In this document: in pieces, positions 1 through 35,788 of the stretch
Position numbering within the stretch: position 1 is the stretch's first letter
Layout: every line of letters starts with the position of its first letter
Origin: Chthoniobacterales bacterium
GTDB taxonomy: Bacteria; Verrucomicrobiota; Verrucomicrobiia; Chthoniobacterales; UBA10450
DNA: 35,788 nt
NCBI GenBank assembly: GCA_013821455.1
Contig: JACDGS010000040.1
Span: forward strand, 1 to 35,788
Direction of reading: 5' to 3'
Made by a program: the position numbers and the translations under genes
Notes under the pieces: model-generated
Told to the model about the DNA's origin: nothing
The model's database searches: none
The model's input: the letters and a program-made list of their open reading frames with translations, nothing else

Positions 1-21
1 GTCCTATACGACTCATGGGAG

Positions 22-375
22 CTACCCCTCGTTCGCAAGCTCGAGCAAAACGTCCGCGTGGCAGGGCTGACTTAGCGGGCACCAACAGGCGAGATTCTTT
101 CCGCCCAAGCGCGAGCGGACGGTTCTCAGATCGAAGACCTCGCGCACATGCTGAGCGTACAGCTCCACTGCTTTTGTCGCGGTGAGAGTCGTGCCGTCGA
201 GGAGTTGCGAGCCAACTACGTAGGGATTTCCCCAGACGGTGGGCCGGCCGACGTAGATGGCGTCGGGCGGCATCTTCCAATCTTTGGTCCGGCGCCTAAC
301 GACGCGATATGGTCGAGCCGACGGCGAGATGCTTGAGTTGGTCACGAGAATTGATAGTCCAACCTCGGTCGCCAC
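22..375 (-). CDS. DUF4326 domain protein
   Basis: This 117-residue protein matches the DUF4326 family, whose biochemical role is not established to my knowledge. The N-terminal 35 residues are variable. The conserved part starts with a YVGRPTVWGNPY segment at residues 41-52. It ends in a cysteine/histidine cluster (Cys97, Cys99, Cys105, His106) inside the ACWC...PCHAD motif typical of the family, which suggests a metal-binding or nucleic-acid-associated fold. The start is uncertain: Met35 (MPPDAIYVG) would also leave a complete domain. It sits downstream of tsf on the same strand, separated by about 280 bp holding a repeat element, so it is probably its own transcription unit. The product family is clear, but the function is unknown. 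Confidence 0.8.
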   Translation of the reverse strand: MATEVGLSILVTNSSISPSARPYRVVRRRTKDWKMPPDAIYVGRPTVWGNPYVVGSQLLDGTTLTATKAVELYAQHVREVFDLRTVRSRLGGKNLACWCPLSQPCHADVLLELANEG

Positions 376-455
376 TCAGCATCTTCTTAAGATTCGCTTC
401 GTCTTCCGCGGCCCCCACGGAGGTTGGGTGAGTCTGAGGCAAACCAGAGCGAAAT

Positions 456-578
456 TGTCATCCCGATCCGCCGGAGGACGGAGAGGGACCTCCCAACTGC
501 AATCGACGCTTACTTTTCGGCGCAGCGCTCTGACTTCATGGAGGGGTCCCCCTCCGCGGTACGCCGCTCGGGATGACA
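456..578. repeat. Intergenic inverted-repeat element, copy 1
   Basis: The element begins TGTCATCCCGA and ends CGGGATGACA, so its ends are inverted repeats. It shares the internal phrase GACCTC(C/A)CAACTGCAA with the copy at 6709-6824. It fills most of the gap between the DUF4326 gene and tsf. No ORF here looks real. It belongs to the same family as the elements near 4.6, 6.7, 18.6, 31.7 and 33.4 kb. Confidence 0.7.
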
Positions 579-656
579 GGCAAGTGGGTCGAGCGCAGAA
601 CATCTGCAAAATGTCCGCGGCACTTTCGCGAGTTTGAAGCGCGCAGGGCTTCGAGA

Positions 657-1286
657 TTATTCGGCGGGCGTTTCGGAGGCGGCGGTCTCCCCAGCGAGCG
701 GCTCGCCGACGGAATAGCGGGTGAATCGCCGGATGATGATGTTCTCGCCGATCTCGGCGATTTTTGACGCGACCAATTCTTTGATCGTGAGGTCGGGATC
801 TTTGATGAAGCCCTGCTCCAGCAGACAAACGGTGCTGTAAAACTTGTCGAGTTTTCCCTCGACGATTTTCGTGAGGACGTTCTCCGGCTTGCCTTTGACT
901 TGCGCGCCGTAAACCTCTTTTTCTTTCTCGATCATCTCCGCAGGCACTTCCTCGCGGCTAACGTAGAGAGGCTGCGCGGCGGCGATGTGCAGCGTGATGT
1001 CTTTCACAAAAGCGCGAAAGCCTTCGTTCTTGGCCACGAAATCGGTTTCGCAATTCACTTCTACGAGGACGCCGACTTTGCCCTGCTGATGAATGTAGGA
1101 AGCGACGATGCCTTCCTTCGTCGCGCGCGAGGATTTCTTGCTCGCGCCGGCGATGCCTTTTTGGCGCAGGAGGGTTTCGGCTTTGTCGAGATCGCCGCCC
1201 GCTTCGGTGAGCGCGCGTTTGCAATCCATCATGCCCGCGTTGGTTTTTTCGCGGAGTTGTTTGACGATTTGGGGATTGATTTCCAT
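657..1286 (-). CDS. tsf: Elongation factor Ts
   Basis: EF-Ts catalyses GDP release from EF-Tu during translation. The 209-residue product has the N-terminal UBA-like helical module (about residues 1-45, with the MDCKRALTEAGGDLDKA signature) and the EF-Tu-contacting TDFVAKN motif at residues 81-87. The core is followed by an ENIIIRRFTRY segment and a short Ala/Glu/Thr-rich tail. At 209 residues it is the short form, lacking the extra dimerisation region of the 283-residue E. coli protein. It lies 101 bp downstream of rpsB on the same strand, the classic rpsB-tsf order. The start at 1286 begins directly at the conserved MEINPQIVKQLREKT. Confidence 0.97.
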   Translation of the reverse strand: MEINPQIVKQLREKTNAGMMDCKRALTEAGGDLDKAETLLRQKGIAGASKKSSRATKEGIVASYIHQQGKVGVLVEVNCETDFVAKNEGFRAFVKDITLHIAAAQPLYVSREEVPAEMIEKEKEVYGAQVKGKPENVLTKIVEGKLDKFYSTVCLLEQGFIKDPDLTIKELVASKIAEIGENIIIRRFTRYSVGEPLAGETAASETPAE

Positions 1287-1387
1287 GGCTGAAAAAAGTC
1301 TGAGCGTTCGTTCGGTTTGGCGTTGAGAGAAAAATCAGGAGAGCTGGAGTCTCTCAACTCCCTGCCACCAACTCTCGACTGCGTTCG

Positions 1388-2119
1388 TTAGGCGGAGACG
1401 CCGGACATCTCCACTTCCTCGCGGAGACGCGCTTCGCCGCTCGCGGAAACGATGGCGTCCACCAGCTTCTGCAGCATGACGCGGATCGCGCGAATGGCGT
1501 CGTCATTTCCCGGGATGGGATAGTCGATCAATTCAGGATCGGCGTTGGTATCGACGATGCCGACGATCGGCACGCCGAGCCGGCGCGCTTCGTTGACCGC
1601 ATTTTGTTCGCGGGTGGTGTCGATGATGATGAGTGCGTCGGGGAGCTTATCCATCTCGAGGATGCCTTCGAGGTTGCGGCGCAGTTTCGCGCCTTCGCGG
1701 CCGATCGCGGCGAGCTCTTGCTTGCCCATCTTTTTGAATTCGGGTGAGCTTTCGATGTCCTCGATATACTTGAGGCGGCCGATGCTTTTGCGGATCGTCG
1801 CGAGGTTAGTCAGGGTGCCGCCGAGCCAGCGCTGGTTGACGTAAAATTGTCCGCAAGCGACGGCTGCTTCCTTGACCGCTTCCTGCGCCTGCTTCTTGCA
1901 GCCGACGAAAAGAATCTTGCCGCCGCGGCGTGCGACATCCTGCAGAAAATCGGTCGCCTGCTGCAAACGCACGACCGTGACGTCGAGATTGATGATGTAA
2001 ATCGCGTTGCGTTTTTCGAAAATGAACGGCTTCATTTTCGGGTTCCAACGTTTGGTCTGGTGGCCAAAGTGGACGCCGGCTTCAAGCAGCTCGGGCACGA
2101 GTTCAACTGTATTTGCCAT
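1388..2119 (-). CDS. rpsB: 30S ribosomal protein S2
   Basis: S2 is a structural protein of the small ribosomal subunit. The 243-residue product shows the family landmarks: LLEAGVHFGHQTKRWNPKM near the N-terminus, NQRWLGGTLTN in the middle, and IVDTNADPELIDYPIPGNDDA near the end. The open frame extends 22 codons upstream, but the MANTVELV start at 2119 gives the normal N-terminus, so the longer reading is rejected. It is the first gene of an rpsB-tsf pair. The TAA stop lies inside a CGTTAGGC octamer (1386-1393 on the plus strand), one of several genes in the window whose stop codon is built from that dispersed motif. Confidence 0.97.
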   Translation of the reverse strand: MANTVELVPELLEAGVHFGHQTKRWNPKMKPFIFEKRNAIYIINLDVTVVRLQQATDFLQDVARRGGKILFVGCKKQAQEAVKEAAVACGQFYVNQRWLGGTLTNLATIRKSIGRLKYIEDIESSPEFKKMGKQELAAIGREGAKLRRNLEGILEMDKLPDALIIIDTTREQNAVNEARRLGVPIVGIVDTNADPELIDYPIPGNDDAIRAIRVMLQKLVDAIVSASGEARLREEVEMSGVSA

Positions 2120-2228
2120 AGGTAAAAGCCGCGGCCGACTGGCGTCGCGGGCCGGGAAGATGCAGCACCCCTCTCCTGCTGGCAACCCAAATCTAGCGGG
2201 CGGACCGGTTCCCGTTACGCGGACGGCG

Positions 2229-2714
2229 CTACCATTTTGCCGTGCTGTCGGTGATGAATTGCTGGAGCACTTCGAATCGGATTTCGCCGTAGTTCATGGC
2301 GTAACGCAGGTTGCCACCTTTGCAGACCCAGGTCGTGGGAATCCAACCTACCGGCATGCCGGCGAACTGCTTGATCTTGTCGGCGCCGCGCGGGCCGGAA
2401 TCGGCGAGGACAGTGACGTTAGGCTGGTCCGCGAGTTCGAATTTCGCGAGCATGGCGCGGCCGTCGTCGCCGTTATCCCAGATGGAGACGAAGTAGAATT
2501 TCACCGCCGGATTCGCTTTCACGATTTTCGCCCAGCCGCCGCTCTTCAGTTCAGACTGGCAATTGGAACACCAAGGCGCCCAGAGGTGAACGATGGAAAC
2601 GTTAGGCTCCTTGATCGCTGCGAGGACCTGGTCCTGCGCGGAGTCGTTAGGCGCGGCCATCGCCGAAGTGAGTGAGGCGAGGATGAAGACGAAAGTTAGC
2701 AGGCGGATTTGCAT
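2229..2714 (-). CDS. Secreted thioredoxin-fold protein
   Basis: The 161-residue product starts with a hydrophobic signal sequence (about residues 1-20, cleavage likely after AMA) and continues as a thioredoxin fold. The redox-active motif is WAPWCSNC, with Cys49 and Cys52. The cis-proline is probably Pro126 in the WIPTTWV stretch. This predicts a periplasmic thiol-disulfide oxidoreductase of the TlpA/thioredoxin type. The partner is unknown. The open frame continues upstream for 93 codons across the rpsA-facing intergenic region, but the signal peptide fixes the start at 2714. It is divergent from rpsA. Two CGTTAGGC octamers fall in the coding region (2600-2607 and 2645-2652) and a third at 2417-2424. 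Confidence 0.85.
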   Translation of the reverse strand: MQIRLLTFVFILASLTSAMAAPNDSAQDQVLAAIKEPNVSIVHLWAPWCSNCQSELKSGGWAKIVKANPAVKFYFVSIWDNGDDGRAMLAKFELADQPNVTVLADSGPRGADKIKQFAGMPVGWIPTTWVCKGGNLRYAMNYGEIRFEVLQQFITDSTAKW

Positions 2715-2919
2715 TTGCGACTCTCGCTGGAAACACTGCGGCTCACAAGTTAGGAGCGCGCTTTTAGCAGCGCACTCGGCGGTATTCGAACCGCCGCCCC
2801 CTCCTATTTGACCCGCGAGGCGAACATGACTACTCTGCTTGCTCTTTCTGCGGGATTCGGCGCCGATGAACGACGCTGTTTTAACATCGATCCCCGCGTC
2901 ACCCGAGAGGCCCACCGTT

Positions 2920-4599
2920 ATGTTGCAAATGCAGGATTTGATGTCGAAGTCGATGCCCGAATTCAAAGAAGGCAGCATTGTGAAGGGGCGCATTCTCGAA
3001 ATTCGTCCCCGCGAAGTCTTGGTGGATATCGGTTACAAATCGGAAGGCATTATTCCGACGGCGGAGTTTGACGACATCGACTCGCTCGAAGTCGGCGACG
3101 AAGTGGAAGTGCTTCTCGAGCGTCTCGAAAACGACGAAGGCATGGTCATTCTCTCGAAGGAGAAAGCGGCCTATCGCCAGAACTGGAATAAGATCGCCCA
3201 GGTCTTTGCGGGCGACGGTTTAATCAAGGGCAAAGTGAAGTCCGTCGTGAAAGGCGGCCTCATGGTGAACATCGGCGTCGAAGCTTTTCTGCCCGCTTCG
3301 CAGATCGACATTATCCCGCCCCGCGATCTCCAGCAGTTCGTGGGCAATACTTACGATTTTAAGATTGTTAAAATCAACGACGACCGCCGCAATGTCGTTC
3401 TCAGCCGGCGCGAGCTGATCGAGCAGGAACGGAGTGAGAAACGCCAGAAATTCCTCGATAGCGTAAAGGTCGGCGACACTGTCACGGGAGCGGTAAAGAA
3501 CCTGACCGACTTCGGCGCCTTCATCGATCTCGGCGGGATGGATGGATTGCTCCACATCACCGACATGACCTGGGGCCGGCTTGGCCATCCGAGCGAGTTG
3601 CTCAAGGTCGGGCAGGAACTCGAAGTGCTCGTCCTCGACATTAATAAAGAGAAAGAGCGCGTCTCGTTAGGCTTGAAGCAGACCCAGAAAAATCCGTGGG
3701 ACCAAATCGAAGAGCGCTTCCCGGCTGGTCAGCGCGTCAAAGGCAAGATTACGAACCTCGTTCCCTACGGCGCGTTCGTGGAGTTGGAGGACGGTGTCGA
3801 AGGTCTCATCCATGTCTCCGAATTGTCATGGACGAAACGCATCATGCGCCCGTCGGATATTCTCACCGTCGGCCAGGAAGTGGAGGCGGTCGTCCTCGGC
3901 GTGAACAAAGAGGAGCAGAAAATTTCGTTAGGCTTGCGTCAACTCGAAGCCAATCCGTGGGACGAGATCGAGAAGAAATTCACCATCGGCAGCCGCGTTA
4001 AAGGCGAGATCCGCAACATGACCGCCTACGGCGCGTTCGTGGAACTCGAAGATGGCATCGACGGCATGATCCACGTCTCCGACCTCAGTTGGACGCGCAA
4101 GATCAATCACCCGATGGAGGTCTTCAAAAAGAACGAAGTGGTCGAAGCCGAAGTGATCGACATCGACAAAACGAACCAGCGAATCAGCCTCGGCATCAAA
4201 CAGCTGAGCGACGATCCCTGGAAGGAAATCGACCAAAAATATAAGATCGGCGATCTCGTTAACGGCAAGGTGACGAAGCTTGCCAGCTTCGGTGCTTTCG
4301 TGCAGTTGCAGGACGACATCGATGGCCTCGTGCACATCTCGCAGTTGAGCGAAGACCACGTCGCGAAAGTGAAGGACGTGCTCAAGATCGGGCAGGAAGT
4401 CGAAGCGCGCGTGATCAAGGTGGACAAAGTCGAGCGTCGCATCGGTCTCTCAATCAAGGCTGCCAATTATTCCGAGGAAGAGCTGAAGCGCGAATCCGAA
4501 GCCTTCGATAATCTCCGCCCCGGCGAAGACATGGTCGGCCTCGAGAAAGCCTTCGAAGCGGCCGAAGAAGATTACCGGCCTGGACAGGGGAAGAAGTAG
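2920..4599 (+). CDS. rpsA: 30S ribosomal protein S1 (six S1 domains)
   Basis: S1 binds mRNA and helps load it on the 30S subunit. Six S1 (OB-fold) domains can be counted at about residues 15-81, 99-163, 182-252, 268-339, 353-426 and 440-513 of the 559-residue product. The last four carry the GAFV/I...DGLIHVS pattern that marks RNA-binding copies. The first two are the divergent ribosome-anchoring type. I chose ATG 2920 because GAGAGG lies nine bases upstream. ATG 2866 is an in-frame alternative that adds 18 residues, and the frame is open back to TTG 2839. The tail is acidic. Two copies of CGTTAGGC encode Ser-Leu-Gly with the rare TTA codon at equivalent positions of domains 3 and 4. Confidence 0.95.
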   Translation: MLQMQDLMSKSMPEFKEGSIVKGRILEIRPREVLVDIGYKSEGIIPTAEFDDIDSLEVGDEVEVLLERLENDEGMVILSKEKAAYRQNWNKIAQVFAGDGLIKGKVKSVVKGGLMVNIGVEAFLPASQIDIIPPRDLQQFVGNTYDFKIVKINDDRRNVVLSRRELIEQERSEKRQKFLDSVKVGDTVTGAVKNLTDFGAFIDLGGMDGLLHITDMTWGRLGHPSELLKVGQELEVLVLDINKEKERVSLGLKQTQKNPWDQIEERFPAGQRVKGKITNLVPYGAFVELEDGVEGLIHVSELSWTKRIMRPSDILTVGQEVEAVVLGVNKEEQKISLGLRQLEANPWDEIEKKFTIGSRVKGEIRNMTAYGAFVELEDGIDGMIHVSDLSWTRKINHPMEVFKKNEVVEAEVIDIDKTNQRISLGIKQLSDDPWKEIDQKYKIGDLVNGKVTKLASFGAFVQLQDDIDGLVHISQLSEDHVAKVKDVLKIGQEVEARVIKVDKVERRIGLSIKAANYSEEELKRESEAFDNLRPGEDMVGLEKAFEAAEEDYRPGQGKK

Positions 4600-4626
4600 T
4601 TTCCGCGGCGACAAGAGGGTGGCAGT

Positions 4627-4760
4627 TGTCATCCCGAGCGCAGTGGAGCGAAGCGTAGCGAGTCGAAGGATCCCGCTGGGTTACTGGGAAGATTTCGCGC
4701 ACGCGCTTCACGGCAACTCCACGGGATCCCTCGACTTCGCTCCGCTTCGCTCGGATGACT
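4627..4760. repeat. Intergenic inverted-repeat element, copy 2
   Basis: The element opens TGTCATCCCGAGCG and closes with CTTCGCTCGGATGAC, giving inverted ends. The right half (GCGCTTCACGGCAACTCC onward) matches the reverse complement of the copy at 18591-18743 with few differences. It occupies most of the 269 bp between rpsA and the GDSL gene. The rest of that gap shows no gene. Confidence 0.7.
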
Positions 4761-4868
4761 TGCTGGACAGCTACACCGCAACTCAGTCATCCGTTTTCCG
4801 CCGACTCCAGAAAAGCCTTCTCCGCGTGGCATTGAATACGCTCCCGTTTTCGTCGTCCTACGCACTTC

Positions 4869-6644
4869 ATGAATTCACATCGCCCGATCTCTCGCTCCAT
4901 CTTCTCCATTTTCCTGTTCGCTGTCCTGTCGTTAGGCGCGAACGCTTTTGCGCAGGCTCCTGCCTTCAGTCAGGTCGTCGTCTTCGGCGATAGCTTGTCG
5001 GATGACGGCAACGTGCGGCACCTGCTCGAAGATCAGTACGGTATCAGTTACCCCGGCGGCGGTTATAATTACAGCGACGGCCGCTTTACCAATAGCGCGG
5101 ACACCGACCCAAACTCCGAGCTGTATGCCGGCACCTGGCACGAGCAGCTCGAGCGCGATTTTCTCCATCTCAGCGCCGGCGCCATCATTAACAGCCTCGA
5201 CGGCGGCACCGATTACGCCTTCGGCGGCGCGACCACGGGCGATGGCACGAGCGCGCGCACGGTCATCTCGAATCCCGATCCGTTCGTCGGCGGCGAGTTG
5301 ACCGTCGATGTCGATAACGTCGGCAAACAGGTAGGCGACTATATTGCCGCGAACACTCCGGACGCCAATGCGCTCTACATCGTTTGGGGCGGTGGCAACG
5401 ATTTTTTCGATGACAACAGCCTTGATAATGTCCCCGTCGTCGCCGCCAATGTCGCCGGCCTCGTGCAGCAACTCGCCGAAGCCGGCGCGCGCAGCATTCT
5501 CGTGCCTAACGTTCCGCCGCTCGGCCTCGTGCCACATTATAAGGACGACCCCGAGACCGCGGCGGCTTTGAACGCCGCCGCCGCCAGCTATCGCGACCAG
5601 CTCAACACCTCCCTCGACGCTACCGTTGCCACTCTCGCGGGCGAAGGGATCACGATCACCCTTTATCGTTTCGATGTTTACGGACTCTTCTACCGGCTCG
5701 CCGCAAATCCGGAAGACTACGATTTCACCAACGTTACTGACAGCGACCAGGGCGGCGACACTAGCCCGGATCAATATCTTTTCTGGGACGATATCCACCC
5801 GACCACCGCTGGACATTTCCAGATTGCTTCCGGCGCTTTCGATCTGCTTAGCGGCACCACGCAACCGCCCGCGCGCGCGCTGAATTTTTCCTCACGTCTC
5901 GATGTCGGCGTCGGCGAAAACGTTCTTATCGACGGCCTCATCGTGAGCGGGCCCGGGCCGAAGACCATTCTCTTCCGCGGACTCGGACCTTCCCTCGCGG
6001 TGGATGGCACTCCGCTCGCCAATACGCTCGCCGATCCGAAGCTCCAGTTGTTTCAGGGCGAGACGCTTCTTCGGACTAACGACAACTGGAAAGGCACCCA
6101 GGAAGCTGCGATCAACGACACTGGCCTGCCGCCCGACAACGACCTCGAGTCCGCCATGGTCGTGACGCTCGATCCGGGCACTTACACGATCATCCTCAGC
6201 GGGACGAACAACAGCACCGGCAACGGTCTGGTCGAAGCCTACGATCTCGACACCGCGCCTGTTTCCACGCTGACCAACACCAGCACCCGCGGCTTCGTGC
6301 AGACCGACGACAACGTGCTCATCGGCGGCTTCATTGTCGGCGATGGCGGGAGCGATACCTTCGTCGTTAGGGCGATTGGACCCTCTCTCGCGGACGCGAG
6401 TATTACGAATCCTCTCGCCGACCCGACGCTCGATCTTTACGACGCCAACGGCGTCCTGATTAAGAGCAACGACAACTGGCGCGACGCGCAGGAATCGCTC
6501 ATCCAATCCACCGGCTTGGCACCGACAAACGATGCCGAAGCGGCCATCGTCCGCTCGCTCGCGCCGGGCAATTACACCGCAGTCGTTAGGGGAAAAGATG
6601 GCGGGACTGGGGTGGCGTTAGTGGAAGTTTACAATCTGAAATAG
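4869..6644 (+). CDS. Secreted GDSL/SGNH esterase with two C-terminal repeat domains
   Basis: The 591-residue product has a signal peptide (about 1-29, ANAFAQA). A GDSL hydrolase domain follows at about 33-330. Block I is GDSLSDDGN with nucleophile Ser42, block III is GGGND (Asn177) and block V is DDIHP with Asp307 and His310. These give the Ser-Asp-His catalytic set of autotransporter- and phospholipase-type SGNH esterases. The C-terminus is a tandem duplication (about 338-460 and 470-591). Each unit has NVLI-G, a GPSLA phrase, a SNDNW/TNDNW phrase and PG-YT. It is a beta-rich module I have seen in Verrucomicrobiota secreted proteins. No autotransporter barrel or PEP-CTERM tail is present. 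The substrate is unknown. Confidence 0.88.
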   Translation: MNSHRPISRSIFSIFLFAVLSLGANAFAQAPAFSQVVVFGDSLSDDGNVRHLLEDQYGISYPGGGYNYSDGRFTNSADTDPNSELYAGTWHEQLERDFLHLSAGAIINSLDGGTDYAFGGATTGDGTSARTVISNPDPFVGGELTVDVDNVGKQVGDYIAANTPDANALYIVWGGGNDFFDDNSLDNVPVVAANVAGLVQQLAEAGARSILVPNVPPLGLVPHYKDDPETAAALNAAAASYRDQLNTSLDATVATLAGEGITITLYRFDVYGLFYRLAANPEDYDFTNVTDSDQGGDTSPDQYLFWDDIHPTTAGHFQIASGAFDLLSGTTQPPARALNFSSRLDVGVGENVLIDGLIVSGPGPKTILFRGLGPSLAVDGTPLANTLADPKLQLFQGETLLRTNDNWKGTQEAAINDTGLPPDNDLESAMVVTLDPGTYTIILSGTNNSTGNGLVEAYDLDTAPVSTLTNTSTRGFVQTDDNVLIGGFIVGDGGSDTFVVRAIGPSLADASITNPLADPTLDLYDANGVLIKSNDNWRDAQESLIQSTGLAPTNDAEAAIVRSLAPGNYTAVVRGKDGGTGVALVEVYNLK

Positions 6645-6708
6645 CGGGCTCGCTGCACAGTGGCGTGCTCTGCTCGCTTCGCTCTCGACCGCGCGATCGA
6701 GTAAAACT

Positions 6709-6824
6709 TGTCATCCTGAGCGGAGCGAAGGACCTCACAACTGCAAGCCACGCCTCCACGAAAACAGAACACCTCGATTGCAGATGCGGGGTCCCTCCCC
6801 GCGCTTCGCCGGCTCGGGATGACA
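6709..6824. repeat. Intergenic inverted-repeat element, copy 3
   Basis: It begins TGTCATCCTGAGCGGAGCG and ends GGCTCGGGATGAC. It shares GGACCTC(A/C)CAACTGCAA with copy 1 and the GGGGTCC...CGCTCGGGATGACA right end. It fills the space between the convergent GDSL and oxyR genes, where it could act as a bidirectional terminator-like structure. That role is inference. Confidence 0.7.
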
Positions 6825-6834
6825 TCACTTATCG

Positions 6835-7725
6835 TTAGGCAACTCGCGCCCGTCCCGCGATCGCAACGATGTAGGAACGCAACTCAAGCGCCGCGCGCGA
6901 AAGATGCCGCCCCTTTTTCCAAACCAATGCAATCGTCCGCAGCGGCTTCGGTTTGCCTAACGAACGATAACTGACCCGCGCGGAAGACGCACGCGCCATG
7001 GCCGGCACCATCGAGATTCCGACGCCCGCCGCCACCAGCGCCTGCACCGTCTCCATCTGCGCGCTCCGGCAACTGATCTGCGGAGTAAATCCCTTCGCGT
7101 AGCAAAACTGAAGCGTCTGCGCACCGAGACAGTGCGTCTCCGCCATGAAGATAAATTTTTCCGGCTCGAGATCGCTGGCGGCGAGCCGGCGTTTGCGCAG
7201 GAGCGGATGCCCTTTCGGCAAAACGAGCAGCAGCTCTTCGCGGAAAAGCGGCCGCACTTCCACCCGCGCCGAAACGACCGGCAGACTAACGAGGGCTAGA
7301 TCAATCTCGTCGCTTTCCAGCGCACGCAAGGCTCGGTCGGTTGTTTCCTCGTGCACGATGGTCGAGACCGCCGGACAGCGCCGGGGAAATCCGCGGATGA
7401 TCTTCGGGAGCAAATAAGGCGCGATCGTCGGCAGCGCCGAGAGATGCACCTGCCCGCGCGGCTCTCCGCGCGCATCGCGGACTTCGCGATGCGCTTCCTG
7501 CAATTCATGGAGCACTCTGGCGGCGCGTTCCTGGAACATTTCCCCGGCCGAAGTGAGGTGCACGCTCCGCGCTTTGCGCTCGAAGAGACGCTCGCCCAGT
7601 TCGCCTTCCAATTTCAAAATCTGCTGGCTCAGCGAAGGCTGAGCGATGTGACAACTTTCCGCCGCCCGGCTGAAGTTTCCTGTTTTCACGACCGCAAGGA
7701 AATACCGGAGCTGATGTAGTTCCAT
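6835..7725 (-). CDS. oxyR: OxyR, peroxide-sensing LysR-family regulator
   Basis: This 296-residue LysR-type regulator has an N-terminal winged helix-turn-helix (about 1-60; LRYFLAVVKTGNFSRAAE and SLSQQILKLE) and a substrate-binding-like sensor domain (about 90-290). It carries cysteines at 199 and 208 in the context HCLGAQTLQFC. That is the same spacing, and even the same numbering, as the redox pair Cys199/Cys208 of E. coli OxyR, so assignment as OxyR rather than a generic LysR protein is strong. It is divergent from a catalase gene with an OxyR-type operator between them that overlaps its own start codon, which predicts autorepression. The stop codon is in a CGTTAGGC octamer. Start MELHQLRYF matches the usual LysR N-terminus. 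Confidence 0.93.
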   Translation of the reverse strand: MELHQLRYFLAVVKTGNFSRAAESCHIAQPSLSQQILKLEGELGERLFERKARSVHLTSAGEMFQERAARVLHELQEAHREVRDARGEPRGQVHLSALPTIAPYLLPKIIRGFPRRCPAVSTIVHEETTDRALRALESDEIDLALVSLPVVSARVEVRPLFREELLLVLPKGHPLLRKRRLAASDLEPEKFIFMAETHCLGAQTLQFCYAKGFTPQISCRSAQMETVQALVAAGVGISMVPAMARASSARVSYRSLGKPKPLRTIALVWKKGRHLSRAALELRSYIVAIAGRARVA

Positions 7726-7760
7726 AGGCAGTGCCTATCGGCGAGATAGGGAATTCATCT
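7724..7760. promoter_or_regulatory. OxyR operator in the oxyR-katE intergenic region
   Basis: The published OxyR consensus is four tetrads, ATAG-N7-CTAT-N7-ATAG-N7-CTAT. Here ATAG (7724-7727), CTAT (7735-7738) and ATAG (7746-7749) are exact with 7-base spacers. The fourth position (7757-7760) reads ATCT, half matching. The left half, 7724-7738, is a perfect 15-bp palindrome, ATAGGCAGTGCCTAT. The site covers the oxyR start codon (7723-7725) and lies 76-112 bases upstream of the katE start. This fits repression of oxyR and peroxide activation of katE. Confidence 0.85.
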
Positions 7761-7835
7761 TTTCTTCCTATCGCATCAAACCGTAGTTTGGAAAACGCGC
7801 AACAACCTCGCGCCTCATTCAACCAGGAAAAATTC

Positions 7836-10004
7836 ATGCCGAATAAAAACCGCAAGAACAACGGAACCACCGCCAAGATCGAAGCGCTCGCCGCCAGCAC
7901 CTCCATCGCCGACGACAGTCGCCTAACGACCAACCAGGGCCTCGTCATCAATGACGACAACAACTCGCTCAAGGCCGGCGAGCGTGGGCCGACTTTACTG
8001 GAGGATTTTCATCTCCGGGAAAAAATCACCCACTTCGACCACGAACGCATTCCCGAGCGCGTCGTCCACGCGCGCGGTGTCGCCGCGCACGGCTTCTTTC
8101 AATGTTACAAGGGCAACGACGACCTGACCAAAGCCGGCTTCCTCACCGATCCGTCGCGCCAGACGCCGGTCTTCCTCCGCTTCTCGACCGTTGCCGGCTC
8201 GCGCGGCTCGGCCGATCTGGCGCGCGACGTCCGCGGCTTCGCGATCAAGTTTTACACCGATGAAGGCGTCTTCGACATGGTCGGCAACAACATCCCGGTC
8301 TTCTTCATCCAGGACGCGGTCAAGTTTCCCGATTTCATCCACGCGGTGAAACCGGAGCCTAACAATGAAATCCCGCAGGCCGCTTCCGCGCACGACACCT
8401 TTTACGATTTCATCTCGCTCGCGCCCGAGACGCTCCACATGCTCATGTGGGTGATGTCGGACCGCGCGATTCCGCGCAGCCTGCGCATGATCGAGGGCTT
8501 CGGCATTCACACCTTCCGCTTCATCAACGAGGCCGGAAAATCGCGCTTCGTGAAGTTCCATTTCAAGCCGGCGCTCGGGATGCACTCGGTTACGTGGGAC
8601 GAAGCGCTCAAGATCAACGGCGCCGATCCCGATTTTCACCGGCGCGATTTGTTTGACACGATCGACCAGGGCGGCGTGGCGGAATGGGAGTTCGGCGTCC
8701 AGGTGGTCGAGGAAAAAGACGAGCATAAATTCGACTTCGATCTGCTCGATCCGACCAAGCTCATCCCCGAGGAAATGGTGCCGGTGCGCATGCTCGGAAA
8801 GCTCACGCTCAATCGCAACACCGATAATTATTTCGCGGAAACGGAGCAGGTCGCGTTTCATCCGGGGCACCTCGTGCCGGGGATCGATTTCTCGAACGAC
8901 CCGCTCCTAGCCGGGCGGCTGTTTTCCTACACCGATACGCAGCTCACGCGGCTCGGCGGTCCGAACTTCGCGCAGATCCCGATCAATCGGCCGACCTGCC
9001 CGATGCACAATAATCAACGCGACGGCCACATGCAGCAGGTCATCAATCCGGGCGCGTCGGCCTATCAGCCGAACACGGTTGGTGGCGGCTGCCCGATGCA
9101 GGCGAAGGAAAACATGGGCGGCTTCGTCAGCTACGCGGAGAAAATGAGCGGCGCAAAAGTGCGCGGAAAATCGGAGAAATTCTTCGACCACTTTAGCCAG
9201 GCGTCGCTCTTTTTCCGGAGCCAGAGCGAGCCGGAACAGAATCACATGATCGGCGCGCTCACCTTCGAGCTCGGGATGGTAAAACGCGCGGCGATCGTCG
9301 ATCGCATGCTCTTTCTTCTCTCGAAAATCGACACCGGAATGGCGAATAAAATCGCTGAAGGCTTGGGCATGAAAGTTCCGAAATCGATCGAGGGCCGGCT
9401 CAACATGGATGTCGGCGCCGATGCCGGCAAAGAAACGGAAACGAAGCCCGCGAAGAAATCCGATTTCGTGTCGCCCGCCCTGAGCATGGCGAACACGGTC
9501 AAAGACACGATCAAGACACGAAAGATCGCGGTCCTCGCCGCCGACGGCGTGGATGAAGCCTCGCTCAACGCGATGAAAAAAGCCCTAACGAGCGAAGGCG
9601 CGTTGATCGCGGTCATCGCTCCGCGCGGTGGCACAATCAAAGGCTCGAACGGCGGCGAGATCATGGTCGATCACGCGCTGCTCAACGCCGCCTCGGTTTT
9701 GTTCGACGCGGTTTACGTGCCGGGTGGCGCGAAGAGCGTCGAGGCTCTGCTGGCCAACGCCAAGACGATCCATTTCGTCAATGAAATGTACAAGCATTGC
9801 AAGGCGATCGCCGCGACCGGCGAAGGCGTGAATTTGATTCGCGCTTCCTCCATCCCGACGGACCAAAACGGCAGCGCCGATCCGGCTTTGCTCGTGGAGG
9901 AGAAGAGCGACGCGAAAAAAATCTCCGCGAAGTTCATCCAAGCGATCGCGCAGCATCGCAATTGGGAGCGCGAGAAATTCGCGGCCGCGAACACACCCGC
10001 CTAA
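7836..10004 (+). CDS. katE: Large-subunit catalase (HPII type) with C-terminal DJ-1/PfpI-like domain
   Basis: The enzyme disproportionates hydrogen peroxide in the cytoplasm. The 722-residue length and layout are those of clade 2 (HPII-like) catalases. Seen directly are the distal histidine (His78 in VVHARGVAAHG), the VGNNIPVFF segment with the distal asparagine (151-152), and the proximal heme-ligating tyrosine Tyr365 with Arg361 in RLFSYTDTQ. From about residue 565 there is a flavodoxin-like DJ-1/PfpI-type domain (KIAVLAADGVDE). I chose ATG 7836 because AGGA sits eight bases upstream. The open frame runs back to 7731 but overlaps the operator. Its TAA stop lies in the first of two tandem GCCTAACG motifs. 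Regulation by the divergent OxyR is strongly suggested by the shared operator. Confidence 0.95.
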   Translation: MPNKNRKNNGTTAKIEALAASTSIADDSRLTTNQGLVINDDNNSLKAGERGPTLLEDFHLREKITHFDHERIPERVVHARGVAAHGFFQCYKGNDDLTKAGFLTDPSRQTPVFLRFSTVAGSRGSADLARDVRGFAIKFYTDEGVFDMVGNNIPVFFIQDAVKFPDFIHAVKPEPNNEIPQAASAHDTFYDFISLAPETLHMLMWVMSDRAIPRSLRMIEGFGIHTFRFINEAGKSRFVKFHFKPALGMHSVTWDEALKINGADPDFHRRDLFDTIDQGGVAEWEFGVQVVEEKDEHKFDFDLLDPTKLIPEEMVPVRMLGKLTLNRNTDNYFAETEQVAFHPGHLVPGIDFSNDPLLAGRLFSYTDTQLTRLGGPNFAQIPINRPTCPMHNNQRDGHMQQVINPGASAYQPNTVGGGCPMQAKENMGGFVSYAEKMSGAKVRGKSEKFFDHFSQASLFFRSQSEPEQNHMIGALTFELGMVKRAAIVDRMLFLLSKIDTGMANKIAEGLGMKVPKSIEGRLNMDVGADAGKETETKPAKKSDFVSPALSMANTVKDTIKTRKIAVLAADGVDEASLNAMKKALTSEGALIAVIAPRGGTIKGSNGGEIMVDHALLNAASVLFDAVYVPGGAKSVEALLANAKTIHFVNEMYKHCKAIAATGEGVNLIRASSIPTDQNGSADPALLVEEKSDAKKISAKFIQAIAQHRNWEREKFAAANTPA

Positions 10005-10013
10005 CGCCTAACG
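9999..10013. repeat. Tandem GCCTAACG octamers at a convergent gene junction
   Basis: Two GCCTAACG copies overlap by one base. The first supplies the TAA stop of katE and the second supplies the TAG stop of the small gene on the opposite strand. This is the densest spot of the dispersed octamer in the window. Confidence 0.85.
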
Positions 10014-10262
10014 AGTTCGTTCCGAAATGGAAAGGTCGTCGCCGCTATCGCACCGGATTTGCACGCTGACGCACGCGTCGCTTGGATCGTCTCCGGCGTG
10101 GTTGCGCAGCCATTCCGCACGCGCGCGTTTGCGGAGCCGCTCGTAAACTTTGTCGAGATTGCGCATCAACGCCTCCGTCTCCGGGTGATCTGCGATCTTC
10201 TCGGGTTTGGCTTTCGTTCGGCTCTTCTCCGAACGGGCTCGCTTGGGCGGCAACCTTTTCAT
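10008..10262 (-). CDS. Small basic hypothetical protein
   Basis: An 84-residue product begins MKRLPPKRARSEK, very rich in Lys and Arg over its first 25 residues. It continues with a predicted helix (ETEALMRNLDKVYERLRKRARAEW) and a short polar tail. I do not recognise a family. Support for a real gene comes from a good ribosome-binding site (GGAG, six bases before the ATG at 10262), its convergent position next to katE, and a stop codon at the shared motif pair. A longer start at 10331 is possible but lacks this signal. It could be a DNA- or RNA-binding protein, but that is a guess from charge alone. Some doubt remains whether it is expressed. Confidence 0.5.
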   Translation of the reverse strand: MKRLPPKRARSEKSRTKAKPEKIADHPETEALMRNLDKVYERLRKRARAEWLRNHAGDDPSDACVSVQIRCDSGDDLSISERTR

Positions 10263-10386
10263 GTCTCGCTCCGAAAAGCAGGAAGCGCGCCCACACTTCC
10301 GAAGTGCGTTGCGGCAGGTGCGCGCTCCCATCTACCGCGGCGCGTCGATTGCCAATCCCACGCCGCGCTTTTAGACTCGGTCGGCC

Positions 10387-11178
10387 ATGGATCGCGAGCT
10401 TCTCATCGTCTCCACGCTTTGCTTTTTTCTCGCCATGGTGCGGACGGCGCTGGCCATCCGGAGCGGCGGCTATCGCCCGGCGGGGTTCAATTTCTTCGCC
10501 ATCGCACTCGGCTTTGTTTTTCAGACCGCGTTTCTCAGCGTGCGCGGCCATGCTCTCGGCCGTTGCCCGATCACCAACCTCTTCGAGGTTTTTATCTTTC
10601 TCGCCTGGTCGGTCTCGCTGATTTATCTGCTCATCGGCCCCACGTATCGGCTCTCGTTGATGGGCGCGTTTACGGCGCCGCTCGTTTTTATCCTGCAAAC
10701 TTTCGCGCTCATCGCACCGATCGATGCGCCCCACGGACTAACGCACCGGCCCACGCCGTGGCTCGAGTTTCACGCTTCGATTTCGCTCATCGCCTACGGC
10801 GCGTTCGCTCTCGCCTGCGTCGCGGGCCTGATGTATCTCGTGCAGGAGCGGCAACTGAAAAGGCGGCAGCTCAACTCGATGTTCTATCATTTCCCGCCGC
10901 TAACCGACCTCTTCGCGGCGATCACTCGCCTGCTCTGGCTCGGGTTTGGCTTGCTCACGCTCGGCATCGCCTCCGGCTTTTTTACCGGTCAGCCGCTGCC
11001 CTACGGCAAAGTCGCCTGGTCGTTAGGCGTCTGGCTTTTCTATGCGGCGATTCTCGTGGCGCGGCATCTCGGCACGACCGCGCCGCGGCGGATCGCGGCG
11101 CTCTGTGTGGTCGCGTTCAGCGGGGCCCTCACTTTGCTTTGGGGAATTACTTTCCTCTCTCAAACCCAGCCGACGTGA
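10387..11178 (+). CDS. hemX: HemX/CcsA-family cytochrome c assembly-type membrane protein
   Basis: A 263-residue integral membrane protein with about eight hydrophobic segments, in the cytochrome c assembly (CcsA/CcmC/HemX) family. Typical segments are GRCPITNLFEVFIFLAW (58-74) and a conserved histidine, His129, in WLEFHASISLIAYGAF. The tryptophan-rich WGxxWxWD heme-handling motif of true CcsA is not seen. The equivalent C-terminal part reads YGKVAWSLGVWLFYAAIL. Together with the position directly before hemA, this favours HemX, which in Bacillus influences the level of glutamyl-tRNA reductase. The stop overlaps the hemA start by one base (TGATG), indicating translational coupling. It heads the tetrapyrrole operon. 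A role in cytochrome c maturation cannot be excluded. Confidence 0.85.
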   Translation: MDRELLIVSTLCFFLAMVRTALAIRSGGYRPAGFNFFAIALGFVFQTAFLSVRGHALGRCPITNLFEVFIFLAWSVSLIYLLIGPTYRLSLMGAFTAPLVFILQTFALIAPIDAPHGLTHRPTPWLEFHASISLIAYGAFALACVAGLMYLVQERQLKRRQLNSMFYHFPPLTDLFAAITRLLWLGFGLLTLGIASGFFTGQPLPYGKVAWSLGVWLFYAAILVARHLGTTAPRRIAALCVVAFSGALTLLWGITFLSQTQPT

Positions 11179-12227
11179 TGCACCTTTTTTGCGTCGGCCT
11201 CAGTCATCACACCGCAAACGTCGAGACGCGCGAGCGCTTCGCTGGCCATGCAGAAGTCGATCGCAACTTGTGCGCAGCCACCGGCTGCACGGAGGCGCTA
11301 CTTCTCACGACCTGCAACCGTGTGGAAGTTTACGCCGCTTCCGCGGATTCGGTGCCGACCGAGCAGATCGCGAGCTGTCTTTTGCAAACCGGCGCGTCGT
11401 TAGGCGAAGAGGTGGAATCCTTTTACCGGCACGAAGCGCAGCAATGCGTGCAGCATCTTTTCCGGGTTGCTTCGGGGCTGGATTCCATGGTCATCGGCGA
11501 AACCGAAATCCTCGGCCAGGCCAAGACAGCCTATGCCGCGGCGCGGGAATCCGGTGCGGCCGGCCCTTATCTGCATCGGCTTTTCCAGCGCGCTTTTCGC
11601 GTCGCGAAACAAGTGCGCACCCGCACCGGGATAACCCGCGGCGCCGTCTCGGTCGGGTCGGTCGCGGTCGATCTGGCGGAGCAGATTTTTGGGCACTTCG
11701 AGACCCGCAAAGTTTTATTGTTAGGCGCGGGCGAAGCGAGCGAGCGGACGGCGCGTGCCTTGATCAAGCGCGGCGTGCGCGACCTGCGCGTGAGCAACCG
11801 CTCGCTCGAGCGCGCGGAAGCTCTTGCGGCTTTGGTCGGCGGGCGGCCGGTGACGATGGAAAGTTGGGAAGCACATTGCCGCGAGGTCGATATTTTGATT
11901 ACCTCGACCGCTTCACCGACGCCGCTCGTCACCCGCGAAAAGCTCGCGCCTCTGCTGCGCGATCGGCTCGATCGCCCGCTCTTCATCATCGACATCGCGG
12001 TCCCGCGCGATGTCGCTCCCGATGTGAACGACATGGAAGGCGTCTTCCTTTACGACATCGATTCGCTGCAATCGATCGCCGAAAAATCACTCGCGCAGCG
12101 CCGTCAGCAGATCGTCGCCGGTGAAGACATTATCGCGGGCCACGTGCGCGAATTCGGCGGCTGGTTCACCTCGGCGCGCGCGCGGCGAGAGTCGTCGGCG
12201 CTCGAATTGCGTCCGTCGGAATCGTGA
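11178..12227 (+). CDS. hemA: Glutamyl-tRNA reductase
   Basis: It reduces glutamyl-tRNA(Glu) to glutamate-1-semialdehyde with NADPH, the first committed step of C5-pathway tetrapyrrole synthesis. The catalytic cysteine is Cys46 in LLTTCNRVEVY. The GLDSMVIGETEILGQ signature is at 100-114 and the NADPH-binding GAGE loop at 183-186. At 349 residues it is 60-100 shorter than most family members. The missing part is the C-terminal helical dimerisation domain, which ends after one arginine-rich segment. The start overlaps hemX by one base and the end overlaps hemC by four (GTGA). A much longer upstream frame (from 10059) crosses hemX and is not used. Confidence 0.95.
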   Translation: MHLFCVGLSHHTANVETRERFAGHAEVDRNLCAATGCTEALLLTTCNRVEVYAASADSVPTEQIASCLLQTGASLGEEVESFYRHEAQQCVQHLFRVASGLDSMVIGETEILGQAKTAYAAARESGAAGPYLHRLFQRAFRVAKQVRTRTGITRGAVSVGSVAVDLAEQIFGHFETRKVLLLGAGEASERTARALIKRGVRDLRVSNRSLERAEALAALVGGRPVTMESWEAHCREVDILITSTASPTPLVTREKLAPLLRDRLDRPLFIIDIAVPRDVAPDVNDMEGVFLYDIDSLQSIAEKSLAQRRQQIVAGEDIIAGHVREFGGWFTSARARRESSALELRPSES

Positions 12228-13117
12228 CGGACCGGATCGTCCTCGGCTCGCGCGGGAGCGAGTTGGCGCTGGCCCAGACGCGCCTCGTGGCAGCGGCGGT
12301 GCGACGCGCGTGGCCCGAGTTGGAAGTGGCGCTCGAAATCATCCGCACGAGCGGCGACGAGAATAGCAGCGCGGCTTTGCCTAACGATCGCAAAGCCGGG
12401 CGCAAAGGAATGTTCACGCGCGAGATCGAAAAAGAGCTTCTCGTTAGGCGCATCGATGTCGCCGTGCACAGCGCGAAAGACCTGCCAAGCGAGCGGCTCG
12501 CCGAGCTGGAAGTGCGTGCGACCCTGCCGCGGGCGAAAACCGAAGATGTCCTGATCACAAAATCCGGCGCTAGCCTAACGAGTCTGCCCGAGGGCGCCAC
12601 GATCGCGACTGGGAGCGTGCGCCGGCGGCATCAACTGCAGTGGCGAAGACCGGATCTGCAAGTGGTCGATCTGCGGGGCAACGTGCCAACGCGGCTGCGG
12701 AAGTTGCGCGAGAACGACGCTTGGAGCGGAATCGTGCTCGCGCGCGCGGGGCTTGAACGTTTGGGTCTGGAATTGGGCGGAGAGATTCTTTCGCAGGAAA
12801 TCTTCGTGCCCGCTGGCGGTCAGGGCGTCATCGCGCTGCAAATCCGCCGTGACGACGATGAGGCGCGGCGAATCGTCGATGCAGTTAACGATCAGAACAC
12901 GTTCCTCGCCTGGCGCGCAGAGCGGGAATTTTTGCGACTGCTCGACGGCGACTGCGATTCACCGGTCGGCGTGCACGCGCAGGTGACCGGCGCGACGATG
13001 CAAATGCGGGCGCAGATTTTTGCAGAAGTTACGATGCAAAGCGGCGAGCTAAACGGCGCCAGCGACGACCCCGAAGCGGTGGCGCAAATGTTGATGCAGA
13101 AAATTTATGGCGGATAA
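12224..13117 (+). CDS. hemC: Porphobilinogen deaminase (hydroxymethylbilane synthase)
   Basis: It polymerises four porphobilinogens into hydroxymethylbilane using a covalently bound dipyrromethane cofactor. The cofactor cysteine is Cys244 (LLDGDCDSPVGVH) and the catalytic aspartate is Asp86 in VHSAKDLP. The substrate-binding arginines are in GSVRRRHQL (130-138) and RGNVPTRL (151-158). The 297-residue length is normal. Translation starts at GTG 12224, overlapping the hemA stop by four bases, and the end overlaps the next gene by 11 bases. Three CGTTAGGC/GCCTAACG octamers lie within 200 bp here (12379, 12442, 12573), encoding Pro-Asn, Val-Arg with a rare AGG codon, and Leu-Thr with a CTA codon. 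Confidence 0.97.
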   Translation: MTDRIVLGSRGSELALAQTRLVAAAVRRAWPELEVALEIIRTSGDENSSAALPNDRKAGRKGMFTREIEKELLVRRIDVAVHSAKDLPSERLAELEVRATLPRAKTEDVLITKSGASLTSLPEGATIATGSVRRRHQLQWRRPDLQVVDLRGNVPTRLRKLRENDAWSGIVLARAGLERLGLELGGEILSQEIFVPAGGQGVIALQIRRDDDEARRIVDAVNDQNTFLAWRAEREFLRLLDGDCDSPVGVHAQVTGATMQMRAQIFAEVTMQSGELNGASDDPEAVAQMLMQKIYGG

Positions 13118-14630
13118 AAAGAAAACTGGACGTTGTTATCTGGTCGGCGCGGGTCCGGGCGATCTCGGGCTGGTCACCTTGCGCGCGCGGCAACTGATCG
13201 AGCGCGCGGAGGTGATCGTGTACGATTATCTTTGCAATCCCGAGATGCTGGCCTGGGCGCCGGAGAAGGCGGAAATCATTTACGCCGGCAAGAAAGCGGG
13301 CGCGCACACGCTCAAGCAGGAGGAGATCAACGCACTCCTGGTCGAGAAAACGCGGGCCGGTTTTGAAGTCGTTAGGCTGAAAGGCGGCGATCCATTTCTG
13401 TTCGGTCGCGGCGGAGAAGAAGCGCTCGCGCTGGCGGACGCGAAGCTCGCTTATGAAGTGGTGCCCGGTGTCACTTCCGCAATCGCGGCGCCGGCTTATG
13501 CCGGCATTCCGGTGACGCAGCGCGGGATCACCTCGCACGTCACTTTCTTTACCGGCCACGAGGATCCGGAGAAAACAGAAAGCGCGATCGATTTCGCCGC
13601 GCTGGCCAAACTCGGCGGAACGCAGGTCATGCTCATGGGCGTGGAGCGGATCGACACGATCGCACAGGAAATGCGCGGGCACGGAATGCCTAACGACCTT
13701 CCGGTGGCGCTGATCCGCTGGGGCACGACCGGCCGGCAGGCGATCGTTAGGGGAACGCTGGGCAACATCGCGGAGAGAGTGCGCGACGAAAACTTCGAGC
13801 CCCCGGCGGTAGCCGTTTTCGGCGAGGTGGTGTCGTTAGGCCAGCGGCTCGACTGGCAGTCCGCGCGGCCGCTCGCGGGCAAGCGCATCGTGGTCACGCG
13901 CACGCGCAAACAGGCCGGCGCGCTGAGCGAGCGCCTGCGCGATCTCGGCGCGGACGTGATCGAGTTGCCCACCATTCGAATCGAGCCACCGACCGATCTG
14001 CGCGCCTTCGCCGAGCTGGTGCAGGACTCGCATGGCTACGACTGGATCATCTTCACCAGTCCAAATGGCGTGAGCGCTTTTTTCGAAATGTTTTACAAAC
14101 TCTACGACGACGCGCGCGATCTTGGCGCGGCGCGCATCGCGGCGATCGGGCCGGCCACCGCGCAGCGCGTGCGCGAGTTCCATTTGAAGGTCAATCTGCA
14201 ACCAGACGAGTACGTGGCCGAGGCGGTGGTGCGCGAATTCAAGAGGGAAGGCGACATCGAAAACCTGCGCATTCTTATCGCCCGCGCGGAAGAGGCGCGG
14301 GACTTGCTACCGAGGGAACTCGGAGCCATGGGCGCCATTGTCGATGTTGCCGTTGCCTATCGCACCGTCGCGGAGACGGACGATCGGACGGAGGCGCGCC
14401 GACGACTGGCGGAAGGGGGGGCCGACATGATCACGTTTACCAGTTCTTCAACGGTGGAAAATTTCCTCGCCCTCGGTCTGCCCTGGCCGGCCGGGATGCA
14501 GGTCGCGAGCATCGGCCCGATCACTTCGCAGACGGCGCGCGATTGCGGCCTAACGATCGCAGTCGAAGCGCGCCAGCACGACGTGCCCGGCCTGGTGGAG
14601 GCGATTCGCCGCTTTTATGGCTACGCGTAA
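13107..14630 (+). CDS. cobA-hemD: Fused uroporphyrinogen-III C-methyltransferase / uroporphyrinogen-III synthase
   Basis: Two enzymes are joined in one 507-residue chain. Residues 1 to about 245 are a SAM-dependent uroporphyrinogen-III methyltransferase (CobA/SUMT), with the GAGPGDLGLVTLRA loop, VVRLKGGDPFLFGRGGEE, PGVTSA and PVTQRG motifs. This part makes precorrin-2 for siroheme or cobalamin. Residues from about 255 are uroporphyrinogen-III synthase (HemD), which cyclises hydroxymethylbilane. It has the VVTRTRKQA start, FTSPNGV and TFTSSSTVENF. Such fusions are known in several phyla. It overlaps hemC by 11 bases. Four octamers fall in it (13370, 13688, 13834, 14548). hemB and downstream heme genes are not in the window. 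Confidence 0.95.
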   Translation: MADKKKTGRCYLVGAGPGDLGLVTLRARQLIERAEVIVYDYLCNPEMLAWAPEKAEIIYAGKKAGAHTLKQEEINALLVEKTRAGFEVVRLKGGDPFLFGRGGEEALALADAKLAYEVVPGVTSAIAAPAYAGIPVTQRGITSHVTFFTGHEDPEKTESAIDFAALAKLGGTQVMLMGVERIDTIAQEMRGHGMPNDLPVALIRWGTTGRQAIVRGTLGNIAERVRDENFEPPAVAVFGEVVSLGQRLDWQSARPLAGKRIVVTRTRKQAGALSERLRDLGADVIELPTIRIEPPTDLRAFAELVQDSHGYDWIIFTSPNGVSAFFEMFYKLYDDARDLGAARIAAIGPATAQRVREFHLKVNLQPDEYVAEAVVREFKREGDIENLRILIARAEEARDLLPRELGAMGAIVDVAVAYRTVAETDDRTEARRRLAEGGADMITFTSSSTVENFLALGLPWPAGMQVASIGPITSQTARDCGLTIAVEARQHDVPGLVEAIRRFYGYA

Positions 14631-14636
14631 TTAGAA

Positions 14637-15290
14637 ATGAGCGAGGTGACCGAGATCGATTTCGCATCCGCGATGAGCGAGCTGAGCGGGCAGGCGTCGG
14701 GCACGGAAGAATCCCGCGTCGCTTCCGGCATTTCGATTTTGATCAGCGGAATTCACGCGCTCGGCCAGCGCGTCGATGCGCTCGAGGAAACGATGGTGCG
14801 GCAGTTTGAGGGATTGCACTTTCAAAAAATCGAGCAGCAGCTCGCGGCGCTGCGCAACAGCGAGTCGGTGAATCAAAAGCTTTTCGATTCGCTGCACGAG
14901 GAGCTGATTAGTTACCGCGATAATTTCGTGCGCGACTTATTGCAGAAACCTTTCATTCGCGATCTGCTCGGGCTCTTCGACGATCTCAATCGCCTGGCCG
15001 CCGAGGCGACGAAGCACGCCGCGGGCGAAGGTGCGAACGAGGTCGCGAATCAGCTGCGCGCTAACGTCGAGAACACGTTGCATTCGCTGGTGGAAATCCT
15101 GCATCGTCTCGAGGTCTCGGAGATTGAAGAAAAAGAGACGGTGGATCGCACCTTGCATCGCGTCATTAGCGTGGAGAAAGCGGATTCGGTCGAGGAAGAC
15201 GGCCGCATCGTCACGAGGCTGAAGCGCGGCTTCATCTGGCGGGACAAGGTTCTGCGGCCGGAAGAGGTCGTCGTTAGGCGATTTTCCTAA
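14637..15290 (+). CDS. Divergent GrpE-like nucleotide exchange factor
   Basis: A 217-residue protein with a GrpE-like arrangement. An N-terminal helical region is probably coiled-coil (about 35-100, with LISGIHALGQRVDALEETM and QQLAALRNSESVNQKLF). A GrpE core follows (YRDNFVRDLLQKPFIRDLLGLFDDLNRL, then a C-terminal part VISVEKADSVEEDGRIV and KRGFIWRDKVLRPEEVVV). GrpE releases ADP from Hsp70. This copy is divergent from housekeeping GrpE and starts only six bases after cobA-hemD. An Hsp70 follows 121 bases downstream, so it most likely serves that chaperone. Gene order (exchange factor, Hsp70, J-like protein) supports a dedicated chaperone set. Identity as GrpE-like is fairly firm, and its specificity is inferred. 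Confidence 0.82.
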   Translation: MSEVTEIDFASAMSELSGQASGTEESRVASGISILISGIHALGQRVDALEETMVRQFEGLHFQKIEQQLAALRNSESVNQKLFDSLHEELISYRDNFVRDLLQKPFIRDLLGLFDDLNRLAAEATKHAAGEGANEVANQLRANVENTLHSLVEILHRLEVSEIEEKETVDRTLHRVISVEKADSVEEDGRIVTRLKRGFIWRDKVLRPEEVVVRRFS

Positions 15291-15411
15291 ACCGCCGTCC
15301 ACCCGCGGGCCGCGAAAGTCGTTCGCGATTGTCCGCAGCGTCGGGCATGAAAACTGCATTCAGTGGAAGCGTCAGGCTGTTTCGGCACCACCACTTTCTC
15401 TGGTAATAATC

Positions 15412-16974
15412 ATGAACAAACGCAAAGCCGTCGGGATCGATCTCGGCACCACATTTTCCGCCGTCGCACACATCGACAGCTACGGTAAACCGCAAATCAT
15501 CCCGAACGCCGAGAGCGAACGCATTACGCCTTCGGTCATCCTCTTCGACGGCATGAACGCCATCGTTGGCACAGTCGCGAAAAATAACAGCGTGGCCGAG
15601 CCGGAGAAGATCGTCGATTTCGTGAAGCGTGAGATGGGCAAATCGAAGGAGCAATTTCATCGCGAATTCGATGGGAAAAATTATTCGGCCGAAGAGCTCT
15701 CGGCACTCATTCTGAAAAAGCTAAAGTCCGATGCAGAGAAATATCTCAAGGTCGATGTGACCGACGCAGTCATCACGGTGCCCGCCTATTTCAATGACTC
15801 GGAACGGACTGCAACTATCACCGCCGGCCGGCTCGCTGGTCTGAATGTTCTGCAAATTATCAACGAACCGACCTCGGCCGCGCTCGCTTACGGCCTCGAT
15901 AAATTGGACGAAGACCAAACGGTTTTCGTTTTCGATCTTGGCGGCGGAACGTTTGACGTCACGCTCATGCGGATCGAATCGCATCGGCTCGAAATGGTCG
16001 CGACGAATGGCGATCACCGGCTTGGGGGCAAGGATTGGGACGATGTTATCGTTAACTGGGTCGCGGACGAATTTGATCGCCAGCACGGCGAGAATCCGTT
16101 GCTCGACCTACAGAGTTACCAGGATCTGCAGAGCCGCGCCCTGGCTGCTAAAATCCAACTCTCGAGCCGTCCGCGCACGACCATCGTGCACAATCACAAC
16201 GGCAAAAGCATCAAGCTCGAACTGACCCGTGAAGATTTCGAAAAGATGACGCGCCATCTCGTGGAGAAGTGCAAGGCGATCTGCGAAATCGTCATGCGGG
16301 AGGCGAAAATGGAATGGAACGAGGTCGATAAAATTCTTCTCGTCGGCGGCATGACGCGAATGCCGATGGTGCGCGCGATGATCGGCGAGCTAACATCCGT
16401 CCCCTTGGCCGAAGATGTGAATCCTGATGAGGCGGTCGCGGTTGGGGCCGCGATCCAAGCGGTCCTTTCGCTTCTGCACGAGGAAGACATTTCCGGCGAG
16501 AAAACGCTACCCGCGGAGACGCGTCAGCAATTTTCCTCACGCGAGGGCGGCTTGATCCAAGTCCGCAACATCACCTCGCACACACTCGGCGTTGTCCTTT
16601 GGGATGAGACGCAACTCGAGGAATACGTCTTCCCGATGATTCGCAAAATGACCGCGATGCCCGCAACCGCAAAAAATTCCTTCGGCACTGCGACGGCAAA
16701 TATGCAGCGTGCGATCGTACGGATCGTCGAGGGCGAAAGCTCGCTTCCAGCGGAATGCACGCCGCTCGGAATCTGCGACGTGGAACTGCCGCCGTTTCTG
16801 CCCAAAGGCTCGCCCGTCGAGCTGACGTATGAATACAACGGCAACCAAGTCCTCGAAGTCGCGGTCCAGGCCTGCGGGAACAGCGCCACGGTTTCTATCG
16901 AGCGTAAGACCGGTCTGAGCGAAGGAGAATTGGACCGCGCGACCAAAGCACTTGGCCAACTGACCGTCGCCTAA
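15412..16974 (+). CDS. Lidless Hsp70 (DnaK-like) chaperone
   Basis: A 520-residue Hsp70. The ATPase domain is complete: GIDLGTTFSAVAH at 8-20, VFDLGGGTFDVTL near 171-183, and VGGMTRMPMVRAMIGEL in the second phosphate region. A beta-type substrate-binding domain follows (ITSHTLGV onward). The protein stops just after TGLSEGELDRATKALG, where DnaK would begin its helical lid, so about 110 residues of lid and tail are missing. It should bind peptides with fast exchange, and it may hold a specific partner rather than act as a general foldase. It is flanked by a GrpE-like gene and by a J-like/SUMF1 fusion that starts one base after the stop. A separate housekeeping dnaK presumably exists elsewhere. 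Confidence 0.9.
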   Translation: MNKRKAVGIDLGTTFSAVAHIDSYGKPQIIPNAESERITPSVILFDGMNAIVGTVAKNNSVAEPEKIVDFVKREMGKSKEQFHREFDGKNYSAEELSALILKKLKSDAEKYLKVDVTDAVITVPAYFNDSERTATITAGRLAGLNVLQIINEPTSAALAYGLDKLDEDQTVFVFDLGGGTFDVTLMRIESHRLEMVATNGDHRLGGKDWDDVIVNWVADEFDRQHGENPLLDLQSYQDLQSRALAAKIQLSSRPRTTIVHNHNGKSIKLELTREDFEKMTRHLVEKCKAICEIVMREAKMEWNEVDKILLVGGMTRMPMVRAMIGELTSVPLAEDVNPDEAVAVGAAIQAVLSLLHEEDISGEKTLPAETRQQFSSREGGLIQVRNITSHTLGVVLWDETQLEEYVFPMIRKMTAMPATAKNSFGTATANMQRAIVRIVEGESSLPAECTPLGICDVELPPFLPKGSPVELTYEYNGNQVLEVAVQACGNSATVSIERKTGLSEGELDRATKALGQLTVA

Positions 16975-16975
16975 A

Positions 16976-18565
16976 ATGGTCGAAGCGGTGATGAATTTTC
17001 CGATTCCGTTGCCGGACGATCCGCGCAAGTGGGATGGCTGGAATCGCTTTAGCTCGACCGATCTTTACGAGCGCCTGTGCCTCGACGGCCGGACCAATCC
17101 AAGCAACGAGTTGATCGAGGAGCGCTTTCGCGAGCTGTTGCTTTGGTGGCAAAAAAAGCTGCCCCTAAAAAATCAGCCGAGTAATCCGCTCGCTCAGTTG
17201 TTGCGCTCGGGGCTCGAAGAATCGTCTCGTTATCTCACCGAAGCGCGCGTGGAATTGCTCAACCCCGAGCGCCGCCAAAAGATGGACGAGGAGCTGGCCG
17301 CGCAAGCGGAGGAGCGCGCGATCGCCGAGTTCCAAAAGTTTCTCGCTTTCGCCCTGAATGACAAAACTCTCCTCCCGCACGAGGAGGAAACCTTGCTGCA
17401 ATTCGGACGCGACAACGGCTTGAGCGTCAAGCGGGTGGAGGAGTTAATCGCACACGAGTTAGAGGCCACCGGGGCTGTCCGCGTCGTGCCGCCGACCGCC
17501 GAAGAAACGGCTGAGGCCGTTAAAAATGCGACCCGCAAATTAGAACCGAGCGAGGATTTCCACCGCATGCTGCGGCTAAGCGGGCTCGATAGCGACGGAA
17601 TGACGGACGATCAGCGCGACGCCTTTATTAACGTCGCTGAAAATCTCGGGCTCGATCCCGGCGACGCCGAGGATTTAGTCGATCTTTATTTCGAAGAAAT
17701 TGACGGCGCGAGCGCCCCCGTTCCTCCCCCAAAGCCCGTCGTAAAGACCGCGCCGAAAACGAACACGGCGCCCGTCGCTGAATCCGCTCCGGTCGCGCCA
17801 ATCGATGTCGCCGGCGAACGGGCGCGCTTTCAGAGATTCAACAGCACGATCGAAACGGAAATGCTTTTCGTTCCGTCGGGAACGTTCCGAATGGGGAGCG
17901 ATGCACCCGACGCCGCGCCTAACGAACAGCCGATCACGCCGGTGACGCTCACTCGTTTTTATCTGTCGCGGCATCCGATCACCAACGCGCAGTACGAGAT
18001 GTTCGATCCGAGTCACGCACGCAAACGCGCTGCGGGCGCGGGCGATCGCCATCCGGCGGTCTATGTGAACGCCGCGGAAGCCGCGAAGTTTTGCCAATGG
18101 CTCAGCACGCAGGAACGCCGCCGCTATCGGTTGCCGACGGAGGCGGAATGGGAATACGCCGCGCGCGGAACCGATGGCCGCCAGTATCCCTGGGGAAGTC
18201 AAACTGGTCGCGGCGACCTCGCGAACTTTGCCGATCGCAACACGGTCTTCGCCTGGAGCGATCGCGAGGTCGACGATGGCTACGCGGAAAGTTCACCGGT
18301 GGGTGCGTTCCCGCTAGGCGCTAGTCCGTTCGGGATCGAGGATATGGCGGGGAATGTTTGGGAATGGTGTCTCGATTTTTTCGAGCCTTATCGTGGGACG
18401 GCGAAAACAAATCCGCGCGGAGCGAAATCGGGAATGAAGAAGGTTTACCGGGGAGGCAGTTGGAAATCGCGCTTCAATAGTCTGCGCGCGACGACGCGCG
18501 GATCGAATTCACCGACTTATTCCTGTAACGATCTCGGGTTCCGGATCGTCTGCGAGTGCGAGTAA
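16976..18565 (+). CDS. Degenerate J-domain / TerB-like helical / SUMF1-like fusion protein
   Basis: A 529-residue protein with three parts. Residues about 25-107 look like a J-domain: YERLCL, then IEERFRELLLWWQKK in the helix II position, then ARVELLNPERRQKMDEEL in the helix IV position. The HPD triad that stimulates Hsp70 is replaced by QKK. Residues about 115-168 and 193-242 are two similar acidic helical modules resembling TerB-like repeats. After a Pro/Ala linker (245-280) comes an FGE/SUMF1-type domain (293-528; FVPSGTFRMGS, RLPTEAEWEYAARG, GNVWEWCLDFF, VYRGGSW, DLGFRIV). The catalytic cysteine pair of true formylglycine-generating enzymes is absent from the RGGSW...R segment. It probably acts as a binding module. 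Met6 is an alternative start. Confidence 0.8.
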   Translation: MVEAVMNFPIPLPDDPRKWDGWNRFSSTDLYERLCLDGRTNPSNELIEERFRELLLWWQKKLPLKNQPSNPLAQLLRSGLEESSRYLTEARVELLNPERRQKMDEELAAQAEERAIAEFQKFLAFALNDKTLLPHEEETLLQFGRDNGLSVKRVEELIAHELEATGAVRVVPPTAEETAEAVKNATRKLEPSEDFHRMLRLSGLDSDGMTDDQRDAFINVAENLGLDPGDAEDLVDLYFEEIDGASAPVPPPKPVVKTAPKTNTAPVAESAPVAPIDVAGERARFQRFNSTIETEMLFVPSGTFRMGSDAPDAAPNEQPITPVTLTRFYLSRHPITNAQYEMFDPSHARKRAAGAGDRHPAVYVNAAEAAKFCQWLSTQERRRYRLPTEAEWEYAARGTDGRQYPWGSQTGRGDLANFADRNTVFAWSDREVDDGYAESSPVGAFPLGASPFGIEDMAGNVWEWCLDFFEPYRGTAKTNPRGAKSGMKKVYRGGSWKSRFNSLRATTRGSNSPTYSCNDLGFRIVCECE

Positions 18566-18590
18566 GGCAAAGTCGAGTCGAATCGCGCGC

Positions 18591-18743
18591 GTCATCCCGA
18601 GCGGAGCGCGAGCGAAGTCGAGGGATCTCGTGGAGCTTCCGTGAAGCGCTATCACCGGAAGATTTGCTCGACGCTTCCCATGAAACCTGGGGATCCCGAA
18701 GCCATATTGTGCGCTGCGCGCACTTCTCTCGGCTCGAGATGAC
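18591..18743. repeat. Intergenic inverted-repeat element, copy 4
   Basis: It starts GTCATCCCGAGCGGAGCG and ends CGAGATGAC. Its left half, read in reverse complement, is nearly the same as the right half of the copy at 4627-4760 (about 36 of 39 bases through GCGCTTCACGG...CCTCGACTTCGCT). It lies between the convergent SUMF1-fusion and rpsU genes. No gene is seen in it. Confidence 0.7.
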
Positions 18744-18778
18744 GGCGGGCGGCTAGCGGACCGACAGCTATCGAGCGC

Positions 18779-18976
18779 CTACGAAGGATTGAAACGGAAC
18801 TTGGCGCGACCGCGTTTGGCGTTGGCTTTCGCTTTGCGCCGGGTCTTTTGCGACGGCGTCTCGAAGGCGCGCAGGCGCCGCACTTCTTCCAAAATTCCTT
18901 CCGCATCCAGTTTGTTCTTCAGGCGTTTCAAGGCGCGATCCACCGGCTCACCTTTACGAACGATCACTTCTGGCAT
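18779..18976 (-). CDS. rpsU: 30S ribosomal protein S21
   Basis: A 65-residue basic protein with the S21 signature: VIVRKGEPVDRALKRLKNKL at the N-terminus, then LEEVRRLRAFETPSQKTRRKAKAN and a lysine/arginine-rich tail. S21 sits near the anti-Shine-Dalgarno region of the 30S subunit and contributes to initiation. It is downstream of the rnpA-yidD-yidC-khpB group on the same strand, separated by 151 bases that contain an approximate motif copy (TGTTAGGC) but no ORF. It is therefore probably transcribed from its own promoter. The ATG at 18976 directly begins the conserved MPEVIVRKGE. Nothing in it is unusual. Confidence 0.95.
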   Translation of the reverse strand: MPEVIVRKGEPVDRALKRLKNKLDAEGILEEVRRLRAFETPSQKTRRKAKANAKRGRAKFRFNPS

Positions 18977-19127
18977 GGTTTTTTTGGTTCTCCTGAATCC
19001 TGATTAATTTGAAATCCTCCGTGGGGGATGGGATGCGATCCTAAGGCTCCGTCGCCTGAGCGTCAACTCCGAGTTTGTTAGGCATTTTCTCGCAACAAAC
19101 GCTCTGGTTGGCCAACAAATAACGCCC

Positions 19128-19613
19128 TTATTCCGCGCTCGCTTCTCTCCGCATCGGCCGGCGAATGAGCGTGATTTGCTTGATCCGCGCGGAATCGGAC
19201 GGACTCCAAGTCCCAACTTCCGGATCGTCCTTGAAAGCTTCGTGTACGATCCGGCGTTCGTAGGAATTCATGGGCTCAAGCTGCAAGGGCCGCCCGGAAA
19301 TGCGCACCCGCTCGGCTAACTGGCGCACGTGATGCACGATTTTATCCTCGCGCATCGAGCGGTACATCTCGCAATCGACGACCCATTTCTGCGCGTCGGC
19401 GTCCTTCCCTTGAAGGATGCGGTTGAGCAAAAACTGGATGGCATCGAGCGTCTCGCCGTCGCGGCCGATCAGGCGATCGGCTTCCTCGGTGTAAATCTGC
19501 AAAGTCGGATTCCCCCCCTCGGTCTCTTCGATCTGCACCACGAAACCGAGGTAGCCGAGCATGGTGTCGAGCAGTTCCTTGGCGTTGGCTTTCGGCTGGG
19601 TCTCGGTGCTCAT
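19128..19613 (-). CDS. khpB: KhpB/Jag-type RNA-binding protein (KH and R3H domains)
   Basis: A 161-residue protein with a KH-like domain (about 20-85; LLDTMLGYLGF...LIGRDGETLDAIQFLLNRIL, including the GRDG nucleic-acid loop). It is followed by an R3H domain (about 105-150; REDKIVHHVRQLAERV...NSYERRIVHEAF). This pair is the KhpB/Jag/SpoIIIJ-associated protein found beside yidC. It lacks the N-terminal Jag_N domain of many relatives. KhpB acts as an RNA-binding regulator, often with KhpA. The ATG at 19613 overlaps the yidC stop by four bases (ATGA), which rules out the longer upstream reading of this frame through yidC and indicates coupled translation. Confidence 0.92.
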   Translation of the reverse strand: MSTETQPKANAKELLDTMLGYLGFVVQIEETEGGNPTLQIYTEEADRLIGRDGETLDAIQFLLNRILQGKDADAQKWVVDCEMYRSMREDKIVHHVRQLAERVRISGRPLQLEPMNSYERRIVHEAFKDDPEVGTWSPSDSARIKQITLIRRPMRREASAE

Positions 19614-21349
19614 GGACGTCCCTTTCCTTTGCGCTTGGGAGGCTGGTTTACCTTCTCCAGCTTCGGCAGCGGTTGCTTCCTGTTCTGATACGTCTGCAGA
19701 ATCATGAACAGGTTCTGTGTTGTATAATACAAAGCCAGCGCCGCCGCAAAATTGTAGCAAAAGACAACGAAGATCAGCGGCATGAACATCATCACTTTTT
19801 GCTGCGTGGCGTCACCGCTTTTCGGCGTCAGCCGCATGAGCCAAAGCTGAGTGCCGGCCATGAGCAGCGGCAGGATATTAAGCGGCCAGCCTAAGAATGG
19901 CAGGTGCGCCACCGTGTCGGGCTGCGACAAATCGCGCACCCATAAAAAGCTGGAGTTCCGTAGCTCGACCGCCTGCCGCAGCATGGTGAAGAGCCCGAAG
20001 AAAATCGGAATCTGGATGAACATCGGCAGACAACCGCTCACCGGATTGATGCCGTACTCCTTGTACATTTTCATGACCTCGGCGTTCATTTTCGTCGGGT
20101 CGTCTTTGTACTTTTCCTTCAGCTCCTGCATCTTCGGCCCGAGCGCGGACATCTGCCGCATCGACTTCATCGACTTGGTCTGGATGGGCCAGAGCACCAG
20201 CCTAACGAGCGCGGTGAGAACGAGAATCGCGACGGCATAGTTGTGCAGAAAACTGTGCAGGAAATTCATCAAATTGAGCAGCGTCTGGCTGACCAATTTC
20301 CAAATCCCGAAATCCATGATCTCGGCCTCGTCGTGCGTGAGCTGCGCAAGCCGGTGATAAAGTTTCGGGCCGACGTAAAGCTGGAATTGCAACGTTTCCG
20401 TCTTGCCCGGTTGCAGTTGAAAACCGGGCATGCCCATCGCGCTGTCGATGCCGTATTCCGGCACGCCGTTGTTCGTCATGCCATCTTCGAAACGCGTCGC
20501 CCAAACCGAAGTCGCTTTCGTTGTTAGCGGGGTCACCAGCGTAACGAAAAACTGGTTGCTTACGCCGAGCCATTCCGCATTCGCGAGCGGTTCGCTGTGA
20601 TACTGCTCCGCCGCGCGTTTCTGGATGCCGACGATCGGATAAGTCTGCGCCGCGAACGAGCTGACATCGACATACTTCGCCTTGCCGTCGATGCACCAGG
20701 TCGCGCGCGTGTAGTTAGCCAGGTCGTTCCGATGAATCGGCGCAGCCGTGCCGAGCGCAACGAAGTAGCCGGGATTGTTGTAGGTCGCGTCGCCGTTGTT
20801 TTGAAAATCCACTTCGAGTTCTGCGACGTAATTGTCCTTCTCGTTAGGCGGCGCAGAGAGGGTAAATTTTTTCCTCAGCGTCACGCGATTTGGCAGCGCG
20901 CGTTCGAACTGCACGCTCCCCTTCCCGCCCGCTACGACGGCAAATTCTTCCAGCGCAGGCGTGGCTGGCCTCTCGATAATTGCGCCGATCGGCACGCGAT
21001 CCCGCGCGTTGAGACGAAGGGGCTGGTCGTTCTCGCCCTTATGTTTCGGCAGGACTGCCTCGGCGATGCCGCCGCCGCGATTGGTCAGGAGCAATTCCAG
21101 ATCGTCGTTGCGCAGCATTGCCGTCTTCTCGACGAACGCCGCGGGAGTCGGCGTGGGCGGCGGTTCGTTAGGCGGAGGAGTCGCCTCGGCCTCGGTCGCG
21201 GGCGTGGCGCCAGCCGTCGCGGACGCGCCGGGAGTGGGCGAAACAGCGACGCGCGCAGGCAGTGGTCGAGGATGCTGCAACGTGTAAATCTGCCAGCCGA
21301 TCAGCCCGAGTATGCAAACCGTCACCGCAATCCAAGCTTGTCGATCCAT
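19610..21349 (-). CDS. yidC: Membrane protein insertase YidC
   Basis: YidC inserts and folds inner-membrane proteins, alone or with SecYEG. The 579-residue product is the Gram-negative form. It has an N-terminal transmembrane segment (about 5-23), a Pro/Ala/Thr-rich linker, and a large periplasmic beta domain (about 75-350). The conserved five-helix insertase core follows from about 355 (LLNLMNFLHSFLHNYAVAIL; LVLWPIQTKSMKSMRQMSALGP; NPVSGCLPMFIQIPIFFGLF). The tail is basic (QPPKRKGKGRP). The core arginine is in the VRLVLWPIQ segment. It lies 17 bases after yidD and overlaps khpB by four. Three octamer motifs are in it (20200, 20842, 21166). Confidence 0.97.
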   Translation of the reverse strand: MDRQAWIAVTVCILGLIGWQIYTLQHPRPLPARVAVSPTPGASATAGATPATEAEATPPPNEPPPTPTPAAFVEKTAMLRNDDLELLLTNRGGGIAEAVLPKHKGENDQPLRLNARDRVPIGAIIERPATPALEEFAVVAGGKGSVQFERALPNRVTLRKKFTLSAPPNEKDNYVAELEVDFQNNGDATYNNPGYFVALGTAAPIHRNDLANYTRATWCIDGKAKYVDVSSFAAQTYPIVGIQKRAAEQYHSEPLANAEWLGVSNQFFVTLVTPLTTKATSVWATRFEDGMTNNGVPEYGIDSAMGMPGFQLQPGKTETLQFQLYVGPKLYHRLAQLTHDEAEIMDFGIWKLVSQTLLNLMNFLHSFLHNYAVAILVLTALVRLVLWPIQTKSMKSMRQMSALGPKMQELKEKYKDDPTKMNAEVMKMYKEYGINPVSGCLPMFIQIPIFFGLFTMLRQAVELRNSSFLWVRDLSQPDTVAHLPFLGWPLNILPLLMAGTQLWLMRLTPKSGDATQQKVMMFMPLIFVVFCYNFAAALALYYTTQNLFMILQTYQNRKQPLPKLEKVNQPPKRKGKGRP

Positions 21350-21366
21350 ACAAAGAGCCGGCCGGC

Positions 21367-21633
21367 TTATTCACAAGCCAAGCCATGCGCACAATGACTC
21401 CGCCGCTCCGGGACCGGGTCCTCTCCCTGCCCGCCCCACGGCTGGCAACGCCCGAGTCGCTTCAATCCCAACCAGCTCCCACGGAGCGCGCCGTGCTTTT
21501 CCACCGCCTCTAAAAAATAGGCGGAACACGTCGGTTGGAAGCGGCAACCCGTGCTCGGTCCACCGAGCAAAGAGAGGATCGGCGAGATCGTCCATTGGTA
21601 GGCGCGGATGAAGAAACGAACGAGCAGAACCAT
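21367..21633 (-). CDS. yidD: Membrane protein insertion efficiency factor YidD
   Basis: An 88-residue protein matching Yid[21 protein letters not shown], then [39 protein letters not shown] and DPVPE. The three conserved cysteines (GCRFQPTCS and RCQPW) are present. YidD is a small membrane-associated protein encoded between rnpA and yidC that assists insertion. The frame is open further upstream, but ATG 21633 gives the standard N-terminus. It lies 56 bases after rnpA and 17 before yidC. The C-terminal tail past DPVPE ([12 protein letters not shown]) is not conserved. Confidence 0.93.
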
Positions 21634-21689
21634 CGGGGGCGTAGAATAGGAGAGTGCCGCACGCGAAGCAAATCCGCGCGCTCCACCGC

Positions 21690-22064
21690 TCAATCACGCA
21701 GGAGACCGGCGCGGCCGGCTAGCTTTAGCCACTCGGCCTCCAGTTCTGCCGCGCTCGCCCGGGCCGCAGCCGGACGCGCCACCGAGACGAGCCAAAAACC
21801 GGCGCGCACCTCGTGTTGGTGCCTCCGCACGATCTCGCGCAGACGCCGCCGCACCCGGTTTCGCACGACCGCTCCTCCTACTCTTTTCGAGGTCACCAAA
21901 CCGATCTTGAAATTCGATTCCGATTCCAAATCCAGCACGCCGAGCAGCAGCAGCCCGCCCCGAAACGTCCGCCCCTCTTCGCGCACCCGGGAAAAATGAC
22001 GACTCAACTGTAAGCGTCGGGCAGCGGGAAATCGGAAACGCGGCGATGGCGGAACGTCAGGCAT
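21690..22064 (-). CDS. rnpA: Ribonuclease P protein component
   Basis: RnpA is the protein subunit of RNase P, which trims the 5' leader of tRNA precursors. The 124-residue product shows the family core: [25 protein letters not shown], then [31 protein letters not shown] with the RNR motif, and a basic C-terminal helix. It starts the rnpA-yidD-yidC-khpB run. The gene for ribosomal protein L34 (rpmH), which normally precedes rnpA, is not in the 100 bases upstream. Instead a divergent phosphodiesterase gene begins there. The start is uncertain by a few codons, but ATG 22064 is the only upstream Met before the gap. Confidence 0.93.
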
Positions 22065-22166
22065 CGAACTGGCGAGCCTACCACGAGGGGCAACCGCGCG
22101 GCGGCCGTCATCGGATTTTCACCAAAGGAGACTCGTAAGATCGCTGGCCTCCGTACAACTTATTCG

Positions 22167-23723
22167 GTGCCTCGTGCAGTCTTCATCACTGTCGCTTTGC
22201 TCGCGCTCGCTCTGCGCCACGCGGCTGCGGCCGAACATGTCGTCCTCATCGTTTGGGACGGTATGCGTCCGGACTTCGTCACCGCCGAAACCGCGCCTAC
22301 CCTTTCGCGGCTCGCGCAGGACGGCGTCTTCTTCAAAAATAATCACGCCAGTTATCCGTCCTCCACCAACGTCAACGGTGCGGTCCTGGCCACCGGCGAT
22401 TATCCCGCCCACAACGGCGTCATTTCTAACCACGAATACCGGCCCGAGGTCGACGCGCTCGCGCCATTCGACACCTCGGATTTCCCTGGGCTCGATGTCA
22501 TCGACTCAAAGCTCAATGCCAGATACCTCTCCGCTCCGACCATCGCCGAGATTTTGCAAAAGGCTGGCTCTCGCACCGCCATCGCCGGCTCAAAACCGGT
22601 CGCGCAACTCGCCGATCGCAGCAGAAAACGCGAGAGCGACATCGGCATCCACTCGGTCGTAGTCTATCGCGGCAAAGTCCTGCCCAGGACGGCCGAGCCG
22701 GAAATCGTCGCTGCGCTCGGCCCGTTCCCGGAACGCAAAACTGCGCTGCCTAACGTCGCGGAAGACCAATGGACGACCCGCGCCCTCACTGAGGTGCTTT
22801 GGAAAAGCGGCGTCCCGAAGTTTTCTCTCCTCTGGCTCAGCGAACCCGATCTCACCCAGCACGAAACCTCTCCAGGCTCGCCCGCATCTCGCGCCGCGAT
22901 CAAAAGCGACGACGAAAATCTCGCGCGCGTCCTCGACGCCTTGCGCGCAAAAAATGTCCTAACGACGACCGACATCATCGTCGTCTCCGACCACGGGTTC
23001 TCCACCATCGAACAAGCCATCGACATGGTAGCCAACCTGCGCGCGGCCGGGTTCGACGCCGTCCGCGAATTCAAAACGCCAGCACAACGCGGCCAGATCC
23101 TCGTCGTTAGTCTGGGTGCCAGTGTTGAGTTTTATGTCATCGGCCACGACACCGCGGTCACGCTCAAACTCGTCGATTTTCTCCAACGCTCCGACTTCCC
23201 CGGAGTCATCCTCAGCCGCGAAAAAATGGATGGCACTTTTACACTGGCACAGGTACACCTCGACAGCGCGTCAGCTCCCGACATTATCGTCTCCTCGCAT
23301 TGGAATAATCGGCCTAACGAGTTCGGCGCCGAGGGCGAAGTCGCCTCCGACCTGGGCAAAGGCCGTGGCCAAGGCACCCACAGCAGCCTCAGTCCCCACG
23401 ATCTGCACAATACCCTCATCGCGAGCGGGCCAGATTTTCGCAAGGGCTGGATCGACAAGGCACCCACCGGCAACATCGATGTAGCACCGACTATCCTCGC
23501 GCTCCTTGGCCTTAAACCGCCACAAGCAATGGACGGCCGCATCCTGAAGGAAGCTCTCGGTGGTATCACGGCAGAGCCCACCGCCACCTCCCAAAGCCTG
23601 GTCGCGCACCGCGACCTGGGAGAGGCCGTCTGGCGCCAAACCCTTAGCCTAACGAGTATAAGAGGAACAACCTACCTCCTTGAAGGCAACGGCCAACGCA
23701 CCCCAAACCCGCTCCCAAAATAA
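22167..23723 (+). CDS. Secreted nucleotide pyrophosphatase/phosphodiesterase-like protein
   Basis: A 518-residue member of the alkaline phosphatase superfamily, NPP-like branch. A signal peptide covers about 1-22 (ITVALLALALRHAAAA). The two-metal site can be read in order: Asp31 in VLIVWDGMRPD, a probable nucleophile Thr67 in YPSSTNVN, EPDLTQHE, SDHGFS, and GTHSSLSPHD, with aspartate/histidine ligands in each. This predicts a periplasmic phosphodiesterase or pyrophosphatase, with unknown substrate. The start is GTG 22167. It is divergent from rnpA with 102 bases between them. It ends 43 bases from convergent bshA. Octamer motifs encode Pro-Asn at 22748 and 23312 and Leu-Thr at 23647. Confidence 0.85.
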   Translation: MPRAVFITVALLALALRHAAAAEHVVLIVWDGMRPDFVTAETAPTLSRLAQDGVFFKNNHASYPSSTNVNGAVLATGDYPAHNGVISNHEYRPEVDALAPFDTSDFPGLDVIDSKLNARYLSAPTIAEILQKAGSRTAIAGSKPVAQLADRSRKRESDIGIHSVVVYRGKVLPRTAEPEIVAALGPFPERKTALPNVAEDQWTTRALTEVLWKSGVPKFSLLWLSEPDLTQHETSPGSPASRAAIKSDDENLARVLDALRAKNVLTTTDIIVVSDHGFSTIEQAIDMVANLRAAGFDAVREFKTPAQRGQILVVSLGASVEFYVIGHDTAVTLKLVDFLQRSDFPGVILSREKMDGTFTLAQVHLDSASAPDIIVSSHWNNRPNEFGAEGEVASDLGKGRGQGTHSSLSPHDLHNTLIASGPDFRKGWIDKAPTGNIDVAPTILALLGLKPPQAMDGRILKEALGGITAEPTATSQSLVAHRDLGEAVWRQTLSLTSIRGTTYLLEGNGQRTPNPLPK

Positions 23724-23766
23724 AGCGTGGTATCTCTCGTCGGGTAGCGCAGACCGACACGCGCAC

Positions 23767-24948
23767 CTAACTCATCACCCGACGATAAAGGGCCTCATAT
23801 TCGGGCACGATCCGCTCAGCCGTAAAATTCTCTTCCGCGCGCCGTCGCCCGCGCTCGCCCATCTCCCGTGCCAGCTCCCTCGAATCCGCCAGCAAACTCA
23901 TCGATTTGCCCATCGCTTCCACGTCGCCGAAAGGATGCAGAAATCCGCACTCCCCATCGATTACCACCTCTGGAATACCACCTACTCGGAATGCAACTAC
24001 CGGCTTTCCGTGAAACAACGTTTCGAGAATGCTTAGCCCAAAACTCTCGCTTTCCGAAGTGTAAAGCCCGGCATCTCCGGCTCCCAGGTAGTCCTCCACC
24101 TCACTAACTTCTTCCCGAACGATAACTCGGTCGCCTAACTCTAACTCATCGAGCAACGGTCGGTAACTCTCAAAAGAGCTACCCGCAAGAATTAGCAGCC
24201 GCAAAGGCCGCTCGCTTCGCGCCGCGGCGAAACTGCGCAAAAGCAGGTCGATCCGCTTCAGGGGCCGCACGTTCGAGCTGTGGACGAGAAGGAATTCTTT
24301 ACTCGTTAGGCCTAGCTCATGCCTTATTTCTTCGCGTGGTCGCACACTCAGGGACGGCGCAAAGAAGTTCCGGATTACCTCTACTCGCCCGCTAAGTTGG
24401 AAAGTCGCCAGCGTTTCCTGACGCAGGCTTTCCGATACCGTAGTGAGAGCGTCTGAATGCGAGAGAGCGTGCTCGATCGCCGGGCGATAACTCGAGTCCT
24501 GTCCGAGCAAAGTGGTGTCCGTCCCATGCATTGTGGTAATGATCTTCGGCGTCCGTGTCGCGGAAGACTTCATCATTTGCACCGCCAGATACGCCGCGGT
24601 GGCATGTGGCACGGCATAATGCACATGGAAGAGATCAAGCTCCGCCGAGCGCCCGATCTCGGCCATCTTCACCGCCAATGGCAAGGTATAATCCGGGTAA
24701 GTGAAAAGGCTATACTCATTCACCGTCACCTGATGAAAGAAGATCCGTGGCTGCGCCAGATCGAGCCTAACGGGTAAAGCAGAGCTAAAGAAGTGCACTT
24801 CATGCCCGCGCAGCGCTAACTCCGACCCAAGCGCCGTAGCCAGAATGCCGCTGCCACCAATTAATGGATAACAAGTGATCCCGATCCTAAGCGGTCGCGA
24901 CTGAGATCCAGTGATTTGCGGTGATAAGTCAACGATAGAGTCACTCAT
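23767..24948 (-). CDS. bshA: BshA-like glycosyltransferase (N-acetylglucosaminyl-malate synthase)
   Basis: A 393-residue GT4 glycosyltransferase closely following BshA of bacillithiol synthesis, which joins UDP-GlcNAc to L-malate. Diagnostic stretches resemble B. subtilis BshA: RIGITCYPLIGGSGILATALG, HFHQV-like IFFHQVTVNEY, VHYAVPHATAAYLA, TTMHGTDTTLLG, NFFAPSLSV, HSSNVRPLKRIDLL, and the donor-binding ESESFGLSILETLFHGKPVVAF with GGIPEVV. ATG 24948 is used. Eight bases of overlap with the upstream BshC-like gene imply coupling. It is the last gene of the minus-strand array. Two octamers lie inside, at 24304 and 24765. Another GT4 activity is possible, but the neighbour supports bacillithiol-type thiol synthesis. 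Confidence 0.88.
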   Translation of the reverse strand: MSDSIVDLSPQITGSQSRPLRIGITCYPLIGGSGILATALGSELALRGHEVHFFSSALPVRLDLAQPRIFFHQVTVNEYSLFTYPDYTLPLAVKMAEIGRSAELDLFHVHYAVPHATAAYLAVQMMKSSATRTPKIITTMHGTDTTLLGQDSSYRPAIEHALSHSDALTTVSESLRQETLATFQLSGRVEVIRNFFAPSLSVRPREEIRHELGLTSKEFLLVHSSNVRPLKRIDLLLRSFAAARSERPLRLLILAGSSFESYRPLLDELELGDRVIVREEVSEVEDYLGAGDAGLYTSESESFGLSILETLFHGKPVVAFRVGGIPEVVIDGECGFLHPFGDVEAMGKSMSLLADSRELAREMGERGRRRAEENFTAERIVPEYEALYRRVMS

Positions 24949-25711
24949 CCGGCACGTAAGCGCGGTCAGATTCCGAGATAGTGTCGCGCGTGATGAATTC
25001 CACTCCCGGCACCTCACCTTTGTTCAAATAGTCAGCCTCACTCGCGCCCGCCACATAATGCGTGCAACCTACGACCGATTGCATCCAGCGCAGGCGAGTA
25101 TCGCGAGTAGGACTTATTTGCGCAGAGTCATGATGTTCCAGCGGCAACCTTATGTAGGAGTCTCCTCCCTTATGTAAAAGAAGCGCATCCGGTCCTATCC
25201 GCGCGCGCACTAGTTCGTTCTCATAAGTCACGTCGACGAAGTAGTCATCAACCGGGATGGCGCGTCGCCGAAAGTCCGGATCGCCCGACCGCATCACGCG
25301 CACGCCTTCGAGCAATCCAAGCTGACGATACATTGCAAGGCAAAATTCAGCCACGTTCGCGGCATTGACCTTTGCAAAAGCTTCGACCCATTTTGTCGAG
25401 ACATAGTTAGGCAGTTGTCGCGCCATCTTTTCTTTCCATTCTGGCAAGATACGTTTGGCAAATAGCGGGGAGAATTGCTTCTGCAGTTTGTTGGCGAAGC
25501 TAAAATTGAGTCGATGCTCTTCACCCGTTTTATGTTCGCGCAAAAGCATCATCGTCTCCCGGGGGTCGTGATCGCTATCATGATAAAAGAAAATGATCTC
25601 TCCGCCGATCTCGGCTTGTAATCGCCGTGCCGTCTCGACCTTGGCGAAAAGAAACCGGCGCGGGAAAATCCCGCACGGCTGCTGTCCAAAGCAGATAATT
25701 GGATCCTTCAT
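24941..25711 (-). CDS. Half-length BshC-like protein (putative cysteine-adding step of bacillithiol synthesis)
   Basis: A 256-residue protein without a signal peptide. Its N-terminus, IICFGQQPCGIFPRR-F-AKVETARRL, then IIFFYHDSDHDPRET (residues 5-52), resembles the start of BshC (GQQPGLF-GP, K--TA--LA, then a W/F-SEDHDF motif). BshC adds cysteine to glucosaminyl-malate. Normal BshC is about 530-545 residues, so this protein is about half size and lacks the usual coiled-coil and C-terminal parts. It lies between a sodium symporter (three bases upstream) and bshA (eight-base overlap). I cannot prove homology without a profile search. The alternative is an unrelated small enzyme of the same pathway. 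Start ATG 25711 is fixed by the tight upstream stop. Confidence 0.6.
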   Translation of the reverse strand: MKDPIICFGQQPCGIFPRRFLFAKVETARRLQAEIGGEIIFFYHDSDHDPRETMMLLREHKTGEEHRLNFSFANKLQKQFSPLFAKRILPEWKEKMARQLPNYVSTKWVEAFAKVNAANVAEFCLAMYRQLGLLEGVRVMRSGDPDFRRRAIPVDDYFVDVTYENELVRARIGPDALLLHKGGDSYIRLPLEHHDSAQISPTRDTRLRWMQSVVGCTHYVAGASEADYLNKGEVPGVEFITRDTISESDRAYVPDE

Positions 25712-25714
25712 TCG

Positions 25715-27412
25715 TTAGGCCACACTTGGTCCATGCAGGAATGTTTTTTCCAAAACCGCAGATAAGCCGAAGACTACCAGGCATCCGAGCAGATTATACC
25801 AGAGATATCCGATCGAAGTGCTGTAGAACAAAACCAGCACCAGCGTTTGCGCGAAAAGCGCGGCGACAAAGACCGCAGTCCCACGGACGAAGGGAAGAAA
25901 GAACGCAACCAGAAAAATCCCCAGGATGCTGCCGTAGAAGATCGAGCCAAGAATGTTAATCGCCTGAATGAGGTTTTCGACGAGGTTGGCAAAAAGCGCG
26001 AAGGAGATAGCTATAGCGCCCCAAGCCGCAGTCATCACTTTCGAGATCAGGAGATAGTGCGCTTCACTCGCCTCCGGATAGAGCAGCGGACGGTAAAAAT
26101 CGACCACCGTGGTCGAGCCCAAAGCATTTAGCTCGGAAGCACTGGAGGACATACCCGCACAAAAGATAACTGCGACCAGCAGGCCTATGATTCCATGAGG
26201 CAGGTAATTTAGCACGAAGGTGATGAAGACGTAGTCCGCATCGCTGGTATCGGCCCTGGGATCGACCGCCTTTAAAGTTCGCTTCACTTCAGTTCGGATC
26301 GCTTCGAGTTCCTTTTGCGGTTGTAAGACCGCGCCCGTTGCGGCCGTGACCGCAGGCGCGGAATGCGAAGCCATCGCGCTGGTTAAGTTATGAACTGCTG
26401 TTTGCTTTCGCGCGAAGACTTCGTCATAGCGCGTCTGTAGAGAGGCGAGCTTGTCCGCCTGTGCGCTTTGCGTCGCGCGCACATAAGCCGGCTTATTAAA
26501 AAAGATCGGTGGCTTCTCGAACTGAAAGAAGATGAAAACCATGACTCCGGTGAGAAGGATGAAGAATTGCATCGGAATCTTAAGGACCGCGTTGAAGAGC
26601 AGACCAAACCGGCCGGCCGCGAGCGAGCCGCCCGCAAGATAACGTTGCACCTGCGATTGGTCCGTTCCGAAGTAAGAGAGCGCAAGAAAGAACCCGCCTA
26701 ACAATCCCGACCAGAAGGTATAACGCCGTTGGAAATCTAACGAGAAATCGACGGCCTGGAGCTTACCCATCTTCCCGGCGACCGCGATCGCCTGAAGAAA
26801 GGAAAAATCCGGCGGCAGCCGATGCAGAATCATTCCGAAAGCGACTCCCATCCCCGCGAGGATCACCGCCATCTGCCACTTTTGCGTATGACTTACCGCC
26901 GTCGTCCCGCCTGTCGCCGTGTAAATCACGACAAAGAGACCGGCCAGGATGATCGTGAGACGTAGATTCCAGCCGAGCAAAGCGGAAAGAATGATCGCGG
27001 GCGCATAAATGGTAATCCCAGCAGCCAACCCCCGTTGCAGGAGAAAGAGGAATGCGCCTAACAATCGCGTCTTCTGATCGAAACGTTGCCCCAGGTACTC
27101 ATAGGCTGTAACGACCTTTAGCCGATGGTAAATCGGAAGAAAGACCGCGCAGACAACTATGAGCGCGAAAGGCAACCCAAAGTAATTCTGCACAAAGCCC
27201 ATCCCACTTTCGTAGGCCTGCCCAGGAGTGGAAAGAAAAGTAATCGCGCTCGCCTGCGTGGCCATGACCGACAGACCGATTGTGCCCCAGCGAATGCTGG
27301 CGTCTCCACGCAGATAGTGATCCAGGTCGTGATCCGCCCGGGTTTTCCACCAACCGTAAAGCGCAATCGCGAGCAGCGTGCCGAAGAGCACCGCGTAGTC
27401 GAGCGCGCTCAC
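25715..27412 (-). CDS. Sodium:solute symporter (SSS family)
   Basis: A 565-residue membrane transporter with about 13 hydrophobic segments of the SSS (sodium/glucose-type) family. Recognisable parts are YYLRG-like HYLRGDASIRWGTIGLSVMATQASAITFLSTPG, GLPFALIVVCAVFLPIYHRL, TAYEYLGQRFD, and GGTTAVSHTQKWQM. A long polar insert lies at about 325-405 between two helices. The substrate is unknown. It begins at GTG 27412, sharing four bases (GTGA) with the stop of a tiny membrane gene upstream, and ends in a GCCTAACG motif three bases before the BshC-like ATG. In Bacteroidetes, as I recall, a similar symporter travels with bacillithiol genes and a large PIG-L protein, so it may serve that pathway. Confidence 0.9.
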   Translation of the reverse strand: MSALDYAVLFGTLLAIALYGWWKTRADHDLDHYLRGDASIRWGTIGLSVMATQASAITFLSTPGQAYESGMGFVQNYFGLPFALIVVCAVFLPIYHRLKVVTAYEYLGQRFDQKTRLLGAFLFLLQRGLAAGITIYAPAIILSALLGWNLRLTIILAGLFVVIYTATGGTTAVSHTQKWQMAVILAGMGVAFGMILHRLPPDFSFLQAIAVAGKMGKLQAVDFSLDFQRRYTFWSGLLGGFFLALSYFGTDQSQVQRYLAGGSLAAGRFGLLFNAVLKIPMQFFILLTGVMVFIFFQFEKPPIFFNKPAYVRATQSAQADKLASLQTRYDEVFARKQTAVHNLTSAMASHSAPAVTAATGAVLQPQKELEAIRTEVKRTLKAVDPRADTSDADYVFITFVLNYLPHGIIGLLVAVIFCAGMSSSASELNALGSTTVVDFYRPLLYPEASEAHYLLISKVMTAAWGAIAISFALFANLVENLIQAINILGSIFYGSILGIFLVAFFLPFVRGTAVFVAALFAQTLVLVLFYSTSIGYLWYNLLGCLVVFGLSAVLEKTFLHGPSVA

Positions 27413-27552
27413 GAGAAATAGCGGCCGACAAAGTAGAACAACGCCACCTCCACGACAAAGATGGCGACAATCGTGACGTAGGCATTGCGCCAACTGCCAA
27501 AAAGAGGGATCGCGGCCTCTGCTCCATCTACCGCGGTGGGCTCCCTTTTCAC
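27409..27552 (-). CDS. 47-residue single-span membrane protein upstream of the symporter
   Basis: Read from GTG 27552, this small gene encodes MKREPTAVDGAEAA, then a hydrophobic helix at about 24-42 (NAYVTIVAIFVVEVALFYFV) and a basic end GRYFS. The stop TGA overlaps the symporter GTG start as GTGA. That is strong support that both readings are real and translated together. AAAGGA just precedes the GTG, though only two bases away. It may be a small accessory subunit of the symporter. That role is inference from position only. The product is too short to assign to a family. Confidence 0.65.
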   Translation of the reverse strand: MKREPTAVDGAEAAIPLFGSWRNAYVTIVAIFVVEVALFYFVGRYFS

Positions 27553-27555
27553 AGT

Positions 27556-27571
27556 CCTTTACTCGTTAGGC
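27556..27571. repeat. Extended motif CCTTTACTCGTTAGGC, copy A
   Basis: One of three exact copies of this 16-mer. On the minus strand it reads GCCTAACGAGTAAAGG. There it provides the TAA stop of the PIN toxin gene and the AAAGG that precedes the small membrane gene, so one sequence ends one gene and leads into the next. Confidence 0.8.
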
Positions 27572-27988
27572 CGCGATGACCGACACTAGACTTTTGTCGT
27601 CTGCATGCATCGGCAGTCGGGAATCGAGAGTTACTACTCGACCGCGGTGACGCTTTGCCACCTGCACGAGGTAGGCATCGTTCACCTGCTGATGGCCGAG
27701 CGCTCTCAAATAGAGCGCGGGCTTGCTCGCTGCGGGCGAGGGCCAGAAGCGATGCTTTCTATGGCTGAGCAAGTCGCCCAAAAGCGCAGCCGCCTGCGAG
27801 GGCGTGACCGCCGCCGGCGTAAAGGCCGGATTAGAAGAAAGCCTCACGAAACCAAGTTGCGTCACCGCACAACTCGCCCAGCCGTATTTGGCCTCGGCAT
27901 GAAACCAGCGATGCGCCGCGGCGTGGTGCTGATGGTTAGGCCAGGCGAGAGCGAGCAGGACATTCGTGTCGAGTAGGGCCGGCTTCAC
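27566..27988 (-). CDS. vapC: PIN-domain toxin (VapC-like ribonuclease)
   Basis: A 140-residue PIN-domain protein, the VapC type of toxin that cleaves RNA. Acidic metal-binding residues are Asp7 (LLDTNVLL), Asp104 (QVNDAYLV) and Asp122 (VVTLDSRL). The position of the usual second acidic residue holds Gln44 (AVTQLGFVRLSSNP), a substitution seen in this subfamily. It overlaps the ribbon-helix-helix antitoxin gene by four bases (ATGA), a standard toxin-antitoxin layout. The pair sits inside an otherwise metabolic operon, between the PIG-L and symporter genes. Its stop lies in a CGTTAGGC octamer. Activity and target cannot be deduced from sequence alone. Confidence 0.88.
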   Translation of the reverse strand: MKPALLDTNVLLALAWPNHQHHAAAHRWFHAEAKYGWASCAVTQLGFVRLSSNPAFTPAAVTPSQAAALLGDLLSHRKHRFWPSPAASKPALYLRALGHQQVNDAYLVQVAKRHRGRVVTLDSRLPMHADDKSLVSVIAA

Positions 27989-28215
27989 GTTGCATCATCG
28001 GCCAAAAGTTTCTGTGCTCGATTAGTCGGGATGATCGGCGCGTCCGGCCGGACTTGGAACACCGGCAGGCCATTTTTGCGAGAACACGTCGCGTCAACTT
28101 TAAGTCCGCGTCGCGCAAGCTGCGATAAGACCTGCCCTAACTTCTTCCCGGAAGAAGCTGCCAGGGCCTTCGCCGCTTCGAAGACATCGTCGTCCAAAGA
28201 TAAGGTGGTGCGCAC
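27985..28215 (-). CDS. vapB: Ribbon-helix-helix antitoxin (VapB-like)
   Basis: A 76-residue protein starting (V)RTTLSLDDDVFEAAKALAASSGKKLGQVLSQLARRGL, a typical ribbon-helix-helix DNA-binding domain at residues 1-40. The C-terminal part (about 45-76, GLPVFQVRPDAPIIPTNRAQKLL) is the likely toxin-wrapping tail. It should neutralise VapC and repress its own promoter. I chose GTG 28215 because the domain begins there. A TTG at 28251 would overlap the PIG-L stop by four bases and add 12 residues that encode an 8-bp tandem repeat, so that longer start is less likely but possible. It overlaps vapC by four bases. Confidence 0.82.
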   Translation of the reverse strand: MRTTLSLDDDVFEAAKALAASSGKKLGQVLSQLARRGLKVDATCSRKNGLPVFQVRPDAPIIPTNRAQKLLADDAT

Positions 28216-28217
28216 GA

Positions 28218-28241
28218 TTGATACGTTGATACGTTGATACC
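28218..28241. repeat. Three tandem 8-bp units before vapB (TTGATACG, TTGATACG, TTGATACC)
   Basis: Three direct 8-base units lie immediately upstream of the chosen vapB start. Ribbon-helix-helix antitoxins often bind short tandem sites at about this period, so this is a candidate autoregulatory operator. It could also be coding sequence if translation starts at TTG 28251. Confidence 0.6.
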
Positions 28242-28247
28242 CAGATG

Positions 28248-30728
28248 TCAATTCGGATGCCCTAATGAAATCATGTTGGCAAAAATACGATAAGCACCCG
28301 GCACGCCCGCAGGCAGCTCACGAAACCAGGAATAGCTCGTGTAAATGAACCACCCTTTACCACTCCGGGTCACGAGGAGTCCGCTACTGAGCGGTTTTTC
28401 CCCTGGGTCGTTACAGGAGAGAATAGGCGTCCAGGCCACATCCCATTGGCTGGGAAAGTAAAGGCCCCGCTCCTGCACCCAGCCTTTAAAATCTTCCGCC
28501 GTGATCTTGTTCGGAAAATTCATCGCCGGATGGTCCGCTGCAAGGATACGAACTTTCGCCGTCTCATCGGTGATGCGGTCGTGAGAGACAGTTAGTGGAT
28601 GAGGAAGCTGGTCGAGTTTCGGGCCGGGCGTGGTATTATACTGTACCAGCACGACACCCCCACTCTGCGCGTATGCGAGTAGCTCGCGAGACCAGGCGTC
28701 CACCCGACTCGGATGCACGTTATAGGTGCGCACACCCAGCACCACCGCGTCGAACTGCGCGAGGGTCTGGGATTTTATTTCGCTCTCGTCCAGGATGGTG
28801 ACTTCAGAGCCTATTTCGCGCAGGCACCCAGGAATAGCATCGCCGGCGCCGGGAATGTATCCGACTTTTCGCGCTTTGTTTTCGATGCTCGCCCTAACGA
28901 GTCTAGCTTGCGCTGGTGAGATAAGTGTCTGCGGCTCGAGGTGCGGATACTCTATCCGCTGTATGCCAAATGCCTCCTTTGTCCCCGCGTCGGAAGTGAG
29001 GATAGCTTTTAACATTCCTTCTCCGGAAGAGGGCGGAGGCGTCAGTTGGAAGTTACAGCTCGTTTCGCTCAAAGCTCCGAAGAGCTTTACCGGAACTGAA
29101 GACGGTTCCACTTTCCAACCCGCTGGAGCTTTTAGGGAGACGTTGCCGTTAAAATCCGCGGTCGACGCGATGACTCGGACGGTGATTGACTTAGCTTGCT
29201 CGTTACCGAAAACAAAGACCGGTTGGGGTAACTCAACAAAAGCTGCCGGCGCGATGACCAGCGGTTCACTGACTTCGCCTGCGACGCGATCTACTTTACG
29301 GTAGCGCGGCGCCAGAGAGTAAGTGATCTCTTCCCCACCCACCTGCAATGTTACATCTACCGGAAATGGTGGCGGGTTTTCCGGACGGCCGATAAGTGTT
29401 TGCTCCGCGACGGTGTAAGTGCCCACTGTCCCGGGCGTGCGTAACCAATAAGGCTCCGAATAGGGCAGGTCTTTCGGCAGAGCGACGGTAACTGTCTCAG
29501 TCGTTACTTCGTTAGGCACTAGCGCAGCCATCACCGGCGACTTGATTTGCACGGCCATGGGCGAACGATTTACCGCTTCGATCCGCATCGTTAGGTTAGC
29601 GCCCGGTTGCGCGGCGGGCTTTTCCGTGATGGCCTCGAGATGCAACCCGAGGCAGGCGCCGATAATGCCATCGAGTTCCGCGCGCTTTTGCGTCACCCAT
29701 GGGTCATCGCCCAAGTCGCGCAAAGACTTGCGTAGCTCCAACAAAGCCGGCACGGAGGCGGAAGGTTGCGTCGCATCGTAGTCCTTTAGGATCGCGCGGA
29801 CCTGATCAGCTATTCCTATTCCATGCGGGACGCGGGACCAGGTCGTATTAATTCCCTCGGAAATGCTGCCATCTTCGACTGGTTTACCATCGAGAAACTT
29901 GAAATACTCCTTGCGCTCTCCGCGATTCACTTCCACACCGAAACCCTGGCTCTTATGCATGCTGCGACTGGCCGCGGCTATCTCTGGATAAGACTTACCG
30001 GCGAGCGGTTGATAACCACCTGCTTCCAGGCTGATCAGACCATCAGTGTCGGCTGGCTCGGTGCGAGAGTTACCGCGCAATCCTTGCCATGAATTCCAAA
30101 GCAAGCGTGCTGGTTGCCACGTTTGCGCAAACTTTAACTGTTCGGGAAAACGCTTCGGGTCAGCCGCGGCGCGGAATGCTTCACTCGTTAGGCGAGCCGA
30201 AGCGGTGTGGTGCCCATGCGTATCGCTATCTTCGGTGGGGAAGCGAGTCACTACGAGATCTGGCCGAAACTCCCGGATCACCCAGGTCACGTCCGCGAGA
30301 ATTTTCTCCCGGTCCCAGATGCGCAACGTCTCCTCGGCGGATTTCGAGAAACCGAAATCGTTGGCACGGGTAAAGAACTGCCGGCCGTGGTCGATCTTGC
30401 GCGCCGCGAGCAGCTCCTGCGTGCGGATCACTCCGAGCTGATCGCGCAACTCGGGTCCGATCAAGTTCTGGCCGCCATCGCCGCGCGTGAGGGAAAGATA
30501 GGCCGTGTCATAGAGCGCTCCGTTCGCCCAATAGGCAATCAGGTTCGTATTCTCATCATCGGGATGAGCCGCGACGTAGAGAACGCGGCCGAGCACGTTG
30601 AGCTTCTGGAGGGCGAGCCGGATTTGCGCGGAATCCATCTCGCGCGGCGCCTCCACCGCTGGCGCATTTCCACTGAGACTGATCGTAGCAAATAAAGCGG
30701 CCATAAGAATGCGGACAAGATGTGACAT
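28248..30728 (-). CDS. Large secreted PIG-L/LmbE-like deacetylase with C-terminal GATase-like domain
   Basis: An 826-residue protein. A signal peptide covers about 1-26 (ILMAALFATISLSGNAPAVEA). The PIG-L/LmbE N-acetylglucosamine deacetylase domain is at about 45-260. Its zinc site is AHPDDEN (His55, Asp57, Asp58) and HGHH (171-174). A middle region of beta-type modules follows. The C-terminal domain (about 640-820) resembles a class I glutamine-amidotransferase-like fold (FDAVVLGVRTYNVHP, GGVVLVQYNTTPG). PIG-L enzymes include BshB, which deacetylates GlcNAc-malate. This one, however, is exported and much larger than the 230-residue BshB, so its substrate is more likely an extracellular sugar. 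It leads the array PIG-L, vapBC, small membrane protein, symporter, BshC-like, bshA. Confidence 0.85.
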   Translation of the reverse strand: MSHLVRILMAALFATISLSGNAPAVEAPREMDSAQIRLALQKLNVLGRVLYVAAHPDDENTNLIAYWANGALYDTAYLSLTRGDGGQNLIGPELRDQLGVIRTQELLAARKIDHGRQFFTRANDFGFSKSAEETLRIWDREKILADVTWVIREFRPDLVVTRFPTEDSDTHGHHTASARLTSEAFRAAADPKRFPEQLKFAQTWQPARLLWNSWQGLRGNSRTEPADTDGLISLEAGGYQPLAGKSYPEIAAASRSMHKSQGFGVEVNRGERKEYFKFLDGKPVEDGSISEGINTTWSRVPHGIGIADQVRAILKDYDATQPSASVPALLELRKSLRDLGDDPWVTQKRAELDGIIGACLGLHLEAITEKPAAQPGANLTMRIEAVNRSPMAVQIKSPVMAALVPNEVTTETVTVALPKDLPYSEPYWLRTPGTVGTYTVAEQTLIGRPENPPPFPVDVTLQVGGEEITYSLAPRYRKVDRVAGEVSEPLVIAPAAFVELPQPVFVFGNEQAKSITVRVIASTADFNGNVSLKAPAGWKVEPSSVPVKLFGALSETSCNFQLTPPPSSGEGMLKAILTSDAGTKEAFGIQRIEYPHLEPQTLISPAQARLVRASIENKARKVGYIPGAGDAIPGCLREIGSEVTILDESEIKSQTLAQFDAVVLGVRTYNVHPSRVDAWSRELLAYAQSGGVVLVQYNTTPGPKLDQLPHPLTVSHDRITDETAKVRILAADHPAMNFPNKITAEDFKGWVQERGLYFPSQWDVAWTPILSCNDPGEKPLSSGLLVTRSGKGWFIYTSYSWFRELPAGVPGAYRIFANMISLGHPN

Positions 30729-30860
30729 GTGCGAAGATGCTTTTCCCGAGACGCACCCAAGAGAGGCGGTGACAGCGAGCGAGTCAAATTTCGCGGCGCA
30801 AGTGGAAGGCCGCGTTCAAAGAAAATATAACTAGCAACGACAGGACCGAGTTTTCAACGT

Positions 30861-30876
30861 CCTTTACTCGTTAGGC
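30861..30876. repeat. Extended motif CCTTTACTCGTTAGGC, copy B
   Basis: An exact copy of the 16-mer in the 169-base gap between the CPBP protease gene and the PIG-L gene, about 20 bases past the protease stop. The rest of this gap shows no gene. Confidence 0.8.
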
Positions 30877-30897
30877 CACAATCTCCGCGCCCTGGCG

Positions 30898-31692
30898 CTA
30901 GAAGAGCGGACCGACGACGTGCAGGACCAAATCGGCGGCGAAGTGAGCGAGCATCGCAGCTTCGAGCCCGCGCGCCCAGTAGAGATAGCCAAACCCGAGA
31001 GCGACAAAGGCGTTGAGGGAGATCACCGCGGTGACCACCGGAAAGGTGAGCGGGACGAGGTGAGCCGCGAGCGGAAGATGGCCCGCGCCAAAAGCCAGGG
31101 CGGCAACAAGGTTGGCAATCCAAAAGATAATGCGAGAACGCGCGGGATGACTCATGCGCGCGCATTTCCCGAAGAGCCAGAGCAAGAAGGAGAGGAAAAA
31201 GAGCCGCATCAACATTTCTTCGCAAAGACCACCGTAGAAACAGGCGAGAAATCTTTTCCAGAGCGGCATAACTCCTTCGGTCGCCACCGGCAAGCTAGCC
31301 AGCGGTGCGCCGATGGGGCTTCGAAGCAAGAGCAATGTCATTACTCCAAGTCCTACACCCGTTAGGCACGAGATTGCGACCAGGCGCGGGGAGATCGGAT
31401 AGCTCTTACGATAAAGCCATGCTTCCAGGATAGGCGCACCCAGTCCTAGTTTACGGGCGAACCATAACCCGAGGCCAATCGCGATACTGAAATTCGTGAC
31501 TCCCTGGATGAGTGCCAGGATAGGAAGGGGCAGTGGGAGCGGCTTGAGGGTAAGAGTGGATGAGGCCAGAACCGCGCTAAGATACGGCAGCACAGCCAGG
31601 ACACCCAAAAGGGAGCAGAAAAGAAGAAAGAAGAAGAGCCGCCAGGGATAACCGTTCTTTTTTTCTTCCAGAAGAGTCTCCGCTTGCGCCAC
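30898..31692 (-). CDS. CPBP-family intramembrane metalloprotease
   Basis: A 264-residue polytopic membrane protein with about eight hydrophobic segments. The CPBP (CaaX protease and bacteriocin-processing, ABI) motifs are visible: CEEMLMRLFF (the EExxxR motif), FGAGHLP (the FxxxH motif), and LAHFAADLVLHV with a further histidine at the C-terminus. These residues form the glutamate/histidine active site of the family. The substrate is unknown. The ATG at 31692 is followed by an acidic and lysine-rich cytoplasmic stretch before the first helix. It is separated from PIG-L by 169 bases, so it may have its own promoter, though both face the same way. Confidence 0.87.
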   Translation of the reverse strand: MAQAETLLEEKKNGYPWRLFFFLLFCSLLGVLAVLPYLSAVLASSTLTLKPLPLPLPILALIQGVTNFSIAIGLGLWFARKLGLGAPILEAWLYRKSYPISPRLVAISCLTGVGLGVMTLLLLRSPIGAPLASLPVATEGVMPLWKRFLACFYGGLCEEMLMRLFFLSFLLWLFGKCARMSHPARSRIIFWIANLVAALAFGAGHLPLAAHLVPLTFPVVTAVISLNAFVALGFGYLYWARGLEAAMLAHFAADLVLHVVGPLF

Positions 31693-31737
31693 GATTGAAG
31701 TTATCTCTTAGCCTTAATCAAGCAAGGGTGCGTCGTC

Positions 31738-31788
31738 GAGGATCCTCGGGGGGTTCCTCGACTTCGCTGCGCTTCGCTCGGGATGACA
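31738..31788. repeat. Half copy of the intergenic inverted-repeat element, copy 5
   Basis: Only the right part is seen: CCTCGACTTCGCTGCGCTTCGC then TCGGGATGACA, matching the ends of copies 2 and 4. The left end with TGTCATCC is absent, so it is likely a truncated copy. It lies between the protease and the PagL-like gene. Confidence 0.6.
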
Positions 31789-31848
31789 AGCTTTTGAGCC
31801 GCGGCTTGAACCTAGCTCTGGAATTCTGCTCTGAGACTCTATCCTGGC

Positions 31849-32487
31849 TTAAAAAGAGAAACCAAACCCCAGGTCACCGCCGAGAGAATCGACGCCGCCA
31901 TTAGGCGACTTAATCGAAGCGTTCGAAATATGACGATAGCCCGCTTCCATGAGGAGGGACCAATGACGATTGATCGGAATACGCAAACCGCCGCCACCTT
32001 GCAAGTTGAACTCCACCGGTAAACTAACTAACCCGCGAGATCCTTTCTGATCGATGTCGGTATAGACTCCGCCGCCTCCGATTTGAAAATAGGGAATAAC
32101 CCGCGCGCCCGGACGAAAGAAGTTATAGCGAATAAAGATGGTCGCGCCGGCAGTGACACTACCTGGGCCTTCAAAGATAGGACCGCCAAAAACCTCACCC
32201 AGGAACTCAGAGTTACCCGCGAAGAAACCAGTCCCATGCGGATTGCTCAGCATAACTCCAAGTCTCAGACTATCCACCGCGAGATCGATCGTAGATCCGC
32301 CATTATCGCCGCGGTCGAAAAAGAAAAAGGCGCCCGTGACGTTTTCTAATTCCAAGGAACCTTTGGCGAAGCCATCCACCCGCGTGTCGCGCAGAGATAG
32401 CTCCTGCGCCTGCTCCGTTCCAGCCTGCGCCGCGGTCGATAGAAGAAGTGTTAGTGCGGAGGCGAAGGAAAGTAAGACTTTAGTCAT
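31849..32487 (-). CDS. Outer-membrane acyloxyacyl hydrolase (PagL-like)
   Basis: A 212-residue protein with a signal peptide (about 1-22, AAQA) followed by alternating hydrophobic beta strands of an eight-stranded barrel, ending in phenylalanine as outer-membrane barrels do. Near the C-terminus is YRHISNASIKSPNGGVDSLG (residues 185-204), which matches the PagL HxSN...NGG motif with His186 and Ser188. The usual catalytic glutamate may be in LLMEAGYR or near NGG. PagL removes the 3-O acyl chain of lipid A and thereby remodels LPS. It is divergent from a DUF2911 gene, with 201 bases between them. Specificity for lipid A is inferred from family. Confidence 0.78.
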   Translation of the reverse strand: MTKVLLSFASALTLLLSTAAQAGTEQAQELSLRDTRVDGFAKGSLELENVTGAFFFFDRGDNGGSTIDLAVDSLRLGVMLSNPHGTGFFAGNSEFLGEVFGGPIFEGPGSVTAGATIFIRYNFFRPGARVIPYFQIGGGGVYTDIDQKGSRGLVSLPVEFNLQGGGGLRIPINRHWSLLMEAGYRHISNASIKSPNGGVDSLGGDLGFGFSF

Positions 32488-32688
32488 AGCCGCGGCGACG
32501 AAACTTTAGGTTAAGGCGGCTGTCAAACGGGGAACCAGCAGATAAGGATTTAACCTACGCGCACCTGCCCAGACCTTTCGTTTCGAACTGCCTTGCGGAG
32601 ATGGGAGCGCGACTGCCACGGGTTGCCTGCCTAGCCAGATTGCTTCGCATCTGGACGAAGGCCGAGAACCGTCCTAGCTTGCGCTCAG

Positions 32689-33246
32689 ATGAAACACTTC
32701 AAAATAACTTCGGCTATTGTCACGCTTCTGTTGTCCGCTTCCATTCCGTTGCACGCGCAGGAGAAAAAAAGGGTTAGTCCGCACGAAACGGTCTCGGCCA
32801 TGATTGATGGCGCGAAAATTTCGATCGTTTATGGCCGGCCCTTCACAAAGGATCCAAAGACGGGCGAGAAGAGGAAGATTTGGGGTGGCCTCGTTCCTTT
32901 CGAAAAATCGTGGCGGCTGGGCGCCGATGAAGCCACTTTGCTGACGACCGATCATGACCTGGACTTGGGCGGCACTAAGATCCCAACGGGCTCTTACTCG
33001 CTCTATCTGGTGCCGGCGGAAGGTTCCGCCTCACTGGTCGTCAACAAACAGACCGGCCAATGGGGGACCAAACACGACGAAAGCCAGGACTTTGCCAAGA
33101 TCGAGATGAAGAAAGAAGCGATGACCTCGGCGCTGGACCAATTCACCATCACGCTCGATAAGAATCGCGAGGGCCAGGGCGGCACGATGCGGCTAAAATG
33201 GGAGAATGCTATCTACTCGGTGTTGCTCAAGGTAGGGAACAGCTAG
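32689..33246 (+). CDS. DUF2911 secreted protein
   Basis: A 185-residue protein with a signal peptide (about 1-23, LLSASIPLHAQ). The DUF2911 domain spans the rest. Family landmarks are SIVYGRPFTKDPK, IWGGLVPFEKSWRLGADEATLLTTDHDLDLGG, IPTGSYSLYLVP and the C-terminal MRLKWENAIYSVLLKV. The function of DUF2911 is not known to me. Its length and secretion suggest a periplasmic protein. ATG 32689 places the signal peptide directly at the start. It has no operon partner. A strong hairpin lies 17 bases past the stop. Identification is confident at family level only. Confidence 0.85.
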   Translation: MKHFKITSAIVTLLLSASIPLHAQEKKRVSPHETVSAMIDGAKISIVYGRPFTKDPKTGEKRKIWGGLVPFEKSWRLGADEATLLTTDHDLDLGGTKIPTGSYSLYLVPAEGSASLVVNKQTGQWGTKHDESQDFAKIEMKKEAMTSALDQFTITLDKNREGQGGTMRLKWENAIYSVLLKVGNS

Positions 33247-33262
33247 TTTGCGGAGTCGCAGC

Positions 33263-33300
33263 AGGGAGTGCCTTTGGTGTTGAGGCTCGAGGCACTCCCT
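33263..33300 (+). terminator. Terminator-like hairpin after the DUF2911 gene
   Basis: AGGGAGTGCC (33263-33272) pairs perfectly with GGCACTCCCT (33291-33300), and an inner T-A pair can be added. It lies 17 bases after the stop. There is no clear T-run after it, so it may be Rho-assisted or only a transcript-end stabiliser. Confidence 0.55.
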
Positions 33301-33334
33301 CTCTGGCTTTGCTGGGGCGTTTAGACTTCCTCTT

Positions 33335-33350
33335 CCTTTACTCGTTAGGC
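33335..33350. repeat. Extended motif CCTTTACTCGTTAGGC, copy C
   Basis: The third exact copy of the 16-mer, in the intergenic gap after the DUF2911 hairpin. A near copy is in bshA (24296-24311), and partial matches lie at 34255-34270 and 35082-35095. Confidence 0.8.
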
Positions 33351-33423
33351 TAAGGCCCTCCTGGACGAGGTGTAGCTCCACCCCTCGCGGGAAACCGTCT
33401 CATAAACAGAGAGAGAGACTGCG

Positions 33424-33539
33424 TGTCATCCCGAGCAAAGCGAGGGACCCCGCAAGCGTTAATAGACGCGACCTCCGAAAGACGACGCCGAAGGACGCCT
33501 GTGGGGTCCTTCGCCGCGCTGCGCCGGCTCAGGATGACA
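33424..33539. repeat. Intergenic inverted-repeat element, copy 6
   Basis: It begins TGTCATCCCGAGCAAAGCG and ends GGCTCAGGATGACA. The inner flanks GGGACCCCGC and GTGGGGTCC also form inverted partners, so the element can fold into a long imperfect hairpin. It lies between the DUF2911 gene and a membrane protein gene. Confidence 0.7.
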
Positions 33540-33575
33540 ATGTCGTCTGTTAGCGGGCAGCATCCAGGTCGTCCC

Positions 33576-34037
33576 TTACTCTTTCGATCCTATCTCCATG
33601 AGTTTTTTCGTGAGAAAGACCAGGCCGGCCATCTGACCCCATTCCGAGAGAAGGTTACCGACCACCTGGCCCCATTTGCTATCCGGCTGCATTCGGCAGA
33701 AGAGCACTGCCCAGACGATTCCGGTTAAGCCGATAAAGATCAACAGCGAATGCTCCACAAGGAGGTTCCACCACTTATTAGCGCCATGTGAATGAAAGGG
33801 ACGGCTCTCCTTCGAGCCGACTTCGTAAAAGAACTTCGTGCCCAGAATAATGACCAACGAACCGCTCCAATCCGCGACCGCATTACCGCAAAATGCGGCC
33901 AGACGCGACTTCGGGTCGAGCCAGATATAACCGCATAACCACGTTCCCAGGAGCAGGCAGGTTACAATGGTCAGCGAATGTCGAAGGAGCCAGGACTTTT
34001 CGGGTGTTTTTCGTTTTCTCGTGCGTTTGGTGACCAT
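33576..34037 (-). CDS. Duplicated small membrane protein
   Basis: A 153-residue membrane protein of unknown function, made of two similar halves. Residues about 20-77 and 96-153 share a HSL start, a hydrophobic helix, a DPKS/PDSK turn, a GN...W segment and a closing TK...E-VGSKE / TKKLMEIGSKE phrase. Each half has about two hydrophobic segments, giving roughly four membrane spans. The N-terminus is basic (MVTKRTRKRKTPEK). I chose ATG 34037; the frame is open to 34109 but upstream residues look unrelated. It is divergent from the aldo/keto reductase. I do not recognise the family. The duplication suggests an ancestral two-helix unit. Confidence 0.65.
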   Translation of the reverse strand: MVTKRTRKRKTPEKSWLLRHSLTIVTCLLLGTWLCGYIWLDPKSRLAAFCGNAVADWSGSLVIILGTKFFYEVGSKESRPFHSHGANKWWNLLVEHSLLIFIGLTGIVWAVLFCRMQPDSKWGQVVGNLLSEWGQMAGLVFLTKKLMEIGSKE

Positions 34038-34160
34038 TGGATTTTTTTTTGGAAAAGACTCATAACGCGGAGAGCGAATGAAGGCGACAAGAATTACATT
34101 CTGCAACAATGCCTTCGGAGAATGGTAAAGCGGGTTATCGTGCCGCTGAAGTATCTCACT

Positions 34161-35048
34161 ATGAAAGAAGATAAGTCCAAAAATACAAACTCTAACCCTG
34201 CCTTCCGGATCGGTGGCGACCTGACCGTCAAGCGCCTGGGTTACGGCGCGATGCGCCTAACGGGGAAAGGCGTCTGGGGCTGGCCCGACGATAAGAAAAG
34301 CGCGTACCAGATATTGCGAAGGGTAATCGAAATGGGGATTAATCTCATCGATACCGCCGACGCTTATGGACCTGAGGTGAGCGAGCTGCTGATCGCCGAA
34401 GCGCTTTATCCGTACCCCGACGGGCTGGTGATTGCGACCAAGGGCGGGTTAACGAGGCCCGGCCCCGGTAAGTGGGTGCCAAACGGACAGCCCGATTATC
34501 TCACAAAGTGCGTCGAGAAGAGTCTGCAACGGTTGCAGGTCGAGCGGATTGACCTTTATCAATTGCACCGGATCGATCCCAAAGTGCCGGTCGAGGACTC
34601 GTTAGGAGCGCTGAAGGCTTTGCAAGATGCCGGGAAAATTCGGCATGTCGGACTATCGGAGGTTAAGCCCAGGGAAATCGAGCGTGCGCGCAAAGTTCTA
34701 CCCATTGTCAGCGTGCAGAATGAATACAACATCGCCAACCGCAAATCGGAAGAGACACTGCGCTACTGCGAAAAGGAGGACATAGGATTTATACCCTGGT
34801 TTCCGGTCGGTGGAGGAGATACCGATCTAACGAGAACTGGAGGCACGCTGGCCAAGGAAGCAGAACGGCACGGCGTGAGTGTGACCCAGCTCGCTCTGGC
34901 TTGGTTGCTGCAACATTCAACAGTCATTCTACCCATCCCCGGAACATCTTCCCTCGCGCACCTCGAGGAGAATATGGCCTCTGTCGAACTCACTCTTACT
35001 CCCGAGGAGTGGAAGAGAATCGAAGGGCTAGCTTTGGGTTTTAGATGA
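34161..35048 (+). CDS. Aldo/keto reductase
   Basis: A 295-residue NAD(P)H-dependent oxidoreductase of the aldo/keto reductase superfamily. The catalytic tetrad is present: Asp64 and Tyr69 in NLIDTADAYG, Lys94 in IATKGG, and His136 in DLYQLHRID. The C-terminal cofactor region reads ILPIPGTSSLAHLEENM. It is similar to the soluble bacterial members that reduce aldehydes. The substrate is unknown. ATG 34161 is used; the frame is open back to 33978 but crosses the divergent gene. Octamer motif variants occur at 34255 and 34600. A hairpin without a T-run follows the stop by about 50 bases. Confidence 0.9.
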   Translation: MKEDKSKNTNSNPAFRIGGDLTVKRLGYGAMRLTGKGVWGWPDDKKSAYQILRRVIEMGINLIDTADAYGPEVSELLIAEALYPYPDGLVIATKGGLTRPGPGKWVPNGQPDYLTKCVEKSLQRLQVERIDLYQLHRIDPKVPVEDSLGALKALQDAGKIRHVGLSEVKPREIERARKVLPIVSVQNEYNIANRKSEETLRYCEKEDIGFIPWFPVGGGDTDLTRTGGTLAKEAERHGVSVTQLALAWLLQHSTVILPIPGTSSLAHLEENMASVELTLTPEEWKRIEGLALGFR

Positions 35049-35096
35049 GTGATTCGTTCCGTGAAAATGACCCACGCGTAACTAACGAGTAAAGCA

Positions 35097-35130
35097 TCTC
35101 GAAAGCTCTCTTCGGGTGGCTCTTTCGAGA
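35097..35130 (+). terminator. Hairpin after the aldo/keto reductase gene
   Basis: TCTCGAAAG (35097-35105) pairs with CTTTCGAGA (35122-35130) around a 16-base loop, 48 bases past the stop. A motif variant, CTAACGAGTAAAGC, directly precedes it. There is no T-run, so the termination role is uncertain. The rest of 35049-35337 shows no gene. Confidence 0.4.
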
Positions 35131-35337
35131 CGTTCCATGGCAGATTACGCCTTGGAGCCATTGAATCCCCGGGGAGGATAAGAGAGGCCTTCTTTTATGG
35201 CGACGGGTCGCTGCAACGAAGATTCAAAAATTTCCAGCCGATCCCATTTTGAAAGCGGCGGGGGAGGAACCTCACAAATCGCTCCCTATGCAGGCAAAAA
35301 TTGCGCTTTGACCGGTTCTGCGGCAATGATGCTTCCC

Positions 35338-35788
35338 ATGCCTGACGATTCTTCTCGCTCTGCTTCCGACCCGCTTTGGTACAAGGACGCCGTCATTTAC
35401 GAACTGCATGTCAAAACCTTTCACGACGCTTCCGGCGACGGGATGGGCGACTTCCGCGGACTCATCGAGAAACTCGATTATCTCCAGGAGCTCGGTGTCA
35501 CCGCCATTTGGCTGCTGCCGTTTTACCCTTCGCCGATGCGCGATGATGGCTATGACATCGCCGACTACTACGATGTAAATCCAAAGTACGGTTCGCTCGA
35601 TGATTTCAAGGCCTTCCTCGCCGCGGCGCATGCGCGCGGACTAAGAGTTATCACTGAGTTGGTGATTAATCACTCGTCGGACCAGAATCCATGGTTCCAG
35701 AAATCGCGCCGCGCGGTCGCAAGGCGAAACGCCATTGTAGCCGGGGCCGGTGACCCCGGCCGCGTGGAGAATGGCAAGGCCGCCGGGG
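35338..35788 (+). CDS. treS: Trehalose synthase / alpha-amylase-family protein, 5' part only
   Basis: The window ends inside this GH13 gene. The 150 residues visible match the start of maltose alpha-D-glucosyltransferase (TreS): [29 protein letters not shown] (14-42), [29 protein letters not shown] (52-80) and [17 protein letters not shown] (104-120). TreS interconverts maltose and trehalose. After QKSRRA (residue 126) the expected RDFYVWSD-type sequence is not found. Instead comes [24 protein letters not shown], encoded by DNA with an inverted repeat, so an in-frame insertion or a broken gene is possible. Upstream in-frame ATGs at 35326 and 35329 are alternative starts, and no clear ribosome site decides between them. 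Confidence 0.85.
35740..35760. repeat. GC-rich palindrome inside the TreS-like gene
   Basis: GCCGGGG (35740-35746) and CCCCGGC (35754-35760) are inverted partners around a seven-base loop. They are set in sequence that does not match the expected TreS protein. It has the look of a short intergenic repeat inserted in a coding region. Only the left part can be seen before the window ends. Confidence 0.55.

Follow-up and report, generated by a model that had tools for sequence, protein, structure and literature searches.

A predicted OxyR operator at the oxyR start codon, shared with divergent peroxide-removing enzymes in Verrucomicrobiota and other phyla

A LysR-family regulator gene and a large catalase gene diverge from a common intergenic gap in a member of the Chthoniobacterales (Verrucomicrobiota), and the question raised by this arrangement is whether the gap carries a peroxide switch that serves both genes. 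The window analyzed here is the whole 35,788-nucleotide stretch of contig JACDGS010000040.1. We consider it likely that an OxyR-type peroxide switch lies at positions 7724 to 7760 and is shared with katE. The features on which the argument draws are as follows.

6835..7725, minus strand: oxyR, encoding a 296-aa LysR-family regulator with Cys199 and Cys208 (alignment, Pfam)
7724..7738, no strand assigned: IR1, the start-codon half of the operator, with tetrads ATAG (7724-7727) and CTAT (7735-7738)
7730, minus strand: approximate oxyR transcript start, inferred by analogy with relatives (the window's hexamers are weak)
7735..7737, minus strand: in-frame TAG within the operator, 12 nt upstream of the oxyR ATG
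7746..7760, no strand assigned: IR2, the distal half, with tetrads ATAG (7746-7749, exact) and ATCT (7757-7760, 2 of 4 bases)
7768..7771, no strand assigned: fifth tetrad, CTAT, exact and in the 11-bp phase of the other tetrads
7784..7789, plus strand: putative katE -10 element TAGTTT, from the aligned column pattern of 79 loci, with an inferred start at about 7796
7825..7829, plus strand: possible katE Shine-Dalgarno sequence AGGAA (sequence)
7836..10004, plus strand: katE-type large catalase of 722 aa with a C-terminal DJ-1-like domain (Pfam, NCBIfam)

The OxyR tetrad consensus at target genes is ATAG-N7-CTAT-N7-ATAG-N7-CTAT. Passages of PMC3953959 and PMC5002191 back this consensus. Positions 7724 to 7760 read ATAG-N7-CTAT-N7-ATAG-N7-ATCT, which matches 14 of the 16 tetrad bases, and the sequence bears out the original prediction of three exact tetrads of four at 7-base spacing. 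The perfect 15-bp palindrome that had been placed over the oxyR start codon is likewise present: IR1, ATAGGCAGTGCCTAT, is a perfect 7+1+7 palindrome at 7724-7738 that overlaps the start codon (minus strand, 7725-7723) by two bases of the ATG. The fifth tetrad at 7768-7771, one turn beyond the operator, did not figure in that prediction. Because of the in-frame TAG 12 nt before the ATG, no ATG, GTG, or TTG start is possible farther upstream of oxyR. In the 4.3-Mb genome, 7724-7760 was the only operator site with three or fewer mismatches, the reversed-pattern control giving 6; a random 8-Mb sequence with the dinucleotide make-up of the window gave no site with two or fewer mismatches and one with three or fewer. 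An operator profile run on the same genome returned 7724-7760 as its sole match up to an E value of 10, apart from a weak self-overlap. On these sequence grounds, the observation is confirmed, and 7724-7760 is a predicted OxyR operator.

We infer OxyR binding, a redox shift, activation of katE, and autorepression of oxyR, in the following manner. A tetramer of the LysR-family OxyR would occupy 7724-7760, with IR1 as a high-affinity anchor covering the start region of oxyR, so that OxyR would repress its own gene. Formation of the Cys199-Cys208 disulfide would shift the second dimer on IR2, beyond which lies the fifth tetrad, and the shifted dimer would recruit RNA polymerase to the promoter of the divergent katE, with its putative -10 element near 7784-7789, in the way known from E. 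coli oxyR-oxyS. Passages of PMC3953959 and PMC5002191 describe oxidized OxyR as contacting four adjacent major grooves and reduced OxyR as contacting two pairs of grooves separated by one turn; by analogy, the fifth tetrad, one turn past IR2, may be where the reduced tetramer would reach.

Conservation of the operator was assessed in relatives. When 58, 213, and 384 genomes (overlapping sets) were searched at the protein level, 41 loci were obtained, and a scan of named genomes using six search peptides yielded 80 loci, the best 80 of 290 matches; one of the six peptides, MELHQLRY, favors a conserved ATGGA and leaves the upstream bases untouched. Conservation of the tetrads, which had been proposed as a check, was found in both sets of counts. 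Among the 41 protein-selected loci, 35 carried an operator with three or fewer mismatches at exactly -35 from the ATG, one (G285) carried it at -38, and G054, G209, G399, G491, and G393 were misses. Before pooling, L075 (only 18 bp of upstream sequence) and G022, G341, G246, and G385 (60 bp upstream identical to loci from the named genomes) were dropped. Among the 116 pooled, nonredundant loci, 79 had four or fewer of 16 mismatches at exactly -35; two of the 16 matches are free, since two letters of the ATG always fit the last tetrad. In this count G073 was kept with its ATG set by hand, G285 was scored as a miss owing to its operator at -38, and G209 was scored as a miss although the profile places an operator in front of a different ATGGA, about 360 bp farther up than the frame used. 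The next most frequent offset, -13 (15 loci), reflects the same operator in a reading shifted by two tetrads, and each remaining offset between -140 and +19 was found in at most 4 of the 116 loci. By the phylum of the record name, the -35 operator was present in 24 of 29 loci from Verrucomicrobiota, 15 of 26 from Planctomycetota, 7 of 10 from Acidobacteriota, 1 of 1 from Gemmatimonadota, and 1 of 2 unplaced loci, and in none of those from Thermodesulfobacteriota (0/5), Kiritimatiellota (0/2), Pseudomonadota (0/2), Chloroflexota (0/1), or Myxococcota (0/1). The 37 loci without it include 12 that bear katG and 3 that bear a catalase.

The spacers vary among the 79 loci that share the register. 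In these loci, which were picked by the match itself, position -2 is C in 95% and position -1 is T in 97%. In 71 of the 79, a tetrad forms an in-frame TAG at a distance of 12 nt from the ATG on its upstream side, and a stop lies 6 nt before the ATG in 7 others; the operator fixes the oxyR start codon in these loci, except for alternative starts within the final three codons at 12 of them. The fifth element recurs as ATAG at -46 in 19 of the 79 loci, the window included, and at -44 in 16, whereas ATAG at any other offset from -75 to -37 is found in 3 loci at most. Two kinds of unusual loci were encountered. In L127 and L128 (Opitutia), which have the -35 operator, Ser replaces Cys199 while Cys208 is kept, and the divergent gene is a 60-aa membrane-like open reading frame. 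In L098 (CALQJI020000008.1), a metagenome bin titled Klebsiella pneumoniae, a katG gene adjoins an OxyR that is 54% identical to that of the window; the Klebsiella pneumoniae label looks wrong.

The large catalase that was claimed to diverge from oxyR proved to be a 722-aa reading frame beginning at the ATG at 7836. Matches to PF00199, PF06628, PF18011, and PF01965, all over cut-off, give it a catalase core and a DJ-1-like domain, and catalase HPII/KatE likewise joins a catalase core to a C-terminal DJ-1-like domain. The match to the NCBIfam HPII equivalog is nearly full length but scores 1021.9 bits against a cut-off of 1102, and for this reason we name the enzyme KatE-type and not HPII itself. 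It is the sole full-length catalase-family gene in the genome of the window, where a search for katG found none. Two further weak catalase-family matches at G000:C94:25684-26540, one with two in-frame TAG codons, may represent a catalase-like gene that is broken or distant.

The gene opposite oxyR was classified at 115 loci, G073 being left out owing to a frame break. It is katG in 46, a small catalase in 21, a di-haem peroxidase or peroxidase-like gene in 10, a large catalase in 2 (the window and the Spartobacteria isolate palsa_1413), and a ferritin in 1, with none recognized in 35. Labels were set by hand for L094, L126, G195, and G125; the peroxidase-like (CCP) rows except L094 were called on at least two CxxCH motifs plus a C-terminal motif of our own choice, and the three of them that were compared with Pfam (L078, L079, and L104) gave no match. 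The tree used to count enzyme changes, which was built quickly and has several long branches, requires at least 19 changes among four enzyme types in 79 rows and at least 15 among the 64 operator-keeping rows. The proposal that oxyR and a peroxide-removing enzyme share the operator is thus upheld in relatives, where the sharing is conserved, whereas the type of enzyme varies. The catalase of a genus mate of the window (L178, genome G003) had no tetrad site with five or fewer mismatches over 4,155 bases, and that genome was without a P0001-like oxyR at an E value of 1e-70 or less. The katE gene of E. coli belongs to the sigma-S genes and is not known to be a target of OxyR; an oxyR gene beside a KatE-type enzyme, as in the window, is therefore uncommon.

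The promoters were examined by aligning the 79 loci on the operator. On the enzyme strand, beyond +12 from the distal end of the operator and up to +44, only the columns at +22 (G, 57%), +24 (T, 65%), +25 (A, 53%), and +29 (T, 80%) exceed 50%, as for an extended -10 element. Where the window has TAGTTT, the sister locus has TACTTT at an equal distance. Loci without a recognized enzyme have similar columns, and the pattern does not separate the groups. Relative to the inferred enzyme start, IR1 and IR2 lie at about -65 and -43, compared with -66 and -44 relative to the E. coli oxyS start (passages of PMC5002191). The E. coli oxyR-oxyS region (Toledano et al. 1994, as related in passages of PMC5002191 and PMC3953959) likewise has four ATAG-type tetrads 11 bp apart, a divergent target, three overlapping inverted repeats, and cysteines 199 and 208. 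Its best operator match, at -58 to -22, is 23 bp farther upstream than the -35 register and is clear of the ATG and the ribosome-binding site, with a purine-rich stretch adjoining the ATG, whereas that of the window ends in the ATG. The E. coli target is the small RNA oxyS, whereas in the window and its relatives it is a catalase or peroxidase.

OxyR might instead mainly repress katE, with oxidation releasing the block. The sign of regulation cannot be read from the operator alone, and the OxyR family includes a catalase repressor: PMC3306370 reports that OxyR of Corynebacterium diphtheriae also controls a catalase gene and does so as a negative regulator. However, the operator precedes the inferred enzyme promoter by the distance found at the activated E. 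coli oxyS promoter and leaves the inferred enzyme -10 element uncovered, and we regard repression of katE as unlikely.

On the oxyR strand of the 79 loci, the best mean promoter score, which is partly forced by the tetrads, was 7.47 of 12, where the average offset scored 4.27, with a -10 element at -17 to -12 and a TTGAAA-like -35 element at -40 to -35. TTGAAA is matched at five or more of six bases in 43 of the 79 loci, and T and A are the first two -10 bases in 22. The transcript start that this promoter would imply in relatives is about 5 nt before the ATG, and the alignment suggests that the oxyR mRNA begins no more than a few nucleotides from the ATG and is nearly leaderless; in archaea, passages of PMC10783764 treat leaders shorter than 8 nt as leaderless. 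The window's own oxyR hexamers, AGAAAA and GCCGAT, are poor, and a sigma-70 promoter scan of 7690-7850 found no match.

The likeness of the regulator to OxyR was examined by several comparisons. Its LysR-type helix-turn-helix (PF00126) and substrate-binding (PF03466) domains score above Pfam cut-offs, and its best PDB sequence matches are OxyR chains. Among six LysR proteins of E. coli, the one closest to the regulator is OxyR. In an alignment that included E. coli OxyR and relatives, the cysteines at 199 and 208 fall on the E. coli redox pair, as had been claimed. In a protein tree of 28 chosen rows of the 115 with 6 paralogues and 6 E. coli proteins, E. coli OxyR was placed in a weak fork. 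The regulator could respond to another signal, with an ATAG-type site kept by descent and the cysteines and catalase incidental. The NCBIfam scores lean this way, with GltC (203.7) and CynR (200.3) ahead of OxyR in third place (196.2), all below cut-off. Set against these scores are an identity of 38.4% to E. coli OxyR versus 30.7% to CynR, the retention of both cysteines, with their positions unchanged, by nearly all relatives that bear the operator, and the repeated occurrence of peroxide-removing enzymes as partner genes; a regulator of another signal is very improbable.

If the site at 7724-7760 is an OxyR operator, it might also be found where oxyR and its enzyme are apart. Operator profile R1, for which 46 of the 79 operators were used, was searched against 25 genomes. 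Eight genomes (G377, G341, G111, G056, G112, G054, G399, and G491) have a two-cysteine oxyR without an adjacent recognized enzyme. In six of these, G341 and G056 being the exceptions, a katG gene elsewhere in the genome is preceded by an operator with 1 to 3 mismatches, and the distance from the distal end of that operator to the katG start is 82 to 200 bp. The second site in G341 precedes another LysR gene, that in G056 has no recognized partner in a 2,176-base locus, and G111 has one additional site with no recognized partner. An RNA hairpin controlling translation, in which AUAGG and CCUAU pair by eye around the start codon given a transcript start upstream, with the likeness to an OxyR site secondary, is scarcely credible, as the operator also stands at detached katG genes with no oxyR start codon after it and the inferred transcript start would exclude the 5' arm.

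Most of the 24 other genomes have one or two operator sites. Degenerate targets may escape, since 150 candidates were scored in most genomes and the profile was trained on operators from the oxyR side. IR1 is kept, with at most one mismatch in the six bases outside the ATG, at 90 of 116 loci. IR2 has four or fewer of eight mismatches at all 65 IR1-keeping loci with an adjacent enzyme and at 14 of the 25 without one, the remaining 11 having more than four; with the cut at three mismatches, the association with an adjacent enzyme has a Fisher p value of 1.3e-4, kinship among loci being ignored. These mismatch counts indicate that IR1 stays with oxyR and that IR2 is freer to decay after the partner leaves. 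Against a strict rule, 13 of the 25 loci without a recognized enzyme keep IR2 at three or fewer mismatches; some of these may have an enzyme that was not recognized here.

A second OxyR-like LysR circuit was observed in the family of the window, in 30 of 213 genomes of the order (loci G000:C30 [L183], L007-L014, and L181-L206). Among 29 loci, its LysR protein has Cys at the 199 position in 21, neither cysteine in 8, and Cys208 in none. Passages of PMC2225504 describe the OxyR of Deinococcus radiodurans as a one-cysteine protein, and cysteine-short OxyR-like proteins also occur in this family; in contrast to the D. radiodurans protein, the OxyR of the window has both cysteines, and its paralogues have C199 only or neither. 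An OxyR-type operator lies 3' of the LysR gene at 26 of the 29 loci and faces a conserved membrane-like open reading frame of 57 to 71 aa, for which Pfam gave no family over cut-off. The ATG of this frame is often 35 nt past the operator, and the frame is possibly leaderless, with its ATG at the inferred transcript start. A small RNA driven from this operator-like site was considered and rejected in favor of a small membrane protein, given the conserved reading frame. The idea that CCTATGGA accompanies LysR start codons in general in these genomes was also rejected, as the paralogue start codons are without the operator (none at 13 loci inspected by eye). The window's genome is the only one of the 30 second-circuit genomes that also has a two-cysteine OxyR, and its paralogue operator (L183/L024, G000:C30) reads ATAAGC...GCTTAT instead of ATAGGC...GCCTAT, with both arms changed; perhaps, in this one case, the change keeps the two regulators apart. 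Elsewhere in the window, between oxyR and the upstream gene (6680-6830), a stretch with GTCATCCTGAGC and CTCGGGATGAC arms, seen by eye, looks like a dispersed intergenic repeat.

The constituent parts of the switch are textbook OxyR. What appears to be new is the fusion of operator and start codon, the one fixed register across phyla, and the exchangeable enzymes; among titles and opening abstract lines in the open-license PMC literature, we found no description of OxyR in these phyla or of the start-codon layout. A joint reading of the loci from Verrucomicrobiota, Planctomycetota, and Acidobacteriota, to which we give even odds, is that oxyR is nearly leaderless and self-repressing, with an operator that spells its start codon and upstream stop codon, and that evolution has pulled apart the separable jobs of the two halves: the start-codon half remains at oxyR, and the complete activating site follows the peroxide enzyme currently in use. 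OxyR would in that case act as a local switch on one or a few targets and not as a global regulator. The likely OxyR switch at katE would extend a textbook redox switch to little-studied phyla in a new layout, and it makes the sharp prediction that the 5' end of oxyR mRNA lies within a few nucleotides of the ATG. The swapped enzymes, detached katG genes, and decayed distal halves would offer natural experiments that part autorepression from activation in a LysR-type operator.

Follow-up and report, generated by a model that had tools for sequence, protein, structure and literature searches.

A linked GrpE-like, lidless Hsp70 and J-like/SUMF1 gene set beside tetrapyrrole genes of Chthoniobacterales: a candidate dedicated chaperone machine

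In soil bacteria of the order Chthoniobacterales, as seen in one genome (assembly GCA_013821455.1, contig JACDGS010000040.1), three adjacent genes encode a GrpE-like protein, an Hsp70 without a lid and a J-like protein fused to a SUMF1-fold domain. This raises the question of whether the three form a chaperone machine of their own and, if so, what it serves. The window analyzed here is the stretch of 35,788 nucleotides at positions 1 to 35,788 of that contig, and contains the following features:

10387..11178, + strand: ccsA-like cytochrome c assembly gene, heading a conserved operon (Pfam PF01578, 1.5e-19; conserved gene order)
11178..12227, + strand: hemA, glutamyl-tRNA reductase (PF05201, 5.7e-46; PF01488, 1.2e-38; start taken as an ATG within the open frame)
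12224..13117, + strand: hemC, hydroxymethylbilane synthase (PF01379, 4.8e-66)
13107..14630, + strand: cobA-hemD fusion, uroporphyrinogen-III methyltransferase/synthase (PF00590, 9.4e-49; PF02602, 2.4e-62)
14637..15290, + strand: GrpE-like nucleotide exchange factor, 217 aa (PF01025, 2.7e-17)
15343..15358, + strand: predicted sigma54-type (-24/-12) promoter GGGCATGAAAACTGCA, GG-N10-GC, the sole conserved block of its gap
15412..16974, + strand: lidless Hsp70, 520 aa (PF00012, 7e-126)
16976..18565, + strand: J-like/two helix-pair repeats/SUMF1-fold fusion, 529 aa (Pfam, AlphaFold model, fold search)
17054..17308, + strand: J-fold region, residues 27-111 (structure match to J-domains)
17150..17158, + strand: QKK, residues 59-61, at the HPD position within WWQKKLPLKxQPSNP (family alignment)
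17855..18550, + strand: SUMF1/FGE-fold domain, residues 294-525 (PF03781; alignment to FGE chains)

The grpE-like gene begins 6 nt past hemD and the fusion gene 1 nt past the Hsp70 stop codon; hem genes lie upstream of the triad and yidC/jag downstream on the other strand. Neither tRNA nor Rfam RNA elements were found in the window. The tail of the tetrapyrrole operon, the sigma54-type promoter of Hsp70 and the sets of lidless Hsp70 and GrpE in other PVC genomes had escaped an earlier note on this DNA.

The three genes are inherited together as a linked set. Among the 197 genomes of the order, Hsp70 and the fusion protein occurred together in 68, and only one of the two was found in four genomes, all four at a contig edge. 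The adjacent set that the earlier note had described at 14637-18565 and taken for a dedicated machine is borne out across genomes, where it is conserved. Neither of the two findings that the note named as fatal turned up, since a J-fold is predicted and the genes are linked. Gene order of the triad with the hem genes, compared in 47 loci, was conserved. The closest and most conserved neighbor is cobA-hemD, whose linkage with the triad holds in 53 of 59 genomes from several families (a hand count over decidable genomes only), and in the window's own family the hemD-grpE gap is mostly 4-18 nt, with some slight overlaps. The triad lies apart from hemD in six genomes and is present without hem genes in one genome outside the order (G510). 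Since the genome encodes its own DnaK, DnaJ and GrpE elsewhere, the triad is accessory. Tetrapyrrole synthesis can do without it, because hemD is near-universal (176 of 197 genomes of the order, with the triad in about 70) and a sister genus (g6) has kept ccsA-hemA-hemC-hemD with the triad absent. An essential heme chaperone was ruled out, as relatives without the triad retain the hem operon.

The GrpE-like protein scored 63.4 bits against PF01025, above the cut-off of 25.8, and the family alignment showed that the C-terminal beta-wing is retained. In Hsp70 the PF00012 match covers profile positions 1-512 of 599 and ends after the beta substrate-binding domain, which is complete and conserved, so that the helical lid is missing as the earlier note had it. 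Full-length orthologues of 520-521 aa share an identical end point, which makes the absence of the lid a family trait and rules out a degraded or truncated gene. The ATPase residues D8, K70, E171, T199 and D201 are conserved in all 42 sequences. In the same 42 the Arg167 position is Gln, whereas the genome's own DnaK and a second Hsp70 retain the arginine. In the DnaK-DnaJ complex, the HPD aspartate D35 bonds R167 and Q378 (PMC8215388). The linker VLLLD is changed to I-Q/K-V-T/R-N and preceded by an insert of ~28 residues. The protein is not DnaK proper (429 bits against a prok_dnaK cut-off of 822.55, no helical lid, linker replaced), nor is it HscA (331 bits against an NCBIfam cut-off of 708.55).

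The J-like part of the fusion protein was recognized by its predicted structure. Residues 27-111 of the AlphaFold model (pLDDT 85-97 across the region) matched J-domains at Z 8.8-9.2, with an rmsd of 1.8-2.1 A over 67-70 residues, and the DnaJ in 5nro, a DnaK-DnaJ complex, at Z 7.4. These matches far exceeded unrelated entries in the fold search and agree with the J-fold previously placed at residues 25-107. Sequence comparison of this region with E. coli DnaJ gave no match (hhalign probability 0.2%), and Pfam reported neither DnaJ nor TerB on the 529-residue protein. The fusion protein has no HPD motif. The proposal that QKK stands in its place was upheld in part: HPD is lost and QKK aligns to its position in an ungapped sequence alignment anchored at helix II, but the predicted model places QKK within an extended helix II. 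Among 33 distinct sequences Q59 and K61 never vary, and K60 is kept in 32, the exception being one K60N. Between the J-fold and SUMF1 lie two similar helix pairs; the TerB-like character given to them earlier is a visual resemblance that was not confirmed: TerB was named neither by Pfam nor by a fold search that barely tested the helical region, and this silence does not count against it. A profile search for this J-TerB module in 387 genomes of the phylum recovered four in the order plus G510. Since Arg167 is lost in all Hsp70 orthologues, the idea gains weight that the J-fold partner docks in a way unlike usual J stimulation; it may, as the earlier note proposed, dock without normal ATPase stimulation. 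The view that paired proteins always lose HPD and Arg167 together is weakened, however, because at another locus (L138) two tandem lidless Hsp70s that retain Arg167 adjoin a J-like protein without HPD.

The FGE-sulfatase/SUMF1 profile matched residues 294-525 with E=4.4e-51, and a fold search matched the domain to PvdO at Z 10.6. The first full-length model had pLDDT below 50 over residues 398-521, and because it is poor in this part the SUMF1 assignment rests on sequence. The FGE active site reads KSRFNS in the fusion protein, with K497, S498 and R499 invariant in the family. The two active-site cysteines are missing, which rules out an active formylglycine-generating enzyme. In line with the client or ligand recognition that the earlier note had supposed, the domain resembles a binding module, not an enzyme.

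Judged from sequence conservation, the Hsp70-adaptor pair has its own sigma54-type promoter. The GG-N10-GC element lies ~54 nt ahead of the Hsp70 start codon. Scores of at least 11 were obtained upstream of hsp70L in 24 of 35 non-duplicate loci, against a background of 0.3-1.5% of random 150-nt windows, and in none of 117 upstream regions of hem, ccsA and grpE. Motif identity was 0.75, with GG and GC fixed by anchoring, compared to 0.27-0.29 in the flanks. All four orphan adaptors (unlinked paralogues of the fusion protein) bear the same element, and RpoN is encoded in the genome (E=7.2e-58). The tight promoter pattern is almost unique across the genome, and over 13 genomes gave few further matches, apparently by chance. 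Loci of family f4, of genus g34 and, in part, of f6 yielded no such element. Control of the pair by sigma54 is very probable, and a stress-type promoter on the chaperone suggests a dedicated machine distinct from the ordinary DnaK system.

On balance, we favor an Hsp70 machine that is dedicated, inducible through sigma54 and equipped with a non-canonical J/SUMF1 adaptor, and that probably serves the tetrapyrrole branch. The parts of this reading differ in strength: that the Hsp70 machine is dedicated and its docking non-canonical is likely, while a tetrapyrrole client, which we only infer, is a tentative proposal. Basal expression of the triad would occur together with the tetrapyrrole operon, and induction would come via sigma54 plus a putative enhancer-binding protein. 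Instead of the HPD-Arg167 contact, the adaptor may use its altered J-fold together with the invariant segment WWQKKLPLKxQPSNP to dock on Hsp70, with the SUMF1 domain choosing the client or ligand. Lack of a lid could make client binding brief and open, for holding or remodeling rather than long trapping, and the GrpE-like protein would exchange nucleotide. The likeliest clients would be proteins of the tetrapyrrole pathway that come under stress, for example glutamyl-tRNA reductase or HemD. A stronger version is rather unlikely: here the HPD-Arg167 trigger would have been abandoned on both sides, and the lidless Hsp70, induced by sigma54 and reserved for tetrapyrrole enzymes, would be driven by the adaptor through a different contact.

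The promoter ahead of Hsp70, with none ahead of the hem genes, would also suit a general module for proteostasis or envelope stress under sigma54 control, for which the hem genes are an ancestral neighbor and the adaptor family brings varied clients. Orphan adaptors with the shared element in unrelated contexts, triads unlinked to hem genes (six genomes and G510), and the intact hem operon of g6 all fit such a module. However, the hemD-grpE spacing is very tight across many genera, and a linkage that holds in 53 of 59 decidable genomes exceeds a chance neighborhood; we consider the general module somewhat unlikely. It is improbable that the proteins form a sensor or signaling complex, in which SUMF1 binds a small ligand or glycan and Hsp70 is an ATP-driven scaffold that folds no client. 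The inactive SUMF1 site with its invariant KSR motif and an intact ATPase with a changed linker are consistent with this, but the full, conserved beta substrate-binding domain and the GrpE homologue fit a chaperone cycle.

A biological conflict (defense) system, resembling GAP1-N2 neighborhoods or FGS-domain effectors, is very improbable. HSP70, GrpE and DnaJ-fused variable proteins occur in GAP1-N2 conflict neighborhoods, and FGS domains have been described in such systems (PMC7159879); a weak PADLOC match to PDC-S48 was also obtained (residues 96-159, E=6e-5). However, no GTPase, vWA, MoxR or nuclease gene adjoins the triad, which is inherited vertically with housekeeping hem genes, and the adaptor is strongly conserved rather than hypervariable. 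Membership in GAP1-N2 itself was rejected, there being no adjacent DO-GTPase or GAP1 and the neighbors being hem genes and yidC/jag. GAP1-N2 systems and the triad share linked HSP70 and GrpE genes and a J-domain joined to another module (PMC7159879), but the triad has a hem context and SUMF1 in place of FNIII repeats.

To our knowledge, all well-studied Hsp70 machines trigger ATP hydrolysis through the HPD of a J-protein and Arg167-type contacts. A conserved pair that has lost this contact on both sides with its ATPase site intact would show, as a natural experiment, what the cycle cannot do without, and the lidless Hsp70 likewise bears on the lid's purpose. If true, a chaperone encoded by a tetrapyrrole operon would give bacteria a counterpart of the plant chaperones for tetrapyrrole enzymes, and sigma54 control would tie an Hsp70 to a signal-specific stress response.

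Like DnaK-DnaJ-GrpE, the triad combines an Hsp70 with a full ATPase site, a GrpE homologue and a J-fold partner. It differs in that Hsp70 lacks the lid, has Gln for Arg167 and carries a changed linker and an insert, in that the J partner lacks HPD and is fused to a SUMF1 fold, and in having a sigma54-type promoter, with no CIRCE/HrcA element found in the window. HscA-HscB is likewise a specialized Hsp70-J pair tied to one biosynthetic pathway, with a lid in HscA and HPD in HscB. The ATP-independent cpSRP43 resembles the proposed machine as a non-classical chaperone for tetrapyrrole enzymes, although it is an unrelated protein. In plants, cpSRP43 serves enzymes of tetrapyrrole biosynthesis (PMC12197082, PMC9992760). 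J-folds without HPD are found in Tim16/Pam16 and in plant CPP1, a chaperone-like protein of the tetrapyrrole enzyme protochlorophyllide oxidoreductase (PMC10423991), but these have no SUMF1 fusion or linked Hsp70, and the resemblance is one of kind only. Analogous sets of lidless Hsp70 and GrpE already occur in other PVC genomes. In Planctomycetota and other Verrucomicrobiota (loci L138, L155 and L158) a GrpE-like gene is followed by a lidless Hsp70 of 509-526 aa, with different partners that include a membrane-anchored GrpE-like protein, a vWA protein with a small J-like protein, and tandem Hsp70s. The triad is a set of this kind, with a J-like/SUMF1 fusion as partner.

The three adjacent genes proposed in the earlier note were recovered as forward open reading frames:

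14637-15290, forward strand, GrpE-like gene (Pfam GrpE)
15412-16974, forward strand, Hsp70 gene (Pfam HSP70)
16976-18565, forward strand, fusion gene (Pfam FGE-sulfatase, the SUMF1 domain, residues 294-525)

The Hsp70 scored far under the NCBIfam cut-offs for both DnaK and HscA. Canonical DnaK, DnaJ proteins, a GrpE and another Hsp70 of approximately 590 aa are encoded elsewhere in the genome, and the triad is therefore accessory. No publication on a GrpE/lidless Hsp70/J-SUMF1 architecture was found in the literature searched, and we conclude that the triad is genuine and conserved, a version of the Hsp70 machine that has not been described to date.

Directly 5' of the triad lie ccsA, hemA, hemC and a cobA-hemD fusion (the hem operon), which overlap or are separated by a few bases. 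In the window, 6 nt separate hemD from the GrpE-like gene and 1 nt separates the Hsp70 gene from the fusion gene; within the family to which the window belongs, the hemD-grpE spacing is 4-18 nt or a slight overlap. The suggested linkage of the three genes held across genomes, with the order ccsA-hemA-hemC-cobA/hemD-grpE-hsp70-J/SUMF1 repeated in 47 loci from other genomes. In a search of 197 genomes of the order Chthoniobacterales, the fusion protein was found in 71 and an Hsp70 orthologue in 69 (70 were listed, one entry being a 43% relative); both occurred together in 68, and the four genomes with a single partner each had it at a contig edge. By a hand count from gene positions, hemD adjoins the triad in 53 genomes and is clearly apart from it in six (G158, G078, G015, G011, G108 and G152), a further 13 being undecidable; hemD itself is present in 176 of the 197. 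The sister genus g6 has an intact ccsA-hem operon without the triad, followed directly by secDF/yajC on the other strand, and G510, a genome from outside the order, carries a triad without hem genes.

For the Hsp70, 37 distinct family sequences were gathered in addition to the window's, and residues were numbered against E. coli DnaK. All catalytic residues are retained. Every full-length orthologue stops right behind the beta domain, in agreement with the proposed absence of the helical lid. In the DnaK-DnaJ complex, the Asp of the J-domain HPD motif bonds Arg167 and Gln378, the His bonds the Leu391 backbone and the Pro touches Pro419 (PMC8215388). The triad Hsp70 retains Gln378 and Pro419; the Arg167 position is Gln in all 42 sequences compared, and Asp481, the clamp of Arg167, is Asn. 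I-Q/K-V-T/R-N takes the place of the VLLLD linker, and roughly 28 additional residues precede it. Arg167 is present in both the canonical DnaK and the second Hsp70 of the window's genome, and the loss is thus specific to the triad Hsp70 family.

In the fusion protein the Pfam search returned no second domain. Comparison with DnaJ by sequence only found no similarity, and the evidence for the J-fold is therefore a structure prediction (residues 8-245, mean pLDDT 84). In a structure search residues 27-111 matched J-domains with Z up to 9.2, well apart from unrelated folds, consistent with the J-like domain that had been suggested. As proposed, QKK (59-61) falls at the HPD position in an ungapped alignment with DnaJ Ile21-Asp35; in the model these residues lie inside a longer helix II, followed by a loop about 11 residues longer. 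Across 33 distinct sequences, unlinked paralogues included, the only departure from WWQKKLPLKxQPSNP is one K60N. The middle of the protein contains two similar helix pairs, putatively TerB-like; no TerB match came from Pfam or from the structure search, which barely covered this region. Residues 96-159 (window 17261-17452) weakly matched the PADLOC candidate PDC-S48 (E=6e-5). The SUMF1 domain, its presence confirmed by Pfam, can be aligned to formylglycine-generating enzymes (FGE), and an FGE function was ruled out because KSRFNS replaces the two FGE cysteines. Of the cysteines in this domain, C373, C465 and C528 are invariant and C526 almost so (window 18092-18559).

Promoters dependent on sigma54 have a -24/-12 layout of GG-N10-GC. 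The grpE-hsp70 gap of about 120 nt is random between genera bar a single block, GGCAYGRAAAYTGCA, which reads GG-N10-GC. Of 35 non-duplicate loci, 24 had a sigma54 consensus score of at least 11/12 at 55-71 nt 5' of the Hsp70 start codon; random windows reached this score in 0.3-1.5% of cases, and none of 117 upstream regions of other operon genes did. Identity anchored on the site was 0.75 in the motif, part of which follows from the anchoring demand for GG and GC, versus 0.27-0.29 in the flanks. Family f4, genus g34 and some of the loci in family f6 lack the site upstream of hsp70. RpoN is encoded in the window's genome. A tight form of the motif gave two matches there (one the Hsp70 site) versus one for a reversed control, and in G087 only two, the Hsp70 site and that of an orphan adaptor (control, two); this search is partly circular, the tight form being derived from these sites, whereas the consensus score is not. 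Sigma54-type sites also precede four J/SUMF1 paralogues without an Hsp70, in loci of other genomes:

L057, 7745-9367, reverse complement, J/SUMF1 paralogue with sigma54-type site 5'
L058, 8053-9684, reverse complement, J/SUMF1 paralogue with sigma54-type site 5'
L059, 6587-8176, reverse complement, J/SUMF1 paralogue with sigma54-type site 5'
L060, 8341-9978, J/SUMF1 paralogue with sigma54-type site 5'

These are 50-53% identical to the J/SUMF1 protein and stand alone in unrelated contexts. Their sites lie 44-59 nt 5' of the starts (background 1% per window), and the upstream regions have little else in common, although the related genomes of origin make the four not fully independent. The orphans are probably co-chaperones working in trans on the operon's Hsp70.

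Judging from its parts, the machine probably works as follows. The GrpE-like gene would be transcribed along with the hem operon, and Hsp70 and adaptor (the fusion protein) would additionally be inducible via their own promoter. The adaptor's SUMF1 domain would deliver a client or sense a ligand while its altered J-fold docks onto the Hsp70, which would hydrolyze ATP, hold the client loosely because it has no lid, and be reset by the GrpE-like protein. The weakest point is the client, for which the operon context points to tetrapyrrole enzymes; plants employ special chaperones for such enzymes (PMC12197082, PMC9992760, PMC10423991). Since the pathway persists where the triad was lost, the machine would be a stress aid, not a requirement.

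HSP70-GrpE sets with a J-domain fusion are known from GAP1-N2 conflict systems (PMC7159879). The triad differs from these and from other lidless-Hsp70 sets in partner, context, promoter and strict conservation. Two related sets were as follows:

L138, 5833-10019, reverse complement, triad of another kind from the Chthoniobacterales, truncated at the edge of the contig
L158, 4663-8002, reverse complement, GrpE-like gene, lidless Hsp70, vWA protein and small HPD-less J-like protein

In L138 a GrpE-like gene is followed by a tandem pair of lidless Hsp70s, one of 515 and one of 509 aa, each of which has Arg167. A J-like protein without HPD adjoins them, and loss of HPD and of Arg167 are therefore not strictly coupled. 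L158, from another Verrucomicrobiota family, has an Hsp70 with a residue other than Arg at this position. GrpE-like genes followed by lidless Hsp70s occur in another Verrucomicrobiota lineage and in Planctomycetota, where L153 and L155 (reverse complement) encode a membrane-anchored GrpE-like protein and then a lidless Hsp70 of 516 aa. Pairs of this type may be frequent among PVC bacteria. A second Hsp70 copy of 528 aa (67% identical) in genome G160 (L139, reverse complement) neighbors response-regulator and kinase-like genes, not a J/SUMF1 gene.
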